From Spongilla lacustris (Eukaryota; Porifera; Demospongiae; Spongillida; Spongillidae), in contig OX442432.1 of NCBI GenBank assembly GCA_949361645.1, forward strand, positions 1,988,674 through 2,052,673: DNA of 64,000 nucleotides. The letters are read 5' to 3'. Shown here piece by piece: positions 1 through 64,000 of this stretch. The notes under the pieces are model-generated. The model did not search any database and had not been told where the DNA came from. It worked only from the letters and a program-made list of their open reading frames with translations. Position numbers and translations under genes: made by a program. Every line of letters begins with the position of its first letter. Within the stretch, counting starts at the first letter, position 1.

Positions 1-545
1 ACCCCAAATCCACACCGTGTCTCTCCTCTAGCTCACAAAGAGTAGACATCTTTGTGAAAGCAAACCCTTCCTTACAAATTGCGTAAGCAATATCGAACTT
101 CCGCATTAGTATTGCTTCGGTGCGTTCATCAAGTGTACTAAGGGCTTTAGCAATTGGAACATAATCTGTTACTGGAACAGACTGGCTCTTTTTGTAGAGC
201 ACCATAGATTTTTGGTACATCAAAGATGATGCGTGCTCTATAAATGCTGATGCTTTCAGATTACTACAACCATCTATAAAAGCGCGACTGAAGTTCCTCA
301 CATTATACATTGCATATACTTTGCATTTTAAAGTGGCAACATTATCGCGGTCAAGCTGCTCGTACGAAAGCCATGTTGCTGTTGCCAGCTCCTTTTCATT
401 TTCGGCTATCCACTTTTGTACAGTATGAATAGAAAGACTTCGTACCTTTTTTGGCTGGAACACCTTCAACACTATCATCTGCCACCCGTTTACCAGACAT
501 CTTCTCCGCGCATGCGCACAATTGATTGGTCAAATGTCGTAATTG
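1..545 (-). pseudogene. hAT/ZNF862-C17orf113-like protein, N-terminal part, runs off window
   Basis: Read on the minus strand from about 445 down to base 1 there is one open frame containing VQKWIAENEKELATATWL, a zinc-finger-like stretch with RNFSRAFIDGCSN, then KFDIAYAICKEGFAFTKM and ELEERHGVDLG. That succession is typical of the hAT-transposase-derived ZNF862/C17orf113-like proteins abundant in invertebrates. A plausible start at 510 (MSGKRVADDSVEGVPAKK, lysine-rich and nuclear-signal-like) lies in a different frame from the body. The two frames meet at a T6 run (447-452, A6 on the coding strand), so a single-base indel there separates start from body. The catalytic part would lie left of the window. 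The family assignment comes from recalled motifs and is fairly firm; pseudogene status rests on one homopolymer indel, which could also be a sequencing error. Confidence 0.55.
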
Positions 546-719
546 ATTGGAAAATGTCCGATGTCCGGCCGTTATCATAAGCTCCCCCTGTTTGCCTTGG
601 GCAATTAAACCAGTCTTTGCTCATTTTGGAAACGTGACAGCTGAAACAGTTAACTATCTCGAACTGTGAAGCCTAAAGGCATTAGGAAGCAGTTGTAGGC
701 TCATTCATATGTATGTGTA

Positions 720-1770
720 TGGATATTAGTTCATATGACTTTGCAATAGATTTTTGAGAGAGCCATCTAGTAAATTGCAGATTGCTTTATTTTTAATGGG
801 TTTTCCATGACCAATTTTATGGATTTCTGCAAATACATGACTCATCACACCTGAATATTTGAAATATTTTATATCACTTTTTATCAGTTCATCTACATTC
901 TGAATGTTTCCATAGCTACCAGGCCAAGTCGATGGTTTAGGCAATGAATATTGATCATTCCAGTTCAGTTGAAACCCAACACCACTCTTCTCACCTACCA
1001 TAACTGCAGCACCACCTGTTGTTAATGATGTAATTTTATCAAATGGCAGGAGTTCAGTAAAGTACTGTGTTGTAGTGAAAACCATTGTACCTGCAGTACC
1101 ATCAGGTATTTCAGTTAAATTTGTTTCTGTTATCCCATCACACTTTATTTTTACACATGTTACAAGTTCCTTCCACATACAGAAGCCCTGAATTTCTTTA
1201 GAACATTCTCCACAACATCAGCCATACATGTACATTCCAAAAACTCTTGTACTGTTCTCTGACTAGATAGGAAAGATTTGTAGCTCCCAGATCAACATAT
1301 AGCTGCACTAGGTCAGCAAAATCTGTTGTATGGAACATGTTGTGCTTAATTACAAAATGAAACACCTTGCAGAGCTTGAAATTTTTCTTTGTTGCAATTT
1401 CAAACTGTCCTGGAACAGAGATTGATTGCCTTCAATTGTTTCTAAGCGAATTTATTTAGTGCCTAAATGCACGGAGTCCTTGCATGCAGCTGTATGGCAT
1501 CCAAACGTACTGTGTACATGGCTTGGCACTCCAGATGTTACTTCCCCTTCTTCTTGCAAAAGCCAAGGGTACTTTTGCAGCCATTCTGCCTGGAACCCAG
1601 TTTTTGATCCTGGTACTTACACTATAGGCATCTTCACTCTAACTTCTTCCGTGTGCTGTCCTTGTTCAGGCGCCTTCAATCTAACTTCTTCAGTATGCTG
1701 TCCTTGTTCATCTGATTCCATACTGTACATAGGCCCTTCTACTTCACATGTAGATTCATCAGAATAGGCT
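720..1770 (-). pseudogene. Second decayed hAT/zinc-finger transposase-like gene
   Basis: On the minus strand, about 1620-1530 encodes FQAEWLQKYPWL, like the N-terminal finger start of hAT-derived proteins. About 1440-1290 encodes FKLCKVFHFVIKHNMFHTTD. About 1280-1190 encodes RTVQEFLECTCMADVVENVL in another frame. 1178-726 is open for 150 codons and includes TTGGAAVMVGEKSGVG, which resembles the TDGA-x-M-x-G-x-x-SGV block of hAT cores. Several frame changes and a stop (TAA after HLGTK) separate the blocks. Two near-identical 42-base units at about 1630-1720 encode EQGQHTEEVR twice. Each block matches weakly, but their order is right for one hAT protein. It could instead be an unrelated lineage-specific gene. 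Confidence 0.35.
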
Positions 1771-2239
1771 CATCACTACATGCTACTAATGCAGCAGTAG
1801 TGTGTTAATCTGTATGGGTGTTGCCATTTTGTCCCACAGCATCTATACATCATGTCTCTGTTCTAGTCCAACTTCATTTGATTAAGCACTTGATTAAGCA
1901 AGTGTATACATGACTTTTAACAAAAATGGCGCCTAGAGTTTTAAACACTGACATGCTTATGTGAAGTTGAGTTTTTGTTGCTTGGCATAGAAAAGAACAT
2001 GCTCTTGTATGCTGTGTAGTTGCCGCGATTGTTTTGGCATTTTGTGTAGCATGTGCAGTAGCCTATTTCTGTATTTTGTATGTGCTGCTTGTGGGAGGTT
2101 TCCGCATAATTAGCATCACATTGATTTAGTTACATGTATACAGGCTTGGGAGCTTAAATGAACATATTCGTACAAAGCGGAATTGCACAGTCAGGTGCTC
2201 ACAAAAAGGTGAGGCAAGGCGCTGAGAAAAGGGGCAAGG
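1771..2239. other. Intergenic, nothing recognised
   Basis: AT-rich sequence without convincing coding frames or repeats. It separates the second hAT-like relic from the copia relic. Confidence 0.4.
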
Positions 2240-2917
2240 CACAGAGAAAAAGGGCAAGGCAAGGCGCCTTGCAAAAACAGGCTAGGGAGAACACTGGCTT
2301 CAATGGCCTCTTTTGATGATTCTAAGGACAATACATGTCCAGCCTCTCCACACAGGTTCTGTTGCCCTCCCTTTGGAAAATGCTGATGCTTTCCTGTTGT
2401 TTCGTCCAACAGTATTCGTCGTCCAGCATCTGATCTGCTGTCCACCACAATCATTCCCTGTTCCTTCTGAATGAGTGCCTGTTGGATGTAACTCAGGTCT
2501 TACAGCATCCCTTGCCTCCAAAGCTGTTACAACGGTCAAGTAGCTGGATGGTAGACTTCCAAAAAGATTTACCACTTGAACCTCCTCAGAAACCGTTGCC
2601 TTGGTAGTACCATCTGTAAGCTCCTTCATTGCTTTAATGTGAGCTTCAATGGAAATACTTTCCTTTGCCTCCTTTCTGAAGTATAGCGTTGTAAGCATCA
2701 ACTTGTTTACAAGAGTGTCTTGTTCAAAATCGTTCCTAAGAGCCTCCCACACATGTGCTGGTCCTTGACTAGAAGTACTGATTGACAACACCAAAAAGGT
2801 AGAGAAAGTGGTCTATGCTCTCTTCGCAAACTAAGGTGCTTCATTTGGAATTTCCACGTCATCCAATTCATGGAATCCAGCTTGTGTGTCGACTGCTTGC
2901 AACTATAAACTTCTGCA
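2240..2917 (-). pseudogene. Ty1/copia gag (UBN2-type) relic
   Basis: Minus-strand frames give, in order, KLDSMNWMTWKFQMKHLSL (2880-2820), then in another frame FLVLSISTSSQ and VWEALRNDFEQDTLVNKL (about 2795-2700), MKELTDGT, VVNLFGSLPSSYLTVVTALE (to about 2510). In a third frame comes NLCGEAGH, the remains of the CCHC nucleic-acid-binding knuckle. This is the N-terminal half of a copia Gag-Pol polyprotein, which builds the retrotransposon particle. The front part is shortened (the usual linker after the first block is missing) and at least two frameshifts are present. No protease, integrase, RT or LTRs were found. Its left border with the kinase relic falls at about 2917, suggesting that the copia fragment cut the kinase copy. 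Confidence 0.7.
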
Positions 2918-3640
2918 GTTATCTGCACTGCATCTAGTTCCCTGCATACTTGCTTTCCTGTACTCAGCTCGATCAGCAGGCATCCAAAAGAGTACATGTC
3001 TGCTTGCCACGATCTTTTGGCATCCATAAGCATATCTGTTGCTATGTATGGCACTGTGCCTGTACCAGACCCTTTGGAAGTTTTAATTGTAGCCAACTGG
3101 TCCTGTAGCTTGGCTACCCCTAAGTCACACACATAAGCATGATAATCCGGAAATAACTATAATGGAATATGAATGACAATGTATTCTCTCAATAGACATC
3201 CTTTCTATGACATTGGCAGGCTTTAAGTCCTTGTGGATCACAATTGGGTCATGGCTATGCACGTGCCCTTTTAATTTACTTTGCTAAGCTTCTGACATGA
3301 ACATGTTCAATCAAATACACAAGGTTACATTTGTATTGCATGCTAACCACAGGGGAATTATGAAAAATGACCTGATCAATATTGCAACCATCTACATAAT
3401 TCATGACAATTAGCAGTTAGTTCACATGCTTGCTTGTACCCATAAGTGTGACGATGTTGGGGTTCCACAGCTGTCTGTTGTAATATAGCATAGTACTTGA
3501 CAGTGCCATATTAATATCCATAATACTTACTTTTAAATTGGCACTTCTGTGTTTTCTTCATAAGGCCTTCATCTGACATGTTTATCATCTTTATGGCAAC
3601 CTCAATGCCAAGGTAGTTGTAGTTCACATTTCTTTATCAG
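2918..3640 (-). pseudogene. Protein kinase fragment, copy A
   Basis: The minus strand holds kinase subdomains in order: IHKDLKPANV (about 3240-3205, the catalytic-loop HRD replaced by HKD), then an intron-like gap, CDLGVAKLQDQL (DFG replaced by DLG), GSGTGTVPYIATDML (activation segment, APE degenerate), SWQADMYSFGCLLIELSTGK (subdomain IX). The TKL/RIPK-like style is an inference from GTVPY. Further up to about 3640 the intron and exon sequence is shared with copy C at 14338-14655. The part beyond subdomain IX is replaced by copia sequence at 2917. With no N-lobe and no C-lobe end it is a fragment, though single exons are still open. Confidence 0.6.
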
Positions 3641-3988
3641 GAGTGGAGCTGCAAATTTCTGAATGACAGCATCATACGAGTCACTCTGCATAAATCCTGA
3701 CACACTGCAAGTGTCACCATGGTGCATCCTCTGTTCATTTTGCCCATTCTGCATACCGACATGTAGCAATGTGCATCAGTGTAAAATAGGGGGAAACCAT
3801 CATGCATGCAATTAAGCCATGAATTTTTATCTTGAAACACTCTATTGATGCGTACAAGAGCATATAAACTCAAACCATTGGATACATAAGTATTCATTAT
3901 AAAATGCAGTTATAAAAGTATATGGAAAACTAATGCCAAAACTTTTGTTTTAATGTTTTGAAGACACTTCTCACAACAGTGTCTGCTA

Positions 3989-4082
3989 GTGATATTTTAG
4001 GCAAAGCAAATGAGGAACTTCCAAGGTTGAGGGTGGTTGAGGTGCTATCATGTATGGGCCACACACTTTGGCAAACATCTAC
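3989..4082 (-). repeat. Short extra copy of kinase-linked segment
   Basis: About 92 bases match 5793-5885 closely and encode PQPPSTLEVPHLL on the minus strand. Both copies stop at the same base in GTGATATTTT (3991 and 5792), marking a shared element or duplication border. Confidence 0.6.
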
Positions 4083-5015
4083 CTAGTCTCGCTAGCCGGA
4101 CGTACATCGAACTTCAACTAGACTGGGAATGAGGGACGTACATTGGAAGTATGTCTGGTGAACTACGTCAGTGTTTACATTTTTTGATTTAACTCATGCG
4201 TTGTACAATGTCACCTGACAATTACTTATTCCACATGACCATATCACAGTTTTTCCCACTTGTGTTCGGTGGCGAACTGACGATACGCACTAGTACTACT
4301 AACTGGTTCACCATGTATTAATTTAGTTCTAGAAAAGTATTAGTGGTGTGTATGTAAGGGCTTATTTGGTGTTAGGAATCCTGTTTGGTGAAGCTGTGAC
4401 AGTCTCTAGCGTATCGATCGTATCCCATGTCTATGTTTATACATGTATGTGTTCTAAGTTACAAGTGTTGCAATGAACGGTAACTGTATGGAGGAAGCTT
4501 TACTCATATAAAAAAGTTGTGGATGTTTTGCGGGATCAGGTCATCGAACTGTATGGTGAAAATTGGGAGGATGCTTGTCTGCAATGTTGCCAATAATCAA
4601 GAATGTCTCGTGTGATTTCCACATGGAGCACTTGAACAAGGAGGCTAAAAGTAGAGTATGTGGTCTATGGTCAAACATCACTGATGAATAAGTAACTAGA
4701 GTTTGTCTGTAGTAGAAAAGATGAATTTGATAAGGAAAATGGCATAAAAGATCAATTATCAAGCCATTTTCAAAGATCAAGTACAGGTGACCTAAAGATT
4801 ATACTGGAACAGCTTTCGGAAGGGTCAAAAGTTTTTTATGTTATCCCAGGAAGATGTCACAAGAAATTTAAGAAATTCAAAAGGAATCCTGTGCGTAAAT
4901 TGACCCTACCAGTCCTAGATCAATGGATGAAATCTCAATTGAATAACATATTTAAAAACAATTATATTAATAATGGGGTATATTGCGTATGTACATGTAA
5001 CAATGATGCAATTTA
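4083..5015. other. Gene-poor stretch
   Basis: No sustained coding frame on either strand and no clear repeat. Short open frames here lack recognisable motifs. Confidence 0.4.
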
Positions 5016-5792
5016 TTATGAACATGGCAAGCATTTACATTTCATTGCACATATGTCACAACATATGCATAGGGTATGTGTGGAGTCAGAATCCGCATAA
5101 GGTCCAAAGTGTGACATCAGAACCTGGCGACGACAGAGACTCGTATTAGTGCAATACTCCTTCATAGATATGTCCAATGCAAAACCCTTTACATTTGCAT
5201 AGTGCAGTATGGCCTTTGAAGGTAATCCATCACGACCAGCTCTGCCAGTCTCTTGGAGATACTGCTTCACATCTGAAGGAGGCCCCCAACGAATTACACA
5301 GCGCACATCAGGACAGTCAATGCCCATTCCAAATGCAACAGTGGCAATGATTACTCGAAGTTTAGTGTTGGTTTTGGCAAATGACTGTAGAATGGATTCC
5401 TTGACACTTCATGTAGTACATGCAGTATACATGTCCACTAAGCGATATTATTCCAGTTCCATGCTCCCAACATGGTCTGTCAATGCTTGAGCTTGCATCA
5501 TATGAACGACTATGTATTATGGTTCTTTGAAAGTTAAATCTAGAGGTGTAGATTCTCTACAAGACGTGTAAACGTGTCTTCCAACATACGTAGCAGTGTG
5601 GCAATGATATTCACCCTGTTTGGAGGTTTAGCAATAACAAATGGATGAATCTTTCCCAACTGGTGACATATGTTTATCCTGGTGTTCTTTGTTGCAGTGG
5701 CTGTTAGAGCCATCATCTGCACATGATCTGGAATCAAGCTTCTTATGTCCCCTATTTCAGAAAATGCTTGCCTAAATGTGTCGCCCCTGTAG
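5016..5792 (-). pseudogene. RecQ-like DNA helicase pseudogene
   Basis: Going down the minus strand: GDTFRQAFSEIGDIRSLIP, MMALTATATKNTR (helicase motif III region), RVNIIATL, then DMYTACTT, SVKESILQSFAKTN and LRVIIATVAFGMGIDCPDV (motif V), then GPPSDVKQYLQETGRAGRDG (motif VI). These belong to the ATP-dependent 3'-5' RecQ helicase core that unwinds DNA. The N-terminal Walker A and DExH motifs are absent. In-frame stops interrupt it: TAA after FKEP, TAA after SMELE and TGA inside the DMYTACTT-SVKES block. The frame runs straight into kinase fragment B upstream, so the fragment has no start of its own. It is clearly decayed. Confidence 0.75.
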
Positions 5793-6265
5793 TGATATTT
5801 TAGGTAAAGCAAAGGAGGAACTTCCAAGGTTGATGGTGGTTGAGGGGCTATCGTGTATGTGCCGCACACTTTGGCAATTATCTGCCCTGCATCCAGTACC
5901 CTGTATACTTGCTTTCCTGTATTCAGCTCGATCAGCAGGCGTCCAAAAGAGTAAATGTCTGCTTGCCATGATCTTTTGGCATCCACCAACATCTCTGGTG
6001 CTATATATGGCACTGTGCCTGTACCAGACCCTTTGGAAATTTTAATTGTAGCTGGTCCTGTAGCTTGGCTACACTTAAGTCGTGATAATCCAGAGATACC
6101 ATATGAGTGATAACGTATTCTGTCAATAGATGTCCTTACCATAACATTGGCAGGTTTTGTCCTCAACTGGGTCATGGCTATGCAAGCGCCCTTATAATTT
6201 GCATTGCTAAGCTTCTGACATGAACAGGATTCAATCACAAAAATAAAATCAGTATAAATACACAA
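5793..6265 (-). pseudogene. Protein kinase fragment, copy B, joined in frame to helicase relic
   Basis: The minus strand encodes KPANVMVRTS (6165-6130; the preceding HxD part is lost, reading TQLRT), GSGTGTVPYIAPEML (good APE motif), SWQADIYSFGRLLIELNTGK, then GQIIAKV and PPSTLEVPPLL, ending at 5793. The reading frame continues into RecQ residues, giving a chimeric 241-codon frame. Copy B agrees with copy A through 6250 and again at about 6450-6510 with intron sequence. Because the catalytic loop is damaged it cannot be an active kinase. Confidence 0.6.
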
Positions 6266-6269
6266 GGTT

Positions 6270-7048
6270 ACATTTGTAAAATAATGGCCTGATCAAGGTT
6301 GCAAGCATTTACAGTGGCAACCATATGGGATCATTCTGCTTCCTCAGTACACGAACGTGGCCCTCCTGCATTCTAAAAGTTTTTAAAAGAATAAATAACC
6401 TCGCGTAAGGATAGAATAGGTTGTCTAACAAAGTAGGTTAAAGTTAAGTATCTATCATAATTCATGACAATTAGCAGTTGGTACACATCTTGCATGCAGC
6501 CATAAGTGTGACGATGACAATGTCGCACTTTGTTATCTCCATCATCATGTACACTTCTTGCTTTCCGCTGAGGAGCACCAATGGCATCATTGTCATCGCT
6601 AATTACATGCATCATTGAGGGGGACCATTACAGTTTCTCCCCCCTTCGCCATCTTCACTTTGATGAAATTCATCTGGAGAGGGGGAGGGGGAGGGGAGGA
6701 AGATAAAAATACGTCTTGCACTAACCACAGGCCCGTAGGCAAGGGGGTGGCCTGTTGTTATAAGATGTAAAGCGGCTGGGGCTCCGCCCCAGGACCCTAC
6801 CCCCCCCCCCTCCCCAATTAGATTCCTCTTAGTGCCAGAAATGGCACTTGTATTAAAGGCCTCAGCATCACTGGCTCTCTCCTATTGCCTCCCACATAAC
6901 TCTTGCACCCTACCCACTCCTATGACTCCACATTAGTGGAGCGTTAGCTGTACATGACACGACACCTATCATAGATTTGTAATTCACAAATACAATTAAC
7001 ACTCCACATGAACTCGCGCTTCACAAAGACATACAAGCACAGGGACCA
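6270..7048. other. Kinase-intron remnants and GC-rich low-complexity DNA
   Basis: Patches such as 6450-6510 match intron sequence of kinase copy A. 6670-6830 is G- and C-rich (GGCTGGGGCTCCGCCCC at about 6772). No gene was seen. Confidence 0.35.
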
Positions 7049-7358
7049 ACTACCTATATCTCAATTTGAATTTTTTGCCTAATTTATTTAGAGCGGTGGG
7101 CCCCCCCACACCAGCTCAGGGAAAAAACCCTCGGTGAGGACAAAAACCCACACATACTACTCTGAACACCTGAGTTCCATTGCCAGGAATCTTGCACTTT
7201 CATAACTACCTATATCTCAATTTGAATTTTTTGCCTAATTTATTTAGAGCGGTGGGCCCCCCCACACCAGCTCAGGGAAAAAACCCTCGGTGAGGACAAA
7301 ACCCCACACATACTACTCTGAACACCTGAGTTCCATTGCCAGGAATCTTGCACTTTCA
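7049..7358. repeat. 155-bp tandem duplication
   Basis: The block starting AACTACCTATATCTCAATTT at 7049 recurs at 7204 and the two copies are almost identical over 155 bases, differing by about one base in an A/C run. Near identity means it is very recent, or an assembly error. Confidence 0.85.
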
Positions 7359-7359
7359 T

Positions 7360-8989
7360 CGGTGTGGTCATGATGTCAATGAACAACCTGCTTCCAGTAG
7401 GACAAAAACGTTTCAAAATACACACATGTTGAAATTTCCTGGTGTCGCGTGCACAGTGACCAAGACTGACCAATCTGACCAAGCACTTCCTTACCACCAT
7501 TAATTGTGCAGTTCTATCTATTACAAAGCCTGAGCAAAGCTTCATAAGATTTGTGCTAAGAGTTTCATGCATGGCTTCATCATGCTTAACTTTAGTGAGA
7601 TTTGCGATGTAAATACTGCTTGAGCTGCGATTTGTAGGCTGTTATCTTGTCACTTATTTCAGTGGTAGAAACTACTGAGACTTTATTTGGTCCTTGTGCA
7701 TGATGCCGTTCAATGTGTGGAGCGTTTCCATGAGAATGGCTTGTAGCAATAATCACATCAAGCTTTATCTGCGTACCCTTTCTCCTTCGATATACAGCGG
7801 ATGTCAGTGTTTGTGCTATCTTCGCAAAAGCGATAATCTCACAAGTTTGTCTGGATTGTATTCCCACAGATCCGGGGTTTGAACCAGTTCATAGACATCG
7901 TATGATGTTAGGAAATAATCATTGACATTTTAAGAACTAATAATTCGGTCATCTTCAAGTTGGATACCTAGCCGGCCTACAGCTATGGCAGCCCTACAAC
8001 CAGGTTGCAAGACTTTGAAAATTGGGCGACCGCAGATTAAAATACACGCTCCATTCCATTTAAATTCCATACTTGGACATCGTTAATACAAAAACACATT
8101 AAAACATATATAGGAACAGAAACACTGATATACAAAACCGATAACCTAGTAGTGGATAAGTGTTGAGTGGCAAAATATGGTGTCAGGCAAAGTGTTCTTG
8201 TAAACAAGGGCAAAAAAGTGAACTTGAACACTGAGGTGGCACTGACAGGTTGTTCAAGGAAAAGGGTCAAACATGTCCAAAGCCTACACTGCTGCCAATC
8301 CCAAAGGTCATCCTCGAGGATAAGGCGTCCACATCAATCATTGCAGTAGGCAAAGTTATGGACATTGAGCAGGTGTTGGATGTAGCAAGAATCACTGCTG
8401 GGTCATGGCAGAAGTTAATAATGGGAGAACAATTAAATCCAGAAGGAGGAATACAACTGGATCCAGTAGTGAACTGTAACACATTCTCCAAGGCCATTTG
8501 CACCTTTCTAGGTTCAATGCTGAGAAAGACTTCACCATCTACACAAATTGAGATAAATAAGTACAATTCATATAGAAATAGTTGTCTTATCCTCTATATC
8601 CTGGAGATAGTCATAGAACATTATGATACTGGCCTCTTCCTTTTGGCGATTGTTTGACCCACAGGAGGAGTACTCAACATGGAATAAATCAATCATAGCA
8701 GTTAACGTTTCTGTAGTGTTTGATAGCATCACACGTGCACACAGATTTCTACATCAGCGATAGTACATCATACTCATTTAGTCCTTCCATCCTTCTATTT
8801 GACCCATGCTTGACGTGATGTATGCACAATATTCTAAGAATATTTGGCTTATCAGTTAGATGATAGTAGGTTGATGGCTTATCAATCCCAAGCTGGATAC
8901 GGTGTGATAGAACTGGATCATCTAGCAGAACCCGGAACTCTGCAACACTGGATGCACCTTCAAGCTTTGTGATGAATTAATGCATTAAA
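7360..8989. other. No assignable gene
   Basis: Open frames exist on the minus strand at 7592-7867 and on the plus strand at 8250-8657 (containing IPKVILEDKAST and MDIEQVLDVARITAGSWQKL). Neither shows a motif I can name, and their bounds are not supported by splice sites I trust. They may be further gene debris. Confidence 0.25.
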
Positions 8990-10490
8990 ACCGTACATGT
9001 AGTCTTAACCTCCTTTAGCATCCTCTGTAGTGAAATGTCTGCAATATTACTAATCCTCAGCTGCACACCCTCAATTCCGTACAACATATACTCGATGATG
9101 GAATTCGCCATAAACGTGGGTGGGGTCCACCCTGTAGCAGAGACGCTCCCATCATCATCTGTCCAACGTGGAAGTAAGTTTTCTCTAGTACTGCAGATAC
9201 TTTGGACCGTATCATATGCTGACTTGCAAGCCCCTCGAATAATGAACTGCTCTTCGCAATGGCTTGCATCAGAATGAAGTACTCTCGTAGTGGACCCCCA
9301 AGGTCTACAGCAGGCTCTCATATAAAAGTAACCTTTTCAGCTCTGTTGCTGTATACTCCTTTTTGGAATAGGCGAACACTGTCATCTAAAACATGAGATC
9401 TACATATGGTGATCCGCTGATACTTTTTAGGCTTCATGGTTGTTTCACATAGTTTCTTGAGGGCCTCCTTAAATGGGATTGATTCCCTATTGCATGTAAA
9501 CGAAATTTCATATGTAAAAATACACGAATCAGTATTAAGTTCGGTGTACATAGTTTCAACAGCGTCGACAACTGCGTTGCAATTGTTTTCCAGCAGACTC
9601 GCACTTATTGCTGCTTTCATCTGTTTTTCAAATTCCTCTTCTGATTCATCCAATACAGTTACAAATGGACTGCATGCATGAAGTTACAACATCATTTATA
9701 TAGGAACTGAAGCTACATTAGATACCTGCTTTGCTCCATATCTGATGCAGAACTAGACACTTCTACTGCTTTCTTTCTACCTTTGCTGCAAATTGCTCAG
9801 AGGGATTTGTCTGACTAGTTTTTCGACGTGTCTGCTGGGTCGGTCTGAAGTTGTTCCTGTATTTCAAAACCGCGATAATAAAAATGTAAATATGATAATG
9901 CTATATATATAATACAGCTTATAGCTGTATGTAGCATGCACGCATCCAATGCATACACCATAAAAAATACTCTCTATTTATATATGTATATACGTACCAC
10001 TAGATTCTGGTCCGTCTGTCTAATATACAACTTTGATTGCTGCACTATGTCCATGATGTACGGTATGATCATTCCCCCTGGTGGAGTGGCGATGACTACT
10101 AAACCTTTGCATTTGGGGCCACTCCTTAACAACTCATATCCACATCCACCAAGCTTAGAAAACGAATCATACACGACTGTATCGATCTCAGCTGATGATG
10201 CCTCACGCAAGAAAGAAAGTAGCTTAAGACCAAAGCCACATGATGCCAATTCCATCTTGTTGTGAGGTGTGGGCAACCAGTCTTGATCTCGTAAAACCAG
10301 ACAAATGCAGTCATGAACCCATCCTGGCGTCGACTGTCCATTGCATTTCGTTTTTGGCTCCTTCGTTGTGATGAGGCGTATGCAACACAGAGTTTGGACG
10401 TTCTTGCACAATATCATTTGCAACTATGTCAACAACTCTCTCGAACAGTTTTCTAGCTCTGTCACTTAGCCTTTCCATGTGCAAGATGAT
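8990..10490 (-). pseudogene. G2E3-like HECT E3 ubiquitin ligase, decayed
   Basis: Minus-strand blocks in order: MERLSDRARKLFERVVDIVA (10488-10430); GWVHDCICL and LGGCGYELLRSG (10320-10100), the region that precedes HECT in invertebrate G2E3-like proteins; a Ser/Thr-rich exon near 9860-9770; then the HECT N-lobe from DESEEEFEKQMKAAIS (9650) through FTYEISFTCNRESIPF, CRSHVLDDSVRLF and KVTFI. HECT proteins carry ubiquitin as a thioester to substrates. The conserved GEPAVDxGGPxRE begins with a stop here (TGA for Gly, about 9318). FHVGQMMMGASLLQGGP follows in frame, then a frameshift before SIIEYMLYGIEGVQL. The catalytic C-lobe cysteine region is absent. The stop, two frameshifts and missing C-lobe make it a pseudogene. 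Confidence 0.7.
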
Positions 10491-13400
10491 AACTGCACTT
10501 GAAGCAAAAGTCCACGGTTTTTATTGTATATTTGTTGTGCATGCACTTCACCTAAAATCTAAATCATTGATCCAGTTTCACTTTGCAATTTGCACGGCGT
10601 ACCCATAAGGCCGTACAAAAAAATATGGCGGTCTCACATTGGAGTTTTTAGGAAACTCACACATTGGTGGGGATATGGCTAGTAAGAATATTTAACTGCA
10701 TGGTCTAAGTTGATTGTGTGGCTTATCTCAAAAGAGCTAGGCCAGGCTAGCTTCGTATCCCTCTTGCAGCGGAGTTATGCTGCATGGGGGATGATTACAT
10801 TTTTACAATTTGCTAGGTTCCTATATGTTGACACCCTTGGATGAAATGTATACATTGTCGCTCTGCATAATTCATTATGTGCCACCCACCATTGACGTGT
10901 GTTTGTGCAGAGTGAGTGTACTGGATGTGCATGCCGCATACAAGCTTTCGTTGCTTATCAGCTGCTTCCTCATATCCCACGAATGTGCCAGTTTCAGACG
11001 CGGCCACCCCCAAACTACAACAGCGACCCACGGATTTCTCCGTATTGATCCGGTTTATGGTTAATTAGAAATTGAAACGCCTTTGGTGGTTAATGGTGGC
11101 AATTCAACTTAGACATCAGGTATGTGTTTAAGTATCAAGTAAACGCATAGACACTAAGGACATGTGATACATCTGATTTCATGAACAGCACCGGCTGTAG
11201 ATATAGGATTTGGACGTGAGGGACCCATAGAACTCTTGATAGTGATAGTTGTTACCTCTGGTTATAGATACAGTGTGCGCTTAAGCCTCACAAATGATAT
11301 TGATTTAGCGAAACGCTTACGTATAGATGTGGGCTTTAATTGCTTTATAACGTTGCCGCACGCTGTGGGGTCGATGGGTGTGCTGCAGCTCACCGTGCAT
11401 ATACATTCTACTATTGGGGGTAGTGTGAACGGGCCAGCGAGACACGCCCCTGAGCTGGGGGTGTGTGTGCTTGGACCTGTGTGTAGCCCCGCCCGGGATC
11501 GAGTAGGCGTATGCAGGTCTGATCCTGTACACAGGGTCACATCACACTTATATAGAGTGATGGAGATTCGGAGGTGGTTATAGGGGTGAGTGGTGGCTCA
11601 AGCGTGGTCTCGAGCAGCTGCCAGCGACCTTGCGGAGTGCTTCAACTCTGTATGAGAGCTAGACTGTAGTGGCTAAGTTATTGAATCTAATTTGATTCAT
11701 GCTTGCACAAAGCCACGTTTTCAGGCGATGAGCGGTCGAAAAAGGTCTTTCACTATAGCTGCAATCTCTGAAATCTCCCTTTTCGCATTGGTCAAGGCTT
11801 TGATAAGCACTGTAAATTTCGTGGAATGATTGAAATACTCCGCTTATCAAATAACAAATGCTGGATCTTTATTTTGGGCAGTTCGTAATTACTTGCATAC
11901 ACGTATGGCAAAACACTTTATTATTACATAGAAGTTTCTGCCTATCTCATTCGGATTAAGCATGGTTGGAAGACCGTGTATATACACTGCGTGACAGAAT
12001 GTAGTATACAGTGTTACGCAGACGCAGATGATGCAATTGTTATAAAGTGTTATGCAGCCCTCTGTATATGAACACTTTAATAATATTTGTCTGCATATCG
12101 GTCATATGCAGAGTCTGTGTAGCACTGGCTGTGCTAAACTGCTTCTTACAAGGAGGTTAGCCACTGTGCATACGAAGCGGACCGGCCGGGCAATCGGTTG
12201 GCTATCTATAAAACACAAGCAAATATGTTTTGGAGTTTCCTTCATCAAGCAAACAATCAAAAAGCGTCGAAAGCACTGCACATGCAATAACAAAAGAATG
12301 ATGGTCTGCCGCGCGCCTGCATCCGTGATCATTTATACTCCATGGGCCCTGCAGTGTGCTGCCCTTGACAAACATATTCATATGGAGCTTCTCACTACAT
12401 TGCTTGGCAAGTAGACAGATGGAAAAATTTGTTTGCATTATTAACGAATACCTGTCAATGCATGTAAAAGATCGTATATATAAATAAAAGGAGGATATGT
12501 GTTCAGAGATATATTTATAAATATAAAAGAAAAGTGATACGAGCAAGATTTATCACTATATTGGCCCAATTATTGTGCAACCAAACTTGTTAGTGGTACC
12601 CTTGGTAGTTGTGTATCCGTTGCATTCTAATTTTGTCCTTGCGTGTCCTCATCCAAGCTGATCTGGAACTCTTTGATACTGATGGGTATTCGTACTCGCC
12701 ACCTATCTGTTGACCGTTGTACCTGTTTTGAACATAGTTTACGCACTTGCTCCAAACCTGAATTGTCCTAAATATGATGAAATGATTAAACTGTGCCTCG
12801 GTGTTTGTTCCAGACTTATGATAGACCCTTATGGAGATATATAGCTTTTTGTATGCATCTTTCGAATGAATGTGTGACAAAAGTAGCTAAAAACCCTGCT
12901 TCCAAGTCCCTTCACATGCCTTTAGAAACTCGGATAGAACAGATTCGTACACTGTATTTGTCCATAACGCTACCTATAGGGCTTAAAACACAAACTTTAA
13001 ATCCTGGTCTGGAATATCAGTCAACACCGCTGTGTTCAATTGTATACATTTACTGCTATTCCGCCGTTATGGGGTTACATCCAAAACGAGCCTATTACAA
13101 GTAAGAGCCTGGTGTTTCCAATCGCTAGGGATGTGATAAAACAAAGGCACAGTCATGTGAGAATATTCGTAATAACACGGCAAAAGATGAACACAAGTAT
13201 AACTCTGTAGCAGCAAGTCAACAGCCCCTTTGTCATTCAGTGTAACTCCATTAGTTGTGTAGTTGTGCACTGCCTCACTGTATGAACAACATGAGTGTAA
13301 ATGTGAGTACTGGTTGTAGGAGTTTAAAAGATAAAATGCATTAAGATAGACCTAACCCACGACAGGCATTAAATAGTCAGGCTATTGATCATTAAAGATT

Positions 13401-13600
13401 GCAGTATGTTTTCCAGTGTAGTGCCCTTCATTGAAGAACATATTTATATGGAGCTTCTCACTAAATTGCTTTGAAAATAGACAGGTGGAAAAACTTTGCA
13501 TTATTACAGGATACCTAGCACACCTGTCAATGCATATAACAAATCGTTAAAATTGAATTATATCTTGTTGTCCTGTGTACCCCTTTCTTATCGTGCAGTG
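10491..13600. other. Long gene-poor stretch
   Basis: About 3 kb with no recognisable coding block, tandem array or structured repeat. An open minus-strand frame at 12590-12880 (96 codons, basic C-terminal part) has no motif I know. Confidence 0.35.
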
Positions 13601-13699
13601 GCAAGTCCAAGGCAAGTCCCCACCAATAGTATGTTACCTATTTTAACCTTGCAATCTATAATTAAAACATGATCGTTAGGGGGGGTTAGGGTTTTGGGG

Positions 13700-14290
13700 A
13701 AAAAAATCTTTTTCCTGTACGTGGAAATCACAACACCGCGGGATTATAAGGGAGAAATCACTGTGATAGGTCTGGGTACTGTTGTGGATATATTTTTTAG
13801 GTCTGGGTACTAGTGTGGTAGAAGATAAATGAAGGTAGATGAAATATTCTTTACAGTTTTAGGCACTGGTATGGAGAAAGTAGAGCTTGGTGAAGAAATA
13901 TTTTAAGTCTTTGGTAGTGGTAGGAAAAAATGTTCATGAGTCTGGGCACTTGGAGATGAATGGATTAGTGGTTTTGGAATAGGCAAAAGTGGTATAAAAG
14001 AATTTGTTGGACTGGTGGTATTTTGTGGTGGAGAAATTTGAGATGGTAGTGAGCAGGTGTTTGGTACTGCTTTTTTTCTTCTAGGTGTGTACAGTTGTGG
14101 AATGAATCCAATTTTGTGCTATTCGTTCTTGGGTGCTGGGTGGAGTTTTAAGGTTTGGAGATAATGATGTTGGTGAAGTTGTTGGTGTTAGAGTAGGACT
14201 TGGTGACAGTGAGAGTATATAAATGATGTTGGTGAAGTTGTTGGTGTTATAGTAGGACTTGGTGACAGTGAGAGTATATACTGTGTGACA
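13700..14290. repeat. Imperfect G/T-rich repeats with a 60-bp tandem duplication
   Basis: GGTCTGGGTACT-like phrases recur at 13770-13950. A 60-base unit beginning GATGTTGGTGAAGTTGTTGG occurs twice in tandem at about 14164-14223 and 14224-14283, differing by one or two bases. Confidence 0.6.
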
Positions 14291-14337
14291 TCGTGGTGGA
14301 CTGTTTTTGTTAGTCGGATTTCCTTGTTTCTGGTGGA

Positions 14338-14655
14338 TCACAGCTTGGTCAATGGCTGTGCACATGCCCTTGTAATTTGCTTCGCTAAGCTTCTGACATG
14401 AACAGGTTCTATCTGAAAAATAAATCTGTTAAATACACAGGTTTTGCATGCTAACCACGGGAATTTTGAAAATGCTACCATCTGCATAATTAGCAGTTGG
14501 TTCACATGCTTGCATGCACCCATAAGGGTGACGATAATAATGTTGGGGTTCCACAGCTGTCTATTGTAATACGGCATAGTACTTGACAGTGCCATATTAA
14601 TATCCTAATACTTGTCTTAAAATTGACAATTCTGTGTTTTCTTCATAAGGTAAGG
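14338..14655 (-). pseudogene. Kinase gene fragment, copy C (mainly intron sequence)
   Basis: Matches 3230-3570 of copy A nearly throughout, including CTTCGCTAAGCTTCTGACAT and the block ending in TTTTCTTCATAAG. Little coding sequence is retained. Presence of intron sequence means it spread by DNA-level duplication, not retrocopying. Confidence 0.65.
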
Positions 14656-14661
14656 TAAGTA

Positions 14662-15254
14662 ATGAAGGTTAAAAGCAACGTGGAGGCAGCCAGACGATTT
14701 ATGAACGACGAAGGAATAGTGGACGAGCCTATAGGTCTTGATCGATGGGTTTATTGCTTTCGTAGTCTTAGGAGTAGATGGGCTAAATTAAGCAAACGGC
14801 AGAAGAGCGAAAGTACAAAGAAGGCATTTATGGAGTTTCAGCAAGAAACCTGATGTTACCGATGAGCCAACTGTCAGATGAACATGAAGGAGATGAAGTG
14901 GAAGAGATCGAAAAAGAACAAGATAAAGCAAGTACCAGCACAATTGCTCCACTCGATGCACTGAGCCCTTGTCATTCCAAAAGGAGAACAGATGCTTTGT
15001 TTGCTCTATTGAAGGAGGAAGCAGATATGCAAAAAATAACAACTACTCAATTGTTAGGATACATGCTTCATAGGGAGAATTACATACATGACAGGGCTGG
15101 AGCCTCAGTAGGTCTCCAGTTGTTCCGCAAGGAAATGGTTAGCAGAGAGATAAGTTTAGATGAGGCTCTATTTATGCTATCTACTTACAAGCTTGGTCGG
15201 ACAGGGTATACTAGTCTTAGGCAGGAATTGAAAAAGTCTGAAAAAACAGGCTGA
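14662..15254 (+). CDS. Unrecognised protein in two frames (frameshift or unseen intron)
   Basis: An ATG at 14662 opens a 63-codon frame (MKVKSNVEAARRFMNDEGIV) ending at 14853. A second frame from 14853 runs to 15254 (133 codons) with an acidic stretch (DEHEGDEVEEIEKEQDK) and a probably helical region (LFALLKEEADMQKITTTQLL, then SLDEALFMLSTYKLGRTGY). The stop of the first overlaps the ATG of the second (TGATG). Composition suggests one gene shifted by one base, not two genes. I do not recognise the family. It starts right at the border of kinase copy C, which suggests a rearrangement point. Confidence 0.35.
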
Positions 15255-15636
15255 ATCAAGTAGTTGCCTTTCACTTGAGGATGGCCTATTAGAATCTATC
15301 TTTCTGAACTGAAATACATTTATGATTAAAAATTATGTTAGTTATCCTATGTATTTTTTTATTATAAAGTATAATGAATCTTGATTTTTTGCCTTGAATT
15401 TAATTAACTATTCTGGGATTTTAATTCCTGCATCATTTAGTACCTGTTTAGTGTAATATAATATGCCATTATCATTACAATAATGGAATTTATATAAATC
15501 TGTTAAACTTGATTAATCTGTCTTGATTTTATCGCATTAACTTTATTTAATAACTTACATTTATCTAATCACCTCATTATAAATCAGGATACAAACAAGT
15601 TGGTCATATTTGTATACAGTAATTTGAAAATGTCCT
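15255..15636. other. AT-rich spacer
   Basis: Very AT-rich, no coding frame, no clear repeat. Confidence 0.4.
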
Positions 15637-16143
15637 GGTCAGCTATGGTTTTAAACCACAGTGCCATCGTCAACCCCCTGTTAGTAGAGGTGAGCTGTTC
15701 AAGCTGCTAGGTTTTCTGCTTGCACTGACCAGAACACATTCAAAACGTCGAGATTTGTTCTCTGTTTATGATGGTCTCTTTCCAGCACCAAAGTTTGGAG
15801 AGCGGTTTGGTATTCATCAGCACCGAGTAGATGAGCTGCTGCAGCACATCTTGTTTGGAAAGGCTGTAGATGGGGATCCTGCACATGGAATACTATGTTT
15901 CATTGACCACTTCAATAAGTGTCGGGAAGAAGGTTACTATCCATCATGGTCCATTTGTGTGGATGAGTCTATGTCTGCATGGCGTGGAAAAGATGGAAAT
16001 TTTTGTAGCGATGGATGCCACATGTTACAAAGATAGCTAGAAAGCCCAAAGGAGTTGGTGCTGAGTTAAAGGATGCTGCTGACTCTGAGACCAACATTAT
16101 CATTCGCTTAGAGTTACAAGAAATATACATTTCTGACGTTTAA
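15637..16143 (+). pseudogene. piggyBac-like transposase fragment (DDE_Tnp_1_7)
   Basis: Open from about 15637: VSRGELFKLLGFLLALTRTH, GERFGIHQHRVDELLQHILF, IDHFNKCREEGYYPSWSICV, DESMSAWRGKDGNFCSDG, then after a one-base deletion at about 16019 PHVTKIARKPKGVGAELKDA to a stop at 16143. The DES/WRG block holds one of the piggyBac catalytic aspartates (cut-and-paste transposase acting at TTAA). The first third and the C-terminal third, including the cysteine-rich tail, are missing. The frameshift and truncation mean it is dead. It is unlike the inner element at 17887-19037, which retains only the C-terminal part. Confidence 0.75.
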
Positions 16144-16194
16144 ACACAGTGAATTAGGCAGAAATTTAGCTCCCTCCCAAATGTGATTGGTAGT

Positions 16195-16296
16195 ATAGCA
16201 CGTGATTGGGCCACGTGGTTGGAGGTTTAAAAGGCTGGTGTCTTAATGTGAGGGTTCATTCTAAGCTTGCGTGCACGTGCTGCTAACTTTTTTCAG
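16195..16296 (+). promoter_or_regulatory. Candidate promoter of the BEN gene
   Basis: Two CACGTG-type E-boxes (16199 and about 16213), two ATTGG (inverted CCAAT) sites and a TTTAAAAG element (about 16227) lie within 100 bases upstream of the first ATG in good context (CAGATGGCGG). Inferred from motifs only. Confidence 0.3.
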
Positions 16297-17842
16297 ATGG
16301 CGGAGGAAGCGGTAACCGAACTCCTTCAAGGAATGGAATATATGAAGGTGTTGCGGATAGTGATAAAAGGGCAGGAGGAGACAGCGTCCAGACTAGCAAG
16401 AAATGCCACCAGGAAGGACACCTACACCTTTAAAAGAAAGGGTAATGAGCTGCAGCACCGCTTCAACGAGCAGCTCGTCAACAAGAATAATGAATGATTG
16501 TATCTATAGCTATTGCAACACACGTTCTTGTAAACTTCAATGTGGATGATTCCGTTTGTGCGGTGCCAGTAGGAAAAATAACACGTCCACCCACTGAGCA
16601 GCTGAAGTGTGGAGTACAATGCACTGTTCAGTGGGCTAGTGAAGTGGTATACGAAGGAAAGATCCTCTGTGTTGGTATGGTCAAGATATGCATGCTTGCT
16701 TCTCTTCTCATTATTGTTCTGGTTGGTGTTATTCAGGAGAGCGAGCAACTGTTAAAGCTGCAGAAGAGAAGGCTGTATGCGAAAAGGAGCAATCAACTGG
16801 ATCACGTGATGATGATGTTACCATGGTTGCCAACAAACCATCCTCAAGGAAGCGAAAAAGTGAAAATGATGCCAAAGAAAAGAAGATTGACAACAAGGTA
16901 CGTATGATTAATTGATATTTTTAAAACAATGATTTATTACACTGTATGTACTAACACCCTATAGAAGAAACAAACACGGGAAACTCCTTTTACTATCAAG
17001 TGCATTTCAGATCTCATTACCAAGGTTTGTTCTTAACAAACTGATGTACGAAATGTTTTTACTCTATCTTTTCTTTACAGGACTCAGATCATGTTGTAGT
17101 AACACAGCCAAATGCACCTCCTACCACCACAAACGTGTGCGCAATGTTTGTATTAAAATTGTACACGTGAGCGATATAGTGGCTATGTATGTATTTATGT
17201 ATGTATGTATTTGTAGGATGTGATGCTCATATATATTGTACAGGGCAGTGATGGCATGGCACAACATATAGAACACGTACAACATATTGCAGCCCCTGTT
17301 GAACAAGTAGACATGTCAAACACCATGTCTAGCTCAGTAAGATATATGCATGTAATGGCTTCAATCCATTGCAATGATGGAAATGTAATTCATACATGTA
17401 GGCATCAACAGCTAGCAGCAGTATGGATTTCTCCAGAAAAGGTTCCTTCATTCAAAGCACCACAAAGGTATATTGTAATTATAGTGAGTGAGTAAAAGTT
17501 GGATGAGATACATGTGAATGTGCCCGGGTTTATTTAGGTGATGACAATACCTGGACATGGAATGAATGGAGACAGCAACTTTTCTGAGCGAGAAATACTC
17601 AGTCCTAAGCATCTAATATCTGAGGTTTGTTTACATCTCCCCCCCCCCAATGCATACACCTGATGTAGTAATAGATGTACATGTACTCCCATGCATAGTT
17701 GTGGTTACCATGGAAATAGGTTATGTTTACAACATGTATTTACAGCTGCTACATCTTTTTAGACACACTGCTGCTGCTGTCATGATACATGCAAAGCAGA
17801 TGCTATTCTGAAAGCCATAGAAGAACAAGGAGTAGTTCTTAA
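16297..17842 (+). CDS. BEN-domain protein, 5' exons up to transposon insertion
   Basis: ATG at 16297 opens MAEEAVTELLQGMEY... . Exons with GT-AG borders follow: about 16510-16674 (VLVNFNVDDSVCAVPVGKI), 16737-16897 (basic, SSRKRKSENDAKEKK, nuclear-signal-like), 16965-17024, 17081-17134, 17244-17336, 17402-17467, 17538-17624, and from 17763 (THCCCCHDTCKADAILKAIE). All joins from 16510 on keep phase. Only the first join (16497 to about 16510) is unclear: a stop at 16495-16497 and no good donor, so a frameshift is possible. The VLV-x-F-x-D segment resembles the small N-terminal domain of invertebrate BEN proteins. The last exon breaks at TTAA 17839-17842 and resumes at 23299. BEN proteins bind DNA or chromatin in the nucleus. 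Confidence 0.6.
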
Positions 17843-17974
17843 TCATAGATTGACTGTGCGTTTGTGACTTAAGTCATATGACTTAAGTCACAAATCACTA
17901 ATTATATTCATGTGGTCTTTCAAAACTGAGCTACCTTCATGTGGTGGCTTGTGTAAACTGATAGGTACAGCTAC

Positions 17975-18775
17975 AAATCAGTGAATATATACATGTACAT
18001 GTAGAATGTGAGCAGCTGAATGTGTATGCAAGGCACTATATTTACACTGCAGCATCTGCAATATGCTTTACTAGACAAGTGCTTTGATCGCAGTCCACAT
18101 AGAGCCACGATTATTCCATTTGATGCATCTGAGCAAACACTGCAACAGTTCTTGCAGGGGCTCCTACAAACACTGCATAGTCTGCTTGCATAAGTAGCAG
18201 TGCACAGTTCAGAATCCTTGTTGTATAATGGAAGAGACTTTAGTGGTACAAAATTATGTATCATTTTCACTTTCGAGCCTTGTACGATGGTTAGCCTGTG
18301 TGCCTATGCTTATCTGCATTAGCAAGGCTTTGGCAACAGCCGGAGTGGCTCAGCATACTGCTTCCTGGGTGGAACTTCTTGTACAAGAGGTATGCATCAG
18401 TTTCCACAATCTCAAGAACTGTTGCCACAACACGGTTTGTCCAAGACTGGGTTTGCCATGCTGTTTCCAGTGCCAGCCTCCTTGACGCATCTGATTGTTG
18501 ATGTCTATAATCGATGCTGCATCATAATAGGATTCAACAATCTTCTTTCGCTTGACAGTTTTGTTAAATACTTCCGTCTGTCCTACCTCCTCCCCATCTT
18601 CACTTTTCTCCCAATCCCTTGGACTTCTTCGACCACCCCATCCAGTTCTTTTGTTGCAGACAGCCTTCCAAACCTTTGCTTTGCTGGCTTTTTCCCCAGA
18701 ACCTTGATTGCACTACACGATACACGATTACCAACCGAAAATGGCATTATAGTAGGAGATGCGCAAAACTAACGA
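17975..18775 (-). pseudogene. piggyBac transposase C-terminal part in inner element
   Basis: The minus strand encodes TVKRKKIVESYYDAASIIDI then NNQMRQ, and after a one-base shift RLALETAWQTQSWTNRVVAT and DAYLLYKKFHPGS, the end of the piggyBac catalytic core. Further on comes a cysteine-rich tail (RLCSVCRSPCKNCCSVC...) like the C-terminal zinc-binding domain that contacts transposon ends. An intron or frame change separates core and tail. The N-terminal two thirds of the protein are missing. Confidence 0.7.
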
Positions 18776-18865
18776 CGGCAGCAGACGCTTTTTATATGTA
18801 CGTAAAAATTAAACAGAAACTGTCCTGTGCGGTTGAAAGTGCAGTGCAATCCCTATCCTATTCAT

Positions 18866-18945
18866 AAAGTACAAGCGTCATGAAAGGAAAACGCTGCAAG
18901 CGTCATAAAGGGAAAAAGTTGCAAGCGTCATGAAAGAAAAAATTC
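18866..18945. repeat. Subterminal direct repeats of inner element
   Basis: Three spaced copies of GCAAGCGTCATGAAAG or close variants lie just inside the right terminal repeat. Such subterminal repeats often serve as transposase binding sites; that role is inferred. Confidence 0.6.
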
Positions 18946-19794
18946 CTAGCTAGCTGTACCGATCAGTTTACACAATCCACCACATGAAGGTAGCTAAGTT
19001 TTGAAAGGCCACATGAATATAATTAGTGATTTGTGACTTAAAGGAGAAGTTGCCACGTAAATAGTTACCATTGCGCTGCGCGAACCGATGCGCAGAACCC
19101 GCTATAAAAGGCGCTAGACTGCTCGGGGACTTTCCTCAAATACGTCATGACTAAATGGCGAAAGGTTGGTCGTTTTGTAGTTGCGTTTTCAATCGGTAAC
19201 CCTGTTACTTTTTGGACCAAAAAACACAGAGGCAATTGGTTATCTATGTAGCTTTTCACAAAAGAAATACACCAGTATAGGCCGATCGTGATCGAGTTCT
19301 CTGCGATCCATGCCACATGTACGTTGTGCGCTACAACAGGACGTGCGAGTACTATACAGGCCTATTTCATTGTACTGAGTCTCGACTGATCTTATATAGA
19401 CTTTTACTTTCATCGTCGAATCTGTTCACCGAGTACTAGAACTGTTACTTGAAGCGGTAACGATGTGCGCTGTAAACCGCATACGTCTCTCTTACTCTTA
19501 CGCCCGGCTTATACTTATATTACCATCACCCAGGCCAGGTATAAACGAACAAAACATCACAATGAAACACAAAAAGAAGGCTGTAACAAACATAGCGTTA
19601 CGTATTGCTACCCCTGGCCCTGGTTCGCTTGCTATCTCCAGCCACATCTTCACGTGCTTCAGTTGTTTTCCCCGTTTGGTATGCTGGCAATGGCACAAAC
19701 ATTGATAACTGATGTTCCACAAAATGCAACAAGTAAAGATATGTATATAGGTATTTCAGACAGCAGATCATTGAGGTAAAGGCCAGTGTGAGAG

Positions 19795-20130
19795 GTAGAG
19801 GATGTGAGTGTGAGTGTGAATGTGGGTGGAGGTGTGAGTATGGGTGGAGGTGTGATGAGTATGGGTGGTGTATGTATGGGTAAAGGTGCAAGTGTGAGTT
19901 GCATGAGGTATGAGTGGGTGGAGGGGAGGTATGAATGGCATGTGAGTTTGGGTGTAAGTATGAGTATGGGCGGAGGCGGAGGTAGTGAGTATGTGTGGAG
20001 GCGTGACTATGGGTGAATGTATATACAAATGAGGGTGAGGTGTATGGGTGGAGGTATGGATGTGGGTAGGGATATGAGTATGTGAGTATGGGTGGAGGTG
20101 GAGGTAGTGAAGGTGGTATAGGTGGAGTGG
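19795..20130. repeat. G-rich minisatellite inside outer transposon
   Basis: Irregular units of GGTGGAGGTGTGAGTATG type over about 330 bases, expanded within the element. Open frames on both strands through it are composition artefacts. Confidence 0.7.
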
Positions 20131-20604
20131 GGTGAGTCACAAACAATTTCATTCTTGATGATGACTCTAAATAAAGCCTTGTGGGCCCATCAAATGTAGC
20201 TCATTATAGAAGGTGTGGTGCAAGACAAGTTAGCAAACACAGAAACAAACACCCACACCCACATGTATGTTGATGCATCTGGTGGGGGGGGACAATGTAT
20301 TAATGTCAAAAACCTAGTGAGGATATTGTGAGATCCCAATGTATGATACACATATGAACATATTCTCGGAGCAGTTACAAGTGTATTATATATCACCTTA
20401 CAGATATAGGATAGCATGTACAATTTCACAATACATATCCATACCTTACAACTTCATGAATCAATATCATCATCCTCTTGGTATTCTTCGCTTTCATTGT
20501 CCACATACTCTCCATCTGAATCATCGGGTGACACCAACTCGTCAATTGCATCATCCTCCTCCTCAAGTGACCTAGTATAAGGGTGAATTGTATAAGGATT
20601 TGTT

Positions 20605-23023
20605 GCCATCTTTAGCTACATGTAAACCTACTGTAAAGATGAGATATTCTTCAGGATGTACGCATTCCAGATGTTACGTACGAATTGAAAGGTTTTCTTC
20701 TTTAATACATTGTAAGTGCTATGATGGTCCGGTCGGCGAACATCAAGGTATTCACCATGACTTGTTGATGCCCGTTGTGTGTTTTCATTCTAAAAGAAGT
20801 GGTCATAATGTTCACAGCCATCACATGCACAACACTCACCCAATCCATCTTGGGCAGGTAGGTTAGTTGCTGGTGGTTAAATGACTCCATCCAGAAGGTG
20901 TCTCGACACTGGAAAAAGGACCTAATTTAGATATAACTAGCAATGCCTTCATAAAGCTGCATACACGACAGAATGACTCAGCAAAGCGGTAGATAAGGGT
21001 TCTCTGCAGTGCATCCTCATATGCTTGAATGGCTTCAGGCATAGTCAGAATCTTCCTCTTTGGGTGGTAACCTGGCTGGCGACAACGACTTTCTGAGTGG
21101 CAATTAAGGTGGTGACCCTAGTGGAAGCAACAAAAAAAAAAAAACATTCACACACACACAACGACCGGACCATCATTGTTGCATGTATAAAGTGCACACT
21201 ACACATGTATGCATGCACACCTATACCTGAAAGTGCTGGCTTATATTCATAATCATGTTGCATAGAATGTCAGGGTTGCCAGCACAGTTCTTCATGCACC
21301 AGTACAGGTGTACTTTGGTACTCCTTGCTGAAAAAAAAAAAGGATCAATACATTAAATGATTACAGGTGCATGCTGGTACTCCTTGCTGAAAAAAAAAAG
21401 GACAGCGCAGCTCATACCCTTGTCTGAAAGTTCAGCAAACCATGTCTTATCTCTAGTTTTAACAGTCCCAGCACAGATCTTTTCAGCTCTTTAGCCACAT
21501 TCTTCGTGCCTGCATGATTGCAATCAATACACACCAAATAAAATTTGATACCATACCATGCCATGTGTCATAAGAATTAACCAATCCAAGTTGTTCAACA
21601 TACGTCTTTATGGTGGACTGGTAGTCATGGGCTACCTCTGTGACGTTCAACCCTACATTATAAATTGGATGCATATATGTATGTGTAAATATTTAAAATA
21701 ATAACACAAACCTCTGGGTAAGACAACTTTCGTACATGCCACCTCTCTAGTCTGAGCTACTCTGTGCTCTGGTCTAGAGAGAGTGGTGATCCTAACAATC
21801 CTATGTGTACTGCTTTGCAAAACTATAAAAACACAGAGTACAAACATGCCATACAGGGTACTGTTGAGTGGTATGCATTCGCACTAGAATCATGCCGTGC
21901 ATCAGTGATGACCCACTGTTATAAACAGATAAATTAAATCGATTGTATAAACCACGAGAAAACACATCATACCTCTCCACTTGTGGCGTACTCAAGGTTT
22001 GCCTTCACACATTGCACTGCTGCATTCATAGATTCTTCTGCTGAATCTGCTATAATTTGCTGGTACTGTCTGTCTATGTATACTTAAGAACCAGATTACA
22101 ACATTACATCTATCACCAACGTATTACTAGTTAGTCATCTGTACCTACCTGAATGGATGTATTTATATGACACTACACCTATCTCTGCAAACTTGCAAAA
22201 GTTCATGAACTGAGATGGCAACATGCCAGCACAGGTAAAGGCATGGATGAGCCTACATGCATGGAGTGCAAGCAAAATTATTACTAGATGTTGTGCAGTA
22301 CATGAGCATAGCTACTTGCTTTTGGCTTGCCAAGTAGTGACCCGCAAGAACTCTTGAAGAAGCCCAAGTGCGAGCCACTTTGCAATGTGGGCAGACAAAG
22401 CGAATTCGCACAATGCCTCCTTTCTACACATTCAAACGAATAGAATGCAACCAGCATAGGAGGATTTATGTACCTTTACAAAGGACTCCAGCTGCCAAGT
22501 GGGACGTGGTCTACAGCAGTGTTGCTGTACCAAGCCCTTACAGAGACACCTATTAGACTTGTGCTCAACCACATAGAGCCTCTGGTCGTCTTTGTCTTCA
22601 TCTCCTGTGTACATGCCTATATAAGAAAGGGCAGCATAAAATCCAATGCACGCTGGCCTTTTATTCTATAACTATGCATGCATGTGCATATACGCGTACC
22701 GGCGTATGATACATTGTATGTCTACTGTATGTTATGAAGTTATTAGGCCTCGATACATTTATAAGAGTATAGTACACGTACCGGCTGTGTCCAAGAAGGA
22801 ATGAGTGGACTGAATGGTGGAGGGGGCCCGGGGCCGTCGATGGGATCGAAAGCACAATGTCCAGCATCGCATTCAACAGGGCGGCATTATCTGGCCTTTG
22901 GGAGGTACTTTCATCAGGAAAAAGGATACGCCTGGCACTGTCTACACGGAGTTTGATGGCATCCTTCTCCGCCTCAGATGAGAAAGTCATTCCAAGCGAG
23001 AACCTACATCCCGCTGTCGCCAT
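20605..23023 (-). CDS. Kolobok-like DDE transposase (multi-exon)
   Basis: ATG at 23023. Approximate exon blocks, high to low: 23023-22783 (MATAGCRFSLGMTFSS), 22604-22474 (DEDKDDQRLYVVEHK), 22422-22315 (IVRIRFVCPHCKVA), 22255-22148 (LIHAFTCAGMLPSQFMNF), 22080-21990 (ADSAEESMNAAVQCVK), 21914-21856 (WVITDARHDSSANAYHS, candidate first Asp), 21825-21705, 21655-21560 (VTEVAHDYQSTIK, second Asp; NSYDTWHG), 21508-21425 (TKNVAKELK), 21335-21235 (KVHLYWCMKNCAGN), 21118-20975 (CRQPGYHPKRKILTMPEA), 20912-20850 (RDTFWMESFNHQQLTYLPK, Glu of DDE), 20810-20605 (NENTQRAST). The order matches invertebrate TTAA-type DDE transposases. A one-base slip after KELK may inactivate it. TATAAAA lies about 210 bases upstream. 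Most introns carry GT-AG; not every phase was verified. Confidence 0.65.
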
Positions 23024-23229
23024 ATTTACCAGTTATCTTCACGTGCCCGGTAATTACATTAATAGTACAAAGGACGCGTTCGAGTTATGAGCTTAACGAT
23101 TAGTTTTACTGGACTGTGTGTGTTTTATAGACGTGTCACTGTGTAGCAGGACCCGGATACGGTTCACAGAACGCCATATTTGGCCGCTTAAAACCGGCTG
23201 GCCGGTCAAAAATTGAGCAGTCTACGCCC

Positions 23230-23236
23230 TTTTATA
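23230..23236 (-). promoter_or_regulatory. TATA box of the Kolobok-like transposase
   Basis: TATAAAA on the minus strand, 207 bases before the transposase ATG. It is mirrored by TATAAAA at 19103-19109 inside the left end, with shared flanks (TAGACTGCTC). Confidence 0.45.
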
Positions 23237-23298
23237 CCGCCTCTTCTCCTTTAAGTCATATGACTTAAGTCACAAACGCACGGTCAATCTATGATTAA

Positions 23299-24240
23299 AC
23301 AGCTGAAGGAAATAACTGAAAAGTTTAGACCTGCTTTGCCACCACCAACAATCCAGCACCCACCAATATCAGCATCATCCATCCAGCCCCCACCATCATC
23401 AATCCAGCCCCCACCATCATCAATCCAGCCCCCACCATCATCAATCCAGCCCCCACTATATCTTCCATCCAGCCCCCACCATCTTCCATCCAGCCCCCAC
23501 CATCTTCCATCCAGCCCCCACCATCTTCCATCCAGCCCCCACCATCTTCCATCCAGCCCCCACCATCTTCCATCCAGCCCCCACCATCTTCCATCCAGCC
23601 CCCACCATCTTCCATCCAGCCCCCACCATCTTCCATCCAGCCCCCACCATCTTCCATCCAGCCCCCACCATCATCAATCCAGCCCCTACCATCACCACAG
23701 TCATTCCAACCCATCACTATTAGTGACGATTAATATTATCACCACTGCAATCTCCGATCCAACTGCCACCATCGTCATATGGCAATTTCACCTCAACTCC
23801 TTCACAAGATCCACCTCATGAAAAGCACCAGTCATCTTCTAATGATCAGTCTAATGAAGACAGCTTCAGAATAGATTCGGATGATGCTGTAGCCTTATTG
23901 GATTCCAATTCCTTCCTAAGCAAAATGCGGATGAAGAGCTGCTCACGGAAAAATTTTGCTGCTAATTTGGTTAGAGCAGTGTATACGGACTCTGAAAGGG
24001 CAATGAGCAACGTAAATGGAAGGAACGGCAAGAATCAGCTGGATCCTATAAGGATGAAGGCCATAAAGGAAGCTATATTTAAAATCTACCCCTGCTCCAC
24101 AGGAGAAACTATACCAACTGAATGGGCTGACTGCTAGTATGAGACATGTCGACGCCTCAATCGACCTGGAAAGGCGGCCAAAACATACATTGTCCCCATG
24201 GAAATGCACCAAATTGCCGTGCTTTGTATATTCCATGTTG
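23299..24240 (+). CDS. BEN-domain protein, 3' part with proline-rich array and BEN domain
   Basis: Resumes the interrupted exon in frame (KQLKEITEKFRPALPPPT). A 21-bp tandem array coding IQPPPSS-type repeats follows (23370-23690). From about 23850 comes a BEN domain: VALLDSNSFLSKMRMKS, NFAANLVRAVYTDSERAMSN, LDPIRMKAIKEAIFKIYP, TEWADC. Frames do not agree all the way. The phase slips at about 23455 where the array unit degenerates (CCACTATATC) and again near 23730. A TAG at 24135-24137 follows TEWADC, while YETCRRLNRPGKA, resembling the BEN C-terminal end, lies just beyond it. So the 3' half may be pseudogenised after the insertion, or contains an intron or stop that I misplace. Confidence 0.55.
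23370..23690 (+). repeat. 21-bp coding minisatellite (proline-rich)
   Basis: Ten near-identical 21-base units (CTTCCATCCAGCCCCCACCA + T) flanked by four or five diverged units with ATCATCAATCC. In the BEN gene frame they code IQPPPSS. The unit length is a multiple of three, so copy-number changes preserve frame. Confidence 0.85.
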
Positions 24241-24700
24241 TATGGTTCTTAAAGTACAAACTTTTTAATTTATAATCATTTTCTCAAACTTAGTCATTTC
24301 AGTAAGATAGAACTTTATCTAGGTCTTAGGTCATGGATACATTTTACACAAAAGAGTAATTTCATAATGGGCTTTATGTTTGGCACAAATTAAGGACTAA
24401 AAGTAGTAACTGCTAAAAAAAAAAATTACATCTCTAAGCAAACCAAACTTATCATAGGTAGTTGCTATCACTCCTCACATATTGTACTGATCACCTTTTT
24501 AAGGGTTTTAAGTAAGGGTCATCCCAGGCAGTCATGTTTTATCCTGTGTTTTGTTTAAACACTACATAACAGTACTATCATAACTACTATCAAAACCACC
24601 AATTTACACATAAATGTTTAATAAACTCCAGGCTTCTTTTGGTCACCAATATATGCAGCATCAGAGATAATAAATTATCTCTAGTTACAAGGAGGAATAC
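24241..24700. other. AT-rich 3' flank of BEN gene
   Basis: Likely 3' UTR and spacer; no coding block or repeat seen. Confidence 0.35.
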
Positions 24701-24708
24701 AAGTGCTA

Positions 24709-24710
<2 letters not shown>

Positions 24711-24747
<37 letters not shown>

Positions 24748-25250
24748 GCATGCTTATCTCCTCAACTGGAGAAAGGTCCAGGCATAGACCAGCTGATGTG
24801 CTGGTGCCAAACTGGTTCCTCTCCAACCCTGCAGCTTTTGACCTGAAAGTCATTCATCCGCTTAATACAGACTTGATTCTGGAAGCGAGTTTGGCTTCAG
24901 GCAACCCTGCAGAGGTTGGTGAGATTGAAAAGCATGCCAAGAATGATCAGATGTGTGCAAGGTTGGGCTGGACATGTATTCCATTAGTGGTGGAAGTCTA
25001 TGGTGGTTGGGGATGTGAAGCCCAAGAATGCTACTCTAGATTGAGTAAGAGGCTAGCCATGCAAGTGGGAGTATGTGAAACTGAGGCACTGAGCCAAATG
25101 TACTGCCTGCTGGCTGTCACACTGATGAGGCAGAATGCAAGAGCCATTCTCCTCAGATGTGCCCGCGCTCCCCTTCTTGAGTATTAAACTTAATTGTCTT
25201 ATGTAATGAAATTATTATAATCATTATTATTGTTATAATAATAATAATGA
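24711..25250 (+). mobile_element. RLE retrotransposon, 5'-truncated copy 1
   Basis: Begins in (TTA)n at 24711-24746 and ends near ATAATAATAATGA at 25235-25248. Its open frame 24739-25187 starts inside the endonuclease: RPADVLVPNW, AAFDLKVIHPLN (D of the PD...D motif), LGWTCIPLVVEVYGGWG, stop after APLLEY. It is near-identical to copy 4 in the same family branch. Confidence 0.8.
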
Positions 25251-25344
25251 AAAAACACGGTACATACAGAATATGTAATACATTTTAAAAAGAAAAGTTC
25301 ATGTTCAAGTTCTTATTTACAATGGCTGCCTGGCAATCATTGAT

Positions 25345-25700
25345 ATTATTATTATTATTAATGAAAACAGGAAGCATGCTGCAAATGATACAAAGTGCCA
25401 GGAGTTGGGGTGGTCATGTATCCCCCTGGCAGTCGAAACATATGGAAACTGGGGGAAGGAAGCACAGTATGTATTTTCCCGCTTAGCATCCCTACTTGCT
25501 GTTGGCCAGTCAAGTCCCAAACCAAAAATGGTTGCAGAAATTTATGGCCGCCTCAACCTCTCACTGGCAAGGGCCATCATGGGAAGGGAGATGGTCCATG
25601 GATAGACTTATTGCAGGTGTTAAATAAGCTTTACATTGTGCTAATAGTTTCATTTGTGTATGTTTTGCTTGTAATCTATAATAATAAAATTACAATCATA
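25345..25700 (+). mobile_element. RLE retrotransposon, 5'-truncated copy 2
   Basis: Starts in (ATT)n 25345-25362. Encodes only the last 80 residues (LGWSCIPLAVETYGNWGKEA, MVAEIYGRLNLSLARAIMGR), stop at 25605, then a 3' UTR ending ATAATAATAAAATTAC. Confidence 0.75.
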
Positions 25701-25820
25701 TGTACCAATAACATAAACAAAGTGAAATCACAAGGGAGTCATAAACTAAAGTTTTTAACCCTCTGGGGTCTGGGTGCCGACACGTGAAAGTAAGGCCCTG
25801 GCTGCGCAGCGAACCAAAGT
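25700..25820 (-). mobile_element. RLE retrotransposon, 3'-end stub copy 3
   Basis: About 120 bases matching 34386-34505, the 3' UTR and last codons (VGTQTPEG) of the minus-strand copy 10. It abuts the 3' end of plus-strand copy 2, a tail-to-tail junction also seen at 34.38 kb. Confidence 0.75.
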
Positions 25821-25824
25821 GATT

Positions 25825-26712
25825 ATTATTATCATTTTTTAAACTTTATTATTATTATTATAGAAGACAATTCCTTTCAGACTCTTCTTATCAACAGTAC
25901 AGTCTGTACCAGAGCAAGACTCAGAGCAGTATCAGCCAGTAATGCTAATGCCTGGTTGAGAGCTATTCCTTGCATACACAATGACTTAGCTTTGGAGCCT
26001 CAAGAGATGCAAGTCCTATTAAAATGGTGGCTAGGTCTACCTGTCTTCTCAGCTGACAGTAAATGTCCCTTCTGCTCAAGTGCCCTTGATCCAGATTGCC
26101 ACCACGCCCTTACATGTCGTTCTGGAGGGACGTCATTGCACGGCACAATAAGCTGAGAGACTGTTTTGCCAATCTGTGCTCCAAAGCATGCTTATCTCCT
26201 TAACTGGAGAAAGGTCCAGGCATAGACTTTTCTAGGCCAGCTGATGTGCTGGTGCCAAACTGGTCCCTCTCCAACCCTGCAGCTTTTGACCTGAAAGTCA
26301 TTCATCCACTTAATACGGACTTAATTCTAGAAGCGAGTTTGGCTTCAGGCAACTCTGCAGAGGTTGGTGAGATTGAAAAGCATGCCAAGAATGATCAGAT
26401 GTGTGCAAGGTTGGGCTGGACATGTATTCCATTAGTGGTGGAAGTCTATGGTGGTTGGGGATGTGAAGCCAAACAATGCTACTCTAGATTGAGCAAGAGG
26501 CTAGCCATGCAAGTGGGAATATGTGAAACTGAGGCACTGTGCCAAATGTACTGCCTGCTGGCTGTCACACTGATGAGGCAGAATGCAAGAGCCATCCTCC
26601 TCAGATGTGCCCGTGCTCCCCTTCTTGAGTATTAACCTTAATTGTGTTATGTAATGATTTTAATGATACTGCATGTATTGTGATTATTATTATTATTATT
26701 ATTATTATTTAG
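25825..26712 (+). mobile_element. RLE retrotransposon, truncated copy 4
   Basis: Bounded by TTA repeats at 25825-25862 and 26683-26712. Contains the linker, CCHC knuckle (CPFCSSALDPDCHHALTC) and the full endonuclease to APLLEY (stop about 26635). Frame breaks at about 26127 (GGD to GGT) and a stop in SP-LEKG indicate decay. Confidence 0.8.
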
Positions 26713-28032
26713 TATTATTGGTCCATCACTTGGCCTCTTTGTGAATGTGTCAAAATGTGAGCTCTTCAGCCAAAGTGATCTGAGCTCTTTCCCATCTGAC
26801 ATGAAACAGTCTCGCAATCCCAACATTGAGATCTTGGGAATTCCAATAGGTGACAAAGATTTTTGCTCAGCCTTTGTCTCCAGGAAGAGGTTAGAGGCCA
26901 GACCCCTGCTGGAAAGACTTGAGGAAGTTGGTGCAGTGGACCCTCAGGTTGCTTTAACACTCTTGCGTATGTGTGGCGGGTTCTGTCGGCTTGCATATCT
27001 AGCCCGTGCCACTCCTCCTTCGCTTGTTATGGCTTCTCTTGAGCTTTTTGATGAAGATGTTCGTAGATGTTTCTCATCATGCACTGCAGTTGATACAACT
27101 GATGTTGCCTGGCAGCAAGCCCAGCTAAGCCTAAGCAAAGGAGGGTTGGGCATGAGGTCTCTGTCCCGCCACTCACCTGCAGCATTCATTGCATCTCTAT
27201 GCTCCTCTGGCTATGGCTCCATATCAGATCACCATCTCTCTCATGCAGTACAGACATTTAATGCATCCGTATTTCATTCTGATGCAATTCAGACAGATGG
27301 TTTAGTTTCATCTCCAGTCCATCAAAAGCAACTTTCAAGCAAGATTGATATCCATCAGTTCAATAGCATCCTGATTGCTTCTTCTGTTGCTGATAAGGCT
27401 CGTCTGTTGTCTGTCTCATCCCCACATGCTGCTTCATGGCTGTCTGTAGTCCCTTCTGAAGGTCTCGGCCTTCATCTTGAGCCTTCAGTATTCCAGGTAG
27501 CTGTCAAGTGGTGGCTTGGTTTGGACACCTCTAATGGTTCCCAGTGTGCCCTATGCCCAAGCAGCACATTAGATCCCCTTGGTCACCATGCCACAACATG
27601 CAAAAAAGGAGGAGACGTGGTCATCCGTCACAACCATCTGCGCAATGTGTTGGTGGAGACTTGCTGTAGAGCCCACTTGAGTGTGAAGGTGGAGATGGGT
27701 AGCAACCTTACTTCAGACCATGACCACTCACGCCCCGCAGACATTTTGCTACCCAATTGGGCCCTTGGTAAACCAGCTGCCTTTGATATCTCAGTGACAT
27801 CACCGCTAAATCCTAACGTTTTATCAGTAGCGGGATTGTCAGCTGGGGCAGCTGCGTTGTCCACTGAAGAGCGCAAACACATGGAAAATGACCCCAAATG
27901 CAATGCCTTGGGGTGGTGTTGTATACCTCTGGTTGCAGAGTCGTATGGTGCTTGGGGAAAAGAAGCCATAGATTCATTTAAAATGCTTGCCTCCCGTCTT
28001 GTCATAACATCGGGCAAAACAAATGTATGAAT
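26713..28032 (+). mobile_element. RLE retrotransposon copy 5 (open from RT thumb to endonuclease)
   Basis: Open frame of 429 codons ending at 28030. It starts just after (ATT)n with VNVSKCELFSQSDL (after the RT catalytic motif), passes CALCPSSTLDPLGHHATTC (CCHC), RPADILLPNW, AAFDISVTSPLN, and ends abruptly after ASRLVITSG, missing about 40 usual C-terminal residues. Its 3' end directly joins copy 6 in opposite orientation with no microsatellite between, so one of them was broken by rearrangement. Confidence 0.8.
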
Positions 28033-29486
28033 ATCCAACCTCTTAGACAAAGCTTTCTGCAGAGGGGGAGAAGCTAGAGTGGCCTCAACTGTGATAGAGT
28101 CCTGTGTGGAGACCTGGGTGTTATAGCGAGTATAGCATGTGGATGTCGTCTGGGCTACACAGTCCTGAAGAGGCAAGGGATGAGATGAAAGCAGCAGGGG
28201 AGTGATGAGCAAGGGAACGAAAGCCTAGTCCACCAAAACATGGACTGAGCTGTGCTTGCTGCCAATGAGAATCAGGGACATCCAATGCAAGACAGGAAGC
28301 AAAACAAAGCCTTATTTCTTCATCAAAGGACTGAAGAGAGTCAGCACAGAGGCTAGGAGGGGTCGCTCTGGTTAGGTGTACTAACTTACAGTAGCTTCCA
28401 CACATGCGTAGAAGTGAGAAAGCCACATGGAGGTCAACTGCAGAGACATCCACAAGAGCTTTAAGCAAAGCCTTAGAAATCGTGCACTTTTCTGATATGA
28501 ACCGAGCACAGTGCACATAGTCCCCAATTGGCACACCGAGAATGACCAGGTTAGGGAGCAAAGATGACTTCACTACTGGTGGGAAAAGGGAGTTGCCTCC
28601 CCTACTGAACAATTCACACTTTGAAAAGTTTATGTAAAGCCCTAAGTGTGGACCCAGCTCCTCAATGAGTTGTAGAGCTCGTAGCACAGCTGACCTTTCC
28701 CCTGCAAGAGCACCATCATCCAGATACCAGGCTTCAAGCAGCAGGTGGAAACAGTCATCGTCTGCATCTATGCTGGTCACAAGCTTATGGAGGACCAAAG
28801 CAAACAACATTGGACCAAGTGGGTCACCCTGCTGTACTCTGGATTGGGAACTAATCTTGCCCATAGGGTGCCCCAACCAAGAATGCGATCCATAGCACCA
28901 TGAAACCCATGGCAATAGCTCTGGGAAGAAGGTTGCGCACTCATCCAGCACTGCCTGCCTGGATACAGCATTAAATGCATTCGACATGTCCACCTTAAAT
29001 ACTACAAAGTCACCACTCAGCCAGTTATCTTCAATGCACTTCCTTAAGCTGTGCACAATCTTTTCTGTGCCTGCTTTACAAGCTACCCCAAACTGAGAGG
29101 GTTGGAAGAATGAAGAGAACCTATCCTTTAGGATGGCACAGATGCATTTTCCTGTCAGCCTACGCAATGTTTCTCCTACTGCAATGGGCCTTACATCTTG
29201 TGGGGTACCTTCCTTACTTTTGTTCAGAGCAATCAGTCTGCCACCTGCCAAGAAAGTTGACACGGATAAAGGAACCTTTCCAGAGGCCAGAAGGTTCACA
29301 ACTTCCTTCAGGGAGGAGCCAATGGAGGTGTGGAGAGGGACAGATGCAGCATCTAGCAGGTGTTGGACAGAGAGTCCTGAAGGGCCAGCAGATGTACCTT
29401 TAGGGAAAGATCTAAGAACAGGAAGGATGGGAAAGGCAGGACTAAGTGTTATGGGATCTTATTATATTTATTATTATTATTATTAA
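28033..29486 (-). mobile_element. RLE retrotransposon copy 6 (RT domain, 3' part lost)
   Basis: The minus strand begins in (AAT)n at 29461-29486: FPKGTSAGPSGLSVQHLLD, RPIAVGETLRRLTGK, FKVDMSNAFNAVSRQAV (RT motif A), RVQQGDPLGPMLFAL (motif B), AWYLDDGALAG (catalytic YLDD), then thumb. A stop at 28121 follows a frameshift; homologous residues continue in another frame to KALSKRLDIH near 28035. The CCHC and endonuclease are missing. Confidence 0.8.
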
Positions 29487-30090
29487 TAATACCTTATGTA
29501 TATTATATATAATAATTACAACATGTATACACCACTTGAAAAACATGCAACTACTATTTCCTACATACACAGTCAGGATGGATGAAGCTCTCTCGCCAGG
29601 AGTGCCCTAGCAATGGACTTCACCAGATGGAGGTTAAGCCTGCCATATATGTCTGCCACCACTAATGCCTTTGGCCTGGACTGGCTGATGGCAAGGTGGG
29701 ATGCAAGCCTGGAGAATGTTCCTTGAGCAACCTCACCCCAGTTGCCGTACGTTTCTACTGCCAAGGGTGTGCAGGCCCACCCTAGCTCTTGACATTTGGG
29801 GCTATTGGCCTGCAACTTCCGATTCTCTGCTACAAGTGCTGCAGCACCAACCACTTGGCATGACTCCCCCAAGATGACAGGAGTGAGTGGAGAGGTCACT
29901 GTAATGTCCATTGCTGCAGGTCTACCTCTGTCCCAACCTGTCACAAACAAATCAGCAGGACGTTGACGGTTGTGATCTCTTGTGAGACCATGACCCTTTT
30001 CCACTGCAACGGACAGGTGGGCTCGACGGAAGAAATCTGCAAGCACATCGCGCATCATGTTATGACGTATGAATTATTATTATTATTCAA
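29487..30090 (-). mobile_element. RLE retrotransposon, 5'-truncated copy 7
   Basis: Lies between (ATT)n tracts 29461-29486 and 30071-30086. Frame 30058-29573 encodes RRAHLSVAVEKGHGLTRD, RPADLFVTGWDRGRPAAMD, LGWACTPLAVETYGNWG and LARELHPS. Very similar to copy 8. Confidence 0.8.
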
Positions 30091-30156
30091 AATATTAAAA
30101 TAACAACAATAACTACAATACATATTACTAATTACAACTAAACTACTAATAGTAAG

Positions 30157-33100
30157 TTAGGAGGGTGGAAGCTCCCTGGCCAGGATGGCTCTAGCGATGG
30201 ACCGAACCAGGACCACATTCAACCGGCCATAAATTTCAGCCACAACTAATGCCTTGGGGGAGGACTGGTGAATGGCCAGGAAGGATGCCAGCCTGGAGAA
30301 AGTATCATGTGCCAGCTTGCCCCAATTGCCATAAGTCTCCACTGCCAATGGGATGCAGGACCAGCCCAACTCTTGGCACTTGGGACCATTGGAGTGGAGC
30401 TTGCGGGTCTCTGCTGCCAGGGCTGCCGCACCAGCCTGGTGACATGATTCACCCAAGATGACAGAGCAGAGTGGTGAGGTAATGGTCAGGTCTAGTGCCG
30501 CAGGTTTACCTCTGTCCCAGCCAGCAATGAGGATGTCAGCAGGTCTGGTGTGGGCAAGGTCTCTGGTAAGGCCATGACCTCTCTCCACATTCACACTTAG
30601 GTGGGCACGACGACAAAGGTCAAATACCTCATCTCGTAGACGATTATGGCGTGTGACCACATCCCCCCCATGCCTGCAAGTCACAGCATGGTGACCAAGA
30701 GGATCAAGAGCAGTATCGGGGCAGAATGGGCACATGGACCGACCAGAAGTATCTAACCCCAGCCACCACCTAATAGCCATCTGGAACTCATTTGACTCCA
30801 GGTGCAAGCCCAAACCAGGGGAAGGGACCACTGATAGCCAAGAGGAAGCATGAGGAGCAGCCACTGACAGAAGGCGAGCTCTGTTAGCTGGAGAGGAGGA
30901 TTCCAACAAGATGTGGAAATGTTGGGCTTGGATCATTCCTGACAAGACCTTCTGGTGAATAGGAGACTCCAGAGCAGAATTGACTGTAATGACATTAGAG
31001 GGGGAGACCTGAGCATTAAACATTGCCACTGCCTGTTGTAGGTGGATGTTATCAGCCTTGCCAAAGCCGGAGAATGACAGGGAGGCAATGAACGCTGCAG
31101 CAGCATGGTGAGAGAGGGAGCGAAGACCCAGACCCCCAAATTTTAGTCCTAGCTGTGCCTGGCTCCAGGCATCATTGGTAACATTGATGGCTGAGCACAT
31201 TACAAAGCAGTGCTTGACCTCCTCATCAAAAGACCTTAGAGCATCTGTGGCCAGGCTTGGTGGGGTAACCCTTGCTATGTGGACCATCCTGCAGAAACTA
31301 CCACACATGCGCAATAAGGAAACTGCTACCTGGAGATCGACTGCAGCAACATCCACTAGACTGGAGAGAAGCTTCCTAGACTCAGCACACCTCCCAGCGA
31401 TAAACTTAGAACAGTGTAGATAATCCCCAATTGGAGCACCTAGAATGTCCAGATTAGGCAGGAGTGAGCACCTCACCTCCGGCGGGAATGATGTGTTGCC
31501 CTGCCTGCTGAACATCTCACACTTGGCCAGGTTCACATGTAGGCCCAATGCAGGACCCAACTCCTCAATCACATGTAAGGCACGCAGTACAGCTGGGCGG
31601 GTGCCAGCCAAAGCTCCATCATCGAGGTACCACGCTTGGAGAAGGATTTCAGCACACTCCTCATCTGCGTCCAGGCTAGATACCAACTTTTGGAGGACTA
31701 GTGCAAACAGTAAGGGACCTAAAGGGTCACCCTGCTGCACTCCAGACTCAGAGCTGATCTGACCAAGAGGGTGCCATAGCAGAGGGTGGGTCCCATAACA
31801 CCAAGACACCCAAGGTAGCAACTCAGGGAAAAAAGTAGCACACTGATCAAGGACTGCTTGCCTGGAGACAATATTAAAAGCGTTCCTCATGTCTACCTTA
31901 AGTACAACAAAGTCCTCGTCCATCCAGTGCTCTTCAATGCATCCCCTGAGAGCATGGGCCACCTTCTCTGCCCCTGCACGACAGGCCACACCCAGTTGCA
32001 GGGGTTGGAAGAACTCAGTAGCCTTGTCCTTCACCAAGGCACACATACACTTCCCAGTCAGCCTCCTTATTGTCTCCCCCACCGCGATGGGCCTAATGTC
32101 AGGTGGGCAGCCCTCCTTGTTTTTGTTCAAGGCAATCAAGCAGCCTCCTGCCAAGAACTTAGACACAGATGTAGGTACCTTTCCAGCTGCCAGGATATTG
32201 ACCAACTGCCTGAGGGAGGAGCAAATGGATGTGGGAAGTGGGACACTAGCCACATCAAGCAGGTGTTGGACTCGAAGACCAGAAGGACCAGCTGCAGTGT
32301 CCTTGGGGAAGGAACGTAGGACGGAAAGGATATTGAAGTCTGGCTCAAGGGTGAGAGGGGCAGAATGGGACGCTGGAGCTACTGGAGTGGGACAGCTAGG
32401 ATGCTTAGATTTCAAAAGATGCCACGTTGTCTCATTATTTGGGGCAATACCGCTGGACTGAAGGACTCTGCAAGCTTTTCCAAACATACCAGATCTGCCT
32501 AATGACACAGCTTGGTCAATGACCTTTGTCCGATTGTTGATGGACACACTTCCAGGATGATTACGATTGGCTGATCGACTCTTGGCCAAAGACCAAAGGG
32601 CTCCAAGTTTGCCATCTGACCACATGTTGCAGAGAGAATCCACTGGCAGTGGCTTGTCATGTCGTCCCTTGCGTCGAAGTGAAGGCAGAACACATTTAGG
32701 AAGCATGAATAGCTTCAGCCATGCCTCCTCTGTGTTCTCCAGGATAACACTTCTCAAAGTAGATGACAATGCCCGGGCAAAGGCAGGCCGGGACTTTGAT
32801 GGGATGAAGCGCAAGGTGGGCTGGTCAAGGAGGCAAACGTCCTCAAAGGTTGGCAGGCTCAGCTCAGCCAGGTTGTGTGGTACATCCCCTAACACACTGT
32901 CAGGAACCGGAGCAACCACAGCACTACCAGCACATTTCCTTGGGTGGGAGGACAACCGATTGTTGGAAACTAATTGATGGCATAGGTGGCAGATGGAAAG
33001 ATCATTCTCCTCCAGCCAAAAGTTAGGCACGTCCCCAGAAAATACACCCTGGACATGGAGCGTCATGTGGGCTTTCCACATGGAAGGAGCAATATGTTCA

Positions 33101-33408
33101 GGACACCCTTCCACAATACAATGCTTCTTCCGCCGCTTTCTAGATACTCCCGGGATCTGGGAACTCGTGGTTGATTGAGAAAGGTGCGTGGGGGAGCTCT
33201 GCTGCTCCTCCGGCTGTGAATGAGTGGTGGAGGAATCCTCATGTGATTCATTACGTCGAGGTATCCTGTGACGTGGGTGTGGCAGCTGCTGTGGGTTAGA
33301 AATGAATAGCTGCTGTGACAGCTGAGTTGAGATGGGCGCCGTCTGGGCGCTCGTAGGCGACTGGGAGGTTGATGGCGATTGAACTCTATATGGTGACGAA
33401 GCAGTAAG
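30157..33408 (-). CDS. Single-ORF retrotransposon protein: Zn fingers, RT, RLE endonuclease
   Basis: About 1083 codons open from TAG at 33409-33411 to TAA at 30157. Ser/Gln/Pro-rich N-terminus (33408-33160), then C2H2 finger CIVEGC...H-MTL-H (about 33120) and a second finger CHLC...H-PRK-C. RT: AAGPSGLRVQHLLD, RPIAVGETIRRLTGK, KVDMRNAFNIVSR (motif A Asp), GVQQGDPLGPLLFAL, AWYLDDGALAG (near 31620-31640, catalytic Asp pair). CCHC knuckle CPFCPDTALDPLGHHAVTC (about 30715), RLE motifs RPADILIAGWDRG and AALDLTITSPL (PD...D). It nicks target DNA and reverse transcribes its RNA at the nick. No ATG occurs before the first finger; the first GTG is at 33114. So the start is non-AUG, further upstream and lost, or IRES-like. 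Intact enough to be a recent or active copy. Confidence 0.85.
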   Translation of the reverse strand, partial: LTASSPYRVQSPSTSQSPTSAQTAPISTQLSQQLFISNPQQLPHPRHRIPRRNESHEDSSTTHSQPEEQQSSPTHLSQSTTSSQIPGVSRKRRKKHCIVEGCPEHIAPSMWKAHMTLHVQGVFSGDVPNFWLEENDLSICHLCHQLVSNNRLSSHPRKCAGSAVVAPVPDSVLGDVPHNLAELSLPTFEDVCLLDQPTLRFIPSKSRPAFARALSSTLRSVILENTEEAWLKLFMLPKCVLPSLRRKGRHDKPLPVDSLCNMWSDGKLGALWSLAKSRSANRNHPGSVSINNRTKVIDQAVSLGRSGMFGKACRVLQSSGIAPNNETTWHLLKSKHPSCPTPVAPASHSAPLTLEPDFNILSVLRSFPKDTAAGPSGLRVQHLLDVASVPLPTSICSSLRQLVNILAAGKVPTSVSKFLAGGCLIALNKNKEGCPPDIRPIAVGETIRRLTGKCMCALVKDKATEFFQPLQLGVACRAGAEKVAHALRGCIEEHWMDEDFVVLKVDMRNAFNIVSRQAVLDQCATFFPELLPWVSWCYGTHPLLWHPLGQISSESGVQQGDPLGPLLFALVLQKLVSSLDADEECAEILLQAWYLDDGALAGTRPAVLRALHVIEELGPALGLHVNLAKCEMFSRQGNTSFPPEVRCSLLPNLDILGAPIGDYLHCSKFIAGRCAESRKLLSSLVDVAAVDLQVAVSLLRMCGSFCRMVHIARVTPPSLATDALRSFDEEVKHCFVMCSAINVTNDAWSQAQLGLKFGGLGLRSLSHHAAAAFIASLSFSGFGKADNIHLQQAVAMFNAQVSPSNVITVNSALESPIHQKVLSGMIQAQHFHILLESSSPANRARLLSVAAPHASSWLSVVPSPGLGLHLESNEFQMAIRWWLGLDTSGRSMCPFCPDTALDPLGHHAVTCRHGGDVVTRHNRLRDEVFDLCRRAHLSVNVERGHGLTRDLAHTRPADILIAGWDRGKPAALDLTITSPLCSVILGESCHQAGAAALAAETRKLHSNGPKCQELGWSCIPLAVETYGNWGKLAHDTFSRLASFLAIHQSSPKALVVAEIYGRLNVVLVRSIARAILARELPPS

Positions 33409-33414
33409 AGGCTA

Positions 33415-33437
33415 TTATTATTATTATTATTATTATT
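33415..33437. repeat. (TTA)n microsatellite between RLE copies 8 and 9
   Basis: Representative of the TTA/TAA tracts bounding the copies. Others are at 24711-24746, 25235-25248, 25345-25362, 25845-25862, 26683-26712, 29461-29486, 30071-30086, 33820-33850 and 34846-34856. Confidence 0.9.
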
Positions 33438-33818
33438 TTTAATTAAATTTCATGTTAAATTGAAGATATATAGCAGATACATAATACAGCAAGCATGTAA
33501 CACAAAAACAGTTCAAAGGGGCTCGATCCTACTAAGGATGGCCGATGCCACTGATTTTACAAGGCAGGTGTTAAGTCTGCCATACAGGTCATGAATGACG
33601 ACAGACTTTGGCTTGGAGCAGGTGATTGCTAGCCGCGATGCCAACTGAGCAAAACTCTTCACAGCCTCTTGACCCCACGCACCATAGGTCTCAACAACCA
33701 AAGGGATACAAGCCCATCCTAAATCCTCACACTTGCCATCATTGCGGTTATGCTTCCTTATCTCAGAGGTTTCAGCAGCTACTCCTGAAGATACTCCCGC
33801 TTCCGACAAATTAAGTGA

Positions 33819-33850
<32 letters not shown>
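33438..33850 (-). mobile_element. RLE retrotransposon, 5'-truncated copy 9
   Basis: Starts after (AAT)n at 33820-33850 and ends at (ATT)n 33415-33437. Encodes the last ~100 residues: LGWACIPLVVETYGAWG, VVIHDLYGRLNTCLVKSV, stop at 33513. Confidence 0.8.
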
Positions 33851-33857
<7 letters not shown>

Positions 33858-34385
33858 TATATAATTACCTCTCCTCTTACCCCGGTCACCCTGAATGAGG
33901 CCAGCATCAATGAAGGAGCCGCAGCCTTGGCTGCTGAGACAAGGAAGCATGCAGCTAATGATGCTAGGTGCCAAGCACTCGGATGGTCGTGCATTCCTCT
34001 TGCAGTGGAAATATTTGGCAATTGGGAAAGAGAGGCACAAGGTGTTTTTTCTCGCTTGGCCACTTTGCTGGCCCTGCATCAGGGTCGACCGAAGTCTACT
34101 GTTGTCAGAGACATTTATGGTCACCTCAGCATCTCTCTGGTAAGGTCAGTGGCTAGGTCCATTATGGGGCGAGAGATAGTTAATTGACACTTTTGTAGGT
34201 AGGCTAGGTGTTTAACTTTTTTCTTTGTGAGCAAGGTTGTTTTTTTTTGCCTTATGTAATGTATTCCCTGTTTAGTATATTCTGCATGTACCTTGTTTAT
34301 ATGTCTTGTATTGTTTTGTGTATATCTATAATAATTATTATTATATTTTATATAATAATAAAATTACAATTACAAATACACATAT
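33851..34385 (+). mobile_element. RLE retrotransposon, 5'-truncated copy (plus strand)
   Basis: After (TTA)n(TA)n at 33820-33862 the frame TSPLTPVTLNEASINEGAAA continues through LGWSCIPLAVEIFGNWE and IMGREIVN, stop at about 34187. A long T-rich 3' UTR ends ATAATAATAAAATTAC near 34370. Its 3' tail matches that of copy 2. Confidence 0.8.
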
Positions 34386-34858
34386 GTACCAATAACATAA
34401 ACAAAGTGAAATCACGAGGGAGTCCTAAACTAAAGTTTTTAACCCTCTGGGGTCTGGGTGCCGACACGTGAAAGTAAGGCCCTGGCTGCGCAGCGAACCA
34501 AAGTGAGGTTGAGTCGTTGGTAAATGCTGACCAAGGCTTTGGACTTGCTGCAATGTAGCTGTAAGGCCAGCCGAGCTGCTAGACGAGAGGAGTCCCTGGC
34601 TTCTGTTCCCCAGCACCCATAGGTCTCGACGGCCAGTGGAATGCAAACCCACCCCAAGGCCCTGCATTTGGGGTCGTTGGAGATGTGTTTGCGCATCTCA
34701 GCCATCCGAGCTGCAGAACCACCAGTGACCTTCGCTTCGGGCAAAGAAATAGGGTTAAGCGGAGAGGTCACAGTGATATCGAAAGCAGCTGGTTTGCCTG
34801 TGGACCAATTGGGCACCAGGTAGTCGGCTGGCCGGCTTCGGGAATTATTATTATTTAA
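34386..34858 (-). mobile_element. RLE retrotransposon, 5'-truncated copy 10
   Basis: Starts at (AAT)n about 34846-34856. Encodes RPADYLVPNWSTGKPAAFD, LGWVCIPLAVETYGCWG, ending VGTQTPEG at 34439. The 3' UTR runs to about 34386, tail-to-tail with the preceding plus-strand copy. Confidence 0.8.
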
Positions 34859-34960
34859 ACAATACACGTTACACAACACAATACCTGTCCAATGGAAAAA
34901 GTTTTACATTGCCGCTGAGATGTTGACCCGGCTTGCGGTCAGCAATTGCAAGGTCAATGG

Positions 34961-35323
34961 ATGATTCAAAGAGATGTGTGGTATATGTCTGAGCGGGAAC
35001 CCCGAAGGCAAATGACAGCTGATCTTAATAGTAGGGAGACGCTCAATTTGCAACGAAGCCAGAATAAGGTTTTGCTGTATGGCATGTCCGCGATCAACGA
35101 TGCAAGTCTCTTGAATGCTACAGTTGCAGTGGATTCCAATCCGCCTGCGGTTGGACTGTTCTACGTTGATTATACTGTTTACAGCGAGTCATGTGGATCT
35201 GACGAGACTGGTCCTCTCTCTAAACTAGAACTACTTGAGAAATTCCTCGTCCAGTATACTCCAGTACATGTATGTACTGTACCTCCGTACCGTATCTTTA
35301 CGAACGTTCGAACGCACGTATAA
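34961..35323 (+). CDS. Unrecognised ORF, possible first exon
   Basis: ATG at 34961 opens about 120 codons (MIQRDVWYMSEREPRRQMTA ... AVGLFYVDYTVYSES ... LSKLELLEKFLVQYTP). Composition is protein-like and it lies outside the retroelement pile, upstream of the START gene on the same strand. No family recognised and no donor site assigned, so it may be chance. Confidence 0.25.
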   Translation: MIQRDVWYMSEREPRRQMTADLNSRETLNLQRSQNKVLLYGMSAINDASLLNATVAVDSNPPAVGLFYVDYTVYSESCGSDETGPLSKLELLEKFLVQYTPVHVCTVPPYRIFTNVRTHV

Positions 35324-35693
35324 TTTAAAGTTTTGGTGAATTTAATAAATAAATACTACATGTACATGTCAACACGTTGTGCGGAGGCGTGTACGATTGC
35401 TGACCGATGTTAAAGTTAACGCAATGCCTCTTACCTCGCAGTATTCGATGATTGAGGTTCTCCATTAAAATTAAGATCTCGACTGTATCACCATTGAAGT
35501 TTATTTCTGAAACGGTGCTGCATGTCTACGACTCAGGTAAGTTGAAGTATAAACAAAACATCATCGTATAAAGCGCCGCTTTTTAAATGGAGGCAGTGGT
35601 CAACCCATATACCGCGGTGTCTGTAAACCAATTCTTATAGCTACTAGAGGCACCCGTGTCTTCCACCTCCCTCTCTTCATCCCATAACTCCCT

Positions 35694-36535
35694 CCTCCCT
35701 CCCTCCCTCCCTCCCTCCCTCCCTCCCTCCCTCCCTCCCTCCCTCCCTCCCTCCCTCCCTCCCTCCCTCCCTCCCTCCCTCCCTCCCTCCCTCCCTCCCT
35801 CCCTCCCTCCCTCCCTCCCTCCCTCCCTCCCTCCCTCCCTCCCTCCCTCCCTCCCTCCCTCCCTCCCTCCCTCCCTCCCTCCCTCCCTCCCTCCCTCCCT
35901 CCCTCCCTCCCTCCCTCCCTCCCTCCCTCCCTCCCTCCCTCCCTCCCTCCCTCCCTCCCTCCCTCCCTCCCTCCCTCCCTCCCTCCCTCCCTCCCTCCCT
36001 CCCTCCCTCCCTCCCTCCCTCCCTCCCTCCCTCCCTCCCTCCCTCCCTCCCTCCCTCCCTCCCTCCCTCCCTCCCTCCCTCCCTCCCTCCCTCCCTCCCT
36101 CCCTCCCTCCCTCCCTCCCTCCCTCCCTCCCTCCCTCCCTCCCTCCCTCCCTCCCTCCCTCCCTCCCTCCCTCCCTCCCTCCCTCCCTCCCTCCCTCCCT
36201 CCCTCCCTCCCTCCCTCCCTCCCTCCCTCCCTCCCTCCCTCCCTCCCTCCCTCCCTCCCTCCCTCCCTCCCTCCCTCCCTCCCTCCCTCCCTCCCTCCCT
36301 CCCTCCCTCCCTCCCTCCCTCCCTCCCTCCCTCCCTCCCTCCCTCCCTCCCTCCCTCCCTCCCTCCCTCCCTCCCTCCCTCCCTCCCTCCCTCCCTCCCT
36401 CCCTCCCTCCCTCCCTCCCTCCCTCCCTCCCTCCCTCCCTCCCTCCCTCCCTCCCTCCCTCCCTCCCTCCCTCCCTCCCTCCCTCCCTCCCTCCCTCCCT
36501 CCCTCCCTCCCTCCCTCCCTCCCTCCCTCCCTCCC
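35694..36535. repeat. (CCCT)n tract, about 210 units
   Basis: About 840 bases of essentially perfect CCCT repeat (GGGA on the other strand). It makes long spurious frames (Ser-Leu-Pro-Pro or Glu-Gly-Gly-Arg) on both strands. One-strand purine purity and G-triplets allow triplex or quadruplex structures. Confidence 0.95.
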
Positions 36536-37385
36536 TTTTGTTGTGTTGGTCATGCTTGTAACCCAAACAGTATAATTGATGTTCAATGCACTCTGGCACA
36601 CATGAATTGCATGCACAAAACGAGGGGCGAAAGTGCCAATTGAAGTTGTGCAATAAAATTGCAGCAGGTCTTTAAAAGAAAAAACATACGCCTTGTATTG
36701 CCTTTGGTCCCATCACGTTGTGGGCTGCTGCATAAAGAGAGCTTTGTTTGAAGCAAAGGAACTTTGGTGACCTGGCAAGTGACAATCCATCTAAATTTTT
36801 TTTTAGAGGTGGTCTTGTTTTCTTGGATGCTCTAGACATGTTTCCTTGTATACAGCACATGTATTTGAATAGCTTCACAATAGAAGTCATGTGCAGGCTT
36901 TGTAAGGTGTCTAATTCCAGGCAGCTTGTGGTTTATATGATGCATTCACCCTTCCAAGGTCATTAGAGATTTTGTTGGCTCTCCACTTATACTACTGCAG
37001 TTACTCACTTATCAGGTACTCCATATCAGACCACATGCTGTGCTAAGTGACACTAAAACAGATTAAGAACCACTTTGGTTTACATTGCATATCATACCTA
37101 ATACCAAGGGAAACTTTGAGACCTTATGATTTTACATTTACTAATTCATTAGTATGAGAATTCCTGATACATGTAAGCTTGTAACTACACCCCCCAAAGC
37201 CCTTCAGCCCTTGTATGCAATATTGGACAGTAATGCCATTGTCTAAGTTATATGAATAGGTTGTGATAGCTGAATGAGCCTTCATGGTCACTCATATCAC
37301 ATGATGATTGCCTCATAACCTGTTGGTCACCATGGTAATCACCATTTGGGCTACAAAGCTCTTACATATGAGGTGCAGTGGAGGG
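36536..37385. other. Spacer, upstream part of START gene
   Basis: No convincing exon identified; missing 5' exons of the START gene may lie here or further left. Confidence 0.35.
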
Positions 37386-37785
37386 TGTGTTGATGGTGTG
37401 GTCTTTGTGTGTTAGTACTGAAGTACTGTAGTGAGGGTGTAGTGAGGGTTATGTTGAAGTACTACAGTGAGGGTGTAATGACGGTTATGTGAAGTACTGT
37501 AGTGAGGGTGTAGTGAGGGTTATGTGAAGTATTGTAGTGAGGGTTATGTGAAGTACTGTAGTGCAAGTGTAGAGAGGGTTATGTTGAAGTACTTTAGTGA
37601 GGGTGTAGTGAGGGTGTAGTGAGGGTTATGTGAAGTACTGTAGTGAGGGTGTTGTGAGGGTTATGTGAAGTATTGTAGTGAGGGTTATGTGAAGTACTGT
37701 AGTGCAAGTGTAGAGAGGGTTATATGTTGAAGTACTTTAGTGAGGGTGTAGTGAGGGTGTAGAGAGGGTTATGTTGAACAGACTT
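37386..37785. repeat. GTAGTGAGGGTTATGTGAAGTACT-type minisatellite
   Basis: About 400 bases of irregular units built from AGTGAGGGTGT, AGTGAGGGTTATG and TGAAGTACTGT. Higher-order repetition of about 125 bases is visible (the phrase GTGCAAGTGTAGAGAGGGTT appears near 37563 and 37703). Confidence 0.75.
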
Positions 37786-37805
37786 CATTTATCCCTTTTG
37801 TGCAG

Positions 37806-38654
37806 GGAGCAAATCCCCATACTTGGCTTCCTAGTAGTAAGTTACCTTTGTGTGATGTTTGTCAGTTGACAATAGCATGTACAGTAGTCTAGTACCCAGA
37901 CGTATAAATATTTTGTACCAGTCTACATGTACGGGTGCACGGGACCTGTAACTTGTAGCCTGGAGCTCTAAAGGTAGTATCTTAAAAAAGAATTAAATTT
38001 AAAAAAACTATCAGTGAATGTTACATACATGTTCATGTAGGTGCCAATCAGGGATGTGTGTAAACCATGTAGTAAAGATACAGTATTGGAACATGTGGTG
38101 TCACACTGCATGTTTTTTAGCCCAAGATGGAAAGGTGGACTGGAATACACTAGGGAACACACTAACTGCTGCTCTTCTTGGAGAGGTATATAGACCCATC
38201 TGTGTTGCACGCAAGTGACATTCACTAAAAAAAAAAAAAAAGATTTTGCAGGTGTCCTATTTGGATATGAAGCATGCGGCTAAGAAAGGCAAAGAGGACA
38301 TATTGACTGACTGGTGGTAAGGCAGCACTATGTAGCTGCACTTAAATCTGAAACATTATTTTGTATCTACATACATTGCCAGCTGTAGTTAGGGTGCGAT
38401 ATATAGTTTTCTGTTTCTCAAATAACATATATGGGCACTTTACTGGGGACGTAGTACATGTTTACTTTAGGGTAACTGTAGACTTACTTTCAATTTTGCC
38501 AGCTATAACTATGAGGAGAGCAACATATCGGTGTTCACTAAGAAGGCAGCCGACGTGTCCCTTTGTTGGTGAGTCCATTTGCTGTAATCAAGTGTGTGCA
38601 CAGTATGTATGTGGATATGTACCTACATGTGTGTGTGTATGTGTGCGTGTGTGT

Positions 38655-38724
<70 letters not shown>

Positions 38725-41700
38725 AAGTACAATGTATTGTCCTGGTTCATTACACGTATGCCTTTGTGCACATTCCTGCACATTGTTATGCATGTTGTAC
38801 ACATTTCGTGTGTACATGTATGTTGTGTTCATGGTGAGGTCACTGAGGATCATGATGGGGTCACCGAGGATCATGATGGGGTTATCGAGGGGTCATGGAG
38901 GGGTCTGTATATGAAGCACAGCCAGGGTTGATATTACTCGCATGCACATTCCATCTAATGCTTTGCACCATGATCCCTCCATTTATAACATGGGTGTTAT
39001 TGATTTCTTGCAAGTCATGTGCAAGTTGTACTCATACATGTAGCAGTACCATCTGACTCGCAGATGACTATAAGTAACGCTCACATTACATCATGCACGT
39101 GAATACTACCATGGTGCTATGAATTTTATTGAAATATGAAATCTCCCCTCTCCCACCCCAGTTTCATGGCACGTGGTGTAATTGATGTTCCAGTGGCTGA
39201 TGTGGCAGAGTTTCTTAATTCTCAGCATGGACTCTTTATTGACGGCAAGCACATCCTTGTAAGCACCATGGTCTGTCACTGTGCAGGGACCGTCTTCTCT
39301 GATAGCTAGTAGTACACTCTAGCTTATACTGGCAGTTTGCTACCAGTACAAACCTACATGTGTATTTCGGTTACAAGTGTTGAACCATCAGTGACCTGTT
39401 TTGCCATGTACAGACATTGATGGTTTTATTTGTCTGTCCTCCCTGTAGTCTGCAAAGTATGTTCGTCCCATTTTGAACACCAAAACAAAGAAAGACCTTA
39501 TAGGTGAGCCTGGGGACCAGAATTACAGTTACTGCATACAAAAATTACAAACGGGAGGATTTGGGTCATGTGACTTCAATTCAAAGTAAGATTGATCAGC
39601 ATGTGCAAGATCCATATCCACCTACATGTACCCATATCACATGATAATCCACCTTATGGATTGGATTGACATCATATTACCCATATATCCATGTACGGAT
39701 TGACCTCGGCATACTGTTAACCCTAGCACTGATTTCAATTACACGTCTACATGTGTGCACTTTTTAATAAAAAAAAAACAACAACAAATTCTAAGTATGG
39801 TTGATCGTGACTTAAGATAGTGATATCATCCCTTAGGTCTATACAAATGATGTTTCAGCAGTGGTACATTGTGCAGCTGTACGTGTAGTTGTATGTTGTG
39901 ACCACATTACCGGGCACAAGGTCATGTTCCAGCTCTATGGAGTACTCCGTAGTGATTGTAGCCAAACTTTGAATAACAATTTTATAGCCACTACAATAGT
40001 AACACTTAGGTAGATGTAGGGTTAACAGTATGCCAAGGTCAATCCGTACATGGATATATGGGTACTACAGTTACTACATGTACAATTGTATGTAGGACTA
40101 CCATATGCCAAGGTGGAAGATTGATTGCACCTGCACATGCATGTACATATACAAGATTGGGTTCAGGAGAGAAGTTATGGTCATATATGATAATGTCTCT
40201 CTCCGTGCATGGTGCTTATTTTTTTGAAGCTGATTGAATAAGCCATTCAAGATATGGGTGAAACAAGTAGAGTTAATGCTTTAGTCTTTCTAGGCTTGGA
40301 AGCTTTTTTTCCCCATGTGGCAGTGAAATAGCCATTTGGAAATATTATACAAATGCTCAATGTGTATTGTTTGCATGAATAATAAAGTACCATACATTCT
40401 TATTTTCACCATGTCATACCACATATACATGTACCACATGATCTTCCTTTGGTGTTCTGATTTGGCTCCTTGCCAATTGCATGCTTAAGGTACGGTATCC
40501 CATCTACAAAAATTAATTCAGTAGTTGGAGGACTCTTCATGCATGACTTAAAGCGATTTGGACTAACAAAAGACAAGTGGGCTCTGACCCCTGTAGTTTT
40601 TTTAATTACATGTACATGTATTTGTTCTGGAGATACAGTTCCATGTATATTATATGCCTTTTCACACTTAATTCGGGCCAATATTTAATCATGTCCTACT
40701 GAATGTAGGGGAGGCGAGTACTAGTATCATTGGAACCAAAGTGGTATGTACTTGTTGATCGAATCATTAAAAAATAAACAATCTTAACAGATCAATAGTT
40801 GGAGGATGCTTGTACATGTATTTGAAGCAATTTGGACTCCCCTATAGAAAGGCAAGTGGGTTTTGAACCCTGTGGAATATTGGACTTCATATAATTGGCA
40901 AAGAGGCTTGATGCAAGACACCAAAGCACACTTGGGCCCCAGAGGCAGCCAGAGGGTGGGGGGGAGGGGGCCCAGGGGGTCTTTGCCCCCCTTTCCCAGG
41001 CTATAACGCCCCCTTCTCCTCATCCATAAATCAATCTACAATGATGCAGAGAGATTACAACATGTGGCCGTAGTTGGTAGCATAATTTAGCTTCTTGCAA
41101 GTTTATAAGCAAGGATTATCCAGAGTCAAATGGTTACGAAATATAATATGCCATGCCCATTTTAGGCACCCCTTGTTTGCTTGGCCCCTCCCCTTGGTAA
41201 ATGCTGGGGCCACCTCTGATTGGCCATACACATATGGTGTGGTATGAAATAGGAAGTAGTGACCTTTTATTATTTATACGATACAGTGTATTAAAGTTGG
41301 AGCATTTTAATAATATTTCCAAGTGTCACTGCCAATGTCTCAATTATTTCTTCTATTGCACACTCAATTTGCATTTTTCTACTCTGGCATCAATTCCATT
41401 GTTATTGAAGTAACCAAATGGGGTGTAGCATTTAGCAGAATTGCATTGACACAATGCCCATGTCCACGTGTGCTACTATTGTCCTGTTACCAAGGCACCT
41501 CCTCATGTCTAGGTTATCTACTGCTGCAACATAAATTTTTGTTTCTGCAAGGTACTGGTGACCTGTGCTATTATTGCAGGAAGGTGTTCATGGTAAATGA
41601 ACCACATTATGTGTACCATGATGTTAGTGTTACGGCACTGTTACAGGAGGATGGGAAGTTTGTTGTAACTGTTGTCTCTGTGGATTGTGCTGAGTGTCCT

Positions 41701-43542
41701 CCAATCCCTGAAGTGGCAAGAATGAAGGTGTGTGTATATGTGTGTGTGTACATGTATATGTGTATTTGTGTGTGTATGTACGTACATGTATAGTACATGT
41801 ACGTTATAGATGTGTTTACTTTGTGTGTATGTTAGTGGGACTGCTCACATACATGTAGACGTCTACCATTAAGGGTACGTAGCCATAAAAGTTGTCATTC
41901 ACAGGATATATGGGTCTTCCTTGCCAAAATGGGTCTTCCTTGCCAAAATGGGTCAAACCCACAACTCAGAGCAAGTGTTTGAACAAATCAACAAGCCACA
42001 CTCCCATCTATTTGATGGGCATTAAATCTAATTTAGGGTGGATGACAGGTATATGCTATCCAGTTGTTCAAAACTCGCCACCATGTGATGTCAGCCCCTG
42101 TAGATTGTCAATGAGGACATGCTAACCATCCAACCTTTCTTACACTTCAGTGTCTTTTGGTGTATTAACTAAAACAAGAAAAGCATGTTACACAGACACA
42201 TTTCATAGGTATGTGACTTACAGGTCACTTTGGGCAGATCTCCCTCAAGCAGTAACTTTTTTTTTTTTTTACTCAACTTCGTCAAAAGTTGACAATTTTG
42301 CAAAGTTTTAGCCAATCATGATATCCACTGAAAGAAGGGTAGATGTAACATTCTAATGACACCTACATGTGTGACATTAAGTGTGTGGATGGAGTTAAAA
42401 TAGTGACAACTTTTATCGCTTTTGGTAGTCCCCATTGTACATATATGTGTATGTTCTTTTAGTATAAAGCGTTGCCACCATACCATACATGTGCATGTGG
42501 CTATACGTACTATACCCTACATATGGCTATACCATATCCTACATATGGCTATACCATATCCTACATATGGCTATACCATATCCTACATATGGCTATACCA
42601 TATCCTACATATGGCTATACCATATCCTACATATGGCTATACCATATCCTACATATGGCTATACCATATCCTACATATGGCTATACCATATCCTACATAT
42701 GGCTATACCATACTATACATACATATGGCTAAACGTTACGTACCATATCCTACATATGGCTATACCATACTATACATACATATGGCTAAACGTTACGTAC
42801 CATATACTACATATGGCTATACCATACTACATATGGCTATATAGGGCTATAATATATAATCTATATAATGTACTACATAGGACTATGACCTATATATAAC
42901 GTACATAACCTATATAATGTACTCATGACCCTAAATAGGGCTATGACCCTATACTTTCTAACAGATTCACCAAGGATCTGGATGGGTCCTTGAACCTTAC
43001 AATGGAGATCAATCCAAGACCTTGGCCAGCTATGTTATGCATGTAAGTGTGATCCACGCAAGCCTGTGTCATTTTACATTTAGCTATGCAGATACATCTG
43101 CTTGTGTATGCATGTACATCAATGCAAATGTGCAAGCCAGAACTTGTTACGTATGCATAATGTCTGTGTATGATTACCATTGGTTTCACTGCATGGTTAT
43201 ACATGTAGCTGTGTAGAGGTTTGTGTAATGTGCTATTGCCATTAAACTTTGTACCCAACACAACTCACACCTATCTGTTCATGCTCATAGGCAGATACTG
43301 GGGGTTTGCCCTCCATAGTGACCAATAAGGCCATGAGGTCCCAGGCTCTTCAGATACACAAGTTGAGACGACGCCTCTCAAAGCAGCAGAAAGGCAAGAG
43401 CACTTCATCCTCGTCGTTACCACGTACATGCAGTGTTGATGACAGCCTCATTGTGGTGCCCTATCGTGATTCATCTGTGCCTTACGAAGATGCACTACCA
43501 CTGGTAGAGTTCACCAGATACACATATGATGATTGCTGTTAG
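37806..43542 (+). CDS. START-domain lipid-transfer protein (5' exons not found)
   Basis: Nine exons with GT-AG borders join in one frame of 294 codons: 37806-37836, 38121-38185, 38252-38316, 38503-38568, 39162-39258, 39449-39503, 41552-41727, 42965-43042, 43291-43542 (stop TAG). Protein features in order: DGKVDWNTLGNTLTAALLGE; SYLDMKHAAKKGKEDILTDW; YNYEESNISVFTKKAADVSL; ARGVIDVPVADVAEFLNSQH; AKYVRPILNTKTKKDLIGTG; DLCYYCRKVFMVNEPHYVYH; HQGSGWVLEPYNGDQSKTL; ADTGGLPSIVTNKAMRSQAL. The pattern G-x-hydrophobic-x-P, the Y/VYHDVSV strand, GWVLEP, then D-x-GGLPS-x-V-NK and a C-terminal helix is the START fold, which binds a lipid or sterol in a cavity. A Ser-rich basic tail follows the helix. Phase agreement across all joins argues that the gene is intact. 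Exon 7 is copied at 63.3 kb. Confidence 0.7.
38636..38724. repeat. (TG)n microsatellite
   Basis: About 45 TG units with rare interruptions, in a START-gene intron. Thr-His or Cys-Val frames here are artefacts. Confidence 0.95.
39504..41551. other. Large START-gene intron with dispersed-repeat fragments
   Basis: No exon found. 40540-40610 and 40805-40880 share a phrase like GCGATTTGGACT...AAGTGGGTTTTGAACCCTGT, and a weaker version sits at 54150-54210, so a diverged dispersed repeat is present. Confidence 0.4.
42525..42810. repeat. 22-bp tandem repeat with a 57-bp higher-order unit
   Basis: CTACATATGGCTATACCATA + TC repeats about nine times (42527-42715), then a longer unit ending in CTAAACGTTACGTACC occurs twice (42691-42804). 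Lies in a START-gene intron. Confidence 0.9.
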
Positions 43543-44670
43543 CCAGTGTGCAGCCTCACTAGTCATGTGAATGCTTATTATTTGCCCATATGGTATCATG
43601 TGACTGCCTACTGTTCATCATTGTACATGTAGACTGCTTTAGTGGTCTCTGTACTCACGTTCGTGTATATGTAAATATGTGTGTTGGTGCCTTGTTTGGT
43701 GATTATTGGTTGTGAAGATCAGTTCAGATTTATGCATTTTGGGGGGGGGGGGTATCGCGGAATCTAATAGTTTGGATGAATAAGTTTGACGTTTGAGTTA
43801 AAATTTTCATTCTATGTGTCTACATTTAATAAATGTGATTTAATTGATCAAAGGTGGCTGGATGTAAAAATCCAATTCTCATTATCACAGCTAGCTTAAA
43901 TGATTCAGAAGTTATAATTGTAAAATCAAATTTGGAAGCTTAAGATGTGGAACATTGTATAAAGGATAGATGACATTCATTTGAAAAGCTTGACATACAT
44001 GAGGATGATATGCTGTAGTCAGACATGAACAGTTCTGATGTATCATTCCTTAATATTCGTTTGGTTGTTGACACAATTTCTTGAACATATGTGATAAATG
44101 TACATGCACTATAAACAATGAACTATTAGGAATAGAAAAGAACCATGCAAGAGAGAGAAGAGTTATTTGCTGCAAGAGTCAAAGCATTTCCTATGTCAGG
44201 CTTCAGATGAATTTGAGCATACATGTAATGCTGGGTCATGGAGTAATATTACTTTTGGTGTGGGAAGGTTGGTCAGGTGACCTCACAGTGCATGGATAAC
44301 TCTTTGGGTAAGCAGATTGTCGGTGATGCTGTTACTATTTGAGGCAGGTTGACTGCGCAGATGAGGAGGAAATTAAATTGTGTGGCTACATGCATATATG
44401 CATGTTCCTTTGTGCTATTTAGGCAGTGCATACACAATTTTCTATGTCACTGTGTGAAGTTTATTTTCCCCCATGGAGCACGTCCAAATAAAGTAAGAAT
44501 CAAAAATGGCCCTATGTTGGTCTGTATTTGTAGATGTTATGTGCATGGTGTTAGTGTGTATTGTTAGGTATTGTGCACAGCCAATGCTACACCAGTATTG
44601 TCATGGGTGAGAGGGAGAGGAGCATTGAGAAACATTGTCACACAGATGGTTTCAACCATGAAATTTTATT
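43543..44670. other. 3' flank of START gene, no gene seen
   Basis: AATAAA-like signals occur, for example AATAAA at about 44487; the tract G12 lies at 43740-43752. Nothing coding. Confidence 0.35.
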
Positions 44671-44677
44671 TTGCACG

Positions 44678-44702
44678 GGGGGGGGGGGGGGGGGGGGGGG
44701 GG
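44678..44702. repeat. Poly-G tract
   Basis: About 24 consecutive G. Useful as a sequencing-error hotspot marker. Confidence 0.9.
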
Positions 44703-45434
44703 AGGGAAAGGGGTCAAAAAATAATATACTTGTTAAATACATTATAGGACAAATGGCTCCTACAAATTCCACTGTCAGGACAAAAAAAATTGACCACTAC
44801 AATAAAATAACAAATTTGATGGTTGAAAACGTTCTGATCACATAAATACAAGGAGTAGAAAGAAGATGTCATACAAGTAAATATAGTATATCGTTTCAGT
44901 TTAATGGAGTACTGGTGGATACAATGCATGTACAACCCCTTCAACTAGGGTACTGAACTGGCATTGACAAACAGAGCAATAGATACAGCACATACTAATT
45001 ATAAGCTAATTCTGTGCAGACTCCTAGTTAGATTAAGAAACAGGAAAAGGGAGCAAAACACTCATGAGTTGGAAAAAAGTTGGAAACAGAAAAGGGCTTT
45101 TTAAAAAGGATCTTTAGAATTGTGACTGTACTCAGTACATGCATCTAGGGCAATATATGTATTTACATTTCAATTAAAATAAAAAATATATCAAATACTT
45201 GTTCAAACTTATACCAAGGATTTTAATGTGATATAGTTTTATAATGGCTTCGTCACTCTCACAATGCAAATGATACAAACTTACATACCTGTGCGTGTTT
45301 GGCACAAACTCTGATCCCCAAGACTGTGGAATTTCATCCTACACAGAGAAAGCTAACTTGACAATTGAATACAGTCAATAATCATCTTCCTTCCCAAGCT
45401 TTATACATGTATTATTTTGTAATCAAGACAGTGC

Positions 45435-45550
45435 CACACTTAATTATATATATAATATGTAATATATATAATTATTATGATAATAATTATAATATAATAT
45501 ATTACAGTTGTAATTATATATATAATTATAATTATATAATAGTTATTAAC
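45435..45550. repeat. AT-only palindromic region
   Basis: TATATAATTATAATTATA-like sequence with many small inverted repeats over about 110 bases; hairpin-forming. Confidence 0.7.
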
Positions 45551-45892
45551 TCCAAACTGCTGTTTTTTTTTTACATTATAATAATACAATATAACAATGC
45601 AAAACTTATGATGGGGTATCTTTGCAGCCAGTCGAGAACATGAGGTCAATTCTGTAGAAGATTGGTCGATGGTGTGAGTACCCGAGCCTTGAAGACAAAC
45701 TATTGCTGAACGTAATAATGAAAAGCTTAGTAAGGTTGGTTGTTCTGCATACTCTTTTATACACAGTGGAACTAAGTCCACCTGAGGTTGAAATTATCAA
45801 GCAACCTGCTCAACTTCTTGGACTCTGTGTTTGTTTGATCTTTGATTGTCCTGCTCTAGATGGCGATGACATTGAGCAAGTGGTGTATTCAC

Positions 45893-46010
45893 ATAAGATC
45901 TTGAAAAGGGATTGAAACCTCGACATCAAAGAAAGCCTTCTGCCTGTTTTTGAACCAAACGTTTTCTGCCACCACATCTAAATGGTAGGCAAGGTTCTGT
46001 TCCCACTGCA
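45893..46010 (-). pseudogene. Tiny retroelement polyprotein relic
   Basis: The minus strand encodes LDVVAENVW and QKAFFDVEVSIPF, recalling the LDI-A-x-GFW...FFDVRVFNP block found next to reverse transcriptases in invertebrate genomes. Only about 35 residues, so weak. Confidence 0.3.
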
Positions 46011-48779
46011 TGGCATACCTCAGTGAGCAGTGATGCTGTGATATCACGCAACTCATTGTGATGAATTGAGGGAAATTCACCACAAGGTCAGTTCATACAT
46101 GTAGCATGTTCTATTGGCCACATGCACAGCTAGATGGAAGTAAACATGGCTACCAACCATAAGCGGAGACAAAGGGCATCACGAAAGTAGTGCAAAGTCA
46201 TATTCTTGAATGGGAATAGCAGAGAACCACGAAGAGGCACCAGGTCACTAGCAACTCCCATTGACGCTTAAGCGATCCTGGAACATGGCAAACAAATTAT
46301 CATATTGAGTAGATGCTAGCAGATCTTTCTATTGAAGAGCATCTATCTATAGCATCAATAGATTCAACAGGCAAAGAAGAAGCCTGGTAAATTTGATGGA
46401 GTTATCAAATAGGTGACATGATTCATCAAAATCCCAAATGTAAGACAAGCTGGTGAAGCAATTAAGTCTCTTAATGAGTTTCTAAATGTACTCTGTCCAG
46501 TGATATTTAGTAGGAATGACTTGTGTATGACATCTTCAAGAGGTTATAATTCAAGCTGAATGTTTGGAACTGTTCTGCAGGATGTAATGTCTCATGAAGA
46601 GACCTAATTGCTTCACCTTTTTTGTGGCCTTGGGATCACAAAATCTGTTGATGATGAATCATGTCACCTATTTGATAAATCCATCACATTTACTTTTAAA
46701 GTACTTGTTACATATATGGTGAAAGCTAAACCAGACATCCTCCTTACAAGTGCATGTTCAGTATGTAACTGATGGATCTTTTGTTTGAAAGATGGATACG
46801 AAAAGTGGGGTGGCAAGCGGACTTGTGTCATATAAAGTGCATGCCATATATGGATTCTTATAAAATATGAAATGCTGTGATATAGCACATACATGTATTA
46901 TTTTGAATATAGTAGTAACTTTAAAGTATTTGCTAAATAACTACATATCAATATGTAGATGCATGCCTTAGGACAAATCTTTCCACATTTGAAACTACAG
47001 TCATTGAGCAACTTAACGTATTCTCAAAGAACCAATTTTCTTCCTAAAATGGCAATATCTTCTGATGAAAGTTCCACTAAATACATGTTAAAAAAATGCT
47101 TTTTTTTGTTCTGCTCAAATTCTGCTTGATTGGATGGATATTTCAATATTCTGATCTCTTCTCTTGAAGTAGGTTCATTTATAGGTATGGGGGAAACAGT
47201 CGTAGAGATATGTTCATTGATAGGGCATGGAAGAAGCATACAGGTAGGAGGGCATGGAGGCAAACCTATGTACAAAGATGGGCACTGTGAAATATTCAAC
47301 TGACACATGTATACTAATCAATAGTGAAACTTACCATTACTGTAGCCAATTGTTTCTTGGTATGATGGTGTTGAACAGAAATTTTGCTCAAGTGATGTAC
47401 AGTTGTGATCTGAACAAGGATTTCATGAAACATTAAAACCTTATAGTATACATACAAGTAAAAACATATAAACATTACTTTCAGTGTGTAAAAGGTGTTA
47501 AACATAATAAGGTTAGTAGAAAACCCGAATCCTAAATCCAACTCTGAGCTTTTAGCATCATAATTACAGGCAATTATAGTTATGTAAACCTCTCTAACAA
47601 AAGTAGATACATTTTCTGGATTATGGTTTACCTTGGAGCAGAGTACTCACTACACATGTACTACAACAATAAGTTTGGGTGTGGTTTCACCAGAAATCAA
47701 GAATATTGCATTTGTACAGGAGATGTACATGTATGAACAGAGAAACATTTGAATGAGATTACATGTCATTTTGGTATACATGTTTAGATTGGAATGATGA
47801 ATAAGTAGGATGGTTCCCACAATGAGCACATCCTTTGTACCCTATGTGTGGTTAATGCTACAAAACGATATAATGAAGATACATACAAAGTATAAGTAAT
47901 AAACGTACATTGAAATGTAGTAAAATGTTTGACAAAATGTTGGCTGCAATACGTTTTGAGTTCTAAAGTATTGACTGATAAGGCTGATGGAAAGTTCAAA
48001 GGTTCAAAGACACAAATTTTAATTTAGCCATACATTGTAACATTTTTAAAACTGTTGTGTTACTCTTCATCATAAAAGAAACCTTCATAGCAACTTCAAC
48101 AAGAAAAAAGAAGAGCCAATGCTAGGATTATAATTTATAACATGGCTTTGTCATTGAATAATTGCCTTAATCCTAGTGTAATGTATCATATACCTGTACA
48201 TGTATGCCGGTACACAAATACACTGATATATAAACATATACAACTAGACAACATGGCTCAGTGTATTGTACATGTAACTATGTGTCGGACATTCAATTTA
48301 AAAAAAAAATGTCAGATCAATTTTGTGGAGGACATTCGGCTGTGCTGGGTCCTAAAAATTATATATATATATATTAATTATAATATAATTAATATGGCGT
48401 GCCATTTTCTTTGAAACTGTCCCATATATTATGTATGAGAGATGGCAACAACCCATTAAAAGAAAAAGTTCTACTTTACTACCAAAATGACTTATGGGTG
48501 GTTCAACCACTGGTCACTCAGACTGAAGGGTATTTAAAAAGGGCAGGCATCTATAAGGAGGGGGAGTTGTCTGGTACTCTAGTTTCATGTGTACATGGTA
48601 CATGTCACTAACATGTAGTGCCATGTGGAGAGAGGGGAGAGTGCAACATTCCAAAGGTCACATGTGATTACATGTATGTGTGTGAGGATAGCCTGTGGCT
48701 GGATGGAACAATGCATGGGTCATATCGCAAGCAGTTTTAATAAAGGAATGTGTAACATCATGTAATACTTATATCTCAG
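46011..48779. other. Gene-poor AT-rich stretch
   Basis: No coding block with recognisable motifs, no arrays. Short open frames (e.g. 47024-47308 minus) are unsupported. Confidence 0.35.
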
Positions 48780-48799
48780 TGGAGTATAAACAAGTAAAT

Positions 48800-49040
48800 A
48801 AAAAACATTCTCTATGTGAGAAAATTGGTGATATATAGGATTTGAAAGTAATGGTGGTGTAAAATGGAAGAAAACAAGGGTCTAATAATAAGGGAAAATG
48901 GAATAGTCCTATATTTAGCACATTTATACATGTAGGATAGTATGTTGTTTGTGTGCTAAATATAGGACTATTCCATTTTCCCTTATTATTAGACCCTTGT
49001 TTCCTTCCTTTTTACACCACCATTACTGTTTGACTTTCTT
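48800..49040. mobile_element. Fold-back MITE-like element, copy 1
   Basis: Left arm (GGTGGTGTAAAATGGAAG, GGGTCTAATAATAAGGGAAA, TGGAATAGTCCTATATTTAG) is followed after a ~40-base loop by its reverse complement to ACACCACCATTACT. Same family as 59641-59931. Confidence 0.8.
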
Positions 49041-49879
49041 GTACGTGCTAAGTATAGACTATATGAATATAACCTAAATGAATACTTATGTATACATGTT
49101 TCATTCTTATAGCAAAATGTAAAGGATCACATGGATGATTGGAATTTCCTTGGAGGTCATCCATTAAAATAATGTATTGTCGCTGAACTGGTGATAGGCA
49201 GTCTTGCTTCAGTGCTGTGGTAAAATAGCAATAGAAATACAGTGTTGTTATACACTACATCAAACTTCTACTTTTTAGCATGAGCTGTTGATCCTGAACA
49301 CTGGACTGACCAACTGGGGGTGTAACCACAGCTGCATGTAATAGGTATTTAAGAGCTTGGAGATAAACGCCATTCTTATGAGTTACAAAGCACATCCAGT
49401 CAACCTGTGAGTAGCGTCATGTACCCACAGGGTAGGAGTGTACATGTGCCAACTGGAAACCCAACACCACGCATGGATCCTGAATACTGGACCAGCTGGG
49501 GGTGTGAAGCAATGAAGCTGACCTATATGGAGATGGATGGTATTTTTGCGAATACAATGGATCTTGTAGATGTGCATGTAGGTATGCATAAGTTATAAGT
49601 TATGTTTGCATGTTATTACATATTTTTTATGTTCTTTAGATCCATCCTGGGACCTCCTGTGATGAACCTGCTATATATATCAAGCTAGCTGTTGCCTGAA
49701 GATATTAGCTGGATACTGTTCTTCACGACTCAGTCTAAGCGTTCGTGCACGCGTATAACATGCCAATCCCCTGTAATTTTATTATATAATTATAATCGAG
49801 ATTATAATATAATTTTATTGTATTTCGTTATTCTTAGACTAGCTCTGTTTGATGTCAAATGGTTGCAATGTTTATGGAT

Positions 49880-50700
49880 GTGTCTTATAATCACAAGAGC
49901 AGATCCTTCAGCTGGCACAGAGAAGGCTATACAACTGTTAGACTGTTTGTTCCATGTTGTACATGTATGTGGCTGGACAGTGCTAGATATATGAGGTTTA
50001 GCGGTGCATGACGGTGCATGCCGATATGTGATTATGGTGTTATGTTTAGGCAACTTAGTTTGCAAATGGGTCATCATCATAGCGAACGGGTTAGAATCAG
50101 AGTATAGTATTTTTGTAGCAGAACCAAACCTCTTCAGGGAGTGTAATAGGAGGCAACTTATGCATGTTCATTTTGTACAGATTGCATGCGTATACATGCA
50201 GACCCTGCAGAATTGCACATGTATTTAGTACGTAGACTTTGAGGAATCGCGCGCGCGATTACATGCATGAACTATACATGTACACTACTTTTATGACAAG
50301 CAGAAATTTTCCCAGAGATATTATTCATGTTCATGACTGAATAAAAAGCCATACAGAATTCTCTTAGAACTGACTTTTTTCTCAGAGATGCATGTGCATT
50401 GTAGCAGTATATAGTTTAAATAGGAATTTCAGCAATCGATGCATGTGTACGGTCATGTCTTGTTGAAGCACTATGCATGCAAGATTTGTATTGTACCAGT
50501 TGCATACAGGTTCAGGCAGGGTGCAATCAGTATTTATGCCAAAGACCATCATTAAGCATGAGTATTACAACAAATACAGGGAACAGTGCTACATAACTGT
50601 ATCATTTTGCTATAGCTGTGCCATCAAGTTGTTACAAAATACCAAGATGCAATATAAGTGTGCAAACTGTGCACATTAAAGTTTGATGGTTGTAAGTGCC
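49880..50700. repeat. Dispersed unit A, copy 1
   Basis: Noncoding unit containing GGTTAGAATCAGAGTATAGT, GAATCGCGCGCGCGATTACA and CATACAGAATTCTCTTAGAA. Repeats downstream in tandem and inverted at 61.1-61.8 kb. Confidence 0.8.
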
Positions 50701-50744
50701 ATGAAAAAGGTGACCAATGAAACGCAAAAGACGATTGAAATGCC

Positions 50745-51365
50745 ATTAAGGAGTTGGGTTAGGGTTAGGGTTAGAATAAGAGTATATAGTATTTTTGTAG
50801 CAGAACCAAGCCTCGTCAGGGAGTGTAATATAGGAGGTACTATGCATGTTCATTTTTTACAGATCAGTTGCATGCGTACACGCAGGCCCAGAATCGCACA
50901 TGTACTTAGTACGTATAGCCTTTGAGGAATCGCGCGATTACATGCATGAACTATACATGTACACTATACTTTTATGACAAACAGAACTTTTCCCCAGAGA
51001 TATTATTCATGTTCGTGACTGAAAAGCCATACAGAATTCTCTTAGAACTGAGGTACAATGACTGTTTTCTCGGAGATGCATGCATGCGTGCTTTGTAGCA
51101 ATTTCAGCAATCGATGCATGTGTACGGTCATGCACTAATTCTCAGATTTTCTTGTTGAAGCTCTACGGATGCAAGATTTGTATTGTACCCGTTACATAAC
51201 TGCATCATTTTGTTATATCTGTGCCATCAAGTTGTTACAAAATACCAAGATGCAATATAACTGTACATGTGCAAACTGTGCACATTAAAGTATGATAGTT
51301 GTAAGTCACATGAAAAAGGTGACCAATGCAACGCAAAAGACGATTGAAATGCCATTAAGGAGTTT
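50745..51365. repeat. Dispersed unit A, copy 2 (tandem)
   Basis: Starts with AGGGTTAGAATAAGAGTATA and follows copy 1 for about 600 bases, lacking its first ~200 bases. Ends GCCATTAAGGAGTTTGACC at the fold-back element. Confidence 0.8.
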
Positions 51366-51371
51366 GACCAC

Positions 51372-52166
51372 ATCGAGCGTTGTGGGAGGGTAGATTGTCC
51401 CCCCGTGTGGAATGTCCCACCGGACATTCTGCACTAGTGTACAATGTCCCTCGGACAATCTACACTAGGGCAAACTGTCCTCCTCTACCTAGGGTAAAAT
51501 GTCCCCCCTCCGGCATAGCATTTTGTTTCATCGATGACAAGGCTGGGAAACCTTTAATACAATCCTAAATGGGCTTGCAGTGTACAAAACGATGGTATTT
51601 TCAAATACCGGCCGTATCGCACAAAGGCATGCAGTACACGGGAGCGAGTTGACGCCAGTACTCATGCAGTATAGCTCCTATCCGTCGTCAAAGCTGCATG
51701 TCGTTCTTGAAATCAGTGCTCATTGAAACCAATACTCACACACATACACGAGCATTTGTATACATGCAGTATTAATATTCCTGAACGAGTGGTGAGCATT
51801 CGTTGATATAATTCATGACGGAAATCTCATGCATATGATATGAGAGATTGAAATATTTATACGACATGCAGCTTTGACGACGGATAGGAATTACTGAGTA
51901 CTGGGGTCAACGCGCTCCCGTGTACTGCCTTTGTGCGATACGGTATTTGAATTTGTACACTGAGTCCATATTATTAAAGGTTTCCCAGCCTTGTCATAGA
52001 AATAAAATGTTGTGAGGGGGGACATTTTACCCTGGAGGGGGACAGTTTGCCCTAGTGTAGATTGTCCGGGGAGACATTGTACACTAGTGCAAAACGTCCG
52101 GGGGGACATTGTACACTAGTGCAAAACGCCCGGGGGGACAAATTTTAGGGGGGACATTGTACACTA
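51372..52166. mobile_element. Fold-back element with ~350-bp arms and GTCCCCC-rich ends
   Basis: The left arm (GTGGGAGGGTAGATTGTCCC ... AAGGCTGGGAAACCTTTAAT ... CCTATCCGTCGTCAAAGCTG, to about 51695) returns as reverse complement from about 51867 to 52165. Both ends carry several copies of a unit like GGGGACATTGTACACTAGTG. No coding capacity. The arms differ by indels, mostly in the copy number of the terminal units. Confidence 0.8.
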
Positions 52167-52169
52167 CGA

Positions 52170-52815
52170 CACTTGTAAGTCATAATCTTATCAGTTCAGC
52201 ACATCATATCTATTATAAAAACTTCATGCGCCCGTATACTTGTTTAAAAGTGGAGGGACCATATACGTGTATAGCCCTCCTAGCCCTATGGCTCCTACGC
52301 CTCTGTATCTGTTCATTATTTCCTATAGCTTGTTTTGGTACGTTAATTGCGCGTAGCCAGGCAACAGTAGCTACTGCTAGGCAACCGATAACTGGAATTT
52401 GCACGGGTTATTTCATGGAATTTCATCCCCAGCTAACAATTGCACATCTTTATTTGTATGAAAAGATACATTTGGATTGACAATTTGAAGATAATTTCGT
52501 CTTTATATATACCCTAACGATGTTCTTGTCGTGAGTTATACATGACGACTGGGAGGAGAACGTACAAATATTAAAAATGGTGGAATTTTGGTACCGAATT
52601 GTTACTCCACGTAGTACACGGAACTGTTTAACCGTTGTATGTGCATGTCTTTGATGGATTATATGCGAGTGAGCGATTAAAGCGTTTCGTTATCTAACCA
52701 CGCTCACAGAGGCAATCTGGAGGCAATCTACCAGGGATATTTCCAATCCCTTTATATATTATCTCTGATCCTATACATAGGACCCACGGTAGTGGGTCCT
52801 AATATGCATATAAAT
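52170..52815. repeat. Dispersed unit B, copy 1
   Basis: Contains CCATATACGTGTATAGCCCT and GGCAATCTACCAGGGATAT, and ends at the hairpin AGGACCCAC-GGTA-GTGGGTCCT (about 52779-52800). Inverted copy at 60300-60950, diverged copy at 56905-57370. Confidence 0.8.
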
Positions 52816-52859
52816 CACAAAGGTAAGAACCCTACCCCAACAGCAATTAAATTGGTTGA

Positions 52860-53260
52860 TGATATCAGTGTCATACATAAGGCGTACAGAGATGACCCTT
52901 AATGACACAATTGTACGGTGTACAGGTGATACCTTAACAATACATACATAAGGTGTACAGAGGTAACCCCTACGTATATAATGACACATATGTATGGTGT
53001 ACAGTTGACCCCTTAACAACACATACATAAGGTGTACAGAAATGACTGTATGGTGTACAGGTGATCCCTTAACAACACATACATAAGGTGTACTCTTAAC
53101 GACACAGATGTATTGTGTACAGTTAACCCCTTAACGACACAGATGTATGGTGTACAGGTAACCCCTTAAGGACACATACATAAGGTGTACAGAGAGGACT
53201 CTTAACAACACAGATGTACAGTGTACAGGTGACCCCTTAACAACACATGCATAAGGTACA
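52860..53260. repeat. Minisatellite of CATAAGGTGTACAG / CTTAACGACACA units
   Basis: About 400 bases of alternating phrases ATACATAAGGTGTACAG and GGTGTACAGGTGACCCCTTA with period roughly 55-60, imperfect. Confidence 0.8.
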
Positions 53261-53314
53261 TGTGTATATGCCTACTGGACTTGTATAGTGTGTGGCTATT
53301 AAGCTCACTTGCAT

Positions 53315-53985
53315 TATTAATGGTTCTGTCCACTTGCAGTGAGAGAGCTGACCCCATTGCATTGGCGGTCCCTGGGCCATTGACTCAGCGTGCAGTAAAG
53401 GACAGGTAGTGTACAGGAGGGCCGTGGGGGGCACTTGCAGTGAGAGCTAATGGTTCCACTGGTAGTTTTTGGAGAGGGACAGGTGTACGTACAGTACAAT
53501 TTGGGGAATACTTGCATGTAGTGTGACGACTGGCATTTCCACCGGCATCATACCCATCGACCCCTGCATGTGTGGGGCACACCTGCTGGCAGTGCAGGGT
53601 CTGGTAACCCCATCTGTAAGAGATCTGGTGGCTCCAGTACTTGCAGTGTGTGGGAGGTATTAAATGTAAGTTTACTTGTATTGTGCAGCTATTAATTCAT
53701 GCAGTTCACTTACATTAATGGTTCCAATGATACTGCCTGTCAGTTTGCAGCGAGGGAGCTGATTCCGTTGGTCCCTGGGCTGTTGATTTAATGTGCAGTG
53801 AAGGACAGGTAGTGGGCAGGAGGGCCGTGGGGGCTGGTCCCAGTGTATGGGGTACTTGCAGTGAGGGCTAATGGTTCCACTGGTAGTGTTTGGAGAGGGG
53901 TGGGTGTACGTACAGTACATGCATGCAGTCCATGCATGGCTTCCCCTGAAATTTGGGGAGTACTTGTAGTGAGAGGGTTGGGGCA
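53315..53985. repeat. Diverged ~310-bp tandem duplication
   Basis: GTAAAGGACAGGTAGTGTAC...GTACGTACAGTACA at 53393-53500 recurs at 53799-53925 with flanking TTGCAGTGAGAG... GGTTCCACTGGTAGT. Open frames through it are not supported as genes. Confidence 0.7.
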
Positions 53986-54494
53986 AATCGCTTCTCGCTC
54001 AATGTATGGGGAGGCGGTGGTTATATCATTGGCGCGAATCAAGCGGGAAAACGCACACGTAGTTTGCTCAACTGTATCTCTGTAACGGATGGCATAAAAA
54101 TTAACGAACAGAACAAGTAGATAGGTATAGGACCTCTCTACCTACAAACCGAATTTGAAGCGATTTGATTGCTCCTATCGAAAGTTATGGTGGCTTTGAA
54201 CCCGGTGGGGTATCGAACGTTGCAATGCTGGTACGGAGCAACTGCAAGACTCCAAAATGTATTTTGTCATAGAGAAATGGTGTAGTATGAAGTGCTGAAA
54301 ATAGAATGTCAATAACGCTTAACGTTCGGAAGATATAGTGATTCAAACGTTATTACACTATTGTTTTATAATGTTATAAAACGTACGAAAGTTTCGCGGA
54401 TACTGTTCCATATTATTATATAATATTATCTCTCGGGTCACCTACAAAGTCATTACTACCAAAACAATGCATGCATGGCCCGCGGATTGTAACT

Positions 54495-54950
54495 AAAGTT
54501 CGAAACTGAGTAATCGATACGGTCTACATTGTACATTGTACTGCATGATATAGGCCAATGCATGGCGACACCGCGTTGCACTATTTTTTGAGACACTGAT
54601 ACTTAGATTGATATAGAACGCGAGCCTGAGAATTTACTGAATTCTTTTTTAAAAAAGTGGGGTGTGCGCCTTGATGTACAATAGGCTTCGCGTACGCTGA
54701 CAGTATGGTTCGTGCTAATCAGCCTAATGTGTAACTTAGGATAAGACTAGATATATGACCCTACATGTACTTCTTGCAGGGTCCCCGGACACTATATAGC
54801 TATAGACTACATTTACCTCGAAGTGGACCACAAAATAAAGTTTAATTAATTATTATCATGTTTAGAACAATACATTCATGACAAGTTCGAAACTGAGTAA
54901 TCTATACGGTCTACATTGTACTGCATGACATAAGCCAATGCATGGCCATG
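54495..54950. repeat. 68-bp direct repeat pair near DUF1254 gene end
   Basis: GTTCGAAACTGAGTAAT...CTACATTGTACTGCATGA occurs at 54498-54565 and 54881-54948. The second copy reaches within a few bases of the CDS stop. 54770-54890 has an inverted copy at 63025-63160. Confidence 0.75.
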
Positions 54951-54951
54951 C

Positions 54952-56283
54952 TCAAAGCACACACTTTTCAGCAACCTTTCTCACAGCAGGTGGAGAATAC
55001 ACGTAAGGGTCTTTACCCCAATAGAGACGGAAGAAGAGGACAAATTCTTCATTTGGCGCTGGAAGCCAGTATTTTACTTGATCGGGCAACGTGGGCCTAC
55101 TCGCCTGTATATAAATGGTGAGCGGTTTATCAGGATTGACGCCTGGTGTCCGGTCACCAATAGAATATCGATTAATTTCATTCTTCACAAACTGATACAT
55201 GGGCAGGGAGTACAAGCTGATTGACCAGAACCCTCCCGGATTTACAGTTGGTAACTCATCAGCATTAAAATGGAGCACGTAATCGTCTTTGCGGCTGTCG
55301 AGCGGATATTTATTTCCCCCTTCCACATATACATAACAAGTTCTGTACACCGCCTCTTCCGGGTCCAAACCATACAAGCCAACGCGGGCTCCCACAGCGC
55401 GATCTAAGTACCTGCCTTGCATGACTTCTTTTGTCCCGAAAAATGGCTTATCAGGGTCGTTTACGCTCCAGCCGCTAGGGTTTACTTCTACATTTTGCGC
55501 TTCCTCATCGATCTCCTTCCACCCCTCCGCAGCCCCCTTGAGTATGTCATCGGTAAGAGTGAATTCCATTCCTGGACCCACACCGATGCGTTTAAACTCT
55601 TCAAGCATTTGTAGTTCCTCTTCAGAATCTATTATCAAGTACTGCAGCATGAAGTTGGCACAAGTGAAAAACTTATCAAACTCCTCAGGACAGTTTGGCG
55701 GAACCGGGAAATTAGTACTAGTATCTGGCGGAAGGTCAATATTTCTATTAAGTGGCTGCAAATTGTAACCCTTCTGAATGAGCTGTACATTGATAATGTC
55801 ATCTTCACCATATACTTGGGTACGCACGAAAACAAGCACGAAAGCACTGTCGGCAATGAACACTTTGTTGATGCCTACCGTGTCGATGCTGCCGCTCCAA
55901 TTTGGTTTTACAAAGACATAACGAGCAGCATCCCGTGAACCAGTCGTACGGGGTGAGAGTATGGCCATGTTGTACGTAAAGCCATCGATCACCTGAACGC
56001 TATAATAACGGCCGTCCTTCACTTCAGGCACACTTAGCACCATGGGAGAAGCTCTGAGATCCAGCCAAGCAATGGAGTACACTGTGTCGTTGTTCGGGGA
56101 GACAACGTCGGTATCACTCGGTCCGAACAGATTTTCGGCATGGTAAAATGTGTTGAAGGGGGCTTTGTTACCGAGCACAGCCTGGGAGTGCATCACTTTG
56201 TAGGTTTCCACGGTGGGATAGAGGTAGATGTACGCTTCCTTTGCAATCTCCTGGTCACTCTTTCTTACAGCTGCCTCAGACAT
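54952..56283 (-). CDS. DUF1254/DUF1214 family protein, intronless
   Basis: 443 codons without an intron. ATG at 56283 (MSEAAVRKSDQEIAKEAYIY) is chosen because the frame's 56298 start would be TTG. N-terminal DUF1254 block: EAYIYLYPTVETYKVM, VVSPNNDTVYSIAWLDLRA, GRYYSVQVIDGFTYNMA. C-terminal DUF1214 block: RAVGARVGLYGLDPEEAVY, YVLHFNADELPTVNPGGFWS, YSIGDRTPGV, TIYIQASRP, NEEFVLFFRLYWG. Full length for the family (usually about 440-480). Enzymatic role unknown; bacterial members are often secreted or periplasmic, but no signal peptide is seen here. The family is mainly bacterial, with scattered marine eukaryote and fungal members, so horizontal acquisition is plausible. The animal-like flanks and TATA box argue against contamination. 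No damage seen. Confidence 0.85.
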   Translation of the reverse strand: MSEAAVRKSDQEIAKEAYIYLYPTVETYKVMHSQAVLGNKAPFNTFYHAENLFGPSDTDVVSPNNDTVYSIAWLDLRASPMVLSVPEVKDGRYYSVQVIDGFTYNMAILSPRTTGSRDAARYVFVKPNWSGSIDTVGINKVFIADSAFVLVFVRTQVYGEDDIINVQLIQKGYNLQPLNRNIDLPPDTSTNFPVPPNCPEEFDKFFTCANFMLQYLIIDSEEELQMLEEFKRIGVGPGMEFTLTDDILKGAAEGWKEIDEEAQNVEVNPSGWSVNDPDKPFFGTKEVMQGRYLDRAVGARVGLYGLDPEEAVYRTCYVYVEGGNKYPLDSRKDDYVLHFNADELPTVNPGGFWSISLYSLPMYQFVKNEINRYSIGDRTPGVNPDKPLTIYIQASRPTLPDQVKYWLPAPNEEFVLFFRLYWGKDPYVYSPPAVRKVAEKCVL

Positions 56284-56332
56284 AATAGACAACGGCAATA
56301 GTGTTATACCAATTCAGGGTATGTAGCTTTTG

Positions 56333-56339
56333 TTTTATA
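56333..56339 (-). promoter_or_regulatory. TATA box of DUF1254/1214 gene
   Basis: TATAAAA on the minus strand, about 50 bases before the ATG at 56283, a normal eukaryotic spacing for a short 5' UTR. Confidence 0.5.
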
Positions 56340-56577
56340 CTTTGTTCCGGGTATGTATGTATCCATGCATTTATATAGCATTAGGGCCGCGGGGCCGCGC
56401 GGCTTTCGGCATGCATATTGCATAGCGCTGGCGGCTGAGTATTGTCCCATTGTCAAACTGACCACAAACTATTCCCAGGATCTCACCTTCATGCACACAG
56501 CCGGATACCACAACCTGTTCACTTTGCACATGCATGATTGATCACCATGCAGAGATAATATTCACCATTCGTACTAC

Positions 56578-56712
56578 AATTGCATGTACATATGCATGTA
56601 CATGTACATATGCATGTACATGTGTACATATGCAGGTACATGTGTACATATGCATGTACATGTACATATGCATGTACATGTACATATGCATGTACATGTA
56701 CATTGTACATGT
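56578..56712. repeat. TACATGTACATATGCA-type short tandem repeat
   Basis: Units of ATGCATGTACATGTACAT repeated about seven times; self-complementary, hairpin-prone. Confidence 0.85.
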
Positions 56713-56904
56713 ACAGTGTAAAAAACTGAGTTACTATGTAAATTATATACAGTGTAGTAGTAGCATATAGTTGATCAGTGTTTCGCTATGGTAACATATT
56801 TGCATGGTACACACCAGGCTATTAATCCTTGTTGCATTTTCATACATGAAAAACGCAAAGTATACCCTTTCCACGTGCATCATGAGTTATGAAATCCAGT
56901 GAAT

Positions 56905-57370
56905 ATATCAGGACCCACGCTATGTAGGAATGGCTTCGTGGGCGTGGTTTTCGATCGAGCGTTTAAAAACGGTAACGAAGCGTTGCGTTTACTCGCCAGC
57001 TCGCATATAATCCATCACAAACATGACATATAACGTGAGCTTTGCTAAACAGTGCAGTTTACGTGGAGTGACAAGTCGGTACCAAAATTCCGCCATTTAA
57101 TTTTTGTTCACCTCCTTCCCTTCATCACATATACATGTATAACTCGCGACAGGAACGTCGTAAGAAGACGGGATTGTAGCATTTTATTTCCAAACGTGCC
57201 CTTTCATACAAATAAGACCAACAGTTGTTAGCTGTTGATGAAATGCCGTGAAATGACCCAAGCAGCTGCAATTCATTATAGGTGAAAATTCTCGGTTGCA
57301 ATATGACGTCACACACACGTCTTAATTTACTGCTGCCGGGCTACACACAATTAACGTACGCAGCTGCAAA
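56905..57370. repeat. Dispersed unit B, copy 3 (diverged)
   Basis: Parallels 60310-60740 (GGGCGTGGTTTTCGATCGAG, TCGCATATAATCCATCA, TTTACGTGGAGTGACA, AACTCGCGACAGGAACGTCG) with many substitutions. Its hairpin end is degraded (AGGACCCACGCTATGTAGG). Confidence 0.75.
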
Positions 57371-57386
57371 CACGTTTACAGCAGGC

Positions 57387-58244
57387 CAGTGTTGCCGCGG
57401 TCCGACCGGGACCGACGGTCCGGACCGCAGTCCTCGCCATTTTTAGCTGGACCGCGAGCCTCGGTCCTTATTATTTTCATTCACGGACGGTCACGGACGG
57501 TCACGGTCCAAGCAGTACTGGACCGACGGTCTGACCGCGGTCCCCCTCGTACCCACGCCTAAATACGCATGGACAAAAGAAGACAAAGCTGTCGAAGCAA
57601 AGTTACTTTTCAGTTTTGCTTTACCAACACCAACACAGCTATTTTCTAACACTGTTGATGATCGTGTTGATGAAGAACTAAAAAGGTACTTCAAAAATGA
57701 ATGTTGAAATGTTATGTATTATGATAATGTTGATTTGTACATGTAGGTATCTGGCAGTGCCAGAGTCAGATCATCTGACAGGATTGGACCCACTTAACTG
57801 GTGGTCTGTTAATGCTACTAATTATCCCATTATATCAGTGCTTGCAAAAAAATACTTGGCCACCCCCGCTTCATCAGCTTCCTCTGAAAGTGTTTTTTCC
57901 ACGGCCAAAAACATAACCGACAAAAAAAGATGGCGCCTGCTTCCAGAAAGACTTCACAAGACCATTTTTTTACGCCACAATCAATACTTCTGGAAATAGC
58001 ATTGTTTTTTCAGACTTTGTACTTTGTGTGTGTGTATGTATGTGTTGTCATTGTTGCATTTGCATTGCCTTTCTTGGATTTATATTATCAGCATTGTGGA
58101 CCGCGGTCCGACCGTCGGTCCGACCGACGGTCACGGTCCTGGATTGTTTGATTTGTGCACGGTCGCGGTCCGGTCACGGTCTGGCTACTTAGGTTTGACC
58201 GCGGTCCACGGTCCACTGAAAAGTAGTGGACCGCGGCAACACTG
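57387..58244 (+). mobile_element. Non-autonomous hAT element with 8-bp TSD
   Basis: 858 bp. Ends CAGTGTTGCCGCGGTCC and its exact reverse complement GGACCGCGGCAACACTG; flanked by CAGCAGGC at 57379-57386 and 58245-58252, a perfect 8-bp target duplication as hAT elements make. Subterminal regions are dense in GGTCC/CGGACGGTC motifs. Only the C-terminal coding part of a transposase is retained. Inserted at the edge of dispersed unit B copy 3. Confidence 0.92.
57560..57999 (+). pseudogene. hAT transposase C-terminal (dimerisation) domain
   Basis: A first block (WTKEDKAVEAKLLFSFALP ... DEELKRYFKNEC, 57577-57705) and, after a possible short intron ending TGTAG at 57746, the dimerisation region: YLAVPESDHLTGLDPLNWW, YPIISVLAKKYLATPASSAS, SESVFSTAKNITDKKRWRLL, PERLHKTIFLRHN, stop at 57999. 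The SASSExVFS signature is diagnostic of hAT. The catalytic RNase-H fold is deleted, so it cannot transpose by itself. Confidence 0.85.
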
Positions 58245-58479
58245 CAGCAGGCGGTTCTAATTTAGCAAAGGTGACCAAGCCAAAGAAAACGGCTCGTTAA
58301 CAAGGAGAACTCTGAGTTTAAGATATCCGAAGAACAAAGGTAGGCCTATCAATAAAATTAAAAAAGAGGCCTATATGGCTGTATACTCAGATTACGCGAT
58401 ACTAATAAGAGGAATCTAAGCATTGCAACGAATCCTGGCAGAGAAAAAAAAAATTAGGGGAACAAGTGAATCAAAAACT

Positions 58480-58712
58480 CCTCTATTGAGAAAATGATTG
58501 GTGGTATGTAGGATTGGTGGTGCAAAAAGCAAGGAAACAAGGTACAATATGTTAAAGTGAGGTTTGGTAGGATCTTACAACTATACCAGTCCTACATTTG
58601 CAAATAGGCTTCTTCATTTGCAAATTTTAACATACTGCACCGTGTTTCCTTGCTTTTTGCACCACCAATCCTACATACCACCAATCACTTTCTTGATAGA
58701 GAAGTTTTTGAT
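58480..58712. mobile_element. Fold-back element with ~80-bp arms
   Basis: Arm GATTGGTGGTATGTAGGATT ... GCAAAAAGCAAGGAAACA is repeated as reverse complement at 58650-58705 with a ~60-base centre. Related in outline to the MITE copies at 48.8 and 59.6 kb. A fragment of the family sits at 58795-58890. Confidence 0.8.
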
Positions 58713-58899
58713 TTACTTGTTTATTAAGAGGTTGTATTTAGCACTTTGTAGAACGGCATTACACTGATTTATGTTGCTAAATCTAGGAGTAATTATTGTA
58801 TCTCTAATCCCTTGTTCCCTTCCTTTTACACCACCATTGCCTTCAAATCCTATATACCACTAACTTTCTCAGAGAGAATGTTTTTATATCTTGTTTCAT

Positions 58900-59640
58900 T
58901 CATTTTTTGTAGTATACTGTACAACCCGTACATAAGTTTGTATGACAAAATCCAGCCGTTGTAATGCCATGCTTACATTGCCTAGCAACACAATGTCTAC
59001 ATTTATGCTACATTTGCACCTGTTCTAAGTCGAAACTCGCGCGCCAAGCTTTATGCACTGCTTTACTCACAGCTCGGTTCAATATTTGCATGCTAGCGTC
59101 ACAAGCAGACGCTCGCTTTTGTTCAGGATCTGCATTGTACCAGAGATAATGATTGTACCAAACTTGGGAGGACTCTCTAATTCGTATTACATGTATTACT
59201 TTTGGCATTCCTCTCGTCGTTGACTTCACCTCATTCATTCCATGCATGAAGGAATTTTGACAATGGCGGTAAACAAAGCTGGCGGTTTGCACAAACCTAA
59301 GGCCAGCGTACACAATTCTAATTATACGTGAAAAATTGCCATGGGAACGCCTTTAATATAGCACTGCATATTACGTAATGATTACGTATATCAGTTTCGT
59401 GCTTTATATATCTGATGTTCTTCCAGGAAATTCTACACCCATACGAGCTTTTTTGTTCTCTTATAGCAAAGTGTTTGGCGATTCAGTTGAACAAAACATG
59501 TAAATGATCGTTCTTCCATTCTGGTTCGATAGCAATAAAGAGCTACACTATCCTTATACGCGGGTCCGTTTTAAAAATGATTTCATGATACGGCACAAAT
59601 CCTATATGAAACCTACTACCGTAGGTTCCGATAGAAAACA
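58900..59640. other. No gene seen
   Basis: Mixed sequence with no coding motif, array or inverted repeat. Confidence 0.35.
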
Positions 59641-59931
59641 ATGAAACAATATTCTCTATACATGAGAAAGTTGGTGGTATATATAGGATTTGAAGGCAAT
59701 AGTGCATGCTAGTGGTGTAAAAATCAGGAAAACACTGAAGGGTCTAATAATAAGGGAATGAAATAGTCCTATATATAGCACTGATCATGTTGTAGGATGG
59801 GATGATACATATATTGTTCATAGGACTATTTCATTTTCCCTTATTATTAGACCCTTGTTTCCCTGCATTTATATTGCCTTCAAATCCTTGCATGTGTATA
59901 CCGCCAACTTTCTCATGTATGAAGAATATTT
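59641..59931. mobile_element. Fold-back MITE-like element, copy 2
   Basis: The left arm from ATTCTCTATACATGAGAAAG through GGATTTGAAGGCAAT and GGGTCTAATAATAAGGGAA returns inverted to CTTTCTCATGTATGAAGAAT. Arms of about 115 bases, loop about 50. Confidence 0.85.
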
Positions 59932-60299
59932 TATGTGTGGTCAAATGTGGCCACACAGAGTTTTTCCTTGGAACCGCGAACGAAGGACTTCAGACAGGAA
60001 GAGTAATTTATTTTTCAAAGGTCTTACAGTACGCTGTAAACATCTAAAGTATAATATGGGTATATCGCATAATTAATCGTTTTGTGAACACTGTACATGC
60101 ATCAGTAATGATCTGGTAAATTTGATTATACAACTGGAGGTTCGTATCCCATCCGAGTATAGCTATATAATATAATTTATATCAATGACTAGCGTGGTTC
60201 AACTTTCAAACCAAAAAGTAGGACTAAACTATTTAATCTAACACCAATTTTGGCGGTTGGAGTATGGTTCTTACCTTTGTGACTTATATCAGTTATATG

Positions 60300-60950
60300 C
60301 ATATTTAGGACCCACTACCGTGGGTCCTGTGTATCGGATCAGAGATAATATATAAATGGATTGGAATTATCTCAGGTAGATTGCCTCCAGATTGCCTCTG
60401 TGGGCGTGGTTATACATCGAACGTTTTAAAACGATAACGAAACGTTTCCTTTACTCGCTCGCTCGCATATAATCCATCAAAGACATGCACATACAAGGGT
60501 TAAACAGTTCCGTTTACGTGGAGTGACATGTCAGCACCAAATTTCCGCCATTTAATATTTGTTCTCTCAGCCACCATGTATAACTCACGACAGGAACATC
60601 GTATATATAATCGTAGCATTTTAAATCCAAACGTAATGTACAATTGTTAGCTAGGGATGAAATTCAGTGAAATAACCCGTGCAAATTCCAGTTATCGGTT
60701 GCCTAGCGGTAGGCGGTATAGCTACTGTTGCCTGACGCACATGCAATTAACGTACCAAGTCCAATCTTTAGCAATCGTGAACAAGCTATAGGAAATATTG
60801 AACAGCATACATAAGCGTAGGAGCCATAGGGCTAGGAGGGCTATACACGTATATGGTCCCTCCACTTTTAAACAAGTACGGGCCCATGTAGTTTTTATAA
60901 TAGATGTAATGTGATATGATTTACAAGTACAGTGCCGGCTAGCAAGAGCT
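60300..60950. repeat. Dispersed unit B, copy 2 (inverted relative to copy 1)
   Basis: Begins at hairpin AGGACCCAC-TACC-GTGGGTCCT (about 60309-60330) and runs through GGAGCCATAGGGCTAGGAGG and TATACACGTATATGGTCCCT. Reverse complement of 52170-52800 with moderate divergence. Confidence 0.8.
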
Positions 60951-61104
60951 AAAAGTCACACTTCGCAGAAGCGAAAAATTCATCATGGAGTTAGGAAAAA
61001 TGTTGGTGTTCATAGCGCAATCATACCGCTTTCCATCAGTAAAATTCACTCATCCACAAGGTAAATTCTAATTAACGAAAATGGTACAATAGTGATTTGC
61101 TCTC

Positions 61105-61835
61105 ATTGGGTTCAAACTCCTTCGTGGCACTTCAATCGTCTTTTGCGTTTCATTGGTCACCTTTTTCATGTGACTTACAACCCTTATATTGCATCTTGGT
61201 ATTTTGTAACAACTTGTAGGCGCATATATATCTTAGAATTAGTGCATGACCGTATACGTGCATCGATTGTTGAAATTCCTATCAAAAATATACATTGCTA
61301 CAATAATATTAATGCACAAGCATCTCCGAGAAATAAGTCATTGTACCTCCGTTCTAAGAGAATTCTGTATGGCTTTTTATTCATGCAGTCACGAACATGA
61401 ATAATATCTCTGGGAAAAGTTCTGTTTGTCATAAAAGTAGTGTACATGTATAGTTCATGCATGTAATCGCGCGATTCCTCAAAGGCTATACGTACTAAGT
61501 ACATGTGCGATTAATCTGTAAAAAATGAACATGCATATAAGTTGATGGAAAATATATTACACTCCCTGACGAGGTGTGGTTCTGCTACAAAAATACTATA
61601 CTCTGATTCTAACCCGGCCGGTCGCTATGATGACGAAAGATGTATACCAAAAAGAATTATCCATTTACAAACTATTAATAAGTTGCCTAATCATATACAT
61701 GTATAATACCATAATCACATATCGGCACCGTCATGCATCGCTAAACCTTTATATCTAGCACTGTCCAGCCACATACAACATGGAACACACTCTACAAACA
61801 GTCTAACAGTTGTATAGGATCTGCTCTTGAATCAT
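61105..61835. repeat. Dispersed unit A, copy 3 (inverted)
   Basis: Reverse complement of 49880-51340 blocks (CGATTCCTCAAAGGCTATAC, TTCTAAGAGAATTCTGTATG, ACTATACTCTGATTCTAACC, ACTGTCCAGCCACATACAAC). Together with unit B copy 2 it mirrors the B-A order at 50-52.8 kb. Confidence 0.8.
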
Positions 61836-61837
61836 TG

Positions 61838-61925
61838 CGTGATTGAACAGAAAATCACACGAAAATCAATACAAGTGTGTGATTTTTGTGTGATTTCACG
61901 CAATGATTTCTAAATGATTCAACGC
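61838..61925. repeat. Imperfect hairpin around AATCACACGAAAATC
   Basis: AATCATTGCGTGATTGAACA... pairs with ...GATTTCACGCAATGATT over about 85 bases. Confidence 0.6.
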
Positions 61926-61954
61926 TTTTTTTTCCCTGTGAAGACACCGAAAAC

Positions 61955-62135
61955 TACGCCGGTGTCACAGGGAACTCGGACCCCCCCCCCCCCCCTATTT
62001 TTGGGTCCGGAGGATCGAGTTCCCTAGGGAACTCGGTCCCCCCCGGACCGAAATCCCTAGGGAACTCGGTCCTCCGTGAGTCTTGTACCTCTAGGGAATT
62101 GAGTCCGGGGTGGGGGGGGGGACCGAAATCCATGA
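61955..62135. repeat. GC-rich repeats of TAGGGAACTCGGTCC
   Basis: CTAGGGAACTCGGTCC or variants occur four times, in both orientations, with C17 and G11 runs. Possibly the end of an uncharacterised element. Confidence 0.6.
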
Positions 62136-62313
62136 ACGAAAAATAAACGTTTGCGAAGCCGGGAAAACAAAGCATGCATGCATTCTTCTCACTTGTACAG
62201 TTCAGCAGCACCCAAAGATGAAGGTAACTTATTAACAGTTTTGCCGATGGATTTTTAGTTCCTGAACATAGTAATGCACATGTAAAGTGTACTGCATATG
62301 TACATTTGCCAGT

Positions 62314-62782
62314 TCATTCTCCATTGAAATAGTGTTCCAAATAATTCACCACAGTATCATCGTAGTTCACAAGAATCACTGCTAATGAAATATTCTCAAT
62401 AGCTGCTAGGCGCCTGGCCATCCACTCCCGCTCCTCCAATTCTGAAAAACCAAAATAATTAAACCATGCAGGCTGTATTGCTGCTGCCCGAGCCCTTCCT
62501 GCTCGATTGGCCTCGAGCTCCCCCTGACGATCCAGCATGTGTTATACGTGAACGTGTATGTACTCTTACATGCATGATGTGTAATCAATTCAGTAACAGC
62601 GTAAATTGTGCACTATACTGAGTACACGTAACAAAATAATACAATATATCATATAATCATCCACCTGTGAGAATGCAAGCTGATAAACTTCACGTAGAGC
62701 ACATTCCATCCATGTGTAAGCATGCAGTCCATCAACACCCTCATCACAATTGTGATATACAAAGGCTTGACTGTGTCAACCT
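62314..62782 (-). CDS. Last two exons of an unknown gene
   Basis: Exon about 62782-62669 (AFVYHNCDEGVDGLHAYTWM, ECALREVYQLAFSQ) ends at a GT donor. The next exon runs 62536-62314 (GELEANRAGRARAAAIQPAW, FNYFGFSELEEREWMARRL, LVNYDDTVVNYLEHYFNGE, stop) after a TCAG acceptor, and CAG|GGG joins in frame. Ala/Arg/Glu-rich helix-forming composition; no family recognised. 5' exons would lie further right, where the START duplication begins, so it may be truncated. Confidence 0.4.
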
Positions 62783-62954
62783 ATTTAGCAAAGTAAATGA
62801 ATAATACAGTTAAATAACTGCATGGAAAGGCAAGTCACTTGCCACTTCATTGCTGCTGTTAAGCTATTGGCCACGCATGCAGTGAAGTATTTCTTGTGCT
62901 TCAACTGCATGCATGTTGCAGTGGCAATGTGACCATGCAAAGGCAATTAACCTC

Positions 62955-63022
62955 ATAAGAAGAATATATACCCGAAGACTGAACCATGGATATTATAGTC
63001 TTCGGGTATTTATTCTTCTTCT
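62955..63022. repeat. 24-bp-arm hairpin
   Basis: AAGAAGAATATATACCCGAA + GACT pairs with AGTC + TTCGGGTATTTATTCTTCTT across an ~18-base loop; one mismatch. Confidence 0.8.
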
Positions 63023-63024
63023 CA

Positions 63025-63160
63025 GTTTCGAACTTTAGTTATACATTCCATGAATGTATTGTTCTAAACATGATAATAATTAAAGAAACTTTATTTTGTG
63101 GTCCACTTCGAGGGTAGTCTATAGCTATATAGTGTCCGGTGACCCTGCAAGAAGAATTTT
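63025..63160. repeat. Inverted copy of 54770-54890
   Basis: TTTCGAACTTTAGTTATACA, GTGGTCCACTTCGAGGGTAG and TATAGTGTCCGGTGACCCTG match the reverse complement of the DUF1254 gene's 3' flank. Confidence 0.8.
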
Positions 63161-63286
63161 ATTTTTTTCATGCCATTTAGCTGCCGGCGCGTGCTCAGCT
63201 AGCTAGCTAGGGTTAGTATGCCAATAGACACACCAAATCAGGTGTGACAGTTACACCAAGGGCAGATGATTTCACCTACATATGGC

Positions 63287-64000
63287 TATTATTGCAGGAA
63301 GGTGTTCATGATAAATGAGCCACATTATGTCTACCATGATGTTAGTGTTATGGCACTGTTACAAGAGGATGGTTGTAACTGTTGCCTCTGGGGACTGTGC
63401 TGAGTGTCCTCCAATCCCTGAAGTAGCAAGAATGAAGGTCAGTGTGTGTGCATGTGTGTACATGTATATGTGTATTTGTGTGTGTACACATGTACAGTAC
63501 ATGTACGTTATAGATGTGTTTACTTTGTGTGTATGTTAGTAGGACTGCTCACACACATGCAGACTTATACCTATTAATGGTACACAGCCATAAAAGTTGT
63601 CATTCACAGGGTCTTCCTTGCCAAAATGGCTCATACCCACAATTCAGAGCAAGAGTTTGAACAAATCAGCAAGCCACATTCCCATCTATTTGACAAGCAT
63701 TAAGTCTAATTTAGGGTGGATGACAGGTATATGCTATCCAGTTGTTCATTAATTGCCACCATGTGATGCCAGCCCCTGTAGATTGTCAATGAGGGCATGC
63801 TAACCACCCGACCTTTCTTACACCTCAGTGTCTTTTGGTGTATTAGAAAAGCATGTTACACAGACACACTTCATAGGTACGTGACTTACAGGTCACTTTG
63901 GGCAGATCTCCCTCGAGCAGTCACTTTTTGACTCAACTACGTCAAAAGTTGGCAATTTTGCAAAGTTTTAGCCAATCATGATAGCCAGTGATAGAAGGGT
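63287..64000 (+). pseudogene. Duplicate of START-gene exon 7 and following intron
   Basis: Matches 41570-42340 almost base for base. Exon 7 is present from AAGGTGTTCATG but lost about nine bases after GAGGATGG (the GKFV segment) and has several substitutions, and the matching intron follows to the window end. The upstream START exons are not in this copy, so it is a broken partial duplication unless a paralogue continues beyond the window. Confidence 0.8.

Follow-up and report, generated by a model that had tools for sequence, protein, structure and literature searches.

The insertion site and its empty counterpart

In the freshwater sponge Spongilla lacustris, more than 5 kb of DNA bracketed by TTAA interrupts a coding exon in a copy of a BEN-family gene, which raises the questions of what inserted there, in how many steps, and whether a working gene was lost in the process. 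We analyzed a stretch of 64,000 nucleotides (here called the window; G000:C19:1988674-2052673) against the 248.56-Mb assembly of 51 contigs to which it belongs. A first-pass annotation had described a single 5.4-kb inverted-repeat element, recently and precisely inserted into a host gene, whose removal would restore the reading frame exactly. As it reported, TTAA flanks the insert on both sides, at 17839-17842 and at 23295-23298, and the outermost 48 bp of the insert are inverted repeats with 98% complementarity. Joining 17842 to 23299 also reproduced the GVV-L-KQLKE junction that it had put forward: the joined flanks read AIEEQGVV-L-KQLKEITEKF (also written AIEEQGVV-L-KQLKEITEKFRPALPPP), and the open frame runs on into PPPSSIQ repeats.

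The same annotation held that the empty sequence could be predicted to the base, and a paralogue bears this out. A DNA search of the assembly matched the left flank at C1:22598113-22598479 (90% identity) and the right flank at C1:22598573-22598988 (79% identity). Aligned to the joined flanks, C1:22598113-22598988 reads GTAGTTCTTAAACAGCT through the site, with a single TTAA. This copy, which aligns to the 5' part of the host gene at 16507-17073 and 17217-17842, is a paralogue and not an allele, and its divergence from the window host copy is about 10%. A 43-residue junction probe found five places at an E value of 1e-3, namely the two window halves, matched separately, and C1, C14, and C15, and all three of the latter are uninterrupted across the junction. 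A DNA match to a fourth paralogue, on C13, stops at window position 17809, before the insertion site, and thus has no bearing on the insertion. Because the left end of the insert belongs to a repeat family (described below) and the predicted empty sequence, with one TTAA, exists in a paralogue, the TTAA-bracketed insertion is more than chance.

The insert might conceivably be tolerated by being spliced out as an intron, with its donor GT near 17831 and its acceptor AG near 23302. On inspection of the sequence, such a junction (GGA/GTAGTT ... AAACAG/CTGAAG) would keep the frame. The donor is weak by eye, however, and the frame is broken downstream regardless, so we consider this reading very improbable.

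Two nested transposon families

The bracketed DNA is not one 5.4-kb element. It consists of two nested elements of different families, each of which is also found separately elsewhere. The outer element, which we call A, comprises 1247 bp (17839-19041 plus 23255-23298) and is internally deleted, and its extent is defined by uninterrupted full-length copies elsewhere and by alignment of its terminal inverted repeats. On the left, its inverted repeat is about 135 bp long (17839-17973). The inner part of its right repeat, recognized by repeat comparison and from the full-length copies, lies at 18951-19041 and ends at the TTAA used by the second element, B; the outer 44 bp of that repeat, delimited by the joined flanks and the full-length copies, lie on the far side of B at 23255-23298.

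The A family is abundant and young. The leading 122 bases of the insert have at least 40 matches, the window included, at 94% identity or better over nearly the whole query, a count that is a lower bound because 40 of 208 candidates were scored. TTAA is present at both ends of window A and of nine out of nine other full-length copies, the 10-bp flanks of which are all unlike each other, that of the C8 copy being A-like. Measured against a consensus of ten copies, of which it is one, window A has 4 differences in 1247 sites (0.32%), and the other nine have 1 to 42. Longer family members, of about 2.53 kb, keep a 671-codon open frame at C7 and C20, while the one at C3 is frame-broken and the one at C5 was seen in part only. 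The 664-amino-acid product of the C20 copy matches DDE_Tnp_1_7 at 138.3 bits (cut-off, 22.4) and resembles the piggyBac structure 6x67 (E = 1.8e-8); two of its regions, VDES and SADS, align to 6x67 and may hold two of the catalytic aspartates, with a third not located in the alignment. Window A itself is left with a minus-strand remnant of the transposase. Relative to the longer copies, the short form has lost about 1.3 kb of its middle between TTCA microhomologies. This loss explains a length difference at A position 761-764, which we had considered as a possible insertion and rejected.

The ends of A read TTAA-TCATAG, and its inverted repeats are 96% identical. A terminal CC[C/T]T in 12- to 19-bp repeats is not present at these ends, and the repeats are about 135 bp long; we therefore file A as piggyBac-like and not as canonical piggyBac.

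Element B (19038-23254, minus strand; 4217 bp with both TTAA) sits at a TTAA within the right inverted repeat of A and carries a multi-exon transposase with homologues in Ephydatia. Its boundaries are those at or near which sibling copies begin or finish. In a search with the right end, 16 sibling B loci with long matches start at query positions 30 to 52 (the TTAA of B lies at 45), and in one with the left end, 16 siblings scoring over 600 bits have their starts at positions 1 to 15. The exact right end, TTAA-AGGAGAAG, recurs in 9 of 11 sibling loci examined; the deviating two, L040 and L042, are older siblings. Both flanking TTAA are exact in window B and in three (C9a, C9b, and C1) of the six siblings for which both sides were sought; at C25 and C2 the TTAA differs on the left side, and for C16 among these six the left end was not found. 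Over 2155 aligned nucleotides, window B departs from the majority of seven siblings in six places, 3 of them substitutions and 3 indel columns, and five of these six differences hold against all seven. Its transposase exons, predicted by eye at 20866-23023 (minus strand), have a frame that is broken at points where the siblings differ from the window. A TG-rich imperfect minisatellite, found by repeat analysis, occupies 19793-20121 within B.

A Pfam search with a 340-residue set of the predicted B exons matched no family. The same set found 65 proteins at an E value of 1e-3 or better, most of them sponge proteins going by their names or labels, two named as coral and some carrying no name, with the closest in Ephydatia muelleri (P0001, 77% identity) and further relatives in Halichondria. 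The ends of B, AG...CT, have the 5'-RR/YY-3' form. DTWH, a D-x-x-H motif, is present in the window B frame and in the relatives P0003, P0011, and P0022, the catalytic residues having been assigned by eye. Pfam found no THAP domain in P0003 and P0011, two long proteins that carry PF20700 only, a label that is Mutator-like and not Kolobok. MuDR/Mutator elements make long target duplications, of 8 to 11 bp; that of B is the 4-bp TTAA, which does not fit this assignment. From its TTAA targets, AG..CT ends, and DTWH motif, with no THAP domain, we class B as Kolobok-like.

Order of the insertions

B is missing from all nine distinct A copies that align over 1-1247 in the fetched loci, and sibling B copies end at or near their own TTAA. 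On this evidence the locus very probably arose by two nested insertions, in which two different TTAA cut-and-paste transposons entered a duplicated, decaying BEN-family gene. The 1247-bp nonautonomous A integrated first, at a TTAA in the exon, as the empty paralogue shows, and its mobilization presumably depended on the transposase that its piggyBac-like parent of 2.53 kb encodes. The 4.2-kb B then integrated at a TTAA inside the right inverted repeat of A, as its sibling copies show. Since both elements duplicate a TTAA target, their removal is locally exact.

It is also possible that A already carried B and that a single 5.46-kb composite transposed into the exon as a unit, which would fit the matched outer 48-bp repeats and the TTAA common to both families. 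Against this, among the right-end matches the window row alone covers the outer 44 bases of A joined to B, and B is absent from the nine full-length A copies. Moreover, of five joined sibling B sites, C25 alone is placed in an A relative (80 to 83% identity). A composite is accordingly quite unlikely, and we favor two successive insertions. A further arrangement, in which the 1155 bp of 17883-19041 are an insertion inside a 4.3-kb element, was rejected, A being intact elsewhere and B starting at its own TTAA.

Besides those at its ends, the repeats of A contain TTAA at 31, 45, 1200, and 1214, and window B sits at A position 1200. B lies in an A-type repeat both in the window and at C25, and the A copies at C4 and C8 are located in A-like repeats; at C9b, the sibling B site has only a chance-level 20-base match to A. 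These placements hint that the two extra TTAA in the palindrome (GACTTAAGTCATATGACTTAAGTC) of the A repeats may act as landing pads, with one superfamily parasitizing the ends of another, an idea that we put forward tentatively and regard as doubtful.

State of the host gene copy

The host is a decayed BEN-family gene copy on the plus strand. Its 5' exons and introns span 16494-17842 (from the C1 alignment, with exon boundaries set by eye from AG/GT sites), and the interrupted exon begins near 17765, a boundary also set by eye. According to repeat and frame analysis, the rest of that exon, at 23299-23731, contains a proline-rich tandem array (23373-23693) with a 21-bp period, in which a single unit has 23 nucleotides. 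A BEN-domain segment follows in another frame at 23727-24137, ending at TAG (24135-24137); it scores 22.1 bits against Pfam BEN, below the cut-off of 23.2, and is 61% identical over 79 residues to a homologue on C7 that scores 26.7 bits. That homologue, L085, has a single 352-residue frame comprising a coiled-looking stretch (by eye), a repetitive linker, and the BEN domain. In the window copy this layout recurs, spread over three frames. Protein searches at an E value of 1e-3 found no relative either with the stitched window protein (2052 candidates) or with the C7 BEN region (2 candidates). Beside the BEN exon, the window sequence at 24186-24299 resembles the ends of a 3.7-kb inverted-repeat family, which led us to consider whether the BEN exon belongs to a mobile element; no partner for this end was found within the window, and we set that reading aside.

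These lesions qualify the claim that removal restores the frame. It does so locally, but the reopened frame is shifted at the 23-nucleotide unit (about 23440-23462), a base present in C1 is missing near 23,730, and the TAG follows. Together these three lesions keep the reopened frame from the BEN domain, which is out of its reach without splicing.

Divergence from the C1 duplicate suggests that the decay preceded the insertion. Coding sequence is identical at 574 of 644 positions and introns at 311 of 336, so that the exons are overall no better conserved; these sums cover the coding stretches from 17300 on and two introns, with boundaries set by eye and with the array (23341-23699) and everything before 17300 left out. 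The coding stretches range from 85.3% in the BEN segment (215/252) to 96.1% in 17765-17842 (74/77). The latter exceeds both introns, whereas none of the remaining coding stretches does. Overall, no constraint is visible since the host gene was duplicated. Given that the exons have diverged from the duplicate as much as the introns, the host copy was probably already a pseudogene when A arrived; and A, at 0.32% from its consensus, is far younger than the duplication.

It could instead be argued that the host was intact when A arrived, that the insertion killed a working gene, and that the other lesions came later. In favor of this, the BEN segment retains 61% identity with its open homologue on C7, no coding stretch matches C1 better than 17765-17842, and a single sequence does not give the order of events. 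The exon and intron counts, with no overall constraint since duplication, and the youth of A relative to that duplication both argue against this, and we think it unlikely. The most economical order is duplication, decay, insertion of A, and insertion of B, the decay step being the one that we infer. Of the original description of a recent, precise insertion into a host gene, what survives is that a coding exon in a BEN-family gene copy received a TTAA insertion, recent and exact to the base; the single element and the restoration of the gene by its removal do not survive.

Significance

The transposon biology of this locus is ordinary, but it is seen at unusually good resolution. Two young TTAA transposon families of a sponge can be followed here to the base, with an empty paralogue for comparison, and the site is one at which to look for an empty allele. 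The locus also carries a warning. Since removing any precise TTAA insertion restores the frame, such restoration does not show that the host gene was functional.

Comparison with known systems

Within the same genome, the BEN family includes the C7 homologue in one frame, whereas the window and C1 copies are both frame-broken. Among transposons, piggyBac and its MITEs resemble A in their TTAA target, in their footprint-free arithmetic, in the DDE_Tnp_1_7 domain of the longer members, and in having short, internally deleted derivatives. The ends differ: those described for piggyBac are CC[C/T]T in 12- to 19-bp repeats (PMC2872659), while A starts with TCAT and its repeats run to roughly 135 bp. 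Nesting of this kind has precedent, since the account of coral CMITEs in the same source already includes tandem arrays and, in CMITE-IN, a MITE insertion at the TTAA of another mobile element, both features being like those seen here.

Kolobok elements, as characterized in PMC9587614, use TTAA sites and have 5'-RR...YY-3' ends and a C/D-x-x-H motif between the second D and the last E, and B is like them in its TTAA sites, AG..CT ends, and D-x-x-H motif. The first eight terminal bases of B, AGGAGAAG, are also those with which the left repeat begins in Xenopus XKol group A2 (PMC6004289). Where B departs from Kolobok is in its relatives P0003 and P0011, which have a Mutator-like Pfam label (PF20700) and no THAP domain, a domain described as usual in Kolobok (PMC6004289). 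Sponges are among the listed hosts of Kolobok (PMC9587614, PMC6004289).

Repeats flanking the BEN gene

Directly upstream of the decayed BEN-family gene copy, at window positions 14853 to 16036, lies a second piggyBac-type transposase, of which only a fragment is present. Its DDE_Tnp_1_7 match (15755 to 16033; 17.3 bits) falls below the Pfam cut-off; positions 15956 to 16100 are ~73% similar to the long A family, the ~2.53-kb relatives of the piggyBac-like insert; the frame at 14853 to 15251 had no Pfam match. Directly 3′ of the BEN exon, positions 24186 to 24299 show ~90% similarity to the termini of an inverted-repeat family, 3.7 kb long, with copies on contigs C10, C2, and C1. Farther along the window is an almost perfect CTCC tetranucleotide array of 849 bp (35688 to 36536).

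BEN-family copies elsewhere in the genome

The empty BEN paralogue on C1 (L080) is adjoined on its upstream side by reverse-transcriptase/RNase H and recombinase-like frames (locus positions 99 to 1730), which we labeled by eye. Another BEN-family paralogue, L082 (C15:4279000-4284500), has ~2 kb between its coiled stretch and its BEN end, a gap that makes it look as if it had been split by an independent insertion. Three BEN-domain loci in the same assembly (G000; C1:2375696, C2:5471973, and C3:14473699) have equal scores and open frames of 160 to 166 residues, which suggests that they may be recent copies or that the BEN domain may travel on a mobile carrier.
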